This document shows, piece by piece, positions 1 through 64,000 of a DNA stretch of 64,000 nt (positions are counted from its first letter, which is position 1; the number at the start of each line of letters is the position of its first letter). Source of the stretch: Natrinema versiforme JCM 10478 (GTDB lineage Archaea; Halobacteriota; Halobacteria; Halobacteriales; Natrialbaceae); NCBI RefSeq assembly GCF_000337195.1, contig NZ_AOID01000021.1:37227-101226 (forward strand). The letters run 5' to 3'. The notes under the pieces are model-generated. The model searched no databases. It had not been told where the DNA came from and saw only the letters and a list, made by a program, of their open reading frames with translations. A program made the translations under genes and the position numbers.

Positions 1-189
1 GAGACGCCCCGTCCGAACCCGCTCGAGTACCGCGTCTTCGTCGGGGATCGATTCGACCGTAAGGCGATCGCTCGCCCGCTCGAGGGCCCGGGGGATCTCG
101 GCCGCGGGCGGGTGGCCACCGACGTAGGCGACGGTGCTGTCGTCCGTCGTCGCGTCCGCACCGTTCGGAATCGCGGTCGGCCGGGTCAT
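1..189 (-). CDS. N-terminal fragment of a probable signalling protein (receiver-like/PAS kinase type)
   Basis: The reading frame starts with ATG at 189 and runs off the left edge, so only 63 residues are visible. They begin MTRPTAIPNGADA, followed by VAYVGGHPP and a helix and strand pattern with RLTVESIPDEDAVLERVRTG. In haloarchaea this arrangement (short strand, invariant Gly, amphipathic helix, then a stretch like a degenerate receiver domain) is usual at the N-terminus of PAS-type histidine kinases and bacterio-opsin-activator-like regulators. No phospho-acceptor residue is visible in this fragment. The family assignment is an inference from pattern only. The start is divergent from the PPOX-fold gene at 323. 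Confidence 0.55.
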   Translation of the reverse strand, partial: MTRPTAIPNGADATTDDSTVAYVGGHPPAAEIPRALERASDRLTVESIPDEDAVLERVRTGRL

Positions 190-322
190 GAAAGAACCAC
201 TGAATGTATCGCGAAGAGGGCCGACGAGGTAATAAGCCGTGTGGCAGTCCCCGGCGAGCGCGGCCGCCGCGCCGGCACCGCCATGGCGGCCGCTTTTGTC
301 GCTGCCCGTTCCCGAATCGACC

Positions 323-724
323 GTGTCGACCGTTCCAGCCGAGGCTGAACGCCTGCTCGAGAGCGAGCCGCTGATGGCCCATCTGGGGACCTGTGCCGAG
401 GGCCGGCCCCACGTCGCAGCCGTCTGGTACCGGTACGCGGACGGGGTCGTCGAGATCGTCACGACCGGTCGGAAACTGGCCAACATCAAGGACAACCCGC
501 GGGTCGCCCTCTCGATACAGCAAGACGACGCCGGACAGACGCAGTGGATGGTGTCGCTGCTCGGGACGGCGACGGTCGTCGCGGACGAGGCGGAGACGGC
601 CGCAGCCCGCCGCCGGATCAACGAGAAGTACGACGCGGAGCCGGACGCCTACGCCGACAACACACTCGTTCGGATCGATGTCGGGTCGGCGACCTACCGG
701 ACCTACGACGACGCCCTCGAGTGA
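323..724 (+). CDS. Pyridoxamine 5'-phosphate oxidase-fold (PPOX/F420-binding type) protein
   Basis: A 133-residue protein with the split-barrel flavin or deazaflavin-binding fold. It shows the family pattern of an N-terminal helix, then MAHLGTCAEGRPHVAAVWYRY, a strand VVEIVTTG and the KLANIKDNPRVALSIQ segment. The frame is open further upstream to a GTG at 239, but those residues (WQSPASAAAAPAPPW and onward) are low-complexity. GTG at 323 gives the usual length and N-terminus (STVPAEAERLLES). Members reduce or oxidise F420, FMN or haem-type substrates; the substrate cannot be read here. A second PPOX-fold gene sits at 18629-19093. Confidence 0.85.
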   Translation: MSTVPAEAERLLESEPLMAHLGTCAEGRPHVAAVWYRYADGVVEIVTTGRKLANIKDNPRVALSIQQDDAGQTQWMVSLLGTATVVADEAETAAARRRINEKYDAEPDAYADNTLVRIDVGSATYRTYDDALE

Positions 725-757
725 CCGACAGCGTCCTCGAGCGATCGACGCCGGTCC

Positions 758-1873
758 TTACTCGCGATCCCTTCCCGGCGACGGCCCGCGCAGCCCTGGG
801 TGGGTCCCCAGCTCGCGGACGCGGCGCATCCGGGCGCGGAGATCCGAGGGGGTCCCCGGTGCGGACTGCTCGACGGCAGTCCCGTCATCGCCGTCGCCGC
901 CCTCGAGTTCGTCGACCGGTTTCGGGAACGTCCGGAGGTCCTTGTGGATTGCGAGGCCGGCGTACGCACCGTCGCCGATGGCGATCGTGGTCTGGTTCTG
1001 GCCGTGGGTGACATCGCCGACAGCATAGACGCCCGCGACACTGGTCTCCCGGTTTTCGTCGACATCGATCGCGCCGTCCTCGTCCAGTTCGCAGCCGAGG
1101 TCGGCGGCGAGGTCGGCGTTGTACGCGGAGCCGTACATCGCGAAGCCGCCGAGGTAGTCCCGCTCGGTCCCGTCGGCCAACGCGAGACCGCCGAGCCACG
1201 GCGGCTCGTCCGCGTCGATGCTCTCGTCGTCGTACGCGGAGACGACGGCCGTGTCGATCCGATCGACCGGGTGGGCCTCGAGTTGCGCCTCGGTTTCGTC
1301 GTCCCACTCCGGTTCGCGGTCGTTCAACAGGAGGTCGACGTCGGCCGTGAAGTTACACATCGTCATCGCGACGTGGGCCGCGCTCTCGGTGTGACCGAGG
1401 ACGAAAACCGGGCCGTCACCCAGCGTGTACGCGTCGCAATGTAAGCAGTAGTGCAGGCCGCGGCCGGTAAAGCGCTCGAGTTCCGGCACCTCAGGGCTGC
1501 GGTCGCGGAAGCCGGTCGCGAAGACGACTCTGTCGGCGTCGACCGTCGCGTGGGTCGCCTCGAGTCGAAATCGGGGATCGTCAGCGGTGCCGGCCTCGTC
1601 GCCGCCCAGTTCCGTCACGGACTCGACGGCGTCCGGATAGAAGTCACCCCCGTAGTGCTCGAGTTGCGCGACGGCGTGGGCTGCCAGTTCCGATCCGGAG
1701 ACGGTCTCCGAGACGCCCGGCATGTTGTGGACGTGGGTGACCGCCGCGTGACGGCCGCCCTCCTTCTCGAAGACGACCGTGCGGTGGCCGAGCCGAGTCG
1801 TGTACAGCGCGGTCGTCAGACCGGCGGGGCCGCCGCCGATAACGGCGACCTCGTACTCGAGGGGATCGCTCAT
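758..1873 (-). CDS. FAD-dependent thioredoxin reductase-like oxidoreductase
   Basis: This 371-residue flavoprotein has the FAD-binding GGGPAG motif at residues 13-18. Its central CLHC pair (C143 and C146) sits where thioredoxin reductases carry CxxC. The late motif GVYAVGDVTHGQNQ binds the FAD pyrophosphate. The insert around VFVLGHTESAAHVAM occupies the second nucleotide-binding position, but the classic GGGDSA is replaced by GHTESA, so NAD(P)H use is uncertain. A C-terminal tail of about 50 residues rich in Arg and Pro goes beyond the family's usual end. The enzyme probably transfers electrons to a disulfide or similar acceptor in the cytoplasm; the partner is unknown. The next clear thioredoxin gene is about 10 kb away. 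Confidence 0.85.
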   Translation of the reverse strand: MSDPLEYEVAVIGGGPAGLTTALYTTRLGHRTVVFEKEGGRHAAVTHVHNMPGVSETVSGSELAAHAVAQLEHYGGDFYPDAVESVTELGGDEAGTADDPRFRLEATHATVDADRVVFATGFRDRSPEVPELERFTGRGLHYCLHCDAYTLGDGPVFVLGHTESAAHVAMTMCNFTADVDLLLNDREPEWDDETEAQLEAHPVDRIDTAVVSAYDDESIDADEPPWLGGLALADGTERDYLGGFAMYGSAYNADLAADLGCELDEDGAIDVDENRETSVAGVYAVGDVTHGQNQTTIAIGDGAYAGLAIHKDLRTFPKPVDELEGGDGDDGTAVEQSAPGTPSDLRARMRRVRELGTHPGLRGPSPGRDRE

Positions 1874-2021
1874 GACACGCCCACTCGGACCCCCAGCGGG
1901 TTGAGGCTGGGCCGTGAATATGCGGCTACAGCGGGCCGCGATCCCCTCCTCGTATCAGGCGGACTGGTAGTCTCCGCGGTTCCGAAAGGGGTTGAAACGG
2001 GTCCGCGGTGGCGGTGGTGGT

Positions 2022-2912
2022 ATGAGCCAGTTCCGCGACATCGACCTCGAGCTCCCCGCGACGGAATCGGGCGACGCCGACCTCGAGCACGGCTCGATCT
2101 TCTTCGTCGGCACCGCGACGGTGATCCTCGAATACGCCGGCTTCACGATCCTCACGGACCCTAATTTCCTCCACAGCGGCGATCACGTCCACCTCGGCTA
2201 CGGCATCACGTCCCGGCGGCGGACCGACCCGGCGATGGATATCGATGACCTGCCGCCGATCGACTTCGTCTTGCTCTCACACTACCACGGCGACCACTTC
2301 GACCGCGTCGCCGAGGCGAAACTCGACAAGGACTTGCCGATCGTCACGACCCATCACGCCGCCGCGGAACTTTCGGAGAAGGGCTTTCGCGAGACCCACC
2401 TGCTCGAGACGTGGGAGGTGTGTCATATCCGGAAGGGAGACGCGCGCCTGACGATCACGGCGATGCCCGGTCGCCACGGCCCGCCGGTCGTCTCGAAGGG
2501 GCTGCCGCCGGTGATGGGCAGCATGCTCGAGTTCCGATCCGGTGATGTGGGTCCGGATGAGCCACCGTTTGTGCGGCTCTACGTCTCCGGCGATACGGTC
2601 GTCTACGACGCCCTCGAGGAGATTCCCGAGCGCTACCCCGAGATCGATCTCGCACTGTTGCATCTGGGTGGGACGCGGATTCTCGGCGTCCTCCTGACGA
2701 TGGACGCCGAACAAGGGGCCGAGGCCGTCGACCTGATCGACGCCGACACCGCGATTCCGATCCACTACAACGACTACGAGGTGTTCCGGTCGCCGCTCTC
2801 GAACTTCAAGGCCGCCGTGGAGAAGGCGGGGCTCGAGGACCGGGTGGAGTACCTCGAGCACGGCGAGAGCTACGAGTTCGAACCGCCGTCGGGCCGTGAT
2901 CGGAGCGGGTGA
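2022..2912 (+). CDS. UlaG-like metallo-beta-lactamase-fold hydrolase
   Basis: This is a 296-residue cytoplasmic metallohydrolase. The metal-binding motif LSHYHGDHFD gives H87, H89, D91 and H92. Further ligands are likely at GRHGPP and in the late block YVSGDTVVYD, with IPIHYND near the end, which is the arrangement of the L-ascorbate-6-phosphate lactonase (UlaG) branch. ATG at 2022 (MSQFRDIDLEL) is preferred over an in-frame start 30 bases upstream, which would add only a Gly-rich stretch read from GGTGGCGGTGG. The substrate is not known. It is followed by the inverted-repeat element at 2962. Confidence 0.88.
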   Translation: MSQFRDIDLELPATESGDADLEHGSIFFVGTATVILEYAGFTILTDPNFLHSGDHVHLGYGITSRRRTDPAMDIDDLPPIDFVLLSHYHGDHFDRVAEAKLDKDLPIVTTHHAAAELSEKGFRETHLLETWEVCHIRKGDARLTITAMPGRHGPPVVSKGLPPVMGSMLEFRSGDVGPDEPPFVRLYVSGDTVVYDALEEIPERYPEIDLALLHLGGTRILGVLLTMDAEQGAEAVDLIDADTAIPIHYNDYEVFRSPLSNFKAAVEKAGLEDRVEYLEHGESYEFEPPSGRDRSG

Positions 2913-3312
2913 GCGGTCGGTTCGTTTGGATAGCGTCTCGATCCGGCTCGAGCAACCGATATGCGGTGGCGCGCGCTGGGCAGCGGTGAACAAGAGTGAA
3001 CCGCAGCCCAAAGCTCCGTGCGAGCGAATCGGCTGGGGAGGGCGTGGAAATCACTATTGCCACGATAGCAGAGCGCTTGGTGTCATGCTCACCAACGAAG
3101 AGCGTCCTGCTCGTGCTGGCGGCACGGAATCACCACACCCTCCCCAGCCGATTCGCTCAGTCACTCCGTTCCGTCGCTCATCCCTCGCACAGCTTCGAAC
3201 CGCAGTTCGCCGGTCGCTCACTGCGGTTCAGCGCGCGCCACCGCAGGCCGCTGTCGATCCTGACCGATGCGGCGTCGGCAAACAGTAGTGTCAGAACCTC
3301 GAGCGCTGCGAA
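2913..3312. other. Intergenic stretch without a supported gene
   Basis: The 400 bases between the convergent hydrolase and deoxyhypusine synthase genes hold a nested inverted-repeat element (2962-3245). Short open frames cross it on both strands, but none has a plausible start, composition or recognisable protein pattern. Confidence 0.7.
2962..3245. repeat. 284-bp nested inverted-repeat element, MITE-like
   Basis: The outer arms are a perfect 17-bp inverted repeat, TGCGGTGGCGCGCGCTG at 2962-2978 and its complement at 3229-3245. Inside them a 10-bp pair, TGAACCGCAG at 2997-3006 and its complement at 3221-3230, nests in the same order. A 26-bp pair with one mismatch follows, at 3022-3047 and 3133-3158. 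The whole unit could therefore fold as one long interrupted hairpin. It encodes no protein that I can support. The three concentric inverted pairs are seen directly. Mobility, or a repeated occurrence in the genome, is an inference. No target-site duplication is evident. Confidence 0.7.
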
Positions 3313-4371
3313 TCAATTCTCGAGCCGTTCGCGCGCAGCGGCGACCACCAGCGGGAGCGTGATCGTCGCGTCGGCGTAGACCGAGACGTTGTCGGCGTCT
3401 TTCTCGAGTTTGCCCCACGAGCGGGCCTCGTCTAAGGTCGCGCCGGAGAGACCGCCGGTCTGTTTGGGGTCCATCGTGAGCTGGACGGCGTAGTCGTAGG
3501 CGTCGGGCGAGACCAGCATCGTCTGGAGGGTGAAGTTCTTCGGGACGCCGCCGCCGACGACGAACGCGCCGGCCTCGTCGGCCTCGAAGGCGATGTCCGT
3601 AAGCGGGGTCATGTCCGCCAGCGCGTCGAGCGAAAAGTCGGAGGTCTGGGAGTACATCCACGCCTGCAGGCCGAGCACGGAGTCCTGAATCGCGGGGCAG
3701 TAGATCGGCACGTCGTTCTCGTAGGCCGCCGCGGCGATGCCGGCGTCCTCGTCGACGTCGTCGCGTTCGTTGACCTCGGCGTTGGCCCGGCCGAGTTCCT
3801 CTGTGAGCCGCTGGATCGGGACGACGCCGTCCTCCTCGAGGACCGGGAAGACCTCCTCGCGCAGGTGGGACTCGAAGGTCGCGAAGAACTCCTGTGGGAG
3901 GTAGACGTTGTAGATGCGGTCGACCTCCTCGTCGCGTAAGGTCTCGTCGTGTTCGCGCTCGGTCTTGCCCTCCTCGTGGACCGCGCCGTGGTGGTGTTTG
4001 CCGCCGATGGCCTCGATGGAATCGTGGGTGAGGTTCGCCCCCGTCGTGACGAGGACGTCGATGTGGCCGTCCCGGATCAGGTCGGCGACGATCGCGCGCA
4101 TCCCCGTCGGGACCATCGCGCCCGCCAGCCCGAAGAAGACGGTCACGTCGTCGTCGAACATCGACTCGGTCACGTCGACGGCCTCGTGGAGGTCCGCCGC
4201 GCCGACGCCGGCCGACCCGTACTCGTCTGCGAGTTCGCCGACCGTCATGCCCGCGCGGACCTCCGCGTGGCCGACGGGATCGTGCGAGAACGTCTCCCGT
4301 TCGGGCTCGTGGTGGCCGCCTGTCGCCTCGCTGTCGCCGTCGTCGCTCCCGTGCTCGTGGTCGTCGCTCAT
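3313..4371 (-). CDS. dys: Deoxyhypusine synthase
   Basis: A 352-residue enzyme that transfers the aminobutyl group of spermidine to a lysine of archaeal translation factor aIF5A, the first step of hypusine formation. The catalytic lysine of the family lies in SGATLDEARSWGKLEKD (K321 here), followed by the conserved VYADATITLPL. NAD-binding regions are visible in VTTGANLTHDSIEA and PIYCPAIQDS. An N-terminal extension of about 30 residues rich in His, Asp and Glu precedes the conserved core. The frame is open to an upstream ATG at 4392, but ATG at 4371 (MSDDHEHG) is the more likely start. Convergent with the hydrolase gene; no co-transcribed partner is evident. Confidence 0.93.
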   Translation of the reverse strand: MSDDHEHGSDDGDSEATGGHHEPERETFSHDPVGHAEVRAGMTVGELADEYGSAGVGAADLHEAVDVTESMFDDDVTVFFGLAGAMVPTGMRAIVADLIRDGHIDVLVTTGANLTHDSIEAIGGKHHHGAVHEEGKTEREHDETLRDEEVDRIYNVYLPQEFFATFESHLREEVFPVLEEDGVVPIQRLTEELGRANAEVNERDDVDEDAGIAAAAYENDVPIYCPAIQDSVLGLQAWMYSQTSDFSLDALADMTPLTDIAFEADEAGAFVVGGGVPKNFTLQTMLVSPDAYDYAVQLTMDPKQTGGLSGATLDEARSWGKLEKDADNVSVYADATITLPLVVAAARERLEN

Positions 4372-4480
4372 GTTTTCGCATCCGCGAGCCAACGGTTTGA
4401 ACGCCGCGGTTCGGATCGTTTCTCGCCTCGAGCCGACCGAATCGCCGACGGGGTCACTGCTGTCGCTTCGGCAACCGGGC

Positions 4481-6046
4481 TCAGGGCTCCTTATCGAGGC
4501 CGACGATTTCGAACCGCGCGCCGCCGCGAGCGCTGTCGGTCACGCCGATCGACCAGCCGTGTGCCTCCGCGATCTCTTTCACGATCGGCAGGCCGAAGCC
4601 GGTGCCGTCCGCTCGAGTCGTCCGGCCGAAATCGAACACGGCTGCCCGGTCCGCCTCGGGAATCCCCGGGCCGTCGTCGGCCACGTAAACCCCGTCCTCG
4701 CAGTCACCGACCGTGATCGTCACCGGTGGCGGACAGTGGTCGATAGCGTTCCGAAAGAGGTTCTCGAACACCTGTTGGAGGCGGCTCGCGTCACCCTGTA
4801 CCGTTCGAGTCGTCTCGACGGTGAGTTCTCCGGTGTCCGTCTCGATCATCTCCCAGCTGTTTGCGGCACACGTCGCAAGCGAGACCGGCTCCGGGTCCTC
4901 GATGGCGTTCCCTCGGCGAGCCAGCGTCAGGAGATCCTCGATGAGTTCGCGCATGCGCTCGTGGGCCGCCGCCACTCGATCGACGTGCGGGTTCTCAACG
5001 TCGTCGGACAGCATCTGAAGATGTCCCGAGGCGACGTTCAGCGGGTTCCGGAGGTCGTGGCTGATGACGTGTGCGAACTGCTCGAGTTGTTCGTTCCGGC
5101 GTCGAACCAGGTCCTCGGCCTGCTTGCGTTTGACCAGTCCGCCGAGGTTTTTCGCGACGTCGGTGACGTCCCTGACGAGCGCTTCGTCGCTGTCCCGGGC
5201 GTCCCGTAAGAAGAACACGAGGACCGCGACGACGGACTCCTCGTCCTCGGTCTTCACGGGGACGCTCAGGGCGGCCCGAAGGCCACATTCGGCGGCCGTT
5301 TCGGTTCGGTGGAAGACGGACGGTGGCTCCCGTGAGACGTCGGTGATCCACTCTCGCCGGCCGGACTCGTAGACGCGTCCGGGAAGGCCCGAGCCGGGCG
5401 CGAAGGTCACGGCTTCGCTCCGTTCGAGGAACCGATCGCAGTCGGCGTCGTCAGTGTGGCCAGCGATGAATTCGAGTTCGTCGCTCGCAGCCGCCGGCTG
5501 CCACACTTCTCCGTATGCCCACTCGGTGTAGTCACAGATCGACTGGAGCGTCGTCTCGAAGCCGTCCTGAAGCGTTTCCGCCGTTCCGATACAGCGACTG
5601 GTTTCGGTCAGGAGTCGCCGTTTTGCCTTGGCTCGTTCGCGCTCGGTGATGTCGGTATAGAGAGCGATGCCGTCGATCGACGTTGACTCGTCACACGGGA
5701 TACTCCTGTGAAGGAACTCCCCGAGCCCGTCGGCAGTCCGGCGCGTGAGCTGCTGTGAGGTCGTTTCGCCGTCTTTCGTGGCACCGTCGATGTCGCTCGC
5801 CTCTCCCGCATACTCCGCCGGAATGATCCAGTCGTTGAGCGACTCCCCGCCGATGTCCCCCGCTTCGTACCCGAACGTCTCCTCGAAGGCGTCGTTGACG
5901 TTTCGAACGATCGGTTCCCCGTCGACGAATTCGAACTCGACGACCGCGTCCTGTACGTTTTCGACGAGGTGCTGATACCGAGCGGCTGCCCCGTGGCCGC
6001 TCGAGGCGGCAGTCGTCAGTGAGTCTTCCCCATCAGACTCAGTCAT
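4481..6046 (-). CDS. PAS-GAF sensor histidine kinase
   Basis: A 521-residue soluble sensor kinase. Residues about 22-135 form a PAS domain (VENVQDAVVEFEF ... ALYTDITERERA). Residues about 145-305 form a GAF domain beginning LLTETSRCIGTAETLQDGF, with GLPGRVYESGR. A dimerisation/phospho-acceptor helix follows with H330 in FAHVISHDLRNPL. The ATPase domain carries the N box (VFENLFRNAIDH), G1 (VADDGPGIP) and G2 (GTGFGLPIVKEI) motifs. No transmembrane segment is visible, so it senses a cytoplasmic signal, perhaps redox or a small ligand. No response regulator is adjacent; the nearest stand-alone receiver gene is at 25819. Confidence 0.92.
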   Translation of the reverse strand: MTESDGEDSLTTAASSGHGAAARYQHLVENVQDAVVEFEFVDGEPIVRNVNDAFEETFGYEAGDIGGESLNDWIIPAEYAGEASDIDGATKDGETTSQQLTRRTADGLGEFLHRSIPCDESTSIDGIALYTDITERERAKAKRRLLTETSRCIGTAETLQDGFETTLQSICDYTEWAYGEVWQPAAASDELEFIAGHTDDADCDRFLERSEAVTFAPGSGLPGRVYESGRREWITDVSREPPSVFHRTETAAECGLRAALSVPVKTEDEESVVAVLVFFLRDARDSDEALVRDVTDVAKNLGGLVKRKQAEDLVRRRNEQLEQFAHVISHDLRNPLNVASGHLQMLSDDVENPHVDRVAAAHERMRELIEDLLTLARRGNAIEDPEPVSLATCAANSWEMIETDTGELTVETTRTVQGDASRLQQVFENLFRNAIDHCPPPVTITVGDCEDGVYVADDGPGIPEADRAAVFDFGRTTRADGTGFGLPIVKEIAEAHGWSIGVTDSARGGARFEIVGLDKEP

Positions 6047-6184
6047 TCACGCGAGATAACACGGCCCGGACAAATAACGTCCCTGATTAGCACGGTGCGC
6101 AGTGCTCAGACCGAGCAAACGGGACGATACTCGCGTCGGGTTCCCGGTCCCGTCAGTGCGGACGATCGAGACGCGAGTCCGTCC

Positions 6185-6952
6185 TCACAGCCCCGTCGGA
6201 ACCTCGAGGAATGCCGTCTCGAGGCCCCACTCCGCGACTAACTCCTGTAGCGATCGCACGCCGAAGGTCTCCGTCGCGTAGTGGCCCGCGAGGAAGACGT
6301 GGATGCCGGCCTCCTGGGCCTCGTGGTAGGCTTTGCCTTTCCCCTCGCCGGTCACCAGCGCGTCGGCGTCCGTTGCGGCGGCCTCGTCCAGCCAGTCGAC
6401 CCCGCTGCCGGTGACGATCGCCACGTCCTCGATCTCGTCGGGGCCGAAGTCGAGGTGTTGGACCGGCTGCCCGCCCGTCTCGAGGGTTTCCTCGAGTTGC
6501 TCGCGCAGTTCGTCGGGGGCGTAGGCGTCGGCCGCCGTCCCGCGCTGGCCGATGTACTTGGGGCCAAGTTCGCCGAAGGGGGCGCGGTCCTCGAGGCCGA
6601 GCACGTCGGCGACGCCGGCGGCGTTGCCCAGTTCCTGCTGGCCGTCCAGCGGGAGATGGGAGACGTACAGCGCGAGGTCATTGTCGATCAAGGGCGCGAT
6701 GCGGTCGTAGGTCCGCCCGGTTACGCGGTCGAAGCCGCCCCACGAGAGCCCGTGGTGGACGACCAGCAGGTCCGCGTCGGCCTCGACGGCGCGGTCGACG
6801 GTCTCGCGGACGCCGTCGACGGCGACGGCGACGCGCTCGATTTCGGCCTCGTCCGGGCCGATCTGCAGGCCGTTCGCGCTGGCGTCGAGGTCGGCGTAGT
6901 CGGCGGTTCCCAGTTCCTCGTCGAGTCGATCGACGACTGTCGAGAGTTCCAT
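6185..6952 (-). CDS. Nif3-like dinuclear metal centre protein
   Basis: A 255-residue member of the Nif3/YbgI family, which forms toroidal hexamers with a two-metal site. Conserved elements are GLQIGPDEAEIERVAVAVDG near the N-terminus, the metal-binding VVHHGLSWGG at about residues 67-76, VSHLPLD at about 99-105, and the C-terminal block LAGHYATETFGVRSL, which contributes a further His and Glu. The family is often listed as GTP cyclohydrolase I type 2, but its reaction is not settled. The gene reads in the same direction as the histidine kinase, with a gap of about 140 bases. Confidence 0.9.
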   Translation of the reverse strand: MELSTVVDRLDEELGTADYADLDASANGLQIGPDEAEIERVAVAVDGVRETVDRAVEADADLLVVHHGLSWGGFDRVTGRTYDRIAPLIDNDLALYVSHLPLDGQQELGNAAGVADVLGLEDRAPFGELGPKYIGQRGTAADAYAPDELREQLEETLETGGQPVQHLDFGPDEIEDVAIVTGSGVDWLDEAAATDADALVTGEGKGKAYHEAQEAGIHVFLAGHYATETFGVRSLQELVAEWGLETAFLEVPTGL

Positions 6953-7077
6953 GGCCGTTCGTTCGGCGGTGATCGCCTTGTATCCGGCTGATTCCGACCG
7001 ATCCCGCAGGTGATTCCGGCTCGAGTCGGCCGGGAGACACGTGAACGCTCAAATCGAAAAACCGCGCGTCGGACCCG

Positions 7078-9543
7078 CTACATCAGGTAGAACAGCGGGA
7101 ACAGGAACACCCAGACGATGTCGACGAAGTGCCAGTAGAGCCCGAAGTACTCGACGGGCCGGCTGTCCGTGAGGTAGGCGTCGGCGGTCGCGGTGCGGTA
7201 GATCATGAACCCCGCGATGAGCAGGCCGAGGATCACGTGGAACGCGTGCAGTCCGGTCGTCACGAAGTAGATCGAGTAGTTGAGGTCGGTAAACCAGTAA
7301 ATTCCGTGCGAGAATTCGTAGCTCCACTCCCAGCCTTTGATACCGAGGAACGCGAACCCGAGCAACAGCGTGGCCCCCATCGAGGCCAGCAGCCCGCGCT
7401 TGTTCTCGCGTTCGGCCATCACCAGCGCCAGAATGACCGTGAAACTCGAGGACAACAGGACATAGGTGTTACCCAACCCCACGAGCTCGGAGGGCGGGAC
7501 GGTTTCGAACTCGTTCCAGCCCGTGTGGAGCCGCATGAAGATGTACGCGCCGATGACGGCACCGAAGACGATCACGTCCGAGGCGAGGAAGAACCAGACG
7601 CCGAGTTTCGTGCCCCCGACGTTCTCGAACGGCCAGCGCTCGGCGATCGCCAGTTCGGGCGCGTCGAACTCCTCGCGGCCGTACTCGAAGAGCGTGTAGC
7701 CAAGCACCCCGACGCCGACGGCTAACAGCACCGGATGGACGAGATCGGTCGATCCGGCGTCGGGGAACTCCGCCCCGCGCTCGGCGGCGAAGGTGGCGAC
7801 CCACGGCGTCACCCCCGACAGCCCGAGGAACGTGACGAACATGCCGATCCCGATGCCGAACGGCCAGATGCTCGCGTGATCCTCATGGTCCGCCTCGAGC
7901 GGGTCGGTCTGTCCGACGCGTTCGTGTGTCGCCGCGCCACCGTCGGCCGCGGGCGTCGCGTCGTCGACGAACTCGAGGTGGCCGCTGGCGTAGCTTGGCC
8001 GGTCCGGCCAGTTCTCGAGCGGCGGCGGGGAGGTCGTCGCCCACTCGGCGGTCCGGGAGTAGGCCCACGGGTTATCGGGGGCCTCGGGACCGGAGACGAG
8101 ACTCTTGCCGAGCGCGTAGAACATGATGAGGTAGGACGCGCCGAGGACGAAGGCCCCGACCGTCGCCAGCTGGTGATAGAGCGTCAGCTCCGAACTGAAG
8201 TCGAAGACGCGACGCGGTGTCTCCCAGGCCATGAACATCGGGAAGTACAGCAGGTTGAACCCGATGAAGTAGACCGCGAAGTGGAGTTTGCCCAGCGTCT
8301 CGTCGTACATCCGCCCGGTGATCTTCGGCCACCAGTAGTAGATCGCGCCGACTAGCGCCGTCGAGCCGGCGACCATCACGTAGTGGAAGTGGGCGACGAC
8401 CCAGTAGGTGCCCCGGAACTCGTAGTCGAGCACGACGGCACCGAGGAAGACGCCGGTGATCCCCCCGAGAATGAACAGGACCAGCGCGCCGAGATTGAAC
8501 AGGAACGGCGTCGTAAACCGGACCCGACCCTTGACCATCGTGTAGATCAGCGAGAAGACCATCAGATCGAATGGCAGCGAAATCCCGATTGTCGTCGCCA
8601 TGAACAGCGTTTTGATGGGGAGATTGATCGTCGTCAGGAACATGTGGTGCATCCAGACGAGGAACGACTGGACCCCCACGAGGACCATTGCGATGATGAC
8701 CCACTTCCGGCCGACCAGCCGCCGGCCACAGAACGTCTGGAACGTCTCGAAGAGGACCCCGAGCGCGGGGAAGAAGACGATGTACACCTCCGGATGCCCG
8801 AAGAACCAGAACAGGTGCGCCCATAGCAGGCTTGAGCCCTGATCGGTCGCGTAGTACTGGGTCAGTAAGATCCGATCGCTGACCAGCAACAGCAGGGCGG
8901 CGAGCAGCGCCGCGAAGGCAAAGAGCATCATCCAGACGGTCAGCAGGATCGACCACGTAAACAGCGGCATGTTCCACAGGCCGAGCCCCTCCGCGCGCTC
9001 GTAGTGGATCGTCGTGAGGAAGTTGACCGTCGCGATCGTCGTCGACATGACGAACAGGACCAGTGCGAGGATCGTCAGGTTCCCACCGGACGTCGCCGCC
9101 ATCGCCGTGTTGTACATCGGCACGTTCAGCGGGGCGTACATGTACCAGCCGCCCGCGAAGGCCCGGCCCTGAAAGAACGCCAGCGCGAGGAGGATCCCCG
9201 AAAACAGGTAAAACCAGTAACTCATGGCGTTCAGCCGCGGGAACGAGAGGTCCTTCGCTCCGATCTGGAGCGGGACGAGGTAGTTCGCGAACCCGAACGC
9301 AAAGGGCGAGAGGTACCAGAAGACCATCAACAGCCCGTGGTTCGTCACCGCCTGATTGAACTCCTGATTCTCGAGGAGGCCGATCCCGCCGGACTCCCAC
9401 ATGTGCGTGCGGAACAACAGCGCGAGGACGCCGCCGAACAGCAGGAAGAAGATCGCGGTCGCTAAGTAGAGGATGCCGACATCCTTGTGATTGGTCGTGA
9501 CCAGCCACCGCTTGACGGTCGTCCGCGGCGGGAGCTCACTCAT
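7078..9543 (-). CDS. Fused cytochrome c oxidase subunits I and III
   Basis: This 821-residue membrane protein joins two haem-copper oxidase subunits in one chain. Residues 1 to about 530 are subunit I: TTNHKDVGILY at the N-terminus, HPEVY at 250-254 (the Cu-B His and cross-linked Tyr region), the HHMF pair and AHFHYVMV for the haem ligands. A charged linker follows (DPLEADHEDHAS). Residues about 560-821 are subunit III, with seven predicted helices ending in HFVDIVWVFLFPLFYLM. It reduces O2 to water at the cytoplasmic membrane. A strong GGAGGT ribosome-binding site precedes the start. No subunit II gene is adjacent within the window. Confidence 0.95.
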   Translation of the reverse strand: MSELPPRTTVKRWLVTTNHKDVGILYLATAIFFLLFGGVLALLFRTHMWESGGIGLLENQEFNQAVTNHGLLMVFWYLSPFAFGFANYLVPLQIGAKDLSFPRLNAMSYWFYLFSGILLALAFFQGRAFAGGWYMYAPLNVPMYNTAMAATSGGNLTILALVLFVMSTTIATVNFLTTIHYERAEGLGLWNMPLFTWSILLTVWMMLFAFAALLAALLLLVSDRILLTQYYATDQGSSLLWAHLFWFFGHPEVYIVFFPALGVLFETFQTFCGRRLVGRKWVIIAMVLVGVQSFLVWMHHMFLTTINLPIKTLFMATTIGISLPFDLMVFSLIYTMVKGRVRFTTPFLFNLGALVLFILGGITGVFLGAVVLDYEFRGTYWVVAHFHYVMVAGSTALVGAIYYWWPKITGRMYDETLGKLHFAVYFIGFNLLYFPMFMAWETPRRVFDFSSELTLYHQLATVGAFVLGASYLIMFYALGKSLVSGPEAPDNPWAYSRTAEWATTSPPPLENWPDRPSYASGHLEFVDDATPAADGGAATHERVGQTDPLEADHEDHASIWPFGIGIGMFVTFLGLSGVTPWVATFAAERGAEFPDAGSTDLVHPVLLAVGVGVLGYTLFEYGREEFDAPELAIAERWPFENVGGTKLGVWFFLASDVIVFGAVIGAYIFMRLHTGWNEFETVPPSELVGLGNTYVLLSSSFTVILALVMAERENKRGLLASMGATLLLGFAFLGIKGWEWSYEFSHGIYWFTDLNYSIYFVTTGLHAFHVILGLLIAGFMIYRTATADAYLTDSRPVEYFGLYWHFVDIVWVFLFPLFYLM

Positions 9544-9835
9544 TCGGTACCACCTCCCGACCGGGCGCGCCTCGAGTCGGCGTCGCTTCGGGCCGGTACC
9601 CCCGCTCCCCTCGCGAGCCGACTGCCGGGACGGCCCTTCGAATAGACGGCGGAACCCATACTGGACACACTCCGACGATTCCCCGTATCAAGGTGTCCGG
9701 TGCGACTGCAGGCGGTACATTTCCAATGGCGGACTTCGACGGCCAGACGTAGCGATTCTCGTCCCGCTTTACGACCGCTGCTGAGGACTCAGTGGCTGAA
9801 TTCCGATCGAAGCCGACCGTTCGCGGTTCACGCCA
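9544..9835. other. Intergenic stretch upstream of the oxidase gene
   Basis: About 290 bases between two minus-strand genes. Only the ribosome-binding site next to the oxidase start is clear. I see no gene, tRNA or repeat. Confidence 0.6.
9552..9557 (-). promoter_or_regulatory. Shine-Dalgarno site of the fused oxidase gene
   Basis: GGAGGT on the minus strand, eight bases before ATG at 9543. It matches the CCUCC end of archaeal 16S rRNA and fixes the oxidase start. This is a leadered gene, unlike several leaderless ones in the window. Confidence 0.75.
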
Positions 9836-10660
9836 TCATCGGCGACTCGACTCCCGGCCCAGTCCGGGGTAGTCGGCGATGATCCCGTCGACCCCAGCGG
9901 CCGCGAGCCGGTCGAACTGGACCCAGTTCGTCACCGTCCAGGCGTTGACCGCCCGCCCCTCCTCGTGAGCGGTCTCGAGCACGTCGATTTCGTCGTCGGT
10001 CTCGGTCGCACTCTCAGAATCCGCGTCGGCACTACGGATCGCGCTCTGGGGCGGGTGGATCGCCTCGCACTCGTACCGGCGCGCGATCTCGAGGCCGGCC
10101 GCGAGGTCGTCCCGGAGCAGCGGCGCGGCGGCGTACTCGGCCGTCACGTCGCGCAGCGCCGCGATGGCTCCTTCGCAGAACGACGAGAAGAGGAGGTCGC
10201 CGCCGAAGGCGTCGCAGTCGGCGACGACGCGCTCGACGAACGGCCGCCACGCCTCGCGGCGCGCGGCGCGCTCGTCCGGCGGGAGCGACTCGCCGACGCG
10301 GAGATCCGACCGTCCCGCCCCCTTCAGTTCGACGTTGAGACCGACCGTTTCGGGGGTCGCCTCGAGCACGTCCGCGAGCGTCGGCACCGTCGCCTCGGTG
10401 CCGAGCACCCGCGTTTCCTGGAGGGCCTCGAGCGGCGTCTCCCGGACGAGACCGATCCCGTCGGTGAGCGGTCGCCCGTCGCGGGTTCCCTCGAGACGGT
10501 CGTCGTGGACGACCACCGGCGTCCCGTAGGCGGCCGGCCGCACGTCGATTTCGATCATCGCGGTCTCGTCGTACTCGACGGCGCGTTCGATCGCGGCGAC
10601 GGTGTTCTCGGGGGCGATACCGGCGTAGCCGCGGTGGGCGATGACTGCGGGACGGGCCAT
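9836..10660 (-). CDS. Glycerophosphodiester phosphodiesterase
   Basis: A 274-residue GDPD-family enzyme that hydrolyses glycerophosphodiesters to glycerol phosphate and an alcohol. The catalytic pattern is intact: AHRGYAGIAPENT with H9 and R10, IEIDVRPA for the metal-binding Glu and Asp, and VVHDDRLEGT for the second His. The C-terminal blocks AVNAWTVTNWVQFDRL and VDGIIADYPGL are typical of the family. The frame is open upstream to 11332, overlapping other genes, but ATG at 10660 begins the domain directly. No signal peptide is visible, so a cytoplasmic location is likely. Confidence 0.92.
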   Translation of the reverse strand: MARPAVIAHRGYAGIAPENTVAAIERAVEYDETAMIEIDVRPAAYGTPVVVHDDRLEGTRDGRPLTDGIGLVRETPLEALQETRVLGTEATVPTLADVLEATPETVGLNVELKGAGRSDLRVGESLPPDERAARREAWRPFVERVVADCDAFGGDLLFSSFCEGAIAALRDVTAEYAAAPLLRDDLAAGLEIARRYECEAIHPPQSAIRSADADSESATETDDEIDVLETAHEEGRAVNAWTVTNWVQFDRLAAAGVDGIIADYPGLGRESSRR

Positions 10661-10765
10661 AGCGGAGCGACGGCCGGCCGGGTAATGGAAGTACGCCCTC
10701 GTGCAGGGTAGCGACGTGGCGTTTCCCGGCCGGTTGTTCATCCGTGTGTCCAGCAAACGTTCCCT

Positions 10766-11023
10766 ATGACCGACACCACGCTCGCCGACGTCGAACGCGC
10801 GCTCGACCGTGCGGCCGACCTCGAGACCGAGGAGGCCGTCGCCGTCCTGCGGACAGCCAAGCAGGACCTCGCCGATCTGGGCTCGAACCCGGACGTCGAC
10901 GAGGAACGGCGGCGGGACCTCGAGACCCGACTCGAGCAGCGCATCCGCGAGGTGTCCGAACGCGACGCCTACGACAGCGGCTTGGGGGCGGCCATGAACC
11001 CGGCCGAAGACGACGCGCCGTAG
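10766..11023 (+). CDS. Small conserved helical protein of unknown function
   Basis: An 85-residue acidic protein that looks almost entirely helical: ADVERALDRAADLETEEAV, then KQDLADLG and RRRDLETRLEQRIREVSERD. The composition (Asp, Glu and Arg with G/C third positions) supports real coding. No catalytic motif or membrane segment is visible. It is divergent from the phosphodiesterase gene and precedes the F420-dependent reductase by about 120 bases. I do not recognise a named family. Confidence 0.75.
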   Translation: MTDTTLADVERALDRAADLETEEAVAVLRTAKQDLADLGSNPDVDEERRRDLETRLEQRIREVSERDAYDSGLGAAMNPAEDDAP

Positions 11024-11132
11024 CGGTACGGGCGGGCGCTGCCGACCGAAAACCGGCCGATCGCCGATTCCAGCTCGTCGGAGAACCCGGCGATATCGGC
11101 CGATCTCCGGCCCTTTTATTCGGGTGCCGTCC

Positions 11133-11138
11133 GGAGGA
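11133..11138 (+). promoter_or_regulatory. Shine-Dalgarno site of the F420-dependent NADP reductase gene
   Basis: GGAGGA lies six bases before ATG at 11145 and selects this start over an in-frame upstream codon at 11124. Confidence 0.65.
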
Positions 11139-11144
11139 GTCGGT

Positions 11145-11813
11145 ATGCGAATTGCACTACTTGGCGGTACCGGCGACATCGGCGAGGGGCTCGCGCTCCG
11201 ACTTGCCCGCGACACGAGCCACGAGATCCTCATCGGCTCCCGGGACCCAGAGAAGGCCCGTGACGCCGTCGCAGAGTACGAAGGCGAACTCGCCGACCGC
11301 ACCGACGAGGTCGACATCAAGGGCTTCGGCAACGAGATGGCGGCCGACCGGGCCGATGTCGTCGTCCTCAGCGTCCCGCCGTACTACGTCGGCGACACCG
11401 TCGAAGCGGTCGCCGACAGCCTTGACGCGGACTCCGTGCTGGTGACGCCCGCGGTCGGCATGCAGGGCGACGAGGACGGCCTACACTATCACCCGCCCGA
11501 TGCCGGCAGCGTCACCGAACTCGTCGCCGCGCGGGCCCCCGACGAGGTCCCGGTCGTCGGCGCGTTCCACAACCTCGCGGCCGACGCGCTGTCGAACCTC
11601 GACAACGAACTCGATCTCGACACGCTCGTCGTCGCTGACGACGACGCGGCCGGCGACACGGTGCTGACGATCGCCAACGAGGTCGACGGGCTGCGCGCGC
11701 TCGAGGCGGGGCCGCTGGCCAACGCGGCCGAAGTCGAGAGCGTCACGCCGCTTGTCATCAACATCGCGAAGTACAACGAGGACATGCACGACGTCGGCGT
11801 GAAGTGGACCTGA
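11145..11813 (+). CDS. npdG: NADPH-dependent F420 reductase (F420H2:NADP+ oxidoreductase type)
   Basis: A 222-residue protein of the family that moves hydride between coenzyme F420 and NADP. The N-terminal Rossmann motif is MRIALLGGTGDIGEG, followed by ILIGSRDPEKA, which reads the adenosine phosphate of NADP. Then come VVVLSVPPYYV, VTPAVGMQ and GAFHNLAADAL, and the C-terminal helix LANAAEVESVTPLVINIAK typical of the family. The start at 11145 is supported by a Shine-Dalgarno sequence. Cytoplasmic; it probably supplies or drains reduced F420 in the cell. Other members of this superfamily act on other substrates, so the exact reaction rests on family knowledge. Confidence 0.87.
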   Translation: MRIALLGGTGDIGEGLALRLARDTSHEILIGSRDPEKARDAVAEYEGELADRTDEVDIKGFGNEMAADRADVVVLSVPPYYVGDTVEAVADSLDADSVLVTPAVGMQGDEDGLHYHPPDAGSVTELVAARAPDEVPVVGAFHNLAADALSNLDNELDLDTLVVADDDAAGDTVLTIANEVDGLRALEAGPLANAAEVESVTPLVINIAKYNEDMHDVGVKWT

Positions 11814-11965
11814 GCGGACGAGAACGCGCCCGACGCCGTCGCGTACCGTTCCTGACTTCAACCCGCCTTCTCTAACCGGCCTTCGATCTCGAGACCACCT
11901 CGTGGCCACTCCGCAAGCGTGGCTCCGCGTCGGTACTGATCACGAGGAGAAAAGCGACCGGTCAG

Positions 11966-12235
11966 TTACGCGCCGGCCGACTCGAGGGCGTCCTCGATGT
12001 CGTCGCGCTGGGTGACGCCGACGAAACGCTCGACGATGCCGTCGTCGTTCTCGATGATGAGCGTCGGCAGCGATCGAACCTGATACTCGTTTGCCACGTC
12101 CTGTTTCTCGTCGACGTTTACTTTCTCGACTTCGAATCGGCCCTCCCAGTCGTCCTCGAGCTCCTCGAGGATCGGGTCCTGGGTCTTGCAGGGGCCACAC
12201 CAGTCCGCGTAGAAGTCCTTAAGTGTGACAGTCAT
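11966..12235 (-). CDS. Thioredoxin
   Basis: A compact 89-residue thioredoxin with the redox pair in DWCGPCKTQD (C13 and C16), the cis-proline segment VRSLPTLIIEN and the GVTQRDDIEDAL end. It is shorter than bacterial thioredoxins because the first strand and helix are trimmed, as is common in haloarchaeal versions. ATG at 12235 is chosen because the extra residues from the upstream in-frame ATG at 12286 do not belong to the fold. It reduces disulfides of cytoplasmic proteins. It is transcribed divergently from the Sec61-beta gene, with about 115 bases between them. Confidence 0.92.
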   Translation of the reverse strand: MTVTLKDFYADWCGPCKTQDPILEELEDDWEGRFEVEKVNVDEKQDVANEYQVRSLPTLIIENDDGIVERFVGVTQRDDIEDALESAGA

Positions 12236-12352
12236 GCGGTCAACGCTAGTTGCCACGCGCCGCGCATAAGGGTTTCCCACTGCCAATACGTTGCCGTGAT
12301 CGGCGACGCGATCGGTCGAAAGGTTTAGTTTCGGGGGCCCATAGGAACGGGT

Positions 12353-12514
12353 ATGGATAAAGGACAGAACACCGGTGGCCTGATGTCCAGTGCCGGACTC
12401 GTTCGGTACTTCGACTCCGAGGACTCGAACGCCATCCGTATCGACCCCAAGACGGTCATCGCGTTCGGCGTGCTGCTGGGCGTGCTGGTCCAGCTGCTGA
12501 CGATCGTCTCGTAA
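12353..12514 (+). CDS. Preprotein translocase subunit Sec61-beta (SecG)
   Basis: A 53-residue tail-anchored protein. The N-terminal half, [20 protein letters not shown], carries the Sec61-beta signature in which SSAGLVRYF leads into the membrane. One C-terminal helix follows ([20 protein letters not shown]) and ends at the last residue. It is the small non-essential subunit of the SecYEG/Sec61 channel in the cytoplasmic membrane. Its small size makes it easy to miss. It converges on the glycosyltransferase gene. Confidence 0.9.
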
Positions 12515-12619
12515 CGCGCCGATCAGCCACTTTTCTCACTCCCATCACAGATAGCGGCAGCGCCGGTGAGCGAACGTCTAGTTTTTGCCACCATCGCGGC
12601 GTCGCCGCCCCCGGGGCTC

Positions 12620-13306
12620 TCAGTAGTCCGCTCTGAGCCGCTCGAGGTCGAGCGCGAGGTAGTGCCACAACGTTCCCGTCAGCCCCTGATCGGCGATCCG
12701 CCGGCCCGAACTCTCGACCAAGACGGTCGGACAGTAGGCCGTCGGAAACCGACCGGCGAGCGCTCGGCTGAAGGCCGTGTCCTCGTTCGACACGCGGGGA
12801 AAGCCGCCGATTTCCTCGAACGCTCGCCGGTGGACGAGACAGTTGAACCCCGGCAGGATCGGGCGCTCGAGCCGCGAGAAGACGTGATTGATCGTCAGTT
12901 CCATCAGTTTCGCCCGTCGCGGGCCGGTGATCCGACAGGACGAACTCGCGGCCGCGAGCCCGTTGGCCTCGACGAAGCCGAGCAGGTCGGTCAGATAGTT
13001 CGCCCGCACCCGCGTGTCCGCGTCGATGAAGGCCAGCCACTCGCCGGCCGCCCGTTCGGCCCCGAGGTTCCGAGCGGCAGCGATGCTCGAGCCGGCGTCC
13101 CGGACGACGGTCGCGCTGTACTCGCGGGCGATCGCCGGCGTTTCGTCGGTCGAACAGCCGTCGACGACGATCACCTCGTACTCGTAGCTCGTGTCCAGTG
13201 CGGTGAGACTCGCCAGAGTACCCCGAAGATAGTCGGCCTCGTTTCGCGCCGGGATTACGAAACTCACGTCGCAGTCGTCGTCGCCCGCTCGATCGTCGCT
13301 CGCCAT
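12620..13306 (-). CDS. Family 2 glycosyltransferase
   Basis: A 228-residue GT-A-fold enzyme. The nucleotide-sugar-binding start is VSFVIPARNEADYL, then EVIVVDGCSTDET, AAARNLGAERAAGEW and the metal-binding DAD of FIDADTRV (D95 to D97). GFNCLVHRRAFEEIGGF and SNEDTAFSRALAG supply the acceptor-side and ED motifs. No membrane helix is visible, so it is probably peripheral and works on a lipid-linked or protein glycan. ATG at 13306 is preferred over one 36 bases upstream. No other glycosylation gene is nearby, which leaves the pathway open. Confidence 0.9.
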   Translation of the reverse strand: MASDDRAGDDDCDVSFVIPARNEADYLRGTLASLTALDTSYEYEVIVVDGCSTDETPAIAREYSATVVRDAGSSIAAARNLGAERAAGEWLAFIDADTRVRANYLTDLLGFVEANGLAAASSSCRITGPRRAKLMELTINHVFSRLERPILPGFNCLVHRRAFEEIGGFPRVSNEDTAFSRALAGRFPTAYCPTVLVESSGRRIADQGLTGTLWHYLALDLERLRADY

Positions 13307-13342
13307 CGTCGTAGCGGTGAGAACTCGACCGCGGGTTCTCAA

Positions 13343-13663
13343 GCTATCGGAGTCCCAACGTCCCCGCGGGCGCTGACCGGACGAGAGCCGTCTGTTAGTT
13401 GGGGGTGCGGTAGTGAATCGGTCGAGTGACGGCTCGAGCCGTCGATACTCGCCAAAAGAGATGCTGTTTCTACTAGCTAAACTATGATCCTAAACCCGCG
13501 GTGATTGGTTCCAGTGAACACTCCACAGGGCCGCTATATATCATGAACTTTTATAACCAAGGAGCGGATAGGGTGGAGTAGAGATGTCGGTCGTACACGT
13601 AGTAGCGTAAGCCCGTTGGCGACGACGAGTACCGCTTTTCGACGAAATCCACACCCGACCGAC
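13343..13663. other. Intergenic region with a promoter-like box
   Basis: About 320 bases between divergent genes. It contains an A/T-rich core and a TTTTATAA box at 13549 on the plus strand. I see no other gene, RNA or repeat. Confidence 0.6.
13549..13556 (+). promoter_or_regulatory. Archaeal TATA-like box before a small gene
   Basis: TTTTATAA in an otherwise GC-rich context. A transcript starting about 27 bases downstream would give the gene at 13664 a 5' leader of roughly 85 bases. This is inferred from spacing only. Confidence 0.45.
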
Positions 13664-13876
13664 ATGAGTACCCAACACCTGCAGTCCACGACCGACGCCG
13701 AACCGACACCCGACCGAACCACGATCCGAACCCCGCGCTCGAGCCCGCTCGAGGACCCGCGGACGGCTACCGATCGCGCCCAGCGGATGTTCTCGCATGG
13801 AGACACGGGGCGACTCGAGAACCTGATCGACGAGTGGAACGCGGCCTTTGCAAACAAGAGCGCGGACGGCTCGTAA
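13664..13876 (+). CDS. Small protein of unknown function
   Basis: A 70-residue polar protein. Residues 1-42 are low-complexity and disordered-looking, rich in Thr, Pro and Arg (TTDAEPTPDRTTIRTP). The last third has a clearer helical character (RAQRMFSHGDTGRLENLIDE, then WNAAFANKSADGS) and is the part most likely to be conserved. No known motif is visible. ATG at 13664 is preferred because the residues upstream are basic and irregular. I do not recognise the family. Confidence 0.55.
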   Translation: MSTQHLQSTTDAEPTPDRTTIRTPRSSPLEDPRTATDRAQRMFSHGDTGRLENLIDEWNAAFANKSADGS

Positions 13877-14264
13877 CAGCGCCCGATTTTCGCCGGCGAA
13901 CCCAAACCGTCTTTGGAGCGACGGCGGTAGGATCGCGTGGCCGATGACGATGCACCCGCTCCGAGCCGGACTCGGCATCCGGTGGTGACGAGCCCTATGA
14001 GTGCCGAGGCCTTCGGTTTACGCGTAGTATCCGTCAATTCTCGACTAATAGATCGATCGTAGGTTCCAGTAGCAAGCGAGAACGGAACGTCGACGGAACC
14101 GCCCGGAAATTCGTCTCTCGGCCGAACCGCAGTGGCTGGTTCCTCGAGCCGAACGGTCGTCCGTGAGTTCGGACTCGAGTAGACGGGTATTTTCCGTTGG
14201 AGCCCATCTACCAGATAATGCACTCGGAAACCGATTATACTAGTTTGCTCGAGAGTTTTGTCCG
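13877..14264. other. Intergenic stretch without a supported gene
   Basis: About 390 bases. Long open frames on the minus strand are Arg- and Ser-rich shadows without a credible start. Only a promoter-like box at its end is noted. Confidence 0.55.
14233..14240 (+). promoter_or_regulatory. TATA-like box, leaderless spacing
   Basis: GATTATAC centred about 28 bases before ATG at 14265, the spacing expected when transcription begins at the start codon. Confidence 0.45.
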
Positions 14265-14957
14265 ATGAATCCGACTCGCGTCGACTTCGTGGTCGACCTC
14301 GCGTACGGGATTATGATTTTCGCTGCGGTCGCGCTCATCGTCGCGGTCGAGACCAGCGTCGGCGTCGCGTTCGGGCTCGGAGTACTGGCCTCCTACGTCA
14401 TCCACGTCGTGTGGAAGATGGCCCGGTTCGACCCCGACTGGATGACGACCGAGGTCGCCGAACGAGTCGAAGAGACGGTCACCGACACGGTCAGTAAGGA
14501 GGTCGAAGAGACGGTCAGTGATACCGTCAGTAAGGAAGTCGGAGAGACAGTTAGCAAAGAGGTCGAGGAAACGGTCAGTGATACTGTCAGTAAGGAAGTC
14601 GAAGAGACAGTTAGTGATACGGTCAGCAAAGAGGTTGAGGAGACGGTCAGCGATACCGTCAGCAAAGAAGTCGAGGAGACGGTCAGCGATACCGTCAGCA
14701 AGGAAGTCGACAACGTGGCGGAAAAAGTCGGGGAGACCGTCAGTGAGGACGTGACCAAGCAGGTCGAAGAGACGGTTACCGACACGGTCACCAAGGAAGT
14801 CGAGGAGACGGTCAGTGACACTGTCAGCGAGGAGGTCGAGAAAACGGTCAGCGAAGCGGTCGACGAATCCGCTGCCAATGCAGTCGAGACGGACGAGGAC
14901 GATTCGGACTCAGACGGCCGAGAAGAACCGCGTCCCTCGAGTTCGGGCGCGGAGTAA
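14265..14957 (+). CDS. Membrane-anchored protein with a 12-residue tandem repeat
   Basis: A 230-residue protein. Residues 7-50 hold two closely spaced hydrophobic helices (FVVDLAYGIMIFAAVALIVA and VGVAFGLGVLASYVIHVV). From about residue 68 to 200 the sequence is built of copies of VEETVSDTVSKE, with one 8-residue copy and a divergent spacer (VDNVAEKVGETVSEDVTKQ). Val recurs every fourth residue, with acidic and Ser/Thr residues between, which suggests a long amphipathic helix or rod. A C-terminal acidic tail follows. The likely topology is a membrane hairpin with a cytoplasmic or external rod. Function and family are not recognised. Confidence 0.8.
   Translation: MNPTRVDFVVDLAYGIMIFAAVALIVAVETSVGVAFGLGVLASYVIHVVWKMARFDPDWMTTEVAERVEETVTDTVSKEVEETVSDTVSKEVGETVSKEVEETVSDTVSKEVEETVSDTVSKEVEETVSDTVSKEVEETVSDTVSKEVDNVAEKVGETVSEDVTKQVEETVTDTVTKEVEETVSDTVSEEVEKTVSEAVDESAANAVETDEDDSDSDGREEPRPSSSGAE
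14466..14864 (+). repeat. 36-bp tandem coding repeat
   Basis: The segment coding for the 12-residue units (for example GTCGAGGAGACGGTCAGCGA) repeats in frame about ten times with synonymous variation. The copies are not identical at the DNA level. This suggests old duplication held by selection on the protein, or gene conversion, rather than a recent slippage event. Confidence 0.75.
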
Positions 14958-15019
14958 CCCGGACCCGTGTCGAATGAGTTCGGACTATAGCGCCCGCCTC
15001 GAGACGCGACGCGGACGGA

Positions 15020-15664
15020 CTACTTCTGTGCAGTGCGGAACGCGCGAACGGTATCTCGTTTGCCCGACTCGGCCTCGACCTCGAGCAGGCCGAGATCGGT
15101 AAACACCTGGTTCCAGTCGCGGTGGTACAGCGGGAAGTCGTCGTTGACGTAGCTCACGTCGAGGTCGTCCGAGTCCGGCTGGTTGTCGTCGCTGTCGCCG
15201 TCATCGTTCTCGCCCTCGTTTTCGACCGTGATGAGGAGGTCGGCGGTGATCCGGGTCAGGTCCTCGAGCACCCATTCGACGTCCGGGTGGAGGTGCTGGA
15301 GTGTCTCGACCGAGTAGACGACATCGAACTGGTCGTCCGCGAAGTCGCCGACGGTGTCCTCGATTGTGTCGTGATAGAACGTGCCGGTAGCGGCGAGGTC
15401 GGGGTAGTTCTCTTCCATCACGTCGAAGGCGTCCTCGTTGACGTCGATGCCGTGCAGGTTCTCGAAGCCCTGTTCGTGGAGGTGGGCGAGGTGACGGCCC
15501 GAGCTACAGCCGAGTTCGAGGACGGCCGCGTCTCGGTCGACGAACCGATCGAGAATGCCGTGGATCGACTCGCTCCGCTGGTCCGGCCCGTAGTGGGCGT
15601 AATACTCCGGCGAGTACGCGCCGGATCGTTCTGCCCACTGACGGCGGACCTCGTTAGAATTCAC
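15020..15664 (-). CDS. Class I SAM-dependent methyltransferase
   Basis: A 214-residue protein with a UbiE/Methyltransf_11-type fold. Motif I is AVLELGCSSGRHLAHL (about residues 47-62), motif II is NLHGIDVNEDAFDVME, and the post-I and IV regions are FDVVYSVETLQHL. A short acidic insert (ENEGENDDGDSDDNQPDSDD) lies in the C-terminal half. The start is taken as GTG at 15664 because the sequence from there, NSNEVRRQWAERSGAYSPEY, aligns with the usual beginning. The acceptor substrate is unknown. Confidence 0.85.
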   Translation of the reverse strand: MNSNEVRRQWAERSGAYSPEYYAHYGPDQRSESIHGILDRFVDRDAAVLELGCSSGRHLAHLHEQGFENLHGIDVNEDAFDVMEENYPDLAATGTFYHDTIEDTVGDFADDQFDVVYSVETLQHLHPDVEWVLEDLTRITADLLITVENEGENDDGDSDDNQPDSDDLDVSYVNDDFPLYHRDWNQVFTDLGLLEVEAESGKRDTVRAFRTAQK

Positions 15665-15844
15665 GTGTGTGGTTCTCGGCGCACACCTAAAGCCTAGTCG
15701 ACTCGCCCGATCCCCGCCGGTCGCCACTTCTGCTTTCGTGCGGGGTCCGAGCGCCGAGGACCCCACCCGCACCCGTTTTCGGGCGGGAAACGGTACCGAT
15801 AATCCGAGGGCCTACGTGTCTCCTGCGCGGAGTACCACTGTCGA

Positions 15845-16684
15845 ATGACTACAGACTCGTCGCCCGAGACCCGAGACCTTCGGGAGACCGTCCGCTTCTA
15901 CCTGCTCGATCACCGGACGCCGCTGGGAAAGGCGATCGACATCGCACTGTTGGCGCTGAACCTCGTGTTCGTCGCCGCCTTCGTCGCGGAAACCTATCCC
16001 CTCTCCGAGGACCTCCGATCGCTCCTCTGGACCCTCGAGGTCGCGATCGCCGCCGTCTTTCTGGTGGAGTACGTCCTGCGACTGTACGGTGCCGCGGATC
16101 GCCTCGCGGAGTTTACCGACGTCTATACGATGGTCGATCTGGTCGCGATTCTCCCGACCTTTCTCGCGGCGGGCTTGCCGGGGGTCGCGGCGGTCGCCAA
16201 CGTCGGCTTTCTCCGCGTGGTCCGGGTCGTCCGTGTCCTCCGGTTCTATCGGTTCACGCGGGACGCGGAGTTCTTCTTCGGGACGATTTCGGACAACGCC
16301 TTGCGCGCGCTGAAGTTGCTGCTGACGGTGCTGGTGCTCCTGTTCGTCTCCGCCGGCCTGTTCTACAGCGCGGAGCACGCCGCCAACCCCGAGGTCGCGA
16401 CGTTCGGCGACGCCTTCTACTACGTCGTAGTCGCGCTGTCGACCGTTGGATTCGGCGATATCGTCCCGCTGACGACCGCAGGTCGGTGGATCACGGTGGC
16501 GGCCATCTTGGCTGGGATTATCGTGCTCCCGTGGCAGGCCAGCAAGATCGTCCGCGAGTGGAGCCATAGAGAGAAGGTCTCCGTCGCGTGCCCGAACTGC
16601 GGGCTGTCGTCGCACGACCGCGACGCGTCCCACTGCAAGGCGTGCGGTCACGTCATCTATCAGGAGTTCGATTCCAACGAGTGA
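15845..16684 (+). CDS. Voltage-gated potassium channel with a C-terminal zinc ribbon
   Basis: A 279-residue six-helix channel. S1 to S3 lie within about residues 30-118. S4 is GFLRVVRVVRVLRFYRF (121-137), with regularly spaced Arg. The pore loop carries the K+ filter TVGFGD at 200-205, followed by S6 (ITVAAILAGIIVLPWQASKI). After S6 a short basic helix leads to CPNCG and CKACG (C249, C252, C264, C267), which look like a zinc ribbon. The channel would sit in the cytoplasmic membrane. The ribbon in place of the usual RCK or cyclic-nucleotide domain is the unusual feature. Divergent from the methyltransferase gene. Confidence 0.9.
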   Translation: MTTDSSPETRDLRETVRFYLLDHRTPLGKAIDIALLALNLVFVAAFVAETYPLSEDLRSLLWTLEVAIAAVFLVEYVLRLYGAADRLAEFTDVYTMVDLVAILPTFLAAGLPGVAAVANVGFLRVVRVVRVLRFYRFTRDAEFFFGTISDNALRALKLLLTVLVLLFVSAGLFYSAEHAANPEVATFGDAFYYVVVALSTVGFGDIVPLTTAGRWITVAAILAGIIVLPWQASKIVREWSHREKVSVACPNCGLSSHDRDASHCKACGHVIYQEFDSNE

Positions 16685-17134
16685 CTCGAGCGGGCGTTTC
16701 CAACACGCCCTCGCTTCCACCTTCCCGTCGAGTACCGAATCGGACGAAAACGACTCGGGGGTTTACTTTTGTTCCCAAAACGACTGTCTGGCCCATGGCT
16801 TGGTAAATCGATGTCTCGTCGCCACCGCGCTCGAGGACGGTCGCTCGCTGGTACGTCAACTGTCGATAGCAAAACGGCCGGAAACCGCCGAGACGGACGG
16901 GGTCAGTGATGGGGTCGAGGGCTCGACCGCTAGCGTAACGGCGGGGATACAATCCCGTAATCCCTCGTGAGAGACGGTTTCTACGAGCCGATGCGTTCGT
17001 TTATTCCCGCCGGGTGAATTGCGAATATACGGTCGTCGATTGCGATGTCGACGAGTGTCGAAAACGCGATCGAAAAAATATGAGTTATCAGTCTGGAGTC
17101 GAGCGTATGTACTACCGACCCACACACTCCAATA
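16685..17134. other. Intergenic region upstream of a flavoprotein gene
   Basis: About 450 bases. The last 60 are AT-rich (ATCGAAAAAATATGAGTTAT at about 17074), which may hold the promoter of the gene at 17135. A minus-strand frame overlaps the region but has no convincing start or composition. Confidence 0.55.
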
Positions 17135-18517
17135 ATGTCTGGTAAATACGACCTCGTAATCGTCGGCGGTGGTATCAGTGGCGCGTCGCTTCTGTACACG
17201 ACCGCGAAGTTCACTGATATCGACTCGATCGCGCTGATCGAGAAGGAATCGGAGATCGCAGCGATCAACTCCCACCACACGAACAACTCCCAGACCCTCC
17301 ACTTCGGGGACATCGAGACCAATTACACGCTCGAGAAGGCCGAAGAGGTCAAAGAGGGGGCGGAACTCCTCGCGGGGTATCTGGAGAACCACGACGCCGA
17401 CCGGGAGATGCATTCGAAACGCAGCAAGATGGTGCTCGGGGTTGGCGACGAGGAGGTCGACCAACTCGAGCAGCGATACGAGGAGGAGGGCTTCGGCGAC
17501 CTCTATCCGAAGCTCCGACCGATCGAACGCGAGGAGATCGCTGAACTCGAGCCCAAGGTCGTCGAGGGCCGCGATCCCTCGAAGGACATGCTCGCGCTCC
17601 AGACGCCGGACGGCTACGTCGTCGACTACGGCGAGACGACGAAGTCCTTCGTCGAGCAGGCAAGCGAGGAGGCAAACGTCGACATCTACACCGGGACGAA
17701 AGTCGAGGACATCACGCCGACGCTCGACGGGTACACGATCGAGACCGACGACGGCCGGTTCGACTCCGACGCCGCCGTCGTCGCCGCCGGCTCGCACAGC
17801 CTCCAGATCGCGAAGGAACTCGGCTACGGCCAGGACAAGGTCTTGCTCCCCATCGCCGGGAGCTTCTTCCTCGCGGACGACCTCCTGAACGGCAAGGTCT
17901 ACACGCTCCAGATGAAGAAACTGCCCTTCGCCGCGGTCCACGGAGACGCCGACGTCCACGACGGCAGCGTCACGCGGTTCGGACCGACCGCGAAACTCGT
18001 GCCCACCCTCGAGCGCGGCCGCATCTCGACGGTCAAGGACTTCCTCGACGTGTTCGGACTGAACGCGGCGGCGTTCCTGAGCTACGCCAACATCCTCTCC
18101 GATCGCATCCTCCTGCCGTACGTGCTCCGGAACCTCGTCTATGACCTCCCGAACGTCGGCCGGAAACAGTTCCTGCCCCACGTCCAGAAGGTCGTCCCGA
18201 GCGTCGAACTCGAGGACATCGAACGCGCCAAGGGCTACGGCGGCGTTCGCCCCCAGATCGTCGATACGAAGAACAAGTCCCTGGACATGGGCGAGGCCAA
18301 AATCGTCGGCGACGACATCATCTTCAACATCACGCCGTCGCCGGGTGCCTCGACCTGTCTCAAAAACGCCATGCGCGACACGCACACGCTGCTCGAGTTC
18401 CTCGACGGCGACTACGAGTTCGACGAGGACGCCTTCCGGTCGGAGACGATCGACAACTTCCCGCGCGGCGACGACTCGGACGGCAAGAAAGTGGCTGCAC
18501 CCGACGCCGACGACTAA
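17135..18517 (+). CDS. FAD-dependent oxidoreductase, malate:quinone oxidoreductase-like
   Basis: A 460-residue flavoprotein. It begins with the FAD-binding YDLVIVGGGISGASLL, then ALIEKESEIAAINSHHTNNS. The NSQTLHFGDIETNYTLEKA stretch and GRDPSKDMLALQTPDGYVVD match the malate:quinone oxidoreductase (Mqo) branch rather than glycine or glycerol oxidases. The C-terminus has a typical block, NITPSPGASTCLKNAMRDT. Mqo enzymes oxidise malate to oxaloacetate and pass electrons to the quinone pool at the membrane face. The substrate is inferred from family likeness; L-2-hydroxyglutarate oxidation is an alternative. Confidence 0.82.
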   Translation: MSGKYDLVIVGGGISGASLLYTTAKFTDIDSIALIEKESEIAAINSHHTNNSQTLHFGDIETNYTLEKAEEVKEGAELLAGYLENHDADREMHSKRSKMVLGVGDEEVDQLEQRYEEEGFGDLYPKLRPIEREEIAELEPKVVEGRDPSKDMLALQTPDGYVVDYGETTKSFVEQASEEANVDIYTGTKVEDITPTLDGYTIETDDGRFDSDAAVVAAGSHSLQIAKELGYGQDKVLLPIAGSFFLADDLLNGKVYTLQMKKLPFAAVHGDADVHDGSVTRFGPTAKLVPTLERGRISTVKDFLDVFGLNAAAFLSYANILSDRILLPYVLRNLVYDLPNVGRKQFLPHVQKVVPSVELEDIERAKGYGGVRPQIVDTKNKSLDMGEAKIVGDDIIFNITPSPGASTCLKNAMRDTHTLLEFLDGDYEFDEDAFRSETIDNFPRGDDSDGKKVAAPDADD

Positions 18518-18628
18518 CTGACTCGCCACGTCGACTCCGTTCGATCGGTTTCTATTCTCTCGTGTCTCGCCCGACAGCGGGCGATTCGAAGGGGCCGGGA
18601 CGCGCCGATGCCGTCTGACGTGATCAGC

Positions 18629-19093
18629 CTATTCTCCGCGCTCGCTCGAGCCGTTCCCCATCCGCTCGGTGTAATCCCAACTGTAGATCTCTCGGGGCTC
18701 GATTCGGATCCGAACCTCGTCGCGGTCGTCGTCGAGCAACCGGTCGGCGAGCGGCGAGTCCGTGTCGCCGAGGTAGCGCTCGACGAGATCGCGCAGCACT
18801 GCCGTGGCGTTTTCCGAGGAGATATCGACGGTTCCGTTGCCCCTGATCCCACGGTAGGGGACCCGATTCGTCGAGATATCGAAGGCGATCTCCGGGTCGT
18901 TCCGCAGGAACCGAACCACGTCGGCGTTCGCTTGCGTCGCACACTCGAGCGAGCCGTCGCGGTAGCGATACCACAGCGTGACGAGCCAGAGCGAGCCGTC
19001 CGGTCTGTGGGTGGCGAGCCGGACCGGGATCGTTGCTTCCTGCAGGAAGTCCTCGATGTCGCCCTCGGTCCACGCGCCGCGGAAATCGGTCAT
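18629..19093 (-). CDS. PPOX-fold flavin/F420-binding protein
   Basis: A 154-residue split-barrel protein: FLQEATIPVRLATHRPDG, then LWLVTLWYRYRDGSLECAT and VVRFLRNDPEIAFDIST. These are the flavin-binding strands of the pyridoxamine-phosphate-oxidase fold. The C-terminal half (VRIRIEPREIYSWDYTERM) is the usual last strand. Only about 25% of positions visibly match the shorter PPOX protein at 323-724, so the two are probably not a recent duplicate. Cytoplasmic; substrate unknown. Confidence 0.85.
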   Translation of the reverse strand: MTDFRGAWTEGDIEDFLQEATIPVRLATHRPDGSLWLVTLWYRYRDGSLECATQANADVVRFLRNDPEIAFDISTNRVPYRGIRGNGTVDISSENATAVLRDLVERYLGDTDSPLADRLLDDDRDEVRIRIEPREIYSWDYTERMGNGSSERGE

Positions 19094-19131
19094 GCTCGAA
19101 CCGTTCGGGGCGGAATTTGAAAAAGCCCGAC

Positions 19132-20157
19132 CTAACGACGGGGTTCGGCTCGGACCGCAACGCTGCTGTTCTCGCTCTGGGGAGCCGTCTGGGCCGGCTC
19201 CCGTCCGCTCTCCGTGGCAGTCGCGCCGGTCTCTGCCGATCCGAGCAGGTCCGTCTGAAACGACTGCTCGTAGGAGAGAAAGTCCAGCGGGACCTCCCGC
19301 TCAGTGCCGCCGTACTCGAGGGTCGCGTTGAACTCGACGCTCAGGTTCGAGGTCTCGTCGTTTCGGACGTGCGTGACCCACCACTCGTCGAGGTCGTCGG
19401 TGTCGATCGCCGCGCCGGCCTCGAGGGTCTGGGTGCTGTCCGGCGAGAGCACGACCTGTTCGCCGGCGACGCCCTGTCCCACGACGATCCCGTTCAACCG
19501 GACGGTGTACCCGATCTCCGCGATCGGAATCGGGAGCGCCGTCGGATTGGTCACGGTGGCCGACGCGTCGATCGGCGTTCGGTTTTCGGTGGCGTTGCCC
19601 CACCGGGCGTCCGTCGCTTCGACGACGAACAACGTCTGCCCGCTGGCTCGAAATTCGCGTCGCTCGTCGGTTCGTAACGGCTCGAGCAGGTCCGTCTGTA
19701 CGGTCCGGGTTCGCGTCAACCGGTCCGCTGGATACTGGACACCCGCGTAGTCGACGGCGACCTCGGGGTCGATCCGCACCGTCGTCGTCTCGTCGTTGGC
19801 GACGTGGGAGGTCCACCAGTCCGGGATCTCGTCGTTGTCGATCCACGTCGACACGGACACCTCGCTCTCGCGACCGGTGACGGTCAGGCCCTCCTCGCTC
19901 CCCGTCGCGACATCGATGCCGTTGAGTCGGACCGTATACGAGATGTCCGCCGCGGCGTCGCCGACGCGAAGCAGTCGCGGGTTATCGACGGTGACGGTGG
20001 TTTCCACTTCGGTGCGCTCGTCCGTGACCGTTCCCCACTCGTTGTCGACCGATTCGACCTGCGGTCGGTCTACCGCGAACAGCCCGTAGCCCGCGGCTGC
20101 GACGAGCAGGACGATCGCGACGAGAATCACCGTCCACGTCCGGCGGCTTGGTCCCAT
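19132..20157 (-). CDS. Membrane-anchored protein with two WHy/LEA-14-type domains
   Basis: A 341-residue protein. One N-terminal helix (TVILVAIVLLVAAAGYGLFA) anchors it, with the rest probably outside. Two tandem domains of about 130 residues follow. Each has a strand-rich pattern with ...VTVDNPRLLRVGDAAADISYTV and ...ATVTNPTALPIPIAEIGYTV, then LNGIDVATG or LNGIVVGQG, and DNDEIPDWWTSHV or DTDDLDEWWVTHV. These are the marks of the water-stress/LEA type 2 fold. A Ser/Thr/Glu-rich tail ends the protein. The domain is common in haloarchaea; its role is unknown but may be to stabilise the envelope under low water activity. Confidence 0.8.
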   Translation of the reverse strand: MGPSRRTWTVILVAIVLLVAAAGYGLFAVDRPQVESVDNEWGTVTDERTEVETTVTVDNPRLLRVGDAAADISYTVRLNGIDVATGSEEGLTVTGRESEVSVSTWIDNDEIPDWWTSHVANDETTTVRIDPEVAVDYAGVQYPADRLTRTRTVQTDLLEPLRTDERREFRASGQTLFVVEATDARWGNATENRTPIDASATVTNPTALPIPIAEIGYTVRLNGIVVGQGVAGEQVVLSPDSTQTLEAGAAIDTDDLDEWWVTHVRNDETSNLSVEFNATLEYGGTEREVPLDFLSYEQSFQTDLLGSAETGATATESGREPAQTAPQSENSSVAVRAEPRR

Positions 20158-20410
20158 CTATCGAATTCCCTTCGCGGCCGTAGTTCGACCCGCGCGTTAC
20201 ACGTTCAAGCCGTTGAAGTCCGGGGGGTGGCTGTCCGGAGGACGGCTCGACGAACAGCGACCAGTGGGCACGCGGAGCGTCTCGAGCAGTCCCGCCTCTC
20301 GGTCCGACCCCGCCGTCGGCCTCCTCGCGGTACCGACTGTTCACTATCTAGCCCCTATTTATTCGATCCGCCCGACGGCACCGATAGAGCCGGTTCGCGG
20401 CTTAGGACCA

Positions 20411-20509
20411 ATGACAGGCACCGAATTCGACACCGGCCACGCCGACCGCCCGACGACCGCAGGCTGGGCAGTCGCAGGCACCACCGCCATCGCAACGTAT
20501 CACTTATGA
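20411..20509 (+). CDS. Possible 32-residue peptide
   Basis: An ATG frame reading MTGTEFDTGHADRPTTAGWA, then VAGTTAIATYHL and TGA. The C-terminal half could be a short membrane segment. The stop overlaps the start of a second mini-frame at 20506 by ATGA, and that frame in turn overlaps the antiporter start. No database check is possible here, so it is listed as a candidate only. Confidence 0.25.
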   Translation: MTGTEFDTGHADRPTTAGWAVAGTTAIATYHL

Positions 20510-20543
20510 CCGCCAGATCAGTGCGGATTTCACTACGATTTCC

Positions 20544-21929
20544 ATGAGACGACGAGTGCTCGGCGCGATAGCGGCCGCAGTCGCATTGACACTCCCCTGG
20601 GTCGTCGTATCAGGGGCCACCGACCTCCTCCCCCGGCTCGCGGCGGCTGTCGGGGTCGAGTATCAACCGCCGGGCGCGCTCGCCAGCCTCTCGACCATCG
20701 GGACGGTATTCGTGACCGGCCTCGCCGTCCTCGGGTCGGCGTTTCTCCTCACGTGGGCCGCCGAAACGGCTGAAAAGGACGTCCCACAGGCCTTTGCGAT
20801 CGCGGTGCTCGCGGTGTTAGCGGTCGCGCCCGAGTACGCCGTCGACGCGCTCTACGCGTGGAACGCGGGCGTGTTCGCGGGCACCGAACGCGGGATCGAG
20901 GCCGGCAACCTGGCCGTCGCCAACATGACCGGCGCGAACCGGATCCTCATCGGGATCGGCTGGGCCGGCGTCGCCCTCTTTACGATCTACCGAGCGGGCG
21001 CATCGACCGACCCCGCGGTCGAGGAGCGCTCCGGCTTCCTCTCCGATGTCGTGATCCTCGACCGGGAGATCGGTCTCGAGATCGTGTTCCTGCTGGTCGC
21101 GACGCTCTGGGCGTTCCTCGTCCCCCTCAACGGCGGGATCGATATCTACGACATGCTGTTTCTGGTCGGCCTGTACGTCTGCTACATCGCGGTGATCCTC
21201 CGCGGCGAGGTCGAACCCGACATGGACCACGTCGGCGTCCCGGCGTATCTCCAGAGTTTTTCCAAACCGCGCCGGATCGCGACCGTCTTCGCCCTCTTCG
21301 CCTGCTCCGGGGTCCTGATCTTCACCGCCGTCGAGCCCTTTGCCCACGGGCTCGAGTACCTCGGCGAGAGCGTCGGCATCCCCTCCTTTTTCATGATTCA
21401 GTGGATCGCGCCGCTGGCCTCCGAAGCGCCGGAGCTCATCGTCGTCGTCTACCTGGTGAACAAGGCGCGCTCGACGGCGGGATTCAACGCGCTCATCTCG
21501 TCGAAACTCAACCAGTGGACGCTGCTCATCGGAACGCTCGTCGTCGTCCACTCCCTCGCGCTGGGCAAGTACGGCGTGCTCGCGTTCGACTTCAAGCAGT
21601 CGGCCGAGATCTGGATCACTGCCGCGCAGTCGTTTTTCGCCGTCTCGCTCCTGATCCGGTTTGAAATCTCGGTTCGGGAAGCGATCACGCTGCTCGTCCT
21701 GTTCCTCTCGCAGGTCTTCCTCGAGTTCGCCCTCATCCGCGAGTTCGTCACGCTCCCGGTCTCGAGTACCGAACTCTTGCTCGTCTACACCACGATCTAC
21801 ATGGTGCTCGGGACGGTGCTATTCGTCCGCCGCCGGAAAGCGTTCGGACGGCTGGTCCGTCGAACCGCGGGCACGATCGGTGACGCGATGTCGCCCGGCG
21901 GGGAGACACCCCAGAGCGCCGACGACTGA
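20544..21929 (+). CDS. Sodium:calcium antiporter (CaCA family)
   Basis: A 461-residue membrane protein with about 11 to 12 hydrophobic helices. Two inverted regions carry the exchanger signatures: AVAPEYAVDALYAWNAG and NLAVANMTGANRILIG in the first half, and WIAPLASEAPELIVVVYLVN in the second, with the acidic Glu that binds Ca2+ or Na+ in APE. A central loop (ILRGEVEPDMDHVGVPAYL) is cytoplasmic. It ends in a basic tail (RRRKAFGRLVRRTAGTIGDA). Likely role: Ca2+ extrusion driven by the sodium gradient. The start ATG is the first in its frame and overlaps a short upstream frame by ATGA. Confidence 0.88.
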   Translation: MRRRVLGAIAAAVALTLPWVVVSGATDLLPRLAAAVGVEYQPPGALASLSTIGTVFVTGLAVLGSAFLLTWAAETAEKDVPQAFAIAVLAVLAVAPEYAVDALYAWNAGVFAGTERGIEAGNLAVANMTGANRILIGIGWAGVALFTIYRAGASTDPAVEERSGFLSDVVILDREIGLEIVFLLVATLWAFLVPLNGGIDIYDMLFLVGLYVCYIAVILRGEVEPDMDHVGVPAYLQSFSKPRRIATVFALFACSGVLIFTAVEPFAHGLEYLGESVGIPSFFMIQWIAPLASEAPELIVVVYLVNKARSTAGFNALISSKLNQWTLLIGTLVVVHSLALGKYGVLAFDFKQSAEIWITAAQSFFAVSLLIRFEISVREAITLLVLFLSQVFLEFALIREFVTLPVSSTELLLVYTTIYMVLGTVLFVRRRKAFGRLVRRTAGTIGDAMSPGGETPQSADD

Positions 21930-21976
21930 CGTCGCCGGCCACAGGGCTACGTTCGTCGGTGTCGTTGTCCCTGTCA

Positions 21977-22716
21977 ATGCTCTCGAGCGGTCCGTTGCGT
22001 TCCGAGACGGCACTTCCCCTCGCAGCTGCGATCATCCTCGCCGCCGTTCACCTTGTCGCCGGTCGGCTGGGCGTCGGCGGCCGGATTCCCCGGAGCCGGT
22101 GGCTGTCGATCGCCGGCGGCGTCTCGGTCGCGTACGTGTTCGTCCACCTCCTCCCCGAGGTCCGAGAAGCTGCGGCGACGCTCGCCGAACGCGGCCCCGC
22201 GACCGCCGTCGCCGAGAGCCACGGCTACCTGATCGCCCTCCTCGGCTTCGTCGTCTTCTACGGCCTCGAGCAACTCGCTCAGTGGACCACCGACGAGCGG
22301 AGACGAACGAACGAGCCCGCCGGAGCGGGGCTGTTCTGGGTCCACGTTGGAGCGTTCGCCGCCTACAACGGGATCGTCGGCTACCTCCTGTGGGATCGCG
22401 AACTCGGCAGCCTGGTCCTGTTTCCGTCGCGATGGCGCTGCACTTTCTCGTCACTGACGACGGCCTGCGGACCCATCACGGCGCGACGTACCACCGCCGC
22501 GGACGGTGGGTGTTGTCGGCGGCGGTACTCGCCGGATTCGGCGGCGGGTACGTCCTCGCGGACGCCGAACTCCTCCTCGCGGTGTTCGTGCCGTTTCTGT
22601 CCGGTGGCATTATTCTCAACGCGATCAAGGACGAACTGCCATCCGACCGCGAGAGCCGGTTCTGGGCGTTCGCGGGCGGGGCGGCAAGCTACGCCGCGCT
22701 GTTGCTGTTCGTCTGA
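21977..22716 (+). pseudogene. Membrane protein gene split by a one-base frameshift
   Basis: Two frames together make one protein of about 245 residues with at least seven hydrophobic segments. The first frame runs from ATG at 21977 (MLSSGPLRSETALPLAAA) to GYLLWDRELGSLVLF. The second continues with SVAMALHFLVTDDG to GGAASYAALLLFV and the stop at 22716. The shift falls at 22421-22424, in CCTGTTTCCGTC; one added T or C would restore the frame. The motif YVFVHLLPEV and the late LSGGIILNAIKDELP recall ZIP-type metal transporters, but weakly. Either a real inactivated gene or a sequencing error in the T-run. Confidence 0.8.
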
Positions 22717-22815
22717 CTGTCGGCGGTCGTCTCAGTCTATTCGACGTGGCCGACTGCAGCCGGTTTCGGTGCCCTCGAACGGGAGCGTTTTACTACTTCG
22801 CTGTAATCGTCCGCT

Positions 22816-23259
22816 ATGAAACTTCGACGGCCGCGCCGGCCGCGCGATTTCCGGCTCGCGGACTCGGCACAGCAGATCGTCGGCGGGTTCCTGCTCGCCG
22901 GTCCCTTCGTCGTCACCGAAGAGGTCTGGGACCTCGCGAAGAGCATGAACCTCTTTCAGGCGATCGGAACGGTGATCCTAGTGTTCGGCATCGGCTACGG
23001 GGCGCTGTACACGGCGGACACGACCCGCGACGTAGACGACGAACAGGAGGTCGGCGGCATCCCGCTTCGGTTTATCTCGCTGATGGTCGTCTCGTTCGGC
23101 GCGGTAACGCTGCTCGCGTTGTTACTCGACGCACCCGATACGTTCCTCGGGGACGAAACGACCAGCGTGGCCGTGAAGACGACGATCAAGGCTGTGAGCG
23201 TCGGCTCGGTGTTCAGCGTCGTCGGCGCGGCGACGGCCGACAGCATCTTCGCGAAATAG
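22816..23259 (+). CDS. DUF2391-type integral membrane protein
   Basis: A 147-residue protein with about four helices. The N-terminus is basic (MKLRRPRRPRDF), then QQIVGGFLLAGPFVVTEEVWDLA, FQAIGTVILVFGIGYGALYT, FISLMVVSFGAVTLLALLLDAP and a last segment with KTTIKAVSVGSVFSVVGAAT. The pattern fits the DUF2391 family, for which no function is known. The gene lies about 100 bases after the frameshifted membrane gene and reads the same way, so the two may share a transcript. Confidence 0.72.
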   Translation: MKLRRPRRPRDFRLADSAQQIVGGFLLAGPFVVTEEVWDLAKSMNLFQAIGTVILVFGIGYGALYTADTTRDVDDEQEVGGIPLRFISLMVVSFGAVTLLALLLDAPDTFLGDETTSVAVKTTIKAVSVGSVFSVVGAATADSIFAK

Positions 23260-23329
23260 TCGCTGATCGGTCCGCTCGAGGGGGCGACTCGAGAGCGCCA
23301 ACGCGATTTCAGGACCCTGCAGTGAGCGG

Positions 23330-24160
23330 CTAGAGGTACGAATCGTCGTACGATTCCTCGGAGCGTTCCGCGTGCTCGTTCCCGCAATCGCTGCACTCGA
23401 GGCGATCCATCTCTGCCATCGAGACGTCGAGGGAGCCGCAGTTCGCGCAGTAGAAGCCGTACTGGTCCGTGTGCGCTTCGTCCTCGTAGGTGACGTAAAA
23501 CGGTGCCGCGTTGCCGGACTCCGCTTCCTCCTCCCGGGCGACGTACACCGTCGCGCCGTCGTCGGTCGTCGCCGTCAACTGGCCGTCCGTCGTCTCCGTC
23601 TCGGGGAACTCGTCGGCCTGCGCGTCCTCGCTGTCCGCTCGCGACTCCGTCGGGAGGTCCACGTCGACGTCCGCGTCCGTGTACACGTACTTCACGAGGG
23701 ACTCACCGGCGACCTCGATGCTCCGGTCCCCGTTGTGCTCGAGGCCGAACCGTTCGACGAACTGGTGGCCTTCGGTGTTCGCCTCGAGGACGGTGGCGCA
23801 GACGTGCTCGGCCCCCCGATCGCGGAGCGTCTCGCTCGCGGTCTCGTAGAGCTCCGTCCCGATCCCCTTCCCTCGGTGTTCGGGATCGACGAAGAGCCAG
23901 TTCACTTCGCCCCACTCGTCCTCGAGTCGGCCTTCGACGAACCCGGCGATGACCGTGCCCTCGATCTCGTCGCCGGTCTCGACGACGTGGAGCAGCGTGC
24001 CCTCGTCGCCGATCTTGTCGGCGACGGTGTCATCGCCGAACTGATCGTCGGTCATCCCGTCGATCTGTCCCGGACTGAGTCTGAACGACGTCGTCATCGA
24101 ACTGTCTATGACTTCCCGAATCCGCTCGGCCTCGTCCGGCTCCGGTTCCCGAATCTCCAT
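23330..24160 (-). CDS. GNAT acetyltransferase with a C-terminal zinc-ribbon domain
   Basis: A 276-residue protein. Residues 1 to about 160 form a GNAT domain: MEIREPEPDEAERIREVID at the start, WLFVDPEHRGKGIGTELYET as the acetyl-CoA-binding motif A (RGKGIGT at 96-102) and EHVCATVLEANTEG. An acidic linker (SRADSEDAQADEFPETETTD) joins a second, strand-rich part. That part ends in YCANCGSLDVSMAEMDR and LECSDCGNEH, a CxxC...CxxC ribbon. The substrate is unknown. The ribbon may bind a nucleic acid or a protein. ATG at 24160 is preferred over upstream codons. Confidence 0.85.
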   Translation of the reverse strand: MEIREPEPDEAERIREVIDSSMTTSFRLSPGQIDGMTDDQFGDDTVADKIGDEGTLLHVVETGDEIEGTVIAGFVEGRLEDEWGEVNWLFVDPEHRGKGIGTELYETASETLRDRGAEHVCATVLEANTEGHQFVERFGLEHNGDRSIEVAGESLVKYVYTDADVDVDLPTESRADSEDAQADEFPETETTDGQLTATTDDGATVYVAREEEAESGNAAPFYVTYEDEAHTDQYGFYCANCGSLDVSMAEMDRLECSDCGNEHAERSEESYDDSYL

Positions 24161-24296
24161 ATCGGATACTCGGTATCGTCCCGGATAAGATGGCTGCAGG
24201 CGGGGACATGCGGACTTATTTGGGGGTCCCACCCCGTCGGCCTGCCGGCCGCCGCCTCGCCACGACCCCGCGTGAACCGGGCCGCTCGAGCGGGAG

Positions 24297-24719
24297 TTAC
24301 GCGTCGCCCCTGCCGGTGACGACCACCGGGCGGTCCGAACTGAGGATGATCCCCTGCGTCGTGCTGCCGAAGATCGCCTTCCCGACCGGCGAGCGCTTCC
24401 GGCCGCCGAGGATGATCGAGTCGACGTCGTAGTCCTCGGCCGCCTCGAGGATGTCGTCTTCCGTGTCGCCGCTGTCCTCGAGGATCGTCACCTCGACGCC
24501 GTCGTCCTCGAGGGCCTCCCGTGCGCGGCGGACGGAACTGATCCGGGAGGCCGATTTGAACTTCTCGAACTCCTGTGGGAGTTCGTTGCTGTCCTCGGTA
24601 AAGACGAACAGAATGTACGCTTCGACCTCGTTCTCGGCGTTCGGTAACGACGTGACGTAGTTTGCCTGTGCCAGCGCGCGCTCTTCGTTCGCATCGACGG
24701 GCATCAAGACGCGGTACAT
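24297..24719 (-). CDS. Universal stress protein (UspA family)
   Basis: A 140-residue protein that starts MYRVLMPVDANEERALAQAN and ends with the ATP-binding loop LGGRKRSPVGKAIFGSTTQ and PVVVTGRGD. The Gly pattern of that loop predicts the ATP-binding subgroup. A second in-frame ATG six bases upstream (24725) is possible. The TATA-like box at 24744-24749 lies 28 bases from ATG at 24719, so a leaderless message starting there is the better fit. Probably a cytoplasmic dimer acting in stress survival. Confidence 0.88.
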   Translation of the reverse strand: MYRVLMPVDANEERALAQANYVTSLPNAENEVEAYILFVFTEDSNELPQEFEKFKSASRISSVRRAREALEDDGVEVTILEDSGDTEDDILEAAEDYDVDSIILGGRKRSPVGKAIFGSTTQGIILSSDRPVVVTGRGDA

Positions 24720-24743
24720 GACCATGCGTTCGCATGGCCAGAG

Positions 24744-24749
24744 TATAAA
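24744..24749 (-). promoter_or_regulatory. TATA-like box of the universal stress protein gene
   Basis: TTTATA on the minus strand, centred about 28 bases before ATG at 24719. It is the evidence used for choosing that start. Confidence 0.5.
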
Positions 24750-24826
24750 ACCGTCTCCGACTCCCGCCCTGTGGCGGTTGGTTCTCGAGCGCTCGCAGTC
24801 CACTGGGTCGCGTCTCGACGGCCCGC

Positions 24827-25063
24827 TCAGTCTTCTTCGGTCTCGTCGGTTTCTTCCTCGCCGTCGGTTTCGCCGGCGTCTTCCGCATCCGCTTGGTCGT
24901 CCTCCTCACCCTCGACTTCGACATCCGCCTCGACTTCGATCGTCAGCCCGCCGGCCTCGAGTTCGCCCTCGAACTCGCGTTCGTCCCCGACCTCCATCTC
25001 GAGTTCGGTGGTGTCCACTTCGACTTCGACCTCCACGTCGACGGTGACTTCGGCGTCGTCCAT
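24827..25063 (-). CDS. Small highly acidic protein
   Basis: A 78-residue protein with alternating charged and hydrophobic residues: DDAEVTVDVEVEVEVDTTEL, then MEVGDEREFEGELEAGGLTI and EVEADVEVEGEEDD, followed by a tail of Glu, Asp and Thr. The alternation predicts beta-strands in a small all-beta fold. No membrane segment or known motif is visible. Its repeated GAG/GTC codons make it plausible, but low complexity lowers confidence. The gene is divergent from the Rieske-type gene. Confidence 0.55.
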   Translation of the reverse strand: MDDAEVTVDVEVEVEVDTTELEMEVGDEREFEGELEAGGLTIEVEADVEVEGEEDDQADAEDAGETDGEEETDETEED

Positions 25064-25171
25064 ACACGTTCTTCGCGCGGCTCCCCTTTAGAAATACCGC
25101 GCGCTTTCGCTGACTGCACCCGCACCCGCCCGGTCCGGAACGTATTTTTAGGCTGGCCGAAAAGAGGGTGT

Positions 25172-25732
25172 ATGACCGATCCCGTCCGGGTAACGCTCGA
25201 GGGGACTGACGACTCGACAGCCGCCCGGGTCTACGGCGACGAGGGCGACGTTTCGACCGGCGACGCCACGTTTCGGTTCAGCGTCGACGGAGACAACGAG
25301 GCGGACTCGAGCGACGAGAGTGCCGACGACCCTTCCCCCGACGCTGACTCGGAGAGCGATGATCCCCGATACATCGCGCCGCTCGCGGACGTTCCCGCGG
25401 ACGGAACGCTCCGGTGTGAAGCCCGACGCGACCGCCGCGGAACCGAACTGATCCTCCGGCGGGACGGGAGCGAAGTCTCCGCGTGGCGCAACTCCTGTCC
25501 GCACAAGCCGACGGTCCGGCTCGATCCCGGCTCCGGTGCGATCGTCCGCGACGACCAACTGGTGTGTCACGAACACGGCGCGCGCTTCGAGTGTGATGAC
25601 GGCGTCTGTACGGCCGGGCCGTGTCGCGGTGACGCGCTCGAGGCCGTCGCGGTCACCGTTCGCGACGGGGCCGTCTACCTGACCGACGACCGGTTCGATT
25701 CCTGTCGCCGATTGGACGATCGGCGGGCGTAA
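25172..25732 (+). CDS. Rieske [2Fe-2S] domain protein
   Basis: A 186-residue cytoplasmic protein. A variable acidic N-terminal half (DNEADSSDESADDPSPD) precedes a Rieske ferredoxin domain. The cluster ligands are C109 and H111 in SCPHKP and C132 and H135 in VCHEHGARF. The first box is C-x-H as in Rieske proteins, and the spacing between boxes is about 20 residues. No membrane anchor is visible, so it is probably a soluble electron carrier and not the bc-complex Rieske protein. The ATG at 25172 is preferred because the frame upstream is a shadow of the acidic-protein gene. Confidence 0.88.
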   Translation: MTDPVRVTLEGTDDSTAARVYGDEGDVSTGDATFRFSVDGDNEADSSDESADDPSPDADSESDDPRYIAPLADVPADGTLRCEARRDRRGTELILRRDGSEVSAWRNSCPHKPTVRLDPGSGAIVRDDQLVCHEHGARFECDDGVCTAGPCRGDALEAVAVTVRDGAVYLTDDRFDSCRRLDDRRA

Positions 25733-25818
25733 GATGCCGGCCGCGACCCAACTCCACGGTTGGGTATTTTTCCCGAGTTAACCGTGCAGTTCTTTTGCGA
25801 TCCGATCCAAACAATAGC

Positions 25819-26262
25819 ATGTCTCCACCGATCGAGGAAGCGATTACCATTCTGTTGGTCGAACCCAACCCCGGTGACGCGCGCCTGTTCTCCGAATCGT
25901 TCGAGGACGCGAACATCGCGAGCCGAATCCACACGGTCACCGACGGCGAGGCGGCGCTCGATTTCGTCCACCAGCGCAAGGCGCATTCGGAGAGCCCCCG
26001 GCCGGACATGATCCTGCTCGATTTCCAACTCCCCGACGTGGACGGCGCGGACGTGCTCTCCGAACTCAAGTCCGAGGAGACGCTGCGCTCGATCCCCGTC
26101 ATCGTGATGACGAGTTCGGCGACCGAAGAGGACATCGCCCGCTCCTACGACCTCCACGCGAACGCGTACGTCCAGAAACCGGTCGAACCGGACGAGTTCA
26201 TCGAACTCGCCCGCTCGTTCGAGAACTTCTGGTTGACGTTCGTTCGTCTCCCCGACGCGTAG
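25819..26262 (+). CDS. Single-domain response regulator (CheY-like)
   Basis: A 147-residue receiver domain without an output domain. The expected acidic start ILLVEPNPGDARLF has one Asp only (the usual second acidic residue is Glu15 or Asn17). The phospho-acceptor is D68 in MILLDFQLPDVDG. VIVMTSSATEED supplies the conserved Thr, and VQKPVEPDEF the Lys. In haloarchaea such proteins usually pair with PAS histidine kinases; none is adjacent. ATG at 25819 is preferred over the TTG at 25795. Confidence 0.9.
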   Translation: MSPPIEEAITILLVEPNPGDARLFSESFEDANIASRIHTVTDGEAALDFVHQRKAHSESPRPDMILLDFQLPDVDGADVLSELKSEETLRSIPVIVMTSSATEEDIARSYDLHANAYVQKPVEPDEFIELARSFENFWLTFVRLPDA

Positions 26263-26340
26263 TTCCACGAGAGCGATTTCCGTTCTCTGCGGCGCTAACT
26301 CCGTGCTCGCCCGACCACCACCCGACTCGTTCCGATCGCC

Positions 26341-27222
26341 CTACGAGTCGAGCCAGTCGGGCAACGCGTTGATCGACTCGAGGACCGCCGTCGCGCCCTC
26401 GCGCTCGTATTTCTGCCGCCCCTCGTCGCCGGTCAGTCCGCCGGTCAGGACGCCGATCCCCCGATACTCTCGATCGGGGTCGGCGTCGCTGGCGTTGACC
26501 GCTGTCCGAATATCGTCTAACGTGTCACCGACGAAGATGACGGATTCGGCGTCGAAGCGCTCCGCGAGCGTCGTCAGCGCGCGCGGGTGTGGTTTCCCCT
26601 CCTCCCAGTCGTCCATCGTGAACCGATGCTCGAGCGGGATCGCGTCGTCGAGGCCCACCCGGTCGAGGGCGATCTCGGCCTCGGCCGCCGGGCGGCCGGT
26701 CAGGACGCCCACGTCGTAGCCCTCGAGCAGTCGGTCCCGAGCCTCGGGCTCGAGCAACACCGGCTCGTCGTGGATGAAGCCGATCGTCTCGCGCTCGAGG
26801 TCGGGCTCGCCGCCCTCGAGCCCGCGGTAGAGTTCGTCGCCGAGGTACAGTTGCTGGAAGACGTCGCGGAGCCGCTCGCGGTCCCAGCGGCCGGTCACGC
26901 GCTGGGTCGCCCGCGCGCCGATCGCCTCGCGGACGACGGTTTCGGCCGCCTCGAGGCCGCCGCCGTTCGCGGCGATTGCGTCGGTAAAGGCCGACAGTGA
27001 CTCGCCGTAACCCTCCTCGGTCGCGAGAATGTAGAGGGCGGCGGCGTGGGTCAGTTCCCAGTCGTTGTTGAACCCGCCCGCGTCTTTGAACTCCTGAATG
27101 TCGTCCTTGCGGATCGTCCGATCGTAGACCGTCTCGACGGACTCGACGATCGCCCGTCGGTAGGAGTCGGCGACGTCGACGAGCACCCCGTCGATATCGA
27201 GGATGACGGCGTCTGCGTTCAT
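26341..27222 (-). CDS. HAD-superfamily hydrolase
   Basis: A 293-residue phosphatase-like enzyme. Motif I is [17 protein letters not shown], with the nucleophile and acid Asp pair. Motif II is [13 protein letters not shown]. The motif III lysine is in [10 protein letters not shown]. Motif IV is [15 protein letters not shown] helical cap of about 100 residues lies between I and II, and the sequence resembles the archaeal HAD branch sometimes found near histidine biosynthesis. No such neighbour is here, so the substrate is open. The frame reads directly next to the M50-like gene, on the same strand, with a 40-base gap. Confidence 0.88.
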
Positions 27223-27262
27223 ACCCGCTCGAACGGGGCCGCGGGGATAAAGAGCCCCGATT

Positions 27263-27892
27263 TCAGACCGGGCCGATCCCCACGACCCACGCCGCCAGAA
27301 CGAACAGGCCGATCGCGTAGAGGAGGTCCGCCCACAGCCACGACAGCAGGTTCGCGACGTAGATCACGACGACGAACGGAACGCCGAGCAACACGCGGGG
27401 CGACTGCCGCCACTCCGCTCGCGACCGATCCCAGAGCGCGTTCGCGTCGCCGGTGCTCGGAAACGCATGCATGCCGATCGAGAGGCCGAACCAGCCGAGC
27501 GCGAGCGCCGTCGCGACCGTCGTGAGAGACGCCGTCCGCAGTTCGCCGGTCGTCTCGAGGAGGGCGGCGAGGCCGAGGAAAGCGGCGAACGCGACGAGGG
27601 TGTTGCCCAGAAACGGCGCGACGCTGACGACGAATGACTCCCGGTACCGCTCGGGCTGGCCGTGACGGACGTACCCCGGCGGGTCCCCGAACCGGAAGTA
27701 CGCGACCTCGAGGACGGGAACGCCCACGAGATCGCAGGCCTGCTTGTGGGCGAACTCGTGGACGACGACGCCGGGGACGGTAAAGAGACGGAACAGCCCC
27801 CAGAAGAGCGTGCTGATGCCGACGAGTACCACGGTGAGCGCGATGACGGCAGCCACGAGCCCGATGGGAGACGCGAGTAGCTCGGCGTTCAC
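27263..27892 (-). CDS. M50-like integral membrane metalloprotease-type protein
   Basis: A 209-residue membrane protein of about five or six helices. The zinc motif is HEFAHK (H45, E46, H49), inside [20 protein letters not shown] third ligand is not clear; the late segment [15 protein letters not shown] could contribute. The topology and motif resemble S2P or DUF3267-type proteases, in which the site lies within the membrane. Whether it cleaves other membrane proteins is not known. The frame precedes the HAD gene in the same direction and may be co-transcribed with it. Confidence 0.8.
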
Positions 27893-27981
27893 GTCCGCTG
27901 GAATGATTCGAAAGAAGATAATTCATTCGCGCGACCGTCTCGGCAGCTCTCGGTGAGACCGTCTTGGCGAACCTCGATGAC

Positions 27982-28386
27982 TCACTCCGAAAGCGTGCGA
28001 GCCACGTACAGCGTCCCCGAGTCGATCGTCACCCGTTCGACCGGCACCGCCGGCTGATCACCGCCCAGTGTCGTAAACAGAAAGTCAGCGTCGGCTTCCC
28101 GCGCCGCCTCGAGCGCCGGGCGGTGAAGTTCCGGCGGGAGGTTCCGTGCGTACACCGCGTCCGCGTCGGCGTAGACCGACGGGTCGGGATCGACGATATC
28201 GTCGCGGACGAAGTGGACGTCCTCCGGCACGTCGCGCTCGTGGACGTCCGTCGCGGTGACGGAAACGCCCCGTTTTACGAGCGCTCGAGCCAGTTCGGTC
28301 CGTCGGCCGATCCCGATTTCGACCGCTCGGTCGTACTCGGTGAGGTACTGACGGAGTGTCTCGAGATTCCGGCGAGAGTGGGCCAC
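27982..28386 (-). CDS. UPF0146 family protein
   Basis: A 134-residue protein with a small methyltransferase-like Rossmann core: RAVEIGIGRRTELARALVKR, then VTATDVHERDVP and FVRDDIVDPD, and DAVYARNLPPELHRPALEA. The GxG loop suggests nucleotide or SAM binding, but key methyltransferase residues are not obvious. The start is GTG at 28386 (AHSRRNLETL), because upstream residues are shadows of the opposite gene. It is divergent from archaemetzincin, with only 39 bases between the start codons. Confidence 0.8.
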   Translation of the reverse strand: MAHSRRNLETLRQYLTEYDRAVEIGIGRRTELARALVKRGVSVTATDVHERDVPEDVHFVRDDIVDPDPSVYADADAVYARNLPPELHRPALEAAREADADFLFTTLGGDQPAVPVERVTIDSGTLYVARTLSE

Positions 28387-28395
28387 GGCGGGACG

Positions 28396-28401
28396 TTTAT
28401 G
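28396..28401 (+). promoter_or_regulatory. TATA-like box of archaemetzincin, in a shared divergent region
   Basis: TTTATG centred 28 bases before ATG at 28426. The opposite gene starts at 28386, so the two promoters would overlap and both messages may be leaderless. Confidence 0.4.
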
Positions 28402-28425
28402 CCGTCCGCGGCCATAGCCCTTGCC

Positions 28426-28947
28426 ATGCTCGTCGATATCGTGCCGGTCGGCAACGTCCCCGCAGCGGTCAAGCGGGCGGCCTCTACCGCGTTGCGATCG
28501 GTCTACGACTGCGACGTGTCGATCAACGACTCGCAGTCGGTCCCCAACGGAGCTTACGACTCCGATCGAAACCAATACTCAGCGGAGACGTTCATCCAGC
28601 TCGCCGAGCGGGTCGGCCGCGGGCAGAAAAACATCGCCATCACCCCCCACGACCTCTTCTATCGCCGCCGCAACTACGTCTTCGGGCTCGCCTATCTCGA
28701 CGGCAGCGGCAGCGTCGTCTCGACCTACCGGCTCCAGACCTCGAGCGACGGCGGCTTCTCGAACCAAAGCGCCGCCGACATCTTCGAGGACCGCGTCCGC
28801 AAGGAGATCGTCCACGAGATCGGCCACACCTACGGCCTCGAGCACTGCGATAACAACCGCTGTGTCATGAACTTCTCGCCGACCGTTCGCGAAGTCGATA
28901 TCAAGGAAGAGAACCTCTGTGGGAGCTGTCAACGACTGATTAGCTGA
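28426..28947 (+). CDS. amzA: Archaemetzincin (zinc metallopeptidase)
   Basis: A 173-residue peptidase of the M54 family. The catalytic block is HEIGHTYGLEH (H130, E131, H134, H140), followed by C141, C146 and M148 in CDNNRCVMNFS, and a second pair in LCGSC near the end. The Cys residues form a structural zinc site that defines the family. The N-terminus MLVDIVPVGNVP is standard. No signal peptide is visible, so it is cytoplasmic; the natural substrate is unknown. Note that the first His-Glu-His-His set is complete, so activity is expected. Confidence 0.94.
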   Translation: MLVDIVPVGNVPAAVKRAASTALRSVYDCDVSINDSQSVPNGAYDSDRNQYSAETFIQLAERVGRGQKNIAITPHDLFYRRRNYVFGLAYLDGSGSVVSTYRLQTSSDGGFSNQSAADIFEDRVRKEIVHEIGHTYGLEHCDNNRCVMNFSPTVREVDIKEENLCGSCQRLIS

Positions 28948-29022
28948 ATCCCGTTTTTCGCTTCGAATCGATACCGAGGAAATACCGATCCTCGGAAGTC
29001 TCAAGCGCCTCGAGTCGGCGAC

Positions 29023-30837
29023 TTACGGCGCGTAGTAGTACTCGCCGTCGCTTTTCTGCTGGCGATCCAGTTGCGACTCGGGCTTGTTGATACGCGGCCG
29101 GGAGGTGCGCTCGTCCCGGCGGAAGGTCACGTCCAAGTTCGCGAGGAACTCGTTCATGCCGTCGCGCATGGACTGGGGCTGGCCGGCACGACCCTGCACG
29201 GCGGGTTCGCCGTCGAAGACCATCAGCCGGTCGGCAAGCAGGTCCATCATGTAGATGTCGTGGTCGATGACCAGCACGGTGGCGTCTTGCTGTTCGGCGT
29301 AGCGCCGAATCGCCTTCGTGGCCTGAACCCGCTGTTCGACGTCGAGGTGGGCCGACGGCTCGTCGAGCAGGTAGAGATCCGCCGAATCGGAGAGACAGGC
29401 CGCGATGGCGACCCGCTGGCGCTCCCCGCCGGAGAGATCCGAGAGGTTCTGCTCCATGATCCGCTCGAGTTGGAGCGGTTGGGCGATCTCGGTGTTCCAG
29501 TACGAGGAGCCGAACTGGTCGGTGATCGAGGAGAGGAAGGCGTCGACCCGCATGTGCTGGTCGATGGTGACGTACTGCGGTTTGTAGGAAATATCGAGGT
29601 CGAGATCGGCGTCGCCTTCGTCGGGCGTGAGATTCCCGGTCAGCAGCTTCGCGAACGTCGACTTCCCGATCCCGTTCGGCCCAACGATCCCCAGCACCTC
29701 GTTCTCGCGGATCGTCCCGCCCTCGATCTCGAGGCTGAACTCGCCGTCGCCGTAGCTCTTGGTGAGATCGGGGTACTCAACGAGCGCGTCGGCGTGGCTC
29801 GCGGCTCGCGGGGCGTGTTCCTCGAACTCGATCGGGTTCGGTCGGATCCGCATGTTCTCGTTGTCGAGGTACCCCGAGAGGTACTCGTTGATCCCGTTGC
29901 GGACCGATTTCGGCGAGGTGATGACACCGTAGGCACCCGGCTCACCGTAGGCGACGTGAAGCGTGTCCGCGAGCAGGTCCAGAATCGCGAGGTCGTGTTC
30001 GACGACGAGGACCGACTTGTCTTCCTCCTCGGCGAGTTCGCGGATCAGTCGTGCCGCGGTCACGCGCTGGCCGATGTCCAAATACGGCGTGACCTCGTCG
30101 AGGAAGTAGAAGTCCGTGTCTCGAGCCAGCGTCGCCGCGATGGCGACCCGCTGGAGCTCCCCGCCCGAGAGGTCGTCGATCGACTGGTCCATGACGGGAC
30201 CGATTGAGAGCCGCTCGACCAGGTGGTCCAACGCGCCGCGCTCGTCGGTCCGCTCGAGCAGTTGGCGGGTATTCCCGTCAAACTGATTCGGAATCTGATC
30301 GACGTACTGGGGCTTCTGTGCGATGGTGATGTCGCCATCTCGCACGTCGGCGATGTAATCTTGAAGTTCGGTCCCGCGGTAGGCCTCGAGGACCTCGTCC
30401 CAGCCCGGCGACTCCTCGTGGCGGCCGAGGTTCGGCTCGAGTTCGCCCGCGAGGATGCGCACGGCGGTCGTTTTCCCGATTCCGTTCGGGCCGAGGATCC
30501 CGGTGACCTGGCCCTCCTGTGGCGCGGGGAGCCCGTACAGCGAGAAGGCGTTCTCGCCGTAGCGGTGGACCGGCTCGTCTTGAAGTTCCTGGGGCAGGTT
30601 GATGATCTCGATGGCGTCGAAGGGACACTTCTCGACGCAGATCCCACAGCTTTCGCCCAGACAGATCTCCTCGGAGATGTGGATCTGCTCTGGCTGGCCC
30701 TCAGCGGCTTCCTCGCCGCGGAGGGGGATACACTCCTTGCCCGTCCGATTCGGCGGACAGTAGTTCTTGCACTCGTAGCTACACCGATCCGGCTGGCACC
30801 GGTCTAAGTCTACGACGGCGATGCTGTCGTCGGCCAT
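29023..30837 (-). CDS. ABCE1/RLI ribosome-recycling ATPase
   Basis: A 604-residue iron-sulfur ABC protein that splits ribosomes after termination. Residues 1-75 hold two [4Fe-4S] sites, CQPDRCSYECKNYC with C36, and CLGESCGICVEKC. Two nucleotide-binding domains follow. The first has Walker A GPNGIGKT (116-123) and signature LSGGELQRV; the second has Walker A GPNGIGKS and signature LSGGERQRV. Walker B is FYFLDEVTPYLD and LYLLDEPSAHLD. A hinge segment lies between them. The start ATG at 30837 is one base downstream of the stop of an EMC6-like gene, indicating one operon. Confidence 0.96.
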   Translation of the reverse strand: MADDSIAVVDLDRCQPDRCSYECKNYCPPNRTGKECIPLRGEEAAEGQPEQIHISEEICLGESCGICVEKCPFDAIEIINLPQELQDEPVHRYGENAFSLYGLPAPQEGQVTGILGPNGIGKTTAVRILAGELEPNLGRHEESPGWDEVLEAYRGTELQDYIADVRDGDITIAQKPQYVDQIPNQFDGNTRQLLERTDERGALDHLVERLSIGPVMDQSIDDLSGGELQRVAIAATLARDTDFYFLDEVTPYLDIGQRVTAARLIRELAEEEDKSVLVVEHDLAILDLLADTLHVAYGEPGAYGVITSPKSVRNGINEYLSGYLDNENMRIRPNPIEFEEHAPRAASHADALVEYPDLTKSYGDGEFSLEIEGGTIRENEVLGIVGPNGIGKSTFAKLLTGNLTPDEGDADLDLDISYKPQYVTIDQHMRVDAFLSSITDQFGSSYWNTEIAQPLQLERIMEQNLSDLSGGERQRVAIAACLSDSADLYLLDEPSAHLDVEQRVQATKAIRRYAEQQDATVLVIDHDIYMMDLLADRLMVFDGEPAVQGRAGQPQSMRDGMNEFLANLDVTFRRDERTSRPRINKPESQLDRQQKSDGEYYYAP

Positions 30838-30838
30838 G

Positions 30839-31156
30839 TTAGCCCGAGACCTCCGCGGTGAGCAGGATTCCCCACGTCACGAACCAGAGCGCGAAGGTCA
30901 TGAACGCGATGAACAGGTAGTGTTTCGCCCCGAACTCGTCGTCGCCGTAGATCCCCGAGGCGTTGATGAGGACGTACTGGACGAGGATCGCGCCGAGGAC
31001 GAACGCGAGCGCCTGCGTGTTCTGGGCCGCCGCGTCGGATAGGCCGACCCAGGTCGCAGACGCCAGCGCCGCACCGACGCCCAGCAGCGCCGACAACGCC
31101 GTCACGCTGACCGAGCGAATGTGCTTTCGCCGGTCGCTGATCGATTCGGTCGACAT
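30839..31156 (-). CDS. EMC6-like small membrane protein
   Basis: A 105-residue membrane protein with three hydrophobic helices: ALSALLGVGAALASATWVGL, LAFVLGAILVQYVLINASGI and FIAFMTFALWFVTWGILLTA. It resembles the EMC6/Rab5-interacting family, whose eukaryotic member belongs to the ER membrane protein complex. ATG at 31156 (MSTESISDRRKH) is preferred over an upstream ATG at 31234. Its stop is one base before the RLI start on the same strand. Function in archaea is unknown, and the family link is inferred from size, topology and motif likeness. Confidence 0.68.
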   Translation of the reverse strand: MSTESISDRRKHIRSVSVTALSALLGVGAALASATWVGLSDAAAQNTQALAFVLGAILVQYVLINASGIYGDDEFGAKHYLFIAFMTFALWFVTWGILLTAEVSG

Positions 31157-31268
31157 ACCGTGAATTCTGTTATCAGCCGTGAAAAGGCGTTCGCATTTAG
31201 GGTTGACTGCGCGATCTCTTCTGTTCGATTTCACAGGCGCAACGGTGACTCACTCCAATCCAGTTATC

Positions 31269-32330
31269 TTATGCAGGAAGGGAAAACGTGACCTCGACCG
31301 GGGTTTTGCCCTGATAATCTGGATGGTCTAAATCAGTATACAGGACAAGCGTGACTGTTTTTCCGCTCATATCATGCTCGGAAGACCACTGTCTCTCTTC
31401 GTAGAACCGTTTCAGCTCAACTGTCGCATTCTCACTAGATTCTATCGTCGCCTGCTCATCCAAATCGTATCTTTGGGCTTCTGGACCGACCAAGAGGCGT
31501 CCATCACGGTTTAGACTTCCGTCACTACCTCCGCCTGTTATCTGAACCTCGTCCCCGTCTGGATCCCAGCCTCTAGCTGTCTTTTCGAGGTAATCGGCAT
31601 CGCCGGCCTCGCTTATCGATATACCCGTTATCGTCACGTCGGATCCCCCATTAGTGATGTCAAACTGTACTTCACTGTCGACCTGCCTTCCCAACCCGTC
31701 AGGAGATCGACTTTCCGGCGATCCGTCGACGAGCTCGAGGTCGATAGTCGGGTCCGTGATCGGAATTGGGTCCTCACTCGCAGGCCCATCGCCACTATTT
31801 CCATCATCCATACAGTCAAACCAGATCCCTTCTGCTGTGTAAGTTGCTTCTCTTACCGAAATAGTGGACCCTGATCCATCTATCACGAGTGTTACTTCCG
31901 TATCATCTGCTGAACCGCTGCCAGGCCCACATTCAAGTTCGACTGATTGCGGCTGATCGGTTGAGTCAAGTCCTGAAAAATCATTGTTATTTGCAACCTT
32001 CAGAATTGAATTGTCAGCTCCATCCACTGACTTGACTTTGACCGTTACATCATCGAAAGATGTGTCGGCGTTGTTCTCTAATGTGATTATATCTGAGTTC
32101 TGATATCGGTAACAAAAGGACCCGGAACGTGTATCAATACAGTCTCGATAAATGTCATCCTTAGACTCAATTTCGTCAATCCCAAGATATGCGGTTGCTG
32201 GCGTTTCGGCTGCATTGACCTGTACTGCTCTGTCAGCGGTCAGCGACGTTATCCCGAATGCCGGTCCAAGCACTGCTACTGTCCCGAGCAACACGAACAC
32301 GACCCCAAGTTTTGTGAATGTGTTCGTCAT
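31269..32330 (-). CDS. Exported four-cysteine protein with a DUF1102-like N-terminus
   Basis: A 353-residue protein. A signal peptide (TKLGVVFVLLGTVAVLGPAF) is followed by ADRAVQVNAAETPATAYLGI, which lines up with AERTVSVTTAGDDSAFLGI of the protein at 33623. The rest is Asp- and Ser-rich and strand-like. The mature part has several cysteines (YRDCIDTRSGSFCYRY, VELECGPG, WFDCMDDG), unusual for a haloarchaeal exported protein. No C-terminal anchor is visible. The sequence has markedly more A/T than its neighbours. The gene overlaps the regulator at 32327 by ATGA and is the second of the pair. I infer a surface or secreted structural role. Confidence 0.75.
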   Translation of the reverse strand: MTNTFTKLGVVFVLLGTVAVLGPAFGITSLTADRAVQVNAAETPATAYLGIDEIESKDDIYRDCIDTRSGSFCYRYQNSDIITLENNADTSFDDVTVKVKSVDGADNSILKVANNNDFSGLDSTDQPQSVELECGPGSGSADDTEVTLVIDGSGSTISVREATYTAEGIWFDCMDDGNSGDGPASEDPIPITDPTIDLELVDGSPESRSPDGLGRQVDSEVQFDITNGGSDVTITGISISEAGDADYLEKTARGWDPDGDEVQITGGGSDGSLNRDGRLLVGPEAQRYDLDEQATIESSENATVELKRFYEERQWSSEHDMSGKTVTLVLYTDLDHPDYQGKTPVEVTFSLPA

Positions 32331-32899
32331 GGTGGTCGTTCCATCTCCCCGAGTCGCATCCGTCGATTCTGGACCACATGGATGGCCGCGGAGACGGCAA
32401 ATAGCGAAAACACTAGCGTCGTCCACCCTAGCTCAGGCACTGTCTCTGTCGGAACCACTTCAAGCCACAAGCCACCTATCACGACCGCGCCGACGGCGGT
32501 CAGCCCCAAGTAGTAGATGCCCCAAGAAACCGAATTGCCGGGGACGATGTCGAGATAGACATCTAACTCGGCCGCCTCGTCAGTGAGTTCGATTGTCCGG
32601 TCGTCGAACTTGATTATATCCGCACGCTCAAGTGTGGGCAAATGTGTCTGCTGTAACGAGGTGTACACTCGTTTTCGTTCCGCAGAGGTGATTGCTTCGA
32701 CCTCCTTGTCGAGTTCCCAAGCGGCGACGTGTTCGGCGAGGTCACCCAGCGTAACTGGATTGTCCTCTTGCTTGCAGTAGTGTATGGTGTAGCGGCGGCG
32801 CTGGTTGCTCAACAGATCGAAAATTTCGCCTTCCCGCGACTGATCGTTCTGACCTGTCGTCCCCGCCGTACTCGGTTTGCTCTCGCTGGTCGTCGCCAT
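32327..32899 (-). CDS. Membrane-anchored winged-helix regulator (DUF7344 type)
   Basis: A 190-residue protein. Residues about 22-115 form a winged-helix domain (FDLLSNQRRRYTIHYCKQED, then VTLGDLAEHVAAWE, RKRVYTSLQQTHLPTLERAD and DDRTIELT). Two hydrophobic helices follow, GIYYLGLTAVGAVVIGGLWL and TTLVFSLFAVSAAIHVV. The layout is that of a haloarchaeal transcription regulator tied to the membrane, and DUF7344 is the nearest family that I recognise. Its stop overlaps the start of the exported protein gene by ATGA, so the two are made together. It may control this gene and the divergent surface genes. Confidence 0.8.
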   Translation of the reverse strand: MATTSESKPSTAGTTGQNDQSREGEIFDLLSNQRRRYTIHYCKQEDNPVTLGDLAEHVAAWELDKEVEAITSAERKRVYTSLQQTHLPTLERADIIKFDDRTIELTDEAAELDVYLDIVPGNSVSWGIYYLGLTAVGAVVIGGLWLEVVPTETVPELGWTTLVFSLFAVSAAIHVVQNRRMRLGEMERPP

Positions 32900-33196
32900 C
32901 TCCCTATTCAGTTGATTATCGGTGCTGTTGATATATAACGCTTGTTGCCGGCTGAAACGTTTGTTCGAGACCGATTTCCGAAGGTTATGGTGGGAATTTA
33001 CGGAGACAAAACTGAATCGGCCAGTGAGTGATGTAATCGCTACCAAACCGATTAATTATACTGCGTTCCTTCTCGCACGATGGAAGTCCGCTCGTATCTC
33101 ACAAGAAAGCCCACTTCGAAAGGGGAACCCGAGGGACCGAAACAAGTCCGATACCGCACGTTACCATCCCTATTCACACTGGATCGTAATCTCGTG
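32900..33196. other. Intergenic stretch between the regulator and a decayed gene
   Basis: About 300 bases of lower GC. It contains the promoter-like box at 32931 and another ATTATAC-type box near 33055. A plus-strand frame from 33080 crosses into the decayed gene but reads like a shadow. Confidence 0.5.
32931..32938 (-). promoter_or_regulatory. TATA-like box before the membrane-anchored regulator
   Basis: ATATATAA in plus orientation (TTATATAT on the coding strand), about 36 bases before ATG at 32899. A start site about 27 bases downstream leaves a short leader with GGGAG just before the ATG. Confidence 0.45.
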
Positions 33197-33452
33197 CTAG
33201 AGTTCGATGGAGATATCGCCGTTCTGGTTTTCGATAGCGCACGTGAGAACTGCGTTGTCCGTTTTTGGTTTCCAATCGGGGCGGCACAGTGGAACTCGGC
33301 TTCAACAGATGCGCTGTCGACTGCGATTGACACCCAGTTCTCGAGGGACAGAGAGCGATTCTCATCAGTTGCCGTTTCGACATTGACTCCTCGAGGACAG
33401 TAGTCGACCGGTTCACGGTATTGGAGCCAATTATATCATGGTACTTGTTCAT
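33197..33452 (-). pseudogene. Decayed short gene with two frameshifts
   Basis: Minus-strand pieces in three frames join into one plausible protein of about 80 residues. The start is MNKYHDIIGSNT at 33452. A frame change follows into REPVDYCPRGVNVETATDEN and RSLSLENWVSIAVDSASVEA with EFH. A two-base TG insertion then leads to CRPDWKPKTDNAVLTCAIEN and QNGDISIEL, with TAG at 33197-33199. No start codon exists in the middle frame. The quality of the joined reading is the evidence. I do not recognise the family. It may be a relic of a gene in the accessory block. Confidence 0.5.
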
Positions 33453-33476
33453 CCTGAGACTTGGAATCAGGCGTTC

Positions 33477-33509
33477 AAGACCGGCTTGAACGACCGTATG
33501 GCCGGTCTT
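33477..33509. repeat. Short inverted repeat (9-bp stem)
   Basis: AAGACCGGC at 33477-33485 and its exact complement GCCGGTCTT at 33501-33509, with a 15-base loop. It lies between the decayed gene and the DUF1102-type gene. It could be a terminator or operator; no further evidence is seen. Confidence 0.45.
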
Positions 33510-33622
33510 TCTGTGGTTCCGGTTACTCAATACAAAGGGGGAGGGGTTTGTGGATGTGAGTAGGAACTGCGCTCCGGTACCCGCTACAGGCCGTGCTGGG
33601 GCGTAGACTGGAAACAATAACC

Positions 33623-34171
33623 ATGAGAATGAATCGACGCAACGTATTAGTTGGATTGGGTACGATTGTCGCAGGCGGCGGAGCAGCGCTCGGAACGGGC
33701 GCGTTTAGCAGTGTAGAGGCAGAAAGAACCGTCAGTGTGACGACTGCTGGTGATGATAGCGCCTTCCTTGGCATTAGTGGAAATAGCGATTATGTTCAAG
33801 ACGGAGATAGTAATACCAGTGAGTTTGTCATTGATCTTGGCTCATATGGAGATCAAGAAGGAGATGGGTTCAATGAAAACGCGAAAACAGTTCTAAATGA
33901 CGTTCTCACCATCACTAACCAGGGTTCGGATGATAGTATAACGATTGGATTCGCTGAGAGTATAGATGGGTCCTCCAGTAATGAACAAACAATCGGTGTG
34001 AGTGGGGTAGGGGATGTTACTTTCTCAGTGCCTAGTGATAGTAATACGTTAGCTGCGGCTACTGGAAGCAACTCTACTGATTCTTCTGTGAAGGTCAAGA
34101 TCACCGTTGACACTTCTGTATCTGACCCTAGTGATGATGGAAGTATTGTAATTGTTGCTGATAGCTCGTAG
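33623..34171 (+). CDS. Tat-exported DUF1102/TasA-like surface protein
   Basis: A 182-residue protein. The N-terminus MRMNRRNVLVGLGTIVAGGG has a twin-arginine pair followed by a hydrophobic core ending near GAFSSVEAERT. The mature part is a strand-rich domain rich in Ser, Asp and Gly (AFLGISGNSDYVQDGDSNTS ... ENAKTVLNDVLTITNQGSDD ... VKVKITVDTS). This is the layout of DUF1102 proteins, which belong to a group of small surface beta-sandwich proteins related in pattern to TasA and camelysin. It is followed by a CARDB-like protein and a SipW-type peptidase. AT-rich codons set it apart from most neighbours. ATG at 33623 is preferred over an in-frame codon 30 bases earlier. Confidence 0.8.
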   Translation: MRMNRRNVLVGLGTIVAGGGAALGTGAFSSVEAERTVSVTTAGDDSAFLGISGNSDYVQDGDSNTSEFVIDLGSYGDQEGDGFNENAKTVLNDVLTITNQGSDDSITIGFAESIDGSSSNEQTIGVSGVGDVTFSVPSDSNTLAAATGSNSTDSSVKVKITVDTSVSDPSDDGSIVIVADSS

Positions 34172-34238
34172 CCGTTGGAAATTGACATTCATAATCGAAT
34201 GAGAAATACAGGTATCTGACTGTTCCAAGCACATTTGA

Positions 34239-35393
34239 ATGCTATCTCCCAAAATTCTATCTGCTGCTGCTACAATCTGCTTTCTCTTTGCGTTTGCAGC
34301 TCCGACTGTAGCGCTCACACTTGGTGAGGATTCCACGAGTAACGATGTTGTCCTGGAGCCGGTCGACGCCGGCTACGCGACCCTCGAGGACGGTGAACTC
34401 GTCCTCGAGTTTGCGGCGCTAAACGACCACGCAGAGACGACGTTCGCCGAGGTGTTCACAGTCGAGGTGGGTGAAAACGTCGATGACGTTGAGGCCATAT
34501 GGATCGATCACGATATCGAAGGCGTGACCTTCTATGCTGACGGTGCTGCGATTACGAACGACTCGCGGCTCGCCCTCACCGCTGGTGACACTGAGACTGT
34601 TGGCGTGACCGTCGACACTCGGATGGTACAAGAGACTACAGAGACGTTCACAATTACGGTACAGTATACCGAGACCGAGACCGATCCGAATCAGTCAGGG
34701 GGTACAAGTGGCTCGGTCTCGCCAACGATCGAAGGGACGAATCTCACTGTCTCGCCGACGACGCTCGAGACCGGCGAAACAACCACAGTGAACGCTACCT
34801 ACCGAAATCTCGGCGAGACCGAGGCGATAACGCCGCGGCTGACCGTCGACGGGACCGTCGTCGACCAGCAGTCGATCACCCTCGAGCCGGGAGAGACGAG
34901 GACAGTCAGTTTTGAGCGGCAGATGGAGTGGCCCGGAACCTACGATGTCGGCATCGCGGGCGTCGGCACCGAATCAGTGACTGTCGAGGGGCCGCCGATC
35001 GACATCGTCGACGCGACGATCGACGACGGGGAACTCACGGCTGGCGAATCGACCGCTATCCGAGCGACGGTCAGGAACCCGACCGACACGGCGGTCGATC
35101 GCACGCTCGAGGTCGCGATCGACGGCATCGTCGTCGATAGCCGGGCCGTCACGATTCCGGCGAACGGCGAGCGAACGGTCGTCTTCGAACGGCAGTTCGA
35201 CGAGGCGGGGACGTACGAGATCGATGTCAGCGGCGTCGATGCGGGGACGGTGACCGTCGACGAGCGGCCGACGCTCTCGATTCGGAACCGGGAACTGTCG
35301 GCGGCGACGACGGCGGCGATCGCGCCACCGGCGACGGCGGGGCTGTTGTTCCTCGCGATGGCTGCGAACCGGCGGTGGGCGTTCGTTCGGTAG
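34239..35393 (+). CDS. Exported CARDB-like surface protein with a C-terminal anchor
   Basis: A 384-residue protein. A signal peptide (ILSAAATICFLFAFAAPTVA) starts it. Residues about 30-150 form an unrecognised strand-rich domain (VVLEPVDAGYATLEDGELVL). Two Ig-like repeats of about 90 residues follow, each with the CARDB pattern, for example LTVSPTTLETGETTTVNATY and IDDGELTAGESTAIRATVRN. A last hydrophobic segment (TTAAIAPPATAGLLFLAMA) and a basic end (NRRWAFVR) suggest a membrane anchor. The 5' part is AT-richer than the 3' part, so the gene may be composite. It probably acts on the cell surface with the DUF1102 protein. Confidence 0.78.
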   Translation: MLSPKILSAAATICFLFAFAAPTVALTLGEDSTSNDVVLEPVDAGYATLEDGELVLEFAALNDHAETTFAEVFTVEVGENVDDVEAIWIDHDIEGVTFYADGAAITNDSRLALTAGDTETVGVTVDTRMVQETTETFTITVQYTETETDPNQSGGTSGSVSPTIEGTNLTVSPTTLETGETTTVNATYRNLGETEAITPRLTVDGTVVDQQSITLEPGETRTVSFERQMEWPGTYDVGIAGVGTESVTVEGPPIDIVDATIDDGELTAGESTAIRATVRNPTDTAVDRTLEVAIDGIVVDSRAVTIPANGERTVVFERQFDEAGTYEIDVSGVDAGTVTVDERPTLSIRNRELSAATTAAIAPPATAGLLFLAMAANRRWAFVR

Positions 35394-35462
35394 TCCTCGT
35401 CGCGAATCTCCGCCGATCGTCCGCTCCCACCGTCGCTCTCGCGAGATTTATACCGACGTAGA

Positions 35463-35471
35463 GATATAATA
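35463..35471 (+). promoter_or_regulatory. TATA-like box before the signal peptidase gene
   Basis: GATATAATA, centred about 27 bases before an ATG at 35493 that opens an eight-codon frame. The signal peptidase start lies 23 bases further. This suggests an internal promoter within the surface-protein locus. Confidence 0.4.
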
Positions 35472-35492
35472 CGGACGAACAGTCTCTACACT

Positions 35493-35519
35493 ATGATCGT
35501 CTTCGCCATCGTTCGATGA
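35493..35519 (+). CDS. Possible eight-codon leader frame
   Basis: ATG at 35493 reads MIVFAIVR and stops at TGA, which overlaps the signal peptidase ATG by ATGA. The TATA box spacing would make this the leaderless first ATG. It could couple translation into the peptidase gene, or be accidental. Confidence 0.2.
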   Translation: MIVFAIVR

Positions 35520-36694
35520 CTGGCGGGCTCGCAAAGCGAGGGGCCGGGCTCGCGATCGCACTGGTCGTCGTCCTCCTACTGGTCGGCCAACTCCTCGGGC
35601 AACCGATCCTGCTGGGCTACGTCGCGACCGGTAGCATGGAGCCGACGATGGACGCCGGCGACGGGTTCGTCGCGATTCCCAGCATCGCCGCGGGCGATGT
35701 CGAGGAGGGCGATGTGGTCGTCTTTCAGGCGAGAGAGCTCCACGACGGCGGGCTGACGACCCACCGCGTCGTCGGCGAGACCGAGGAGGGGTACGTCACG
35801 AAAGGCGACGCGAACCCGTTTACCGATCAGGACGGCGGCGAACCCCACGTCACCGAGGGCCAGATCGTCGCCGAGGTCTTGCAGGTAAACGGCAACGTCG
35901 TGACCGTTCCGTACCTCGGGAGCGCGATCATGGGCGTCCAGGGGCTCGCCGAACGGGCCTACGGCACGATCGCGCCGATACTTGGCCTGACGACGACTGC
36001 GTCCTCGGACGGCCTCGGCTCCATGCTCGTCGCAGTCGGCGTCGCCATGCTCGGCTTCGGGACGCTGCTCGAGCGGCTCGGGCCCGGCCGGCGGGAGACA
36101 CGTCGCTCGCGGTCCCGGGAGAACGTGATCGCGTTCTGGGCCGCGCTGGGACTCGTCTTACTCGTCTTCGTCACGTTCGCGACCGCGGCGATGGTCGTCC
36201 CGTCGGGGACCACCGAGTACGAACTCATCAGTACCGAGAACCCCGACGACGATCCGCAGATCGTCGCGCCGGGCGCGACGACGGAACTCTCTCGCACCGT
36301 CGACAACGCGGGCTACCTCCCGGTGGTGGTCGTCCACGAGGCGGAGAGCGGGGGGATCAGCGCCGATCCCTCGCGGCAGACGATCGGGATCCGTGACAGC
36401 GGAGAGACGACGGTGACGCTGTCGGCCCCCGAGGAGACCGGCGAGTACACGCGCCATCTCGGGGAGTACCGGTATCTCGCCGTGTTGCCGCCGTCCGTGC
36501 TGAGCTGGCTGCATTCCCTGCATCCGCTTGCGGCCATCGCGGCGGTCAACGGCATCATCGTCGGAATCGCCGTCGCCATCGTGCTCGTGCTCTTCGGCAG
36601 CGGCGACATCCGGTACCGCTCGAGCGGCGGGAACGCCCCGCTCTCGACCCGCCTCGAGCGGAAACTCCGAAAGTGGCTCCGGGACCGAGAGTAG
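35516..36694 (+). CDS. SipW-type signal peptidase I (S26B) with an extracytoplasmic domain
   Basis: A 392-residue membrane protease. After an N-terminal helix (GLAIALVVVLLLVGQLLGQP) the catalytic Ser is S40 in VATGSMEPTM. The archaeal and ER-type second residue is His (H83 in TTHRVVGET), with Asp98 in KGDAN, not the bacterial Lys. Further helices are at about residues 167-183 and 205-225. The C-terminal half holds an outside strand-rich part (TEYELISTENPDDDPQIVAP) and a last helix (IAAVNGIIVGIAVAIVLVL). SipW-type peptidases process a few dedicated exported proteins, so the neighbours at 33623 and 34239 are the likely clients. The extra domain is unusual among signal peptidases. Confidence 0.85.
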   Translation: MTGGLAKRGAGLAIALVVVLLLVGQLLGQPILLGYVATGSMEPTMDAGDGFVAIPSIAAGDVEEGDVVVFQARELHDGGLTTHRVVGETEEGYVTKGDANPFTDQDGGEPHVTEGQIVAEVLQVNGNVVTVPYLGSAIMGVQGLAERAYGTIAPILGLTTTASSDGLGSMLVAVGVAMLGFGTLLERLGPGRRETRRSRSRENVIAFWAALGLVLLVFVTFATAAMVVPSGTTEYELISTENPDDDPQIVAPGATTELSRTVDNAGYLPVVVVHEAESGGISADPSRQTIGIRDSGETTVTLSAPEETGEYTRHLGEYRYLAVLPPSVLSWLHSLHPLAAIAAVNGIIVGIAVAIVLVLFGSGDIRYRSSGGNAPLSTRLERKLRKWLRDRE

Positions 36695-36710
36695 CCGCTC
36701 GAGCCACTAC

Positions 36711-36717
36711 CCTTATA
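36711..36717 (+). promoter_or_regulatory. TATA-like box before a short frame and the DUF5305-type gene
   Basis: CCTTATA centred about 27 to 28 bases before ATG at 36742. It suggests a start site in the short upstream frame. Confidence 0.35.
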
Positions 36718-36741
36718 GGAGTCTATTTCTTTCACTTACAC

Positions 36742-36837
36742 ATGCATTGTCCCGATGTCCGACCAGTTCGGAAACGAACGGTTCGGCCAGGGGGCGCGGT
36801 CGGCGGGAGCGGCCGGCTCACGGAGGACGACGGATGA
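36742..36837 (+). CDS. Possible 31-residue leader peptide
   Basis: ATG at 36742 reads MHCPDVRPVRKRTVRPGGAV, then GGSGRLTEDDG, and stops in the ATGA overlap with the DUF5305-type start. The frame contains the GGAGG ribosome-binding site of that gene. It may be a coupling leader. Its composition is not strongly coding-like. Confidence 0.22.
   Translation: MHCPDVRPVRKRTVRPGGAVGGSGRLTEDDG
36822..36826 (+). promoter_or_regulatory. Shine-Dalgarno site of the DUF5305-type gene
   Basis: GGAGG seven bases before ATG at 36834. It fixes this start and implies a leader of about 90 bases if the box at 36711 is used. Confidence 0.65.
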
Positions 36838-38018
36838 TCGACAATCCGCGCCTCGAGTTGCTGCTCGTCAAGCAGGGGCGGGCGATCGCCATCGCGCTGG
36901 TCGTTATCGGCGTCCTCGCGATCGCCGCGACCGGATGGGCCGTCGCGAACCCGGAGACGACGACCACGCCGCAGTTCGACGAGGAGCGCGTCGCGTCCGA
37001 GGCGGGGACGAGCGCGTACGTCACCCAGAACGGCACGCTCTGGACCGAAGGCGACCGGCTCACCGACAGTTCGGTCTACGTGCTGAACGCCTCGCCAGAA
37101 CTCACTGTCGAACCGGAGACGACGCTGCGAAACGAAACCGGCGGCGTCCCGATCGAGGACGGGGACGTGACCCACGAACTGCGGATTCGGTTCGAGGCGG
37201 TCCGCGACGGCGAGACCTTCTGGAACGAGTCCCGACAAGTGCTCCGCGACTCGCCGTCGGTCGAAGACGGTGTCGCGACCTCGGAGACGACGATCGATAT
37301 GGCGGCCTACCAGCAGCGACAGCGCCAACTCGAGCGCGAAATCGGCGGTATCGGTTCGGTCGAACTCACGATGGAGCTCCGCGTCGAGTACGACACGGGG
37401 AATCATCGGGGCACGTTCACGACCGCGACGCCGGTGGTGATCACGGACGACGCCTACTGGCTGGGCGGGTCGCTGTCGGATTCGGGCTCTCACAGCCATC
37501 GGAGCGGCACGGTACGGACGACTGAGTCCCGAAGCCCGGCGCTCATCGGCGGGCTCTCGGTGCTCGGCACGCTTTCGCTTGCCGGCGGGATACTCGTCGC
37601 CCGCCGGTCGCCGACGGATCTCGAGGCCGCCCGCCGCGCGGTCCACGAACAGCGGTACGCCGAGTGGATCTCGCGGGGATCGATCCCGATGTGGATCGGC
37701 GACTACCACGTCTCGCTCGATACGCTCGAGGACGTGGTCGACGTCGCGATCGACACCAACGAGCGCGTCGTCCACGACACCCAGCGGGGGCTGTTCGCGG
37801 TCGTCAACGACGGCGTCGTCTACTACTACAGCGACCGCGGGCTCTGGGAGGAGACCGCGTGGCCGGAGATGGACTTAGAGCAACAGCCGGCCGTCATCGA
37901 CGGCGATCGGGAGATGTCCGTCGAGGAGATCGCGGAACTCGACCCGGCAGACGAGTTCGCGTCCCCCGACGATCCGGACGGGTTCGAAGACGACGAGGAC
38001 GTCTGGGAACAACTGTAG
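36834..38018 (+). CDS. DUF5305-type membrane protein
   Basis: A 394-residue protein. The first helix (AIAIALVVIGVLAIAATGWA) anchors an outside domain of about 180 residues with strand-rich patterns (YVTQNGTLWTEGDRLTDSSV, VELTMELRVEYDTGNHRGTF). A second helix (LIGGLSVLGTLSLAGGILVA) follows. A cytoplasmic part of about 130 residues contains WIGDYHVSLDTLEDVVDVAI and an acidic end (DPDGFEDDEDVWEQL). The layout matches DUF5305, which I associate with signal-peptidase loci of haloarchaea. No enzymatic motif is seen. It could help place or assemble the products of the upstream surface genes. Confidence 0.78.
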   Translation: MIDNPRLELLLVKQGRAIAIALVVIGVLAIAATGWAVANPETTTTPQFDEERVASEAGTSAYVTQNGTLWTEGDRLTDSSVYVLNASPELTVEPETTLRNETGGVPIEDGDVTHELRIRFEAVRDGETFWNESRQVLRDSPSVEDGVATSETTIDMAAYQQRQRQLEREIGGIGSVELTMELRVEYDTGNHRGTFTTATPVVITDDAYWLGGSLSDSGSHSHRSGTVRTTESRSPALIGGLSVLGTLSLAGGILVARRSPTDLEAARRAVHEQRYAEWISRGSIPMWIGDYHVSLDTLEDVVDVAIDTNERVVHDTQRGLFAVVNDGVVYYYSDRGLWEETAWPEMDLEQQPAVIDGDREMSVEEIAELDPADEFASPDDPDGFEDDEDVWEQL

Positions 38019-38224
38019 CGTCGTCGGAGCGACGTGTGCTAAACGGTGTGGCTGGATGCGGGTTTTTGCGGGACGGATCGGAGTCGGGTCCGTCAAGCAG
38101 CGAGACGATCTTTCCTCGCCGATAGCTGTGTCCTCATGGCCACTGAACTCGACTCTCGTCTCCTCCGGTGTCTCCCAGCCGCGGATCACATAGGTATAAT
38201 AGTGATAAACAAAAATCGTGATGT

Positions 38225-39835
38225 ATGCAACGGCCACTCGTTGTCACCGATTTCCTCGAGCAGGCACGCGCCTACTACGGGGAGGAGGAAGCGATCGTGG
38301 GGACCGACGGCGACCGATTCACCTACGCCGAGTTCGGCGAGCGGGCCGACCGGTTCGCCGCGGCGTTGCAGGACCGCGGCATCGAGAAGGGCGATCGCGT
38401 CGCCGTCCTCGACCCGAACACCCACTACCACCTCGAGGCGGCCTTCGGCGCGATGCAGATCGGCGCGGTGCACACGCCGCTGAACTACCGGCTCGAGCCG
38501 GCCGACTACGAATACATCCTCTCGGACGCGGGCGTCGACGCGATCTTCGCCGATTACGAGTACGCCGAGAAGATCGAGGCGATCCGCGACGAGGTGCCGA
38601 CGGAGACGTTCGTGACGAACGATCCCAACGCCGTCGAGGGGGAATGGGAAGACTTCGACGCGGTACTCGAGGAGGCGGACACCGAGTTCGACCAGCCGGA
38701 GATGGCCGAAGACGAGATCATCACGATTAACTACACCTCGGGGACGACGGGGGATCCGAAGGGCGTCTGTCGCACCCACCGGACCGAGACGCTCCACGCC
38801 TACCTGATGTCGATCTACCACGAGATCACCGACGACGACACCTACCTGTGGACGCTGCCGATGTTCCACGTCAACGGCTGGGGCCACATCTACGCGGTGA
38901 CCGGCATGGGTGCCACCCACGTCTGTACGCGCGGGGTCAACCCCGACCAGGTCGTCTCGTCGATCCGCGAGGAGGATGTCTCCTTCCTCTGTGCCGCGCC
39001 GGCGGTGCTCAACCAGTTGATCGATTACTACGAGAGCGAGGGCGAACCCGAGATGATGGGCGACAAGCAGGTCCGGGTCACGACCGCCGGCAGCGCGCCG
39101 CCGGAGGCGACGATCCGGGCCGTCGAGGACCGCTTTGGCTGGTACCTGAAACACCTCTACGGCGCGACCGAGACGGGACCGCTGATCACCATCTCCGACG
39201 CGAAGCGGCTCATGACCGACGACAACCGCTTCGAGATCAAGAAACGGCAGGGGATGGGCGTGCTGGGCACCGACGTTCGCGTCGTCGACGAGGACGGCGA
39301 GGACGTTCCCCGCGACGATCAGACCCTCGGCGAGATCGTCGTCCGCGGCAACCAGATCATGGACCGCTACTGGAACAAGCCCGAGGAAACCGAGGCGGCC
39401 TTCAACGACCGCGTCGAGGGCTACTACCACACTGGCGACCTCGCGACCGTCGACGACAACGGCATGATCGCCATTCGCGACCGCAAGAAAGACATCATCA
39501 TCTCCGGCGGCGAGAACATCTCGAGCATCGAACTCGAGGACACTCTGTTCGACCACGACGCGGTCGCGGACGCGGCGGTGATTCCCGCGCCGAGCGACGA
39601 GTGGGGCGAGACGCCGAAGGCGTTCGTCGTGCCGTCGAACGGCGATCCGACCGATCCGCCGGTGTCGGCGGAGGAATTGACCGAGTTCACCCGTGAGAAC
39701 CTCGCGAGCTACAAGGTCGTGCGCCGAATCGAGTACGTCAAAGAACTGCCCAAGACCGCGACCGGCAAGACTCAGAAGTACGAGTTGCGCCAGCGCGAGT
39801 GGGCCGACGAGGATCGGATGATCGGCGAGGGGTGA
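38225..39835 (+). CDS. AMP-forming acyl-CoA synthetase
   Basis: A 536-residue enzyme of the ANL superfamily that activates a carboxylic acid with ATP and joins it to CoA. The phosphate-binding loop is NYTSGTTGDPKGVCRTHR (from residue 169). Other motifs are PMFHVNGWGHIYA, LYGATETGPL, GYYHTGDLATVDDNGMIAIR and the late Lys in PKTATGKTQKYELR. No membrane segment is seen. The type suggests a medium- or long-chain fatty acid, but the specificity cannot be read. A TATA-like TATAATAG sequence lies near 38193. The gene stands alone on its strand. Confidence 0.9.
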   Translation: MQRPLVVTDFLEQARAYYGEEEAIVGTDGDRFTYAEFGERADRFAAALQDRGIEKGDRVAVLDPNTHYHLEAAFGAMQIGAVHTPLNYRLEPADYEYILSDAGVDAIFADYEYAEKIEAIRDEVPTETFVTNDPNAVEGEWEDFDAVLEEADTEFDQPEMAEDEIITINYTSGTTGDPKGVCRTHRTETLHAYLMSIYHEITDDDTYLWTLPMFHVNGWGHIYAVTGMGATHVCTRGVNPDQVVSSIREEDVSFLCAAPAVLNQLIDYYESEGEPEMMGDKQVRVTTAGSAPPEATIRAVEDRFGWYLKHLYGATETGPLITISDAKRLMTDDNRFEIKKRQGMGVLGTDVRVVDEDGEDVPRDDQTLGEIVVRGNQIMDRYWNKPEETEAAFNDRVEGYYHTGDLATVDDNGMIAIRDRKKDIIISGGENISSIELEDTLFDHDAVADAAVIPAPSDEWGETPKAFVVPSNGDPTDPPVSAEELTEFTRENLASYKVVRRIEYVKELPKTATGKTQKYELRQREWADEDRMIGEG

Positions 39836-40045
39836 TCGCCCCGTAGCCGTCGGGCAGGGTGACAGTAACAGTCACCTGACTATATTCTGATCGAAGGGGT
39901 TGTTCGTAGTGAGTCCCGTCGTTTTTGACCGGTTTCGACGGATCGTACGTGGAACTCGGATTCGGCTTTTCGTCGGCTCAGCGCTCACTTTACCGGCAAA
40001 ACCATCACGCAATCTAGTACGATTTCGAATCCGGTAAGGCTCAAC

Positions 40046-40052
40046 TTTTATA
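40046..40052 (+). promoter_or_regulatory. TATA-like box, leaderless spacing
   Basis: TTTTATA centred about 28 bases before ATG at 40078. Confidence 0.5.
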
Positions 40053-40077
40053 CTGCTGGGGCCTTTCGATTCGTAAT

Positions 40078-40371
40078 ATGGCAGAGACCGACGGGGAGGC
40101 GATCGAAGACTTGCCACCGAGCGCGAAACTCGTCTTCAAGGTTCTCGAGTACGACGGGCCACTAACGCAGAAACAGATCGTCGAGGAATCGATGCTCTCG
40201 GCCCGAACGGTACGATACGCGCTCGAGCGCCTCGAAGAGATCGGGATCGTCGACGAGGATATCTATTTCGCCGACGCCCGACAGAGCCTCTACCGGCTCG
40301 AGGAACCGGTCGCGGCCGACGGGAACGGCGTCGAGGAGTCCCCGAAGAAAGACGCGTGCTGCGCTGAATAA
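40078..40371 (+). CDS. Small winged-helix transcription regulator
   Basis: A 97-residue protein that is almost wholly a MarR/TrmB-type winged helix: LPPSAKLVFKVLEYDGPLTQ, then KQIVEESMLSARTVRYALER (recognition helix SARTVRYALERL) and LEEIGIVDEDIYFADARQSL. A Cys pair ends the chain (KDACCAE), which could sense metal or redox state. It is probably a dimeric DNA-binding protein in the cytoplasm. The adjacent membrane gene at 40418 reads the same way. The target is unknown. Confidence 0.85.
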   Translation: MAETDGEAIEDLPPSAKLVFKVLEYDGPLTQKQIVEESMLSARTVRYALERLEEIGIVDEDIYFADARQSLYRLEEPVAADGNGVEESPKKDACCAE

Positions 40372-40417
40372 CGGCGAGAACGCCAGGACTATTTTCTAGC
40401 GGTGATCGGGTTTCGAT

Positions 40418-40831
40418 ATGGACAAACAGCGGCTGCCGCGGTGGGGCTGGCTCCTGGTCGGCCTGTTTCTGGCGGCGTTGATCGCGAACCTGCTCAACTG
40501 GCTCGTCGTGCTCCCGAGCGGGCTCCCCGAGGCCTACCGATCGATTACGGTTATCGCGACCATGTCCCCGGTGTTGATCTACGTCGGCGTCTGGTACGAC
40601 GCCGATAAACAGCACTACTGGACACACTCCCGGGTCCGAATCGTCGGCGATATGCTGTTCGTCGTGGCGGGGGCGACGCTTGGCTCGGCCATCACGCTCG
40701 TCGCCATCGTCGGCTTCGGTCTCACCGGCTTTCTGCAGGACGTCCTCGCGATGGCCGGCGGCTTCCTCCTGTCGTGGGGTCTGTTCTGGTGGCGCAATCC
40801 GGATCTCTACAGCGTCGACGCCGAGCGGTGA
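40418..40831 (+). CDS. Small integral membrane protein of unknown function
   Basis: A 137-residue protein with four hydrophobic segments: WLLVGLFLAALIANLLNWLV, ITVIATMSPVLIYVGVWYD, MLFVVAGATLGSAITLVAIV and FLQDVLAMAGGFLLSWGLFW. A charged loop (DADKQHYWTHSRVRIVGD) joins the second and third. No known family is recognised. It follows the winged-helix gene by 46 bases, so the two may be regulated together. Confidence 0.7.
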   Translation: MDKQRLPRWGWLLVGLFLAALIANLLNWLVVLPSGLPEAYRSITVIATMSPVLIYVGVWYDADKQHYWTHSRVRIVGDMLFVVAGATLGSAITLVAIVGFGLTGFLQDVLAMAGGFLLSWGLFWWRNPDLYSVDAER

Positions 40832-40893
40832 GTCCGCCGGATCCGTGCCGCGAGCGATTCCGATCCTGACCGACGCGACTGCGAGCCATCCGA

Positions 40894-41808
40894 TTATCCG
40901 AGCGAATCCGTGCCATCGCCGACCCGTTCGTCGTCGCGGCCGGCGATTCCCGGCGTCGGCGGCGTCGTCCGTTTGTGTGCGGTGTCAGCATAGCGAGCCG
41001 CGATGTCTGCGGCCGTCTCGCGGTCGATTCGCAGTTCGCCGATGGCGTCCTCGAGCGCCAATCCCTCTTCGACGAGTCGATAAAGCAGCGGATCGATGAC
41101 GTCGTACCGCGCCCCGAGTTCGTCGGCGTCGGTCTGTGTGGCCCAAAAGCCCGCCGTCGGCTCCTTGCTGACGATCCGGCGGGGGAGCCCGATGTGTTTC
41201 GCAAGCGCTCGGACCTCGGTCTTGTAGCAGTCGCCGATCGGATAGGCGTCGGCCGCACCGTCGCCGTACTTGGTGAAATAGCCGAGCAGTCGCTCCGAGC
41301 GATTCGCGGTGCCGATGACGAGCCGGGACTGACGATTCGCCGCGTAGTAGGCGACGGCCATCCGCAGCCGCGCGGTGACGTTCCCGATCTCGTGGGTCCG
41401 CTCGTCCGGCGTGCCGTCCTCGGCGTCCGGCTCGAGAGCGCTCGCAACTGTTCCTTCGAAGGCCTCGAGGAGCGGCCGCAACTGAACCTCCTCGAACTCG
41501 ATGCCCATTCCCTCAGCGATCGTGCGGGCGTCGCTGACGTGGGCCTCGTCGGTTTTGGTACTGGGCAGTCCCAGCCCGAGCACGCGGTCGCTCCCGAGGG
41601 CGTCGACCGCCAGCGCCGCCGTCAGCGTCGAGTCGATCCCGCCGCTCATCGCCACGACGACGCCGTCGGCTCCGGCGTCGGCGACCCGCGTCTGGATATC
41701 GGCCACGATTTGTTCGCGAAGCGCCTCGAGCGACCGGGTGTCCGTGAGAAACGGCCCGTTCGCACGTTCGATACTCGAGTAGACGAACGTCTTCCTATCT
41801 ACACTCAT
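40894..41808 (-). CDS. nadE: NAD+ synthetase
   Basis: A 304-residue enzyme that converts nicotinate adenine dinucleotide to NAD+ with ATP and ammonia, the last step of NAD synthesis. The P-loop SGGIDS is at residues 55-60, in VVVAMSGGIDSTLTAALAV. Other family blocks are VIGTANRSERLLGYFTKYGD and LAKHIGLPRRIVSKEPTAGF with WATQTDADELG. There is no glutaminase domain, so free ammonia is the likely donor. The last 25 residues are polar and disordered-looking. An AT-rich region at 41809-41900 probably holds the promoter. Confidence 0.94.
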   Translation of the reverse strand: MSVDRKTFVYSSIERANGPFLTDTRSLEALREQIVADIQTRVADAGADGVVVAMSGGIDSTLTAALAVDALGSDRVLGLGLPSTKTDEAHVSDARTIAEGMGIEFEEVQLRPLLEAFEGTVASALEPDAEDGTPDERTHEIGNVTARLRMAVAYYAANRQSRLVIGTANRSERLLGYFTKYGDGAADAYPIGDCYKTEVRALAKHIGLPRRIVSKEPTAGFWATQTDADELGARYDVIDPLLYRLVEEGLALEDAIGELRIDRETAADIAARYADTAHKRTTPPTPGIAGRDDERVGDGTDSLG

Positions 41809-42226
41809 ACGTTGGAATCACTCTGTTGTTCTCGATTCATCCAAACGATTGTCTTGTATATGAAGCTATTGCTTGTTCACGTTGTAATTTTGGTAGTAGT
41901 TCACACGCATGCGGTCGGGTGTCGCTGTTATTTCCGACAGATCGTCCATCGAACCCGCTCGAAACCCGTCTGTTTCTGTACGGATACGACAGGCCGTTCA
42001 GTTCGCCTGCCGCTTCGCCGGACCGATTTCCTCGCGCGCGCAGCGGCCCGCTCGAGGACCGCTGCGATTCGGCGCGCGCGAGACTCGAGTCCCGCCACTC
42101 CCACGCACATTCCGCTTCGACCATTCGTTCGCACATCGCTCTCGTCGCCCCTCGAAAACCCGACTCAGAAAAGTTTCTCGTCCACCGCGTTCGCTCCGAA
42201 CCGCACATCGCTCGCAGGTCGACTGC
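41809..42226. other. Intergenic region upstream of nadE
   Basis: About 420 bases. The first 130 are AT-rich and include a TATATGAA-type box near 41855 that could serve nadE. The remainder is GC-rich without a supported gene. A plus-strand frame from 41860 starts with a hydrophobic run but turns into an Arg-rich shadow. Confidence 0.5.
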
Positions 42227-44107
42227 CTACGACGGCACGATCGTCACCGGGTCTTTCCGGTCGATCGCTCGCTCGAGTTCCTCGGCGATCGCGCTCCCGC
42301 GAGAGACCTGAATTTCGCCGCCGCGGCTCACCGTCGCGGTGAAGAGGTACTCGCCGGCGGCCTGCACTTCGACCGTCTCGCCGTGGTTGCCATCGACGGG
42401 GATGACGATGTGTCGCGAGGTGATCTCGGGCTGGACCATCTGGCCGGGCTGTGAACCGCCGCCGCTGCCGCCGCCGTTCGCGCTGGCACCGCCGGAACCG
42501 CCGCCCGCGCCGTAGTTGGGGTTCTCGTCGTGGGTCCGGACGTCGATATCGATCCCCAGCCGGTTCTCGACGTCGGTGATGCGACCGCCGCCCTTGCCGA
42601 TGACCGTCGAGATGTCGTTCTCTTCGACATAGACGACAGCCTTGTCCTGGCTCTTGAGTTCGACGTCGACGTAGCCCTGCGCGATCGAGCGGATCTCCCG
42701 TTCGATCTCCTGTTTGGCGATGCGGTCGACGCCAGACTCGTTGCCGGGGCCGCCGTCCTCGTCGTTCAGCGGGACGGTGACGACCTGTCGGTTGAACGTG
42801 TAGATCTCGTATTCTGGCTCGTCGGTCTGGAAGTTCGTGACCTGAATGACCGGACGTGCGAGGTCCTCTTCGGTGAGGCCCGCGGGGACCTTGACCTCCG
42901 TTTTCACGTCATAGACCGTGTTGACCTCGCCGGCCTCGATGTAGACGACGGTGTCGACGACCTGGGGAATCATCCCGAGTTCGACCCGCCCGACGAGCCG
43001 CTGGAGCGCGTCGATCGGCCGCGTCGCGTGGACGACGCCGATCATACCGACGCCGGCCAGGCGCATGTCCGCGAAGACCTCGAAGTCGTCGGTCTTGCGG
43101 ACCTCGTCGTAGATCGTGTAGTCCGGCCGGACCATCAGCAGGGCGTCCGCGGTCTTTGCCATCTCGCCACCCAGTTCCGTGTACTGGGTGATGTCGGGGC
43201 CGACCTGCAGGTCCCGCGGTTTCTCCATCGTCTTGACCGAGTTGTCGTGATCGGAGATATAGCGGGCGACCGCCTGTGCGAACGTCGACTTCCCGGCTCC
43301 CGGCGCACCCGAGATGAGGACGCCGCGCTGGCGCTCGAGCAGGCGTTCTTTCAGCTCGTCGGCGTGCTCGTAGTCCTCGATGTCGGTCTGGGCGATCGGC
43401 CGGACGGCCGTGATCTCGATGCCGTCGGAGAACGGCGGCCGACCGATCGCGATCCGGTAGTCCCGGAACTGGACGATGTTCATGCCGGGCTCGGAGAGTT
43501 CGATGAAGCCGTCGGGGGCCTCCTTCGCGCCGTCGACGACCTCGCGGGCGTACTCGTCCATCGTCGCCTCGTCGAGCGGTTCGTCGGCGATCGTCTCGTA
43601 GCGCATGTCGCCGAGTTCGCCGCGTTTGGCCTTCGGCACGGCGTCGGTTTTGAGGTGGACGCTCATCGTCTGGTCGTCGAAGAACTCCTCGACGGCCAGA
43701 GTTCCGATCTCGCGGACCTCCGGGGAGACGTGCTCGACATCGAGGCCCTTCGCCTGTGCGACCTCGGCCTGGACGACGTCGCTGGTGACGAAAGTCGCGT
43801 CGAGGTCCTCCGCGAGGTCGCGGATCAAGGCGTCGATCTCGCCCTCGGAGGCGTGGCCGCGCTCGATGGCGTTGGGCCGCTCGCCGACGTACCGGAGTTC
43901 GATGACTCCATCATCGGCGAGGTCGGCCAGCCGCTGGAGTTCCTCCAAGCCGTCCCAGCCGCTGTCGATCCCGTCGTTGGCCTGCGCCTCGAGTTCCGCG
44001 ACGACCGCTTCGGGCACGCAGATCGTCGCTCCCTCGAACTGCCCGTCTTCGATAGTCGCCGAGACGCGGCCGTCGATGACCACGCTCGTATCCGGCACGA
44101 CGTTCAT
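42227..44107 (-). CDS. PIN-domain, ATPase and KH-domain protein
   Basis: A 626-residue protein. Residues 1-140 form a PIN nuclease-like domain (VVPDTSVVIDGRVS with the first Asp pair, VPEAVVAELE, ATFVTSDVVQAEVA). Residues about 220-400 form a secretion- or PilT-type ATPase with Walker A GAPGAGKS (267-274), YTIYDEVRKTDD as Walker B and GVVHATRPIDALQRL. A KH domain follows (VVYVEENDISTVIGKGGGRI). A Gly/Ser-rich linker (GGGSGGASANGGGSGGGS) leads to a last domain of about 65 residues. The combination is typical of archaea. It probably handles RNA, but the reaction is not known. Confidence 0.92.
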   Translation of the reverse strand: MNVVPDTSVVIDGRVSATIEDGQFEGATICVPEAVVAELEAQANDGIDSGWDGLEELQRLADLADDGVIELRYVGERPNAIERGHASEGEIDALIRDLAEDLDATFVTSDVVQAEVAQAKGLDVEHVSPEVREIGTLAVEEFFDDQTMSVHLKTDAVPKAKRGELGDMRYETIADEPLDEATMDEYAREVVDGAKEAPDGFIELSEPGMNIVQFRDYRIAIGRPPFSDGIEITAVRPIAQTDIEDYEHADELKERLLERQRGVLISGAPGAGKSTFAQAVARYISDHDNSVKTMEKPRDLQVGPDITQYTELGGEMAKTADALLMVRPDYTIYDEVRKTDDFEVFADMRLAGVGMIGVVHATRPIDALQRLVGRVELGMIPQVVDTVVYIEAGEVNTVYDVKTEVKVPAGLTEEDLARPVIQVTNFQTDEPEYEIYTFNRQVVTVPLNDEDGGPGNESGVDRIAKQEIEREIRSIAQGYVDVELKSQDKAVVYVEENDISTVIGKGGGRITDVENRLGIDIDVRTHDENPNYGAGGGSGGASANGGGSGGGSQPGQMVQPEITSRHIVIPVDGNHGETVEVQAAGEYLFTATVSRGGEIQVSRGSAIAEELERAIDRKDPVTIVPS

Positions 44108-44265
44108 ACGTAAACTGGTTCACGTACGCCTATAAGGGTGTTCACAGCAAATCCACGGGAATCGGTTCCAGCCCGCACACGTCATTTACTGTATGTGGGT
44201 CTCGTGTTCCTGTTCAATGGGAACACTCACGGAAACTTAACGGACTACCCGAACACGTTTCCCGC

Positions 44266-45906
44266 ATGCAACCGCAGGAGACGTTCGGGCGCGGGGGACT
44301 CAACGGGTTTCTCGACGTCGACGACCTCGTCGATCGCATCGGGCTCGACGAGGACGAAATCGCGTGGCGAAAAGAGTTCATCGGCTTCGACGAGGAGGAC
44401 GAACAGCGGCTGTCGTCCCTCGAGCCCATGGTCCAAGACAACGCCGAGGCGATCGCCGACGACTTCTACGAGAACGTGTTGCACTACGAGCAGACGCGAG
44501 CGATCGTCGACCGGTCGCCGAAAGACGTCGACGCCCTCAAGCGAACCCAGCAGGCGTATCTCGTCTCGCTGGCCTCGGGAGAGTACGACCGGGAGTTCTT
44601 CAAGAACCGGGCGCGGATCGGGAAACTCCACGAGATACTGGATATGCCCCTGAAACAGTACGTAGGGCAGTACGGTGTCTACTACGACCTGATCCTGTCC
44701 CGACTGAACGATCGGGTCCAGCAACAGGTCATCGACGCCGTCGAGGAGTGGGCCGCAGAACGCGAGGCCGACGACGGCGGCCTCGGGCGCGTCGTCGGCG
44801 CGCTGGGACTCGGCGGCGGCACCGAAGAAGCCGACGACGGCCTCGAGGACTCGTTCGAAACGGCGGTCAGAGAGGCCATCGACGACGGGATGATGGACGT
44901 CCTCTCGCTGTTGCGGATCATCAATCTCGACATGCAGGTCGCGACCGACACGTACGTCGACTCCTACGCACAGCGACTCGAGGAGTCGATCGAACGCCGC
45001 AAACGACTCGCCCAAGAGGTCGAAAACGACGTGCAGGGGCCGATCGCGGAACTCCACGAGTCGAGCGAGGTCGTCGCGAAGCGCGCGGAGGCGATCAGCG
45101 AGCACACCGAGTCACAGGCGACCGGCATCACGCGGGCTGCAAGCGAACTCAACGACGTGAGCGCCGCCGTCCAGGAGGTCGCGAGCGTTGCCGATGAGGT
45201 CAGCGAAGAGAGCGATCGAACCGAGCGACTCGCCGCCGAGGGCGTCGACGCGGCCGACGACGCGTTGGACGAACTCGAGGCGATCGAGAACGCGACGGAT
45301 CGCGTGGCCGATGCCGCCGACGCGCTGGCCGAACGAACGGACGAGATCGACGAAATCGTCGACCGCCTCGACGATCTCGCCGAGCGGACGACGGTACTGG
45401 CCGCGAACGCGAAGATCGAGTCGACCAGATCGGACGCCGACGGCGGTGAGACCATGGGCGTCATCGCGAGCGAAGTCCGCTCGTTCGCCGAGCAGACGAA
45501 ATCGGACCTCGCCGAGATCGAAGCCACCGTCGAGGCCGTCCGGGAGGACGCCGCGGCCACCGTCGAAACGACCGAGGAGACGGTCGCTCGCGTCGACGCC
45601 GGCACGAACCGGGTCCGTGAGACCGTCGACTCGCTCGAGGAGATCCACGAGTCGGCCCGCGAGACCGCTTCGGGGATGGAGGACATGGCGGCGGCAGCCG
45701 ACCAGCAGGCCCGCGGTGTCGAGGTGACCGCACAGACGCTCGACGACCTCTCGGAGTCGGCCGACACGGTCGCGAGCGCGGCGGAGTCGGCCGCGGCGGC
45801 CAGCCAACAGCAGACGGCCAGCCTCCGCGAGGTCCGGGAGTCGGTCGCGCGCTTGACCGAGGACGGTACCGACGAAACCGTCCCGGTCTACGAACAACTC
45901 GACTGA
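44266..45906 (+). CDS. HemAT-type globin-coupled aerotaxis transducer
   Basis: A 546-residue soluble protein. Residues about 30-190 form a sensor globin. The predicted haem-binding His is H122, in NRARIGKLHEILDMPLKQYV, matching the position in HemAT. A long coiled coil follows, with the signalling tip around DLAERTTVLAANAKIESTRS and GVIASEVRSFAEQTKSDLAE. The tip is divergent from the bacterial consensus but keeps the hairpin order. No transmembrane helix is seen. It would bind O2 and signal to CheA to steer swimming away from or toward oxygen. No che or arl gene is nearby. Confidence 0.9.
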   Translation: MQPQETFGRGGLNGFLDVDDLVDRIGLDEDEIAWRKEFIGFDEEDEQRLSSLEPMVQDNAEAIADDFYENVLHYEQTRAIVDRSPKDVDALKRTQQAYLVSLASGEYDREFFKNRARIGKLHEILDMPLKQYVGQYGVYYDLILSRLNDRVQQQVIDAVEEWAAEREADDGGLGRVVGALGLGGGTEEADDGLEDSFETAVREAIDDGMMDVLSLLRIINLDMQVATDTYVDSYAQRLEESIERRKRLAQEVENDVQGPIAELHESSEVVAKRAEAISEHTESQATGITRAASELNDVSAAVQEVASVADEVSEESDRTERLAAEGVDAADDALDELEAIENATDRVADAADALAERTDEIDEIVDRLDDLAERTTVLAANAKIESTRSDADGGETMGVIASEVRSFAEQTKSDLAEIEATVEAVREDAAATVETTEETVARVDAGTNRVRETVDSLEEIHESARETASGMEDMAAAADQQARGVEVTAQTLDDLSESADTVASAAESAAAASQQQTASLREVRESVARLTEDGTDETVPVYEQLD

Positions 45907-45971
45907 TCGCGACGGACCCACCGGTCACGGGTTTCGCTGCACTGAACACCACAGCCGTCGATACCCCGTCT

Positions 45972-47078
45972 ATGACTTCGACGCTCGTCGAGCTGACGCG
46001 CGATCTCGTTTCGATCCCGAGCCACGACGACGCGGCCGTCGCCGGCGATTTTCTCGAGGGGTGGCTCCGTCGCGAGACCGATGCCGACGTGACGCGAGAC
46101 GACGCCGGAAACGTGATCGCCCGGAAAGGCACGGGAGCCGAGACGCTCGCACTGGTCGGCCATCACGACGTCGTCGAACCGGCCCCATCGCAGGTGGCCG
46201 ACGGAAGCGACGACACCGAGGCGACCGAGTACGTCGTCGACGAGCGGGATGGCCGGCTCTACGGCCGCGGAACGGCGGACATGAAGGGCGCGCTCGCGGC
46301 CGCCTTGCTCGCCTTCCGCGAGGCCGATCCCGCGGGGGAACTCGTTTTCGCGAGTTTCGTCGGCGAAGAGGTCGGCGGCGTCGGCGCGCAGTACGCAATC
46401 GAGCGGGGGTTCGCCCCCGACTACGCCGTCGTCGGAGAGGGCTCGACGAACTACTCGGGACCGGACGTTACCGACGTCGCCGTCGCCCACAAGGGCCGCC
46501 GGGGGAGTACGATCACCGCCCGCGGAACCGCCGCCCACGCCAGCGAGGCCGACGCCGGCGAGAACGCCATCTACCGCGCCACCGCGGCCGTCGACCGCGT
46601 TCGCGACCTCGAGCCCCCGTCGGTCGGCGTGACCGGCGAAACCCTCGAGGGCCGGCTCACGGTCACGGAAATCGAAGGCGGGTCGGCGATGAACGTCGTG
46701 CCCGCTCGCTGCGAGTTCACCGTCGATGAACGGACGGTACCGGGCGAACGCGCCGCCCTCGAGTCGGTCGCCGACCTCGAGGGGATCGAGTGGATGGTCG
46801 ATCAAGACTTGCCGCCGATGCGGTGTGATGACGACGCGTTCGCCGACGCGGTGCTCGAGGCCGCAACCGCCGCCCAGACCGCCGATCCCGAACTCGTGAC
46901 GAAACCTCACGCGACCGACGCAGGCTGGCTCTCACAGGCCGGTACCGAGTGCGTGATCTACGGGCCGTCCGAACCCGGCGAGGCCCACACCGACGACGAG
47001 AGCGTCTCCATCGAGGTACTCGAGCGCTGTCTCGAGACCTACCGGCGGGTCGCACGGGAGTGGCCGACAACGCGCTAG
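45972..47078 (+). CDS. M20-family metallopeptidase (ArgE/DapE/CPG2 type)
   Basis: A 368-residue di-zinc hydrolase. The metal ligand block is LVGHHDVVEP (H64, H65, D66), then YGRGTADMKGALAAALLAF and FASFVGEEVGGVGAQYA, which contain the bridging Asp and catalytic Glu. The lid or dimerisation domain has HKGRRGSTITARGTAAHASE and INVVPARCEF-type blocks (MNVVPARCEFTVDE here). The end has HTDDESVSIEVLERCLETY with the last metal His. The substrate could be an acylated amino acid or a peptide. It begins 65 bases after the HemAT gene and reads the same way. Confidence 0.88.
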   Translation: MTSTLVELTRDLVSIPSHDDAAVAGDFLEGWLRRETDADVTRDDAGNVIARKGTGAETLALVGHHDVVEPAPSQVADGSDDTEATEYVVDERDGRLYGRGTADMKGALAAALLAFREADPAGELVFASFVGEEVGGVGAQYAIERGFAPDYAVVGEGSTNYSGPDVTDVAVAHKGRRGSTITARGTAAHASEADAGENAIYRATAAVDRVRDLEPPSVGVTGETLEGRLTVTEIEGGSAMNVVPARCEFTVDERTVPGERAALESVADLEGIEWMVDQDLPPMRCDDDAFADAVLEAATAAQTADPELVTKPHATDAGWLSQAGTECVIYGPSEPGEAHTDDESVSIEVLERCLETYRRVAREWPTTR

Positions 47079-47116
47079 TACCGCCGCAGCCGTCTCGCCT
47101 CGTGAATCAGCGCCGA

Positions 47117-47485
47117 TCAGACGCCCGGCACACCGACCGCCTCGAAGCCGGTAACGCCGAGGACGGCGAGGACATAGAGCGCGATCAGGACGGTGACCCA
47201 GGCGACGAGCCCGATCATCGCCGCGGCAGTCCAGTCGCCGGGATATCGCCAGTTGATGACGCCGATGTAGGCGATCAGGGCCAGTAGCGGGCCGACAAGG
47301 GGAATCCAGCCGACGACGAAGCCGACGATCGCCCAGACGATCGCCCCGATCAAGGCGGTGACGATGGCGTGGTCGTAGTCCCCTCTCCCGACGATGACTC
47401 GAGCCCCGGCGTAGATGCCGAGTGCACCGATCAGCAGGCTCACGACGAAAACGACGGCTGACGCGATTGGTCCAGTAAGTGCCAT
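47117..47485 (-). CDS. Small integral membrane protein
   Basis: A 122-residue protein with four closely packed helices: GPIASAVVFVVSLLIGALGI, AIVTALIGAIVWAIVGFVVG, LVGPLLALIAYIGVINW and AAMIGLVAWVTVLIALYVLA. It has few charged residues (GARVIVGRGDYDH between the first two). It might be a permease-like or channel-like small protein; I recognise no family. ATG at 47485 is preferred because upstream residues are polar shadows. It is convergent with the M20 gene. Confidence 0.72.
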   Translation of the reverse strand: MALTGPIASAVVFVVSLLIGALGIYAGARVIVGRGDYDHAIVTALIGAIVWAIVGFVVGWIPLVGPLLALIAYIGVINWRYPGDWTAAAMIGLVAWVTVLIALYVLAVLGVTGFEAVGVPGV

Positions 47486-47715
47486 AGGGACGACATACGT
47501 CAGATCGGCGGAACAGTCCGGTGCTTGCAAGTTCTGTCTGGCTCTCATCGACTCGCGGACACCGCGGGAGGGTCGCGTTCGCCGCCGCCACAACGGCGTA
47601 TTGACTATCACGTCGGTCGACAGTTTTCGCGACTCGGGTGACTGCCGGCGGTAATCTCGCACTCGAGTCGCCGGAACCACGACGTTGATACCGCTTCCGG
47701 GCCAACGGTACGTCT

Positions 47716-49341
47716 ATGGCGACCGATCAGGCCCAGAGCGATGCGAGTGAGGCCGACACCTACGAGCAGTTCGAAGAGCGAGTGCGCCGCATCTCGAATA
47801 TCGGGAACGCCGCCGGCATCCTACAGTGGGATCAGGAGGTCGTGATGCCCGACGACGGCACCCCGGCCCGCGCACAGCAGCTCTCGGCGCTGTCCTCGAT
47901 CAGCCACGAACTGCTGACCGCCGACGAGACCGGCGACCTGCTCGAAGAGTTAGAGGGGGACACGAGCGGCGACCTCGAGGGCGAGCAGGCCGCGGTCGTC
48001 CGCGAGATCCGCCGGAAATACGACCGCGAGACGAGCGTTCCGCAGGCCCTCGTCGAGGAAATCTCGGCGACGGCCTCCAACGCCCACCCGAAGTGGAAGC
48101 AGGCCAGAGAGGAGGACGACTTCGAGCAGTTCGCGCCGACCCTCGAGAAACTGGTCGAGTTGAAGCGCGAGTACGCGAATCACATCGATCCCGACGCCGA
48201 CCCCTACGCCGTCCTCTTCGCTGACTACGAGCCCTACATCGACCTCGAGACGGCCGAACGGGTCTTAGAGCGCCTGCGCGAGAATCTCGTGCCGCTGATC
48301 GATGCCGTCCAAGAGAGCGACGCGGACCTCGAGACCGAGGCCTTCGCCGGCGTCTCCGAGCCACGCTCGGATGGCTCGGAAGACGGTACGTCTTCCGGCG
48401 AGTTCGACGACGACGATCAGGAAGCCCTCGCGCGGGACGTGCTGGACTCGCTGGGCTACGATTGGGATCGGGGCCGACTCGACACCGCGCCGCATCCGTT
48501 CTCCTCGGGCACGCAGTTCGACGCCCGCGTGACGACCCGCTTCGAGGAGGACGATCTCTTGGGTTCGATCACCTCGACCATCCACGAGTTCGGCCACGCC
48601 AACTACACGCAGGGCCTGCCCGACGAGGGCTACGGCACCCCGCTCGGCGAGGCGCGGGACCTCTCGGTCCACGAGTCCCAGTCTCGCCTCTGGGAGAACC
48701 ACGTCGGCCGCTCCCGCCCCTTCTGGGAGCACTTCCTGCCGATCGCCCGCGAGCGGTTCCCCGAACTCGAGGCCGTCTCCCCCGAAGAGGCCTACGAGGC
48801 CGCGAATCAGGTCCACGACGACAACCTCATTCGGGTCGAGGCGGACGAACTCACCTACCACCTCCACATCGTGATTCGCTTCGAGATCGAACGCGACCTG
48901 ATCAGAGGCGACCTCGAGGTCGCGGAAGTCCCCGAAGTCTGGAACGACAAGTACGAGGAGTACCTCGGCGTGCGCCCCGAGACGGACGCGGAGGGCTGCC
49001 TGCAGGACATCCACTGGTCCCACGGCGACTTCGGCTACTTCTCGACGTACTCGCTGGGATCGGTGCTCGGGGCCCAGTTGTACGCCGCCGCGGAAGACGA
49101 TATCGCAGCGCGAGCCGACGGCGACCGCGAGGACGATCGCGGCCCCTTCGACGACCAGATCCGCGAGGGCGAGTTCGACGACCTCAACGGCTGGCTCCGC
49201 GAGAATATCCACCAGCACGGCAAACGCTACGTCACCCCTGACCTGATCGAGAACGCGACCGGCGAAGGGCTGACAGCCGACTACTTCCTCGAGTACGTCG
49301 AGTCGAAGTACGGCGAGTTGTACGACCTCGAGGACTACTGA
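47716..49341 (+). CDS. M32 carboxypeptidase (thermostable carboxypeptidase type)
   Basis: A 541-residue metallopeptidase that removes C-terminal residues from peptides. The zinc motif is TIHEFGHANYTQGLP (H290, E291, H294), with the third ligand in ARDLSVHESQSRLWENHVGR. It begins with the family pattern NIGNAAGILQWDQEVVMPDD. A short Ser/Asp-rich insert at about residues 215-229 (EPRSDGSEDGTSSGE) sits between conserved helices; it is encoded by two perfect short palindromes at 48358-48397 and looks like a later insertion. The rest of the fold appears intact. Cytoplasmic. Confidence 0.93.
   Translation: MATDQAQSDASEADTYEQFEERVRRISNIGNAAGILQWDQEVVMPDDGTPARAQQLSALSSISHELLTADETGDLLEELEGDTSGDLEGEQAAVVREIRRKYDRETSVPQALVEEISATASNAHPKWKQAREEDDFEQFAPTLEKLVELKREYANHIDPDADPYAVLFADYEPYIDLETAERVLERLRENLVPLIDAVQESDADLETEAFAGVSEPRSDGSEDGTSSGEFDDDDQEALARDVLDSLGYDWDRGRLDTAPHPFSSGTQFDARVTTRFEEDDLLGSITSTIHEFGHANYTQGLPDEGYGTPLGEARDLSVHESQSRLWENHVGRSRPFWEHFLPIARERFPELEAVSPEEAYEAANQVHDDNLIRVEADELTYHLHIVIRFEIERDLIRGDLEVAEVPEVWNDKYEEYLGVRPETDAEGCLQDIHWSHGDFGYFSTYSLGSVLGAQLYAAAEDDIAARADGDREDDRGPFDDQIREGEFDDLNGWLRENIHQHGKRYVTPDLIENATGEGLTADYFLEYVESKYGELYDLEDY
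48358..48397 (+). repeat. Two abutting short palindromes inside the M32 gene
   Basis: GAGCCA at 48358 pairs with TGGCTC at 48372 with an 8-base loop. CGGAAGACG at 48377 pairs with CGTCTTCCG at 48389 with a 3-base loop. Together they encode a polar 13-residue loop in frame. Paired stems are seen directly; insertion of a small element is inferred. Confidence 0.6.
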
Positions 49342-49434
49342 GCGCCGTTCGATCGACCTCGTTTCGCCCGCGATCACCGGCGAAACCGTTCCGCGACCCT
49401 CGTTTTTAGGGTCGATGCCGCCTTAGTCGCCGGC

Positions 49435-50178
49435 ATGTCCGACTCACTCGAGCAGGGAACGGCGATCGTTACGGGCGCGAGTTCCGGCATCGGCGCGGCG
49501 ACCTGTCGCGAACTCGCGGCCGAGGGCGCAAACGTCGTTCTCGCGGCACGCAGCGAAGACCAACTACGGGAACTCGCCGACGACCTCGAGGCGACCCACG
49601 ACGTCGAGACGCTGGTCGTCCCGACGAACGTCCGGGAGGAAGACGACGTCGACGCGCTCATCGAGGCGACCGTCGAGACGTTCGGCGGGTTCGACGTGCT
49701 GGTGAACAACGCGGGACTGGGCCGGGGCAGCGAGGTCGAGTCGCTGTCGACCGACGACTACGAGACGATGCAGGAGACCAACGTCGACGGCGTCTTCTAC
49801 GCGACGCGGGCGGCGATCCCCCACGTCCGCGAACGCGACGGCCACCTGATCTTCGTCGGCAGTTTCGCCGGCCGGCACCCGCGACCGGCCAACCCGGTCT
49901 ACGCGGCTACGAAGTGGTGGGTTCGGGGCTTCGCCAAGAGCCTCGCGGCTCAGATCGGCGACGCCGATGTCGGAGTCACGATCGTCAATCCCGCCGAGGT
50001 GCGCACCCAGTTCGAGACGCCCGACGGCGAGACCTTCGCCGACCGGTACGACGAGGACGAGGCGAGCGATCCCACGGAGATCGCCGCCGCGATCCGATTC
50101 GCCGCGAGTCAGGACCACTCGAGCGTGAGCGAACTCGATATCAACCCGCGAGAGAAGTTCGCCGAGACCTTCCACTGA
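49435..50178 (+). CDS. Short-chain dehydrogenase/reductase (SDR)
   Basis: A 247-residue NAD(P)-dependent oxidoreductase. The nucleotide-binding loop is TGASSGIG at residues 13-20. NNAGLGRGSE marks the central strand. The active-site Ser is likely in HLIFVGSFAGRHPRPANPVY and the catalytic pair is Y156 and K160 in YAATKWW. It ends with a typical segment (IAAAIRFAASQDHSSVSELD). The third element after the first strand, LAARSEDQ, suggests NADPH preference. The substrate is unknown. It lies between the M32 and the conserved small gene, and stands alone. Confidence 0.9.
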   Translation: MSDSLEQGTAIVTGASSGIGAATCRELAAEGANVVLAARSEDQLRELADDLEATHDVETLVVPTNVREEDDVDALIEATVETFGGFDVLVNNAGLGRGSEVESLSTDDYETMQETNVDGVFYATRAAIPHVRERDGHLIFVGSFAGRHPRPANPVYAATKWWVRGFAKSLAAQIGDADVGVTIVNPAEVRTQFETPDGETFADRYDEDEASDPTEIAAAIRFAASQDHSSVSELDINPREKFAETFH

Positions 50179-50274
50179 GTGGTACGGATTGGCTGTCGGA
50201 CTCCACAAATCACGTAAAAGGAGGTTGGAACTGCCGGGTCTGGACTCACCCGTCCCGGGCCCCCTCCCTTGAGT

Positions 50275-50772
50275 ATGCGAGTCTCCGTTCCCGGTGCTCC
50301 GGGCGTGTACTTCGACACTGACGCGGAATCGACGGCGATCAACGTCGCCCTGACCGCCGCCGGGCGGCGAGCGCCGAAACCGCAAGGGTACGCCATTCAA
50401 GCCCTGCCCTACCTCTGGTCGTTCGATGTCGACCTCCAAGAGGTCCCGACCGACCACCCGATCCAGTTCCTCCATCCGGAGGGCGCGCGGAGTCTGGGCG
50501 AGATCTCGCCCCAGCGCGGCGTCCGCGAGGCCGGCACCGAACTCGAGTCAGTGCTGCGATTCGTCTGGTCGGTCAACGAGGAAGTCGAGTCGGCGACGAC
50601 CCACCTCCTCGGGGCCGCGCCCGCATCCGAGGACGAGGGCGTGACCATCGAGATTCAGGAGGGCAGCGTCGGCGTCGCCGGATCGGAACTCGGGACCGAC
50701 GAGTTCGACATCGACGAACCCGAATTCGACGACGCCGAGGGCGACGAGTTCGACACCGGCGACGAACTGTGA
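50275..50772 (+). CDS. Conserved haloarchaeal protein of unknown function
   Basis: A 165-residue protein. The N-terminal part MRVSVPGAPGVYFDTDAEST is followed by AINVALTAAGRRAPKPQGYA and the block YLWSFDVDLQEVPTDHPIQF, a mixed strand and helix domain. A segment of acidic residues ends the chain (DIDEPEFDDAEGDEFDTGDE). No catalytic motif or membrane helix is seen. ATG at 50275 is preferred over a TTG six bases upstream. I do not recognise a named family. Confidence 0.72.
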   Translation: MRVSVPGAPGVYFDTDAESTAINVALTAAGRRAPKPQGYAIQALPYLWSFDVDLQEVPTDHPIQFLHPEGARSLGEISPQRGVREAGTELESVLRFVWSVNEEVESATTHLLGAAPASEDEGVTIEIQEGSVGVAGSELGTDEFDIDEPEFDDAEGDEFDTGDEL

Positions 50773-50775
50773 TTC

Positions 50776-50997
50776 GCCACCGATAGCGCCGCCCAACGAT
50801 CCCGATACTGGTCGGTGCTGCCCTCCAGCGATTCGCGATACTCGTGCTGCTGTTCGGCGGCTTTCTCGAACTGAGCTCGGAGGGCTGATGTCGGATTCGT
50901 CCTGTTTGCCGTCCTTATCGGCACGATTGGCCTCGCTATCGAATGCCGGTCGCAGGGACTCGAGCGGTGGCCGCTGCATGTATTGATCCGGTAACAT
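50776..50997 (-). pseudogene. Possible short decayed gene
   Basis: A minus-strand frame from ATG at 50997 reads MLPDQYMQRPPLESLRPAFD and onward to KQDESD. A second frame then continues with ALRAQFEKAAEQQHEYRESL and EGSTDQYRDRWAALSVANH, which is helix-like and coded with typical GC-rich third positions. Beyond that it runs into the previous gene's end. One frame change would join them. The opposite strand also has a short hydrophobic run, so this may be chance. Confidence 0.3.
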
Positions 50998-51025
50998 TTT
51001 AATCGGTCACCCGAATCCAGCGACT

Positions 51026-52003
51026 ATGGCCGCCACCACGTTCGGTCTCCGCGCACGGATGGTCGCCGCCGTCCTCGGCCTTGCGGTCGTCACGCTCGGA
51101 CTACTTGCGGGTGTCTGGGGCGTGTTCTACGGCGTGCTCTCGTTTCTGGGATTCGCGTTCGCGTCCCACGTCGCAGCGGTCACCACCGCCGGGACGCTGG
51201 TGACGATCGGGTATCTCGAGTACAGACACCTCGAGACGATCGAGCGGCTCGCGGACGCCCACCCCGTGGACCGGGAGACGGCACCGGAGCTGTACGAGAC
51301 AACGACACGGGTCGCGGCCCAGCTCGGCGTCCCTGTGCCGACAATCGCCGTCTCCGAGAGAGACGTCCCCGAAGCGATGGCCGTCGGCTTCCGACCGGAG
51401 TCGGTGCATCTGGTGCTCTCGCTGGGGGCGCTCGACGCGCTCGAGGGGCAAGCGGAACTGGAGGCGGTGATCGCACACGAACTCGCCCACGTCAGAAACC
51501 GCGACGCAATGGTCATGACGGCCGTCTCCGTGCCCGTCGTGCTCGCCGACGGGCTGAAATCGCGGATCGATCGGATCGACGATCCCGGCTGGGCTGTGAT
51601 CATCACCGTGCCGCTCGGATTTCTGTCGGCGGGCGTCTGGATCGTCGGGCGAACGATCACGGCCCGCCTCTCCCGAGTCAGGGAGCGAGCGGCGGATCGA
51701 GCCGCCGCGGCGGTGACCGGCTCGCCCGCCGCGCTCGCCAGTGCGCTCCGGCGGTTAGACCGGGAGGTCGCCGACACGCCGACTCGAGACCTCCGCGACG
51801 CGTCGAGCGTCTCCTCGTTGTCGATCATCTCGCTCGAGCCCGCCGAGCCCGAAAAGGTCATGCTCGGCCCGGAGGGCGACACCGAGCCGTCGTACTGGGT
51901 GCTTCGAAAATGGCACCACCGACTCGAGCGCTACCTCTTCGAAACGCACCCGCCGACGGACGAACGGCTCGACGCGTTGGCGGCACTCGAGCGCGAGCGG
52001 TAG
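51026..52003 (+). CDS. M48-family membrane metallopeptidase (HtpX-like)
   Basis: A 325-residue protein. Two N-terminal helices (MVAAVLGLAVVTLGLLAGVW and VLSFLGFAFASHVAAVTTAG) precede the protease core. The zinc motif is IAHELAHVRNRDAMVM (H151, E152, H155) and the third ligand is in RVRERAADRAAAAVTG, where E is expected. A second pair of helices (WAVIITVPLGFLSAGVWIV) lies between. The C-terminal part (LFETHPPTDERLDALAAL) is the typical HPP-type end. HtpX-like enzymes cut misfolded membrane proteins. No partner gene is adjacent. Confidence 0.9.
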   Translation: MAATTFGLRARMVAAVLGLAVVTLGLLAGVWGVFYGVLSFLGFAFASHVAAVTTAGTLVTIGYLEYRHLETIERLADAHPVDRETAPELYETTTRVAAQLGVPVPTIAVSERDVPEAMAVGFRPESVHLVLSLGALDALEGQAELEAVIAHELAHVRNRDAMVMTAVSVPVVLADGLKSRIDRIDDPGWAVIITVPLGFLSAGVWIVGRTITARLSRVRERAADRAAAAVTGSPAALASALRRLDREVADTPTRDLRDASSVSSLSIISLEPAEPEKVMLGPEGDTEPSYWVLRKWHHRLERYLFETHPPTDERLDALAALERER

Positions 52004-52133
52004 CTCCGGCGGTCCGACGACCGGGAGCTGCAAACGGACTCCGCTTCAGACGGACCCGAACGGAGCGCCGCGCTCGCCGCCGGGACACAGCGAACCGTAT
52101 AACACGCTGGCCCCGCTGGATCGACTCGAGACC

Positions 52134-52991
52134 ATGCCACTGCGCGCGTTCCGGATCGCTTACGACGGGAGAGACTACCACGGCTTCCAGCGCCAACCCG
52201 ACGTTTCGACCGTCGAGGACGCTATCTTCGATTCGCTCCGCGCGCTCGATGTCCTCGAGGAAGATGCCGACAAGCCCGCGGGCTACGCGGCTGCCGGTCG
52301 CACCGATGCCGGCGTATCCGCGCTCGCCCAGACAATCGCGCTCGAGGCCCCCGACTGGCTCGCGCCGCGAGCGCTGAACGCCGAACTGCCCGCGGACATC
52401 CGGGCGTGGGCGGCCGCCGAGGCTCCGGACGGGTTCCACGCGACCCACCACGCGAGCCGCCGGAAGTACACGTATCACCTGTACGCGCCGCCTGCCGGCG
52501 AAGCGACGCGCGATTCCGCCGCCGATCCGATCGCACCCGCCGTCGACGATGACCGGTTCCGCGCGGCCTGCGAGGCGTTGTCCGGGACCCACGACCTGCA
52601 CAATCTGACGCCGGACGATCACAACACCGAGCGCTCGCTGTCCCTGGGGGCTCGCCGGGACGGCGACTACCTCGTCGTTACCGCCGCTGCAGGCGGCTTC
52701 GCTCGAGAACTCGTCCGCCGGCTCGTCTCGCTGGCTCGCGCGGTCGGCACCGGCGAGTCGCCGCTCGAAAAAATCGACCGCGTCCTCGAGCCCGAGCCGT
52801 TGCCCGGTCACGAGGGAGTCGCGCCCGCGCCGCCGGAGCGGCTCGTGCTGACCGACGTGGACTACCCCGATCTCGCCTTCGAGATCGACGACGACGCGGC
52901 CGCGAGCGCTCGAGCGGTGTTCGACCGCCGCCGCGTCGATCGGCAGACAGGGGCTCGCGTCGCCGGGCAGATGGCCGACGGGATTCGCTGA
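52134..52991 (+). CDS. truA: tRNA pseudouridine synthase A
   Basis: A 285-residue RNA-modifying enzyme that makes pseudouridine in the anticodon stem-loop (positions 38 to 40). The catalytic Asp is D58 in AAGRTDAGVSA. Other family blocks are FRIAYDGRDYHGFQRQPDVS at the start, ATHHASRRKYTYHLY, and AAAGGFARELVRRLVSLARA. A deviation from bacterial TruA is the start LRAFRIAYDG and a divergent C-terminal third, as in other archaeal members. Cytoplasmic. It follows the M48 gene by about 130 bases. Confidence 0.93.
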   Translation: MPLRAFRIAYDGRDYHGFQRQPDVSTVEDAIFDSLRALDVLEEDADKPAGYAAAGRTDAGVSALAQTIALEAPDWLAPRALNAELPADIRAWAAAEAPDGFHATHHASRRKYTYHLYAPPAGEATRDSAADPIAPAVDDDRFRAACEALSGTHDLHNLTPDDHNTERSLSLGARRDGDYLVVTAAAGGFARELVRRLVSLARAVGTGESPLEKIDRVLEPEPLPGHEGVAPAPPERLVLTDVDYPDLAFEIDDDAAASARAVFDRRRVDRQTGARVAGQMADGIR

Positions 52992-53071
52992 CCGGCCGGA
53001 ACCCGACTCGAGCGAGATCGCACTCGAACGGCAGACGAGCGTTTTTCACGGCCGCGGACACACGTCGGCGC

Positions 53072-53308
53072 ATGGAACTCTCACCGGAGGAGTACGGTGC
53101 CTACTGGCGCGCGTCGATCCGCGTTTCCGCCGGACTCCTCGTGGTCTTCTTCGGACTCCGCCTCACGTCGCCGCTGCGGAGCCACCCCGAGATCGGCGCA
53201 TCCGCCCTCGGCGTCGTGTTGCTCGTCATGCTCGTCCTCGCCGGGACGTTCGTCGCGGTACTCGGCCTCGCTCGGGTCGTCCGGACCGCGGTCGACGCGG
53301 AGAGTTAG
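53072..53308 (+). CDS. Small two-helix membrane protein
   Basis: A 78-residue protein. After a short polar start (ELSPEEYGAYWRASIR) it has two helices, VSAGLLVVFFGLRLTS and IGASALGVVLLVMLVLAGTF with VAVLGLARVVRTA. No family is recognised. Its stop overlaps the stop of the convergent beta-propeller gene by three to four bases (TTAG at 53305-53308). Confidence 0.65.
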   Translation: MELSPEEYGAYWRASIRVSAGLLVVFFGLRLTSPLRSHPEIGASALGVVLLVMLVLAGTFVAVLGLARVVRTAVDAES

Positions 53309-54669
53309 GATTCGTCGAGTGCGTAGCACGCTCCGCTATCGTCGCCGACGACGACGGTCCCGTCGGCGACCGCCGGTGATGCAACGACGCGACTCTCGGT
53401 CGGGATTCGCCACAGTCCCTCGCCGTCCGTAACCGAGACGGCGACGATCCCCTGCGTGGTCCCGACGACGACCACGTCGCCGGTGATCGCGGGCGAGGAC
53501 CAACTCGGCGCTAACTGGGTCGTCATCGGTTCGACTCGAGCCGATGACCCCGCGCCCATCGCCGCCGTCGAGTCGGCAGTCGCGGCCGCTATCGATTCGA
53601 CGCCCTCGAGCGGAGCTTCCCACCGCGTGCTCCCGTCGCTTCGCTCGAGGGCGACGAGGCGATCGTCGGGATCGTGTCCGACGACGATGTCCTCGCCGAC
53701 GGCGACCGAGGGCTTCATCCCCGTTCGTTCCTGCCGGTTGGCCGCATCGACCCATGGTCTCGTTTGGCGTCCGCTCATCGTCTCGAACGCGTCGTTGCTC
53801 TGCCACTCGAGATCGCCGCTCTCCATCGATATCGCGATCGGGGTCGAACCGCCGACGTAGACCGTGCCGTCCGCGACTGCCGGCGAGGAGCGCACTGCCC
53901 GCTCAGTCCCGTAGGTCCACTCGCTTGAGCCGTCCGCCGCGTCGAACGCTGCGACGCCCGCCTCGGTGCCAACGATCACTCGGCCGTCGACCACGGCCGG
54001 TGAGGAGACGACGGCTTCCGACTGTTGGGCCTGTGAAAACGTCGTCCAGCCGGCCGTCGCGGCCGAGCGCCACGTCACGCTCTCGTCCGCGAGCGAGACC
54101 GCTACGAGGTCTCCGTCCGGCGTTCCGACGTACACCGTTCCGTCGACTACCGTCGGTGACGACGACGGTCCTGGACGAGCCTGTTGCTGGCTCAGCAGAC
54201 TCGCGTTCGTCTCCCCGCTATCGAACGGAATTCGGCGCTTTTCGGCCCCGTCGCGATCGACTGCGACCAGCCCGTCACCGACCGGACAGACCACCGCGTC
54301 GTCCGTGACGGCCGGCGAGCCGGTCCGCTCGGTCTCGAACTCGACCGTCCACAGCTCCTCGCCGGACTCGACCTCGAGCGCGTGTAGCGCCGACTCAGCG
54401 GCGAGGAAGGCCGTTCCGTCCGACACCGCTGCTGTCCCCGGGCCCGGTGAGAGATCGATGCGCCACCGTTCCGCCGGCTCGTCTCGCGGAGCCGCTGTTT
54501 CGACGATGCCCGCGTTCGACGGCCCTGCACGGAACGACTCCCACGAACCACCGTCGTCCGTCGAGTTCGGCTCGTTGCCCGAGCCCGTCGAATCACCGAG
54601 ACAGCCGGCACCGAGTGTGAGCGCCGTCCCGCACGTACCGAGCACTGCGCGTCGCGAAATGTCCCCCAT
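53305..54669 (-). CDS. Tat-exported lipoprotein with a PQQ-type beta-propeller
   Basis: A 454-residue protein. MGDISRRAVLGTCGTALTLG has a twin-arginine motif and is followed by AGCLG, a lipobox with Cys at 23. The mature part is a Ser-, Gly- and Asp-rich propeller with repeated blades, each with a pattern like PAVADGTVYVGG or SPTVVDGTVYVGT, and Trp in WEAPLEGVE and GLWRIPTES. No PQQ-binding catalytic residues are evident, so it is probably a scaffolding or binding propeller. It is anchored on the outer face of the membrane. A smaller relative lies at 60515-61684. Confidence 0.88.
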   Translation of the reverse strand: MGDISRRAVLGTCGTALTLGAGCLGDSTGSGNEPNSTDDGGSWESFRAGPSNAGIVETAAPRDEPAERWRIDLSPGPGTAAVSDGTAFLAAESALHALEVESGEELWTVEFETERTGSPAVTDDAVVCPVGDGLVAVDRDGAEKRRIPFDSGETNASLLSQQQARPGPSSSPTVVDGTVYVGTPDGDLVAVSLADESVTWRSAATAGWTTFSQAQQSEAVVSSPAVVDGRVIVGTEAGVAAFDAADGSSEWTYGTERAVRSSPAVADGTVYVGGSTPIAISMESGDLEWQSNDAFETMSGRQTRPWVDAANRQERTGMKPSVAVGEDIVVGHDPDDRLVALERSDGSTRWEAPLEGVESIAAATADSTAAMGAGSSARVEPMTTQLAPSWSSPAITGDVVVVGTTQGIVAVSVTDGEGLWRIPTESRVVASPAVADGTVVVGDDSGACYALDES

Positions 54670-54962
54670 GTCCCTGCCACCGAACTGTCGGCGCTAAAAG
54701 GTTTCCCGTCGAGAACGTCCGTAACGGTAACTAGTCCGACCGAAAGTCTCGGGCATCGACACCAGCCACGGCCGTGAATCGAGCCAACTCTCGGCTGCGT
54801 GCATGCCCGATCCGTACGCCTGCCCCAGCGGTCCCCCACGGAAATCGCCCGCAACGATCCGCGGTATGACTCGCCTCTCGAGTTCGCGGCCGAGCGACAA
54901 AAGAGCGGGTCGGCAAGCCGACGGCCGGCCGGTCTGGTCGAGCGAGCGGCCGTAGAGACGCC

Positions 54963-56360
54963 TCAGTCGTCGGTCGGGCCAGCGGCCGCGGCGTCGGCAT
55001 CGGTATCTGCGTCCGCGTCCGCCTCGGGCACACGAGCGTCGAACAGCGGGCTCTGCTCGCCGGGAACGAACGTGTTGAGCAGCAGCGCCGAGAGCGCGGT
55101 GACGATGACCGGCTGTCCGAAGAACGTTTCAGCCGCGCTCGGAAGCCCCGAGAGCGCTTCAGGCGTGGTCGCAATGCCGAGTCCGAGGCCGAGCGAGACG
55201 GCGACGACGACCGTGTTCCGGCGGTCGAGGTCGGCGTTCGTGATGACTAGCCGGAAGCCGCTGGCCGCGACCATGCCGGCCATGAGCAGGACCGCGCCGC
55301 CGAAGACCGCGCTGGGGATCGTCGTGACGGCCGCGCCGACCTTCGGGCTCAGACCGAGGACGGCGAGGAAGACGCCGCCGATACCGACGACGTGCCGGCT
55401 CATCACGCCGGTGAAGTTGACGATACCGACGTTCTGGGAGAAGGAGGTGATCGGGAACGCGGCGAAGACGGCACCGATCGAACTCAGGAGCCCGTCGGTG
55501 AACAGCCCGCCGCGGAACTCCTCGTTCGTCGGATTTCGCCCCTCGGCGGCCGTGACGCCGGACATGTCGCCGACCGTCTCCATCGCGGAGACGAGAAAGA
55601 GGAAGGCGAAGGTGACGATCGCGATCGGTTCGAACTCGAAGCCGAATCGGGTGGGTGCCGGCAGGGAGACCCACGCGGCGTCGCCGACGGCCCCAAAGTC
55701 GACGAGCCCGGCAGCGAGCGCGGCGACGTAGCCGACGACGATCGCGACGAGGATCGAAAGCAGTCGCGTGACCCCGCGCGTGAACATGTTGAGACCGACG
55801 GCGATCGCGAGGACGAGCCCGGCGAGACCGATGTGGTGGAGCGCGCCGAAGTCGGCGGCGTCGGCCCCACCGGCGGCGTAGTCCATGGCGACGGGCACGA
55901 GATAGAGGCCGATGATGACGACGACGAGGCCGGTCACCAGCGGCGGGAAGAAGGGTTTGATTCGCTTGAACTGCCAGCCGATGAGGCCTTCGACGACGAA
56001 TCCCGTAACGAGGATCGCGCCGAACACCGCGGCCATCCCGAAGTCCGCGCCGATCGAGATCGATGCGCCCACGAACGTGAAACTCGAGCCCATGACGATC
56101 GGCAGGCGAGCGCCGACCGGGCCGACGGTGTAGGCCTGGACGATCGTCGCCAGCCCGGAGAACAGGAGGACCATCTGGACGATGTAGGCCGTGTCCGCCG
56201 GAGCGAGTCCGACCCCGCCCGCGACGACGTAGGCCACTGCCGTCGCCGGCACGATCATCACCGCGACGTGTTGCAAGCCGAGCAGAATCGATTTCGGTAA
56301 CGGCGGTTTGTCGTCCACTCCGTACTCGAGTTGGATGCCCCCGTCCTCGTCCGTCGACAT
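54963..56360 (-). CDS. Purine/uracil permease (NCS2 family)
   Basis: A 465-residue permease with about 12 to 14 hydrophobic segments. The family signature is FSQNVGIVNFTGVMSRHVVG (the QNxGxxxxT pattern), preceded by AAFPITSFSQNVG. Other typical segments are GSSFTFVGASISIGADFGMA and LVTGLVVVIIGLYLVPVAMD. An acidic cytoplasmic tail (EADADADTDADAAAAGPTDD) ends the chain. It probably carries xanthine, uracil or guanine with protons or Na+. It lies 190 bases from the hypoxanthine/guanine phosphoribosyltransferase gene and reads the same way, so the pair suits purine uptake and salvage. Confidence 0.9.
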   Translation of the reverse strand: MSTDEDGGIQLEYGVDDKPPLPKSILLGLQHVAVMIVPATAVAYVVAGGVGLAPADTAYIVQMVLLFSGLATIVQAYTVGPVGARLPIVMGSSFTFVGASISIGADFGMAAVFGAILVTGFVVEGLIGWQFKRIKPFFPPLVTGLVVVIIGLYLVPVAMDYAAGGADAADFGALHHIGLAGLVLAIAVGLNMFTRGVTRLLSILVAIVVGYVAALAAGLVDFGAVGDAAWVSLPAPTRFGFEFEPIAIVTFAFLFLVSAMETVGDMSGVTAAEGRNPTNEEFRGGLFTDGLLSSIGAVFAAFPITSFSQNVGIVNFTGVMSRHVVGIGGVFLAVLGLSPKVGAAVTTIPSAVFGGAVLLMAGMVAASGFRLVITNADLDRRNTVVVAVSLGLGLGIATTPEALSGLPSAAETFFGQPVIVTALSALLLNTFVPGEQSPLFDARVPEADADADTDADAAAAGPTDD

Positions 56361-56549
56361 TGTATGGCCGCCTGATTGCAGAGGGGTGCATAAAAGGTTT
56401 CGTAAACGAGCCCAATACGGCGCTATTCGCGGCCACAGTATGCATGTTTGTGATTACTTCGGTGCGATCAGTCGACCGATGGCTCGAGGCTGATTTGCGG
56501 CCGGTTCGGAGGAGCGATTATCGATATCGACCCGGTTCGCGCGGGACGG

Positions 56550-57104
56550 TTACGGTTTCGAGTGGACCGTTACCTCGCCGTTCTCGACCGTGATATCGAC
56601 GAGACTCGTCGCGTCGTACTTCGTGTCGTCGAGCGCCGAGTCGCCGACCTTCCGCAATACGACGACGATGTCGACGATATCGGCTCCGATGCCGTCGAGG
56701 GCGTCGCAGATCGCCGCCAGCGTGCCACCGGTCGAGAGCATGTCGTCGACGATCACGACGCGGTCCCCGTCTTCGACGTCGTTGATGTACATCTCCGACT
56801 CGGAGTAGCCCGTCTCCTGGTGTAAGGAGACCTCGCCCTCGAGCCCGTAGGGGCGCTTGCGGATGACGACCAGCGGGATGTCAGTCTGGAGCGAGAGCGC
56901 GGTCGCGAGGTGGATCCCCATCGCCTCGGGCGCGATGATCTTGTCGACGTCCAGATCCGCGGTTTGCATCACCTCAGTCACGACTTCCCGCAACAGGGTG
57001 GGATCGAGCTGTGGCACGCCGTTGCTGATCGGGTGGACGAGGTACTCGTAGCCGTCCTTATCGATGATCGGTGCGTCGTCCAACGACTCGAGGAGTTTCT
57101 CCAT
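56550..57104 (-). CDS. hpt: Hypoxanthine/guanine phosphoribosyltransferase
   Basis: A 184-residue purine salvage enzyme. [20 protein letters not shown] is the archaeal start, followed by [20 protein letters not shown]. The PRPP-binding motif is [20 protein letters not shown]. It transfers ribose phosphate from PRPP to a purine base to give IMP or GMP. The sequence resembles the archaeal apt-like HGPRT family. The gene precedes the NCS2 permease in the same direction. The frame is open for 1500 bases further upstream, but that part is an antisense shadow of the M3-type peptidase gene. Confidence 0.93.
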
Positions 57105-57275
57105 GCAGACGATTCGGGAAATCGGAGTGAAAAGCGGTTCGTTCTTCCGGTTCCGACGCGACCTGCGTCGAAGCGACGGACCGACCGCGGTAGCGACCGT
57201 TCGACACCGACCGCCTCGCTGCCGCGGGTGACGGCGTCCGATACCCTTTACCATCTTCGTTCCGAAATTCGGGCC

Positions 57276-59069
57276 ATGAGTTCCGTTCCCGACCGCTCCG
57301 AGGTCGACGAGGAATACACGTGGGACCTCGAGAGCATCTACGCGACCGACGACGACTGGGAGGCCGCCGCTGAGGCAGTCGCCGAGCGCGTCGCGGATCT
57401 CGAGACGTACGAGGGACAGGTCACCGACGACGCCGAGACCCTCCTCGAGGTGCTCGAGCTCCGCGACGAGGTCATGCGGGAGGTCTCGACGGTCGCGGCC
57501 TACGCCCGGATGCGTCGTGACGAGGACACGACGAACCAGCAGTATCAGGCGCTGACGGCCCGATCGCAGTCGCTCGCGGCCGACGCCCAGTCCGCGGCTT
57601 CGTTCATCGACCCCGAGCTCCAAGAGCTGACCCGCGAGGAGTTCGACGCGATGGTCGACGACGAACCGGGTCTCGAGACCTACGACCACTACGTCGACGA
57701 CGTGCTCCGGATGAAACCGCACACGCGCTCGGCGGAAGTCGAGGCGCTGCTCGCCGATCTGAGCGAAGTGACTGGCGCGACCGGCGAGGTCTACAACATG
57801 CTCTCGAACGCGGACATGGAGTTCCCGACCGTCGAAGACCCTGACGGGGACGCGGTCGAGATCACCCAGAGCAACTTCACGAACCTGCTCAAGCGCCCCA
57901 AGCGCGACTTCCGGCGGCGGGTCTACGAGGGCTACTTCGACGAGTGGGAATCGATGCGGAACACGGTCGCGGCGTCCTACAAGAACAGCGTCAAAGCGGA
58001 CGTCAAGACCGCTCGAGCCCGCAACTACGACACTGCGCGCGAAGCCGCACTCGACGGCCCGAACGTCCCCGTCGAGGTCTACGACACGCTCGTCGATACC
58101 GTCCACGACAACATCGACAAGCTCCACCACCACGCCGAACTCAAAGAGCGGGCGCTCGGCGTTGACGACCTGCAGATGTGGGACATCTACATGCCCCTGA
58201 CCGGCGACGAGGGCCCCGACCTCGAGTACGACCAGGCGACCGAGTACGTCGTCGACGCCCTCGCGCCACTCGGCGAGGAGTACCAGTCCCAGGTGGCCGA
58301 AGGCCTCGAGTCCCGCTGGGTCGACGTCTACGAGAACGAAGGCAAACAGTCGGGTGCCTACTCCGGGGGCACCTACGACACCCAGCCGTTCATCCTGCTG
58401 AACTACCAGCAGGACATCTCCTCGATGTACACGCTGGCCCACGAACTCGGCCACTCGATGCACTCCGAACTCACCAAGGACGAACAGCCCTACATCTACT
58501 CGAACTACGAGATCTTCGTCGCCGAGGTCGCCAGCACGGTCAACGAGGCCCTGCTGACCAACCACCTGCTCGAGACCGTCGACGACCCCGAGTTCCGAAA
58601 GCACGTCCTCAACGAGTTCTTAGAGCGGGTGCGCTCGACCCTCTATCGGCAGACCCTCTTCGCCGAGTTCGAACACGAGACGCACCGCCTCGAGGAGGCG
58701 GGCGAACCCCTCACCGCCGACCGGCTGGACGACCTCTACCGCGGGCTCAAGGAAGACTACTACAAGCCGGCGGTCATCGACGACCGCATCGCCCGCGAGT
58801 GGATGCGCATCCCCCACTTCTACCGGGCCTTCTACGTCTACCAGTACGCGACCGGCATCTCCGCCGCGCTCGCTATCGTCGACGACGTGCTCGAGCGGGG
58901 CCAGCCCGCGGCCGAGGATTACCTCGAGTTCCTCCGCCGGGGCTCCCGCGAGTACCCGCTCGAACTCCTCCGGATCGCCGGCGTCGACATGAGTTCCTCG
59001 GCCCCGATCGACCGCGCGCTCGAGACCTACGGCCAGCGTCTCGACGAATTCGAGTCCCTGCTCGACTGA
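57276..59069 (+). CDS. pepF: Oligoendopeptidase F (M3B family)
   Basis: A 597-residue metallopeptidase that cuts short peptides. The zinc motif is [15 protein letters not shown] (H389, E390, H393), with the third ligand Glu in [14 protein letters not shown]. The N-terminal half is the helical cap with the family start [21 protein letters not shown]-terminal blocks such as [20 protein letters not shown] are conserved. No signal peptide, so it is cytoplasmic and takes part in peptide turnover after the proteasome; the proteasome-activating nucleotidase gene lies directly downstream. Confidence 0.95.
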
Positions 59070-59189
59070 TCGGCCGGCCGCCCGATCCGGTATTTGGGTT
59101 CGCGGAACCGATCTCGCGCCGAGCGACCCCGTATATGCAAGGGGCTGGCTGATATGCCCTCGAGAAATCCCTCCGGGACCCAAAGGCAC

Positions 59190-59197
59190 ATTTACTA
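59190..59197 (+). promoter_or_regulatory. TATA-like box of the PAN gene
   Basis: TTTACTAT centred about 28 to 30 bases before ATG at 59224, which suggests a leaderless message. Confidence 0.4.
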
Positions 59198-59223
59198 TCG
59201 AAATCCTATCGGCGTACATCAAG

Positions 59224-60456
59224 ATGTCTCGAAGCCCGTCTATTCCCGACCGACCTCATCGCGATATCGACTCAGACCTCCCCGACGACGAGCGGCTCGA
59301 GGCGCTTCGGGGACACTACGAGGATCTGGTCGACGTCAACGACCAGCTCACCGACCAACTCGACGACGCCGAGGACCGTCGCGAGCGTCTCCGGGAGAAA
59401 GTCGACCGCGTCGAACGCGAAAACGAGACGCTGAAGAGTTCGTCGCTGTACATCGCCACCGTCGAGGACGTCCTCGACGACGACCAGGTCATCGTCAAAC
59501 AGCACGGGAACAACCAGGAAGTGCTGACCGACGTCTCCTCGCGTATCGTCGACAGCGTCGAGCCCGGCGACCGCGTCGCGGTCAACGACTCCTTTGCGAT
59601 CCAGTCGATTTTGGATACCGAGACCGACGCCCGGGCCCAGTCGATGGAGATCACGGAGAAACCCGAAGTCACCTACGCCGACATCGGCGGCATTGACGAG
59701 CAGGTCCGCGAGGTCCGCGAGGCCGTCGAGCAGCCGCTGATCGAGCCCGAACTCTTCAACGAGGTCGGCATCGACCCGCCGAGCGGCGTCCTGCTCTACG
59801 GCCCGCCGGGCACCGGCAAGACGATGCTCGCCAAGGCCGTCGCCAACGAAACCGACGCCACCTTCATCAAGATGGCCGGCTCCGAACTCGTCCGCAAGTT
59901 CATCGGCGAGGGCTCCCGGCTCGTCCGCGACCTCTTCGAGATGGCCCGCGAGCGCCAGCCCGCCATCATCTTCATCGACGAAATCGACGCCATCGCGACC
60001 CGCCGCACCGAGTCCAAGACCTCCGGCGACGCCGAGGTCCAGCGGACCATGATGCAACTCCTGAGCGAAATGGACGGCTTCGAAGCCCGCGGCGAGATCC
60101 GCATCATCGCCGCCACCAACCGCTTCGACATGCTCGACCGCGCTATCCTCCGCCCCGGCCGGTTCGACCGCCTGATCGAAGTCCCCGAACCCGACCGCGA
60201 CGGCCGCGAACAGATCCTGCAGATCCACACCCGGAACATGAACGTCGCCGACGGCGTCGACTTCGGCGCACTCGCCGACGACACCGAAGGCTACTCCGGT
60301 GCCGAAATCGAGAGCCTCGCCACCGAAGCCGGCATGTTCGCCATCCGCAACGAGCGCAACGAAGTCGCCCATCAGGACTTCGCCGACGCTCTCGAGAAGA
60401 TCGAAGAGGACGACTCGAGCGACGTGATCTCGTCGGCCGGTTACTTCTATCAGTAA
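59224..60456 (+). CDS. pan: Proteasome-activating nucleotidase (PAN)
   Basis: A 410-residue AAA+ ATPase that unfolds proteins for the 20S proteasome. Residues about 27-75 form the N-terminal coiled coil, followed by an OB-type ring domain. Walker A is GPPGTGKT (193-200), Walker B IIFIDEIDA with D252 and E253, and the second region of homology is ATNRFDMLDRAILRPGRFDR. The C-terminus ends GYFYQ, whose F-Y-Q fits the HbYX motif that docks on the proteasome and opens its gate. Many haloarchaea carry two PAN genes; only one is in this window. Confidence 0.95.
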   Translation: MSRSPSIPDRPHRDIDSDLPDDERLEALRGHYEDLVDVNDQLTDQLDDAEDRRERLREKVDRVERENETLKSSSLYIATVEDVLDDDQVIVKQHGNNQEVLTDVSSRIVDSVEPGDRVAVNDSFAIQSILDTETDARAQSMEITEKPEVTYADIGGIDEQVREVREAVEQPLIEPELFNEVGIDPPSGVLLYGPPGTGKTMLAKAVANETDATFIKMAGSELVRKFIGEGSRLVRDLFEMARERQPAIIFIDEIDAIATRRTESKTSGDAEVQRTMMQLLSEMDGFEARGEIRIIAATNRFDMLDRAILRPGRFDRLIEVPEPDRDGREQILQIHTRNMNVADGVDFGALADDTEGYSGAEIESLATEAGMFAIRNERNEVAHQDFADALEKIEEDDSSDVISSAGYFYQ

Positions 60457-60514
60457 CGAAAGCCGGACCGAGTTTCCCGTCGAATCGAATTCTGCTCTGA
60501 CTGTCGCCGTTCGC

Positions 60515-61684
60515 CTACTCCGTTTTCGAGACCGCGTGGACGGTGCCCTCGTTGTCGCCGACGTATACCGTGTCGTTGACGACCGCAGGTGACGATTGCA
60601 TTCCACCCGCGGCATCCGCCTGCAACTTCTCGCGGTGCTCGCCCGTGTCGCGATCGACGGCGTGCAGTCCGTCGTCGGACCCGAAGTAGACGTGATCGCC
60701 GGCGATGACCGGAGCCGTCACGTACACGATCCCCTCGAGATCGTCCGCCCGCCACTGTTCTCGTCCCGAGTGCGGCTCGAACGCTCGAACCTCGCCCGTG
60801 TTCCACGTTCCGACAACCAGTAGGTCGTCGTTGACCGCCGGTGACGGGTACAGCATTCCCAGTTCGCCGGCTCCGCTGTTCCACTCCTCCCTCCCGGTTT
60901 CTCGATCGAGTGCGTGGACGATACCGCTCTGGGTCCCGACGTAGACGGTGCCGTCGCGAACGGTCGGCGCTGCGACGACGCCTCCGCTCGAGTCGAACCG
61001 CCAGCGCTCCGTGCCGTCGTCGGCGTCCAGCGCGAGCACACGGCTGTTCGTCGAGCCCGCGTAGACGGTTCCGTCGACGATTGCCGGCGGTCCGAAGAGT
61101 TCGCTACCGACGTCGACCGACCACTGCTCCTGCCCGGTCTCGGCCTCGAGTGCGATGAGCACCGCTCCCTCGTCGTCGCTGCCGACGAAGACGGTCCCGT
61201 CGGCACACGCGATCGAACGGGACCCGTGCGTGGTCGGGAACGCCCATTCCGTATCGCCCGTCTCTGCATCCAGCGCGAGTGCCGTCCACTCGCCGCGTCC
61301 GTTCAGGTACACGCGCTCGCCGTCGACTGCCGGCGCTGCGAGATGGTCTCTCCCGCCGGTCGAGCGCTTCCACAGCACCTCTCCGGTGTGTTCATCGAGG
61401 CAAGCGGTTTTCCCCGTACCCCTGTCGTGGACGTACACCCGTCCGTCGACGACGATCGGCGAAGACCGTATCTCGCTGCCGATCTCGACCGACCAGCGCC
61501 GATCCGACGAGAGCGAAACCGGGTCGGACTGCGGGCTCACACTCGTTCGTGCCAAGTCATATCCATCAGTGGGCCACTCGTCTGTCTGGACGAACGCCGG
61601 ACCGGAGCTATCCGTCTTCGCGAATGACGTGCATCCGGCCGTTAGAATGGGGACCGTGCCCGCTATGTACGCCCTTCGTTTCAT
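60515..61684 (-). CDS. Lipoprotein with a PQQ-type beta-propeller
   Basis: A 389-residue protein. MKRRAYIAGTVPILTAGC ends in a lipobox with Cys at 18; the preceding RR could be a Tat signal. The mature part carries about seven propeller blades with the pattern RWSVEIGSEIRSSPIVVDGR, VLWKRSTGG and DDGTERWRFDSSGGVVAAP. Each blade has a conserved Trp near its end. It resembles the propeller protein at 53305-54669 in order, size and lipobox. It probably sits on the outer membrane face. No known ligand. Confidence 0.88.
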   Translation of the reverse strand: MKRRAYIAGTVPILTAGCTSFAKTDSSGPAFVQTDEWPTDGYDLARTSVSPQSDPVSLSSDRRWSVEIGSEIRSSPIVVDGRVYVHDRGTGKTACLDEHTGEVLWKRSTGGRDHLAAPAVDGERVYLNGRGEWTALALDAETGDTEWAFPTTHGSRSIACADGTVFVGSDDEGAVLIALEAETGQEQWSVDVGSELFGPPAIVDGTVYAGSTNSRVLALDADDGTERWRFDSSGGVVAAPTVRDGTVYVGTQSGIVHALDRETGREEWNSGAGELGMLYPSPAVNDDLLVVGTWNTGEVRAFEPHSGREQWRADDLEGIVYVTAPVIAGDHVYFGSDDGLHAVDRDTGEHREKLQADAAGGMQSSPAVVNDTVYVGDNEGTVHAVSKTE

Positions 61685-61826
61685 TAGAATTAGAAACGCA
61701 GTTAAGACGTATTAATCTGCTGAATGATACCGGTCGCTCACTATGACGGTCGCGTGGAGGGTTCGACACCACGCGTCGCTGTTGGCGAATCGCAACGCCT
61801 TACGCCGCTGGTCCCCCAGTTCGGAT

Positions 61827-62312
61827 ATGAGCACGATTCGAGTCGTCTGGGGCTCTGCGTCGGCACCCACGGCGATGGCTTCCTACGACGCCGCGCTCGC
61901 GGAGGCCGGCGTCGAGAACTACAACCTCGTCTCGGTTTCCTCCGTGATTCCGGCGGAGACCCAGGTCGAGGCCGTCGGCACCGCACCCGATCTCGGCCCC
62001 GCCGGCGAGCGCGTGACCGTCGTCGAGGCTCGAGCCACCACCGCCGAGCCCGGCCGCGTGAGCGCGGCGCTCGCGTGGGCGCAGTCCGTCGACGACGGGC
62101 CGGGCCTGTTCTACGAGACCGCTGGAGAGATGGACCGCGAAGACGTCGAACGCCGAGTTCGAGAGGGACTGGCCGCGGGACAGGACCTCCGCGACTGGGA
62201 GTTTGCCGACCCGCGGGCCGCCGTCGAGAGCCGGCAGACCGAGTCGGGAACGCATACGACGGCGGTCGTTCTCGCGGTCTACGGCGACAGCGAGCCGATC
62301 CTCTCGGATTGA
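61827..62312 (+). CDS. Pyruvoyl-dependent arginine decarboxylase
   Basis: A 161-residue proenzyme that cleaves itself to form a pyruvoyl cofactor and turns arginine into agmatine. The processing site is in YNLVSVSSVIPAETQ, between S38 and S39. The start MSTIRVVWGSASAPTAMASY and the segment GPGLFYETAGEM are typical. The core EARATTAEPGRVSAALAWAQ matches the family's helix. Agmatine serves polyamine synthesis, and in archaea it is attached to tRNA-Ile2. ATG at 61827 is preferred over one 84 bases upstream. The next gene (62367) may share its transcript. Confidence 0.92.
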   Translation: MSTIRVVWGSASAPTAMASYDAALAEAGVENYNLVSVSSVIPAETQVEAVGTAPDLGPAGERVTVVEARATTAEPGRVSAALAWAQSVDDGPGLFYETAGEMDREDVERRVREGLAAGQDLRDWEFADPRAAVESRQTESGTHTTAVVLAVYGDSEPILSD

Positions 62313-62366
62313 CCCAAAGCGAACCCTTTTGAACCGGCGGCACATTGATACGGGTACACACTTCTC

Positions 62367-62765
62367 ATGAACGGAAATACGCCGTACGCAGGGCTACCGG
62401 GCGAGACTGGGGCTGGGCAGCGTGCAGCGGCGGACGTTCCTGACCTCTCGAGTGCGCAGAAACGACTGCTCCATCGCGACGTCTCGCGGATCGCCGCCCG
62501 AACCCGCGAGTTCCTCCCGAACGAGTACGTGGTCGACGCCGATATCTCGAGCGGCATGACCGGCCCGGAGGTCACCGTCGCCGTCCGACCGCCGGTGGGA
62601 CACGCCGTCAGCGCCGGCTTCACGCCCGACCTCGAGGAGGCAGCGGCCGCCGAAGAGGTAATCACGGCGGACGAACGCGACGAAGTCGCCCGCGGACTGG
62701 CCGCAAGCGCGGCTCTCCAAGTCAAACAGGCCATCAGCAACAACGTGCGGCCGACTGGAAAGTAA
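62367..62765 (+). CDS. DUF5811-type haloarchaeal protein
   Basis: A 132-residue protein. MNGNTPYAGLPGETGAGQRA is followed by two helices (SAQKRLLHRDVSRIAARTRE) and a strand-rich middle (EYVVDADISSGMTGPEVTVA). The last part is helical (DERDEVARGLAASAALQVKQ). It is cytoplasmic. I recognise it as DUF5811 from recall. The function is unknown. Its start follows the arginine decarboxylase stop by 54 bases. Confidence 0.75.
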   Translation: MNGNTPYAGLPGETGAGQRAAADVPDLSSAQKRLLHRDVSRIAARTREFLPNEYVVDADISSGMTGPEVTVAVRPPVGHAVSAGFTPDLEEAAAAEEVITADERDEVARGLAASAALQVKQAISNNVRPTGK

Positions 62766-62887
62766 GCCACTCACCGCCCATCGGTTGTCAATCGTCAGCC
62801 GTCGTGTCGGTCGCCGACGTTCCGTTCTCGATCGCCACGTCTCATCGGGTACGGATCTCGACCCGCCGTTTTATCGATCGCCGAAAT

Positions 62888-63289
62888 TCAGTAGCGCAGT
62901 TGCTCGAGCTGGTGTCGCCGTCGCTCGAGGTCGACCGCCGGCTCGACCGACGGATCGGCACTGAGCCGGTCGAGTACCAGTAACGGATCGACGCCGGCTC
63001 GTTCGACCGCGTCGAGCAGCGATTCGATCGCCGCCCGGTTCATCGCCAGCGACGAGCAGAGACCGATCGTGAGTGCGAGGGGAATCGCTCGCTCGGGCTG
63101 TGTCGGGAACTGATCGCTGACGCGTGCAAAGTCCGGGTCGTCGGTGGGGGTCTCGTCGTCAGGAGCCGGCTCGAGGGTCAGACAGTGCGGACAGAACGAC
63201 ACGACAGCGGCTCCCGACGGCGTATCCGGGCGGTGTTCCTCCGGGACAGCAAACGAAATCGCGCTCGAGCCACACGCAGAACAGGCCAT
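62888..63289 (-). CDS. DUF6276-type zinc-ribbon protein
   Basis: A 133-residue protein. MACSACGSSAISFAVPEEHR opens with a CxxC pair and VVSFCPHCLTLEPA gives the second, so the N-terminus is a zinc ribbon. The middle has LALTIGLCSSLAMNRAAIES, a helix, and the end has VDLERRRHQLEQLRY. It is likely soluble and of unknown function. The family name is from recall. It is convergent with the DUF5811-type gene and ends about 120 bases from it. Confidence 0.72.
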   Translation of the reverse strand: MACSACGSSAISFAVPEEHRPDTPSGAAVVSFCPHCLTLEPAPDDETPTDDPDFARVSDQFPTQPERAIPLALTIGLCSSLAMNRAAIESLLDAVERAGVDPLLVLDRLSADPSVEPAVDLERRRHQLEQLRY

Positions 63290-63345
63290 TAGAATCGAGT
63301 CGGGGAGAGCGGACGACTGAGGACGACGCGAGACAGTTGACGGCG

Positions 63346-64000
63346 TTACTGGTTGGCCGCGGGGGACTGTGCGGCGGTGTCCGGCTGTACGTCGTCGAGC
63401 TCGTCTTGTTTTGCTTCGGCAGCCTCGGCCTCGGCGGCCGCTTCGGCTTCCCGTTCGGCCTTCTCTTCGGCTTCCTTCTTTTCCTTGATCTTCTTTAGAC
63501 GGAACGTCTCCTCGCGTTCCTGTTCCTCGAGTTTCTGCTCGATGTACTCCTGATTGTCGTACAGCTCCGGCAGGAGTTTGAACTCGAGAGCGTTGACGCG
63601 GCGCTTAGTGGTCTCGATCTCGCGGAGCATCTTCTTCATCGCCGTCTCGACCTCGGCGGCGAGGATGATGCTCTCGAGGAGGTCCTCGTAGGCCTCGGCG
63701 GCCTCGTCGATGCGGGCGGAGGTGCCCATGATCCCGTAGCCGCGCTGGTCGAGGCTCTTGGTGACCTTCGAGGACTCGATCTGCGGGACGACGACGCCCA
63801 TGATGTTCTTGGACTCGGTGGTGATTTCGGGGTGTTCCTGCAGCGCCGATGCGGCACCGCGGACCGCGACGTCGCCCTCCATCGCCCGGGCCATGTTGAT
63901 CTTCTTCTGGGCATCCTCGTAGTCGTCGGCGAGCTCGCCGCGGACATCCTGGGCCTTGTCCAGAATGTCCATGAACTCCATGATCAGCCCGTCGCGTTTC
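63346..64000 (-). CDS. atpD: A-type/V-type ATP synthase subunit D (5' end outside the window)
   Basis: The central rotor stalk subunit of the archaeal A-type ATP synthase. The frame runs to the right edge without a start: its first visible codons read [20 protein letters not shown], which is internal in other family members, where an N-terminal helix of about 35 residues precedes. About 217 residues are visible. A long helix follows ([20 protein letters not shown]), then [20 protein letters not shown] and the C-terminal helix [20 protein letters not shown]. The tail is charged and low-complexity ([20 protein letters not shown]). The other ATPase subunits should lie beyond the edge. Confidence 0.93.

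Follow-up and report, generated by a model that had tools for sequence, protein, structure and literature searches.

A probable single-pilin Tat-fimbria (Tafi) locus in Natrinema versiforme and the apparent exchange of its pilin between related strains

A signal peptidase gene surrounded by genes for exported proteins raises the question of which surface structure such a locus serves. The window analysed here is a stretch of 64,000 nucleotides from Natrinema versiforme JCM 10478 (contig NZ_AOID01000021.1). Four co-oriented open reading frames on its + strand, at 33623-34171, 34239-35393, 35516-36694 and 36834-38018, bear out the four-gene surface locus and the gene order described in an initial annotation, which had suggested a matrix or filament system similar to that of Bacillus TasA and TapA. 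The divergent DUF7344 regulator was omitted there, and the 31269 gene (TafC-like) was named only for checking. The pilin gene is homologous to the subunit of a solved pilus (PDB 9P0A) and the taf gene set is common with a Haloarcula-type cluster; hence, the locus is very probably the gene cluster of a Natrinema Tat-fimbria (Tafi) pilus with a single pilin, and not a TasA/TapA operon. The Tafi pilus as a surface structure of haloarchaea is already known and was recently described. Computed here are the gene identities and homologies, the pattern of exchange, and the synteny that links the locus to that of the solved Tafi pilin and to the taf cluster of the Haloarcula type. The features are as follows.

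33623..34171, + strand: probable Tafi pilin (TafE/TafA-like), 182 aa, with Tat signal peptide, predicted filament subunit (9P0A, TafE and hhalign matches)
33623..33740, + strand: conserved Tat-signal-peptide segment of the pilin gene (the exchanged cassette starts just 3' of it)
33741..34740, + strand: variable cassette with the mature pilin and the N-terminal pilin-like domain of the anchor gene (DNA identity to locus L039)
34239..35393, + strand: TafF-like protein, probably membrane-anchored, 384 aa (Pfam CARDB, homology to pilins and TafF, AlphaFold)
35516..36694, + strand: SipW-type (S26B) signal peptidase, 392 aa, with CARDB-like extracytoplasmic domain (TIGR02228, catalytic residues)
36834..38018 (ATG at 36834), + strand: DUF5305 membrane protein, putative assembly or processing partner of the peptidase (PF17231)
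32327..32899, - strand: DUF7344 winged-helix-type regulator, divergent from the pilin (Pfam)
31269..32330, - strand: TafC-like exported protein with Sec-type signal (profile match of positional homologues, and position)

A conserved gene set around the signal peptidase

The arrangement of the four genes is not chance. Pilin(s), CARDB protein, signal peptidase and DUF5305 protein follow each other in the order of the window and on one strand in 53 of 68 sampled haloarchaeal loci, which were drawn from peptidase matches and are biased to close relatives, hence the counts are not population frequencies. Co-occurrence across haloarchaeal genomes had been set as a test for the locus, and the gene set clearly passed it. 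A DUF7344 gene on the strand opposite to the peptidase is found in 58/68 loci and a DUF5305 gene in 63/68. The flanking genes of the window lie near only 21-23 of the 68 loci, so the gene order is not merely inherited regional synteny; 30 of the 53 order-conserving loci lack the window's downstream neighbour gene. Across the phylum, 28 of 30 DUF5305 loci carry a peptidase homologue within ~1.5 kb, including in genomes outside the order.

Most protein assignments of the initial annotation were upheld. The enzyme encoded at 35516 belongs to the archaeal S26B signal peptidases (TIGR02228, 61.9 bits at a cut-off of 51.85), and Ser40, His83 and the GD motif are invariant in 69/69 homologues. The proposed outside domain of this Ser/His peptidase corresponds to residues ~222-330 and resembles CARDB repeats (81.7%, E 1.1e-5). 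The 36834 product is indeed a DUF5305-type membrane protein (Pfam PF17231, E 5.5e-50), and the anchored CARDB-like protein encoded at 34239 was recovered as well (Pfam CARDB E 3.9e-13, predicted C-terminal membrane anchor). For the 33623 product, Tat export is backed by a twin-arginine signal, N-R-R-N-V-L, with the RR invariant among homologues (n=15). The DUF1102-type label was not retained: no Pfam family matches the 33623 product or the 31269 product at E<=1, and the relatives of the former are TafE and TafA.

On the divergent side, the 32327..32899 product is a DUF7344 protein (Pfam E 3.4e-30), and the ATG of the 31269 gene overlaps the stop of this regulator gene by 4 nt. The 31269 product has no direct NCBIfam match to TafC. 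Its positional homologues, compared as a set, match the N-domain of TafC (hhalign 96.7%, E 3.7e-10), and a 31269-type gene beside DUF7344 occupies the same place as tafC in the Haloarcula-type cluster. We therefore class the product of the divergent 31269 gene as TafC-like. With it the taf gene set at the locus is complete, consisting of pilin, TafC-like protein, TafF-like protein, S26B peptidase, DUF5305 protein and DUF7344 regulator.

The sole strong PDB relative of the pilin is 9P0A (phmmer E 1.7e-18 for the single sequence, profile E 8.5e-60), with the signal peptide supplying most of the alignment in the single-sequence match. The mature part is related to TafE (hhalign 97.5%). Profile comparisons of unrelated family pairs, which served as controls beside the TafE, TafF and TafC matches, gave nothing. 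Direct NCBIfam matches of the pilin reach 77.3 bits for TafE and 52 bits for TafA, below the equivalog cut-offs of 155 and 190, respectively, and its own genome contains no TafA above the NCBIfam cut-off. The solved Tafi pilin, the Natrinema gari protein of 9P0A, likewise scores only 77.3 for TafE. The Taf equivalog cut-offs of NCBIfam are therefore a naming threshold and not a defining feature.

Relation to known pili

The PDB entry 9P0A is titled 'Structure of Natrinema sp. J7-2 Tafi pilus', and its matched 186 residues recur with 100% identity in a Natrinema gari protein encoded in locus L058. There, CARDB, peptidase and DUF5305 genes come after the pilin gene as in the window, and DUF7344, 31269-type and ABCE1-like genes lie to its left, again as in the window. 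The filament subunit of this type of locus has hence been solved structurally, which supports the earlier proposal of a dedicated filament locus that includes a signal peptidase of its own and makes the accompanying statement that no filament subunit had been demonstrated out of date. The two loci share the gene order, a single pilin, and orthologous anchor, peptidase, DUF5305 and regulator genes, and the pilin signal peptides are 95% identical over 40 residues. However, the mature pilins are only ~28% identical, and a divergent DUF7289 gene is present in addition at the N. gari locus but missing from the window, where no convincing DUF7289 remnants were found.

Haloarchaeal Tat-fimbriae with TafA as their core were reported by Galeva et al. 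(2025, iScience 28:111793), as cited in PMC12687288. The composition of the taf system was taken here from genomes and NCBIfam names. In locus L151, a cluster of the Haloarcula type, TafA, TafC, TafE and TafF score above the NCBIfam cut-offs within 7 kb, together with DUF7344, S26B peptidase and DUF5305 genes. This cluster, which we take to be that of Haloarcula hispanica, represents all six gene families of the window. It differs in gene order and in having TafA and TafE as separate genes. Haloarcula TafC additionally ends in a LamG domain, and Haloarcula TafF has no detected CARDB repeats, unlike the TafF-like protein of the window.

A stricter form of the original idea would make the locus a biofilm-matrix operon homologous to the tapA-sipW-tasA operon of Bacillus, with TasA-type jellyroll subunits. 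Both systems cluster a dedicated signal peptidase with filament subunits, here a Ser/His enzyme adjoining small exported beta proteins, and the peptidase is weakly similar to the SipW model (E 7.8e-10). However, its 38.6 bits fall far under the SipW equivalog cut-off of 190, no camelysin or TasA family of Pfam matches the 33623 or the 31269 product, export is by Tat rather than Sec, and the closest similarity is to Taf proteins and a Tafi pilus. The AlphaFold model of the pilin is weak (pLDDT 57); a fold search with it returned 9P0A first (E 0.01) and AbpA of the Pyrobaculum bundling pili (7UEG) second, neither as a strong match, and TasA is absent among the 50 fold matches listed for this low-confidence model. 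AbpA likewise forms an archaeal extracellular pilus, and its second place could speak for the TasA/TapA reading, yet the match is weak (E 0.085, prob 0.44). A homologous matrix operon is thus very unlikely, and the analogy to TasA/TapA amounts to a resemblance. Even less credible is that the exported proteins are separate secreted or cell-wall proteins with a peptidase clustered by chance: small secreted proteins adjoining a signal peptidase need not polymerise, but the N. gari orthologue of the pilin is the pilus subunit solved in 9P0A, the anchor includes a pilin domain, and the gene order is kept across the order.

With the locus read as a Tafi cluster, thin Tat-dependent filaments would be predicted on the cell by extension from the Tafi system. 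The Tat pathway would export the pilin, the dedicated Ser/His signal peptidase would remove its signal peptide, and the freed pilins would polymerise into a filament. In processing or assembly, the DUF5305 protein might act as the peptidase's partner. Regulation of the cluster may fall to the divergent DUF7344 protein, and the TafC-like protein could be a minor exposed component.

A pilin domain in the TafF-like anchor

The CARDB protein encoded at 34239 combines a pilin-like domain (residues 37-143), two CARDB repeats (residues 164-341) and a C-terminal hydrophobic segment. The N-terminal domain is homologous to mature pilins (98.5%, E 1.7e-15) and to TafF (97.9%, E 5.4e-13), although the full product has no direct NCBIfam match to TafF. 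In the profile comparison with pilins, the CARDB repeats, the outside domain of the peptidase and DUF5305 gave no signal. In the AlphaFold model, a beta domain spans 37-143 and two beta repeats span 164-341; the repeats are predicted well, the linker between them and the beta domain with low confidence. A fold search with this model was dominated by Ig-like matches from the CARDB repeats and did not inform on the N-terminal domain. Judging from the sequence, the last ~25 residues are hydrophobic and followed by arginines in the manner of a membrane anchor.

Because of the N-terminal pilin domain and the hydrophobic, arginine-ended C-terminus, we infer that the CARDB protein is the base of the pilus, with a pilin domain tethered to the membrane. 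It would hold this domain on a CARDB stalk and thereby tie the base of the filament to the cell. A pilin domain within a membrane-anchored TafF-like protein appears to be new. In the literature searched, which excluded Galeva et al. (2025), neither this domain nor the exchange described below was found.

Exchange of the pilin cassette

Conservation along the locus is strikingly uneven. Compared with loci whose peptidase is at least 71% identical to that of the window, the first 40 residues of the pilin have a median identity of 89% and the mature part 35%. The corresponding medians are 59% for the CARDB protein, 79% for the peptidase and 76% for the DUF5305 protein. Mature pilins have a median pairwise identity of 32%. 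Locus L039 is the nearest relative of the window (peptidase 91% identical), and its pilin is only 26% identical. DNA identity between the two is 44-67% over 33741..34740 and mostly 83-97% from 34751 to 38050, except for 73% in one mostly intergenic 150-nt bin. The converse is found with locus L088, for which the pilin is 71% and the anchor domain 78% identical to those of the window, and the peptidase only 75%.

In the pair L071 and L073, identity is 94.5% over the 5.1 kb that reach 104 nt into the pilin gene and 95.7% over the 5 kb that begin 171 nt into the anchor gene; the DNA in between cannot be aligned. L080 and L084 follow the same pattern. Thirteen close pairs of loci have unlike pilins. 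In each of them, homology on the left stops 94-145 nt from the ATG of the first pilin, shortly beyond the part for the signal peptide, and the right end is variable. The trees of exchanged and conserved parts conflict, each rejecting the clades of the other (AU p at most 0.01 in 7/7 tests, with clades picked after tree inspection). Once similarity of the peptidases is accounted for, pilin and anchor-domain similarity are weakly positively correlated (partial Mantel r 0.17, P 0.016-0.018), so their co-exchange is not strict.

Fast point-by-point divergence under diversifying selection, in place of cassette exchange, could produce the generally low pairwise identity of the mature pilins and the gradual differences seen in some pairs. 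It would, however, be difficult to reconcile with the abrupt breaks between L071 and L073, with a window that shares its pilin with L088 and its peptidase with L039, or with the conflicting trees, even considering how the clades were named. We consider this explanation improbable. Instead, we take the pilin to be replaced by recombination between related strains, often together with the pilin domain of the anchor. Such an exchange of the exposed part of the pilin between strains, often with the matching part of the anchor and with the peptidase and the rest unchanged, looks new.

Several further observations concern the pilin gene. Loci with 95-98% identical flanks carry unalignable pilins. 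The GC content of the pilin gene is 0.46, compared to 0.62-0.69 in the neighbouring genes; this was set aside as a sign of foreign origin, since homologous pilins elsewhere are often AT-richer too. A search of the own genome revealed no silent pilin cassettes, with only a second locus matching, and a search of mobile elements with the pilin matched no phage and gave a single weak hit to a plasmid.

Replacement of the cassette would keep the machine and let the filaments differ between related strains. Whether Tafi pili constitute a modular, strain-specific surface identity is, in our judgement, an evenly balanced question. In such a system, homologous recombination through the near-identical Tat-signal DNA and the anchor gene would swap the mature pilin, often with the pilin domain of the anchor, in the service of kin recognition or virus escape. 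The pilus and its exchange might serve adhesion, kin recognition or escape from viruses. In Sulfolobus, self-recognition is reported to be set by UpsA pilins, which vary (cited in PMC8416519). Assigning the locus to the Tafi system would extend to a wide range of haloarchaeal loci with SipW, CARDB and DUF5305 genes that are annotated as a signal peptidase and unknowns, and the pilin domain identifies the likely membrane base of the Tafi pilus. The exchange makes the contact surfaces between pilin and anchor testable, as well as a possible role of filament exchange in kin recognition or the evasion of viruses.

Translation and domains of the TafC-like protein

The start codon of the TafC-like gene and the stop codon of the DUF7344 regulator gene overlap (ATGA, window 32327-32330), and the two genes are therefore probably co-translated. 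Haloarcula-type TafC ends at its C-terminus in a LamG (concanavalin-like) domain, which suggests an adhesin; no LamG domain was found in the window TafC-like protein (31269 gene).

L151:11543-12682, Haloarcula-type TafC with LamG end
L058:4851-7559, divergent DUF7289 gene, Natrinema gari locus
G000:C23:6957-13706 (L038), second Tafi-type locus, 19 kb contig

In many Natrinema loci, a gene for a protein of 900-1000 aa, divergent from the pilin, is placed between regulator and pilin. It encodes DUF7289 in the N. gari locus, and such a gene also occurs in L071, L073 and L084. Window 32900-33622 contains no divergent DUF7289-type gene, and a search there for a remnant found none convincing.

Additional loci and pilins with no peptidase nearby

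The window's own genome carries a second Tafi-type locus (L038), with TafC-like and DUF7344 genes, two Tat pilins, a peptidase and DUF5305. In other genomes, L061, L062 and L065 encode pilins bearing the conserved signal peptide, accompanied by a TafF-like gene in L061 and L065, and the peptidase is absent from the stretch examined. These pilins are possibly orphan or donor cassettes.

DUF5305 and peptidase in other euryarchaea

In euryarchaea outside the window's order, a distant peptidase homologue adjoins DUF5305 at six loci (L111, L121, L133, L135, L137 and L138); the short flanks examined there yielded no match to a pilin. DUF5305 and the peptidase may constitute a wider processing pair.
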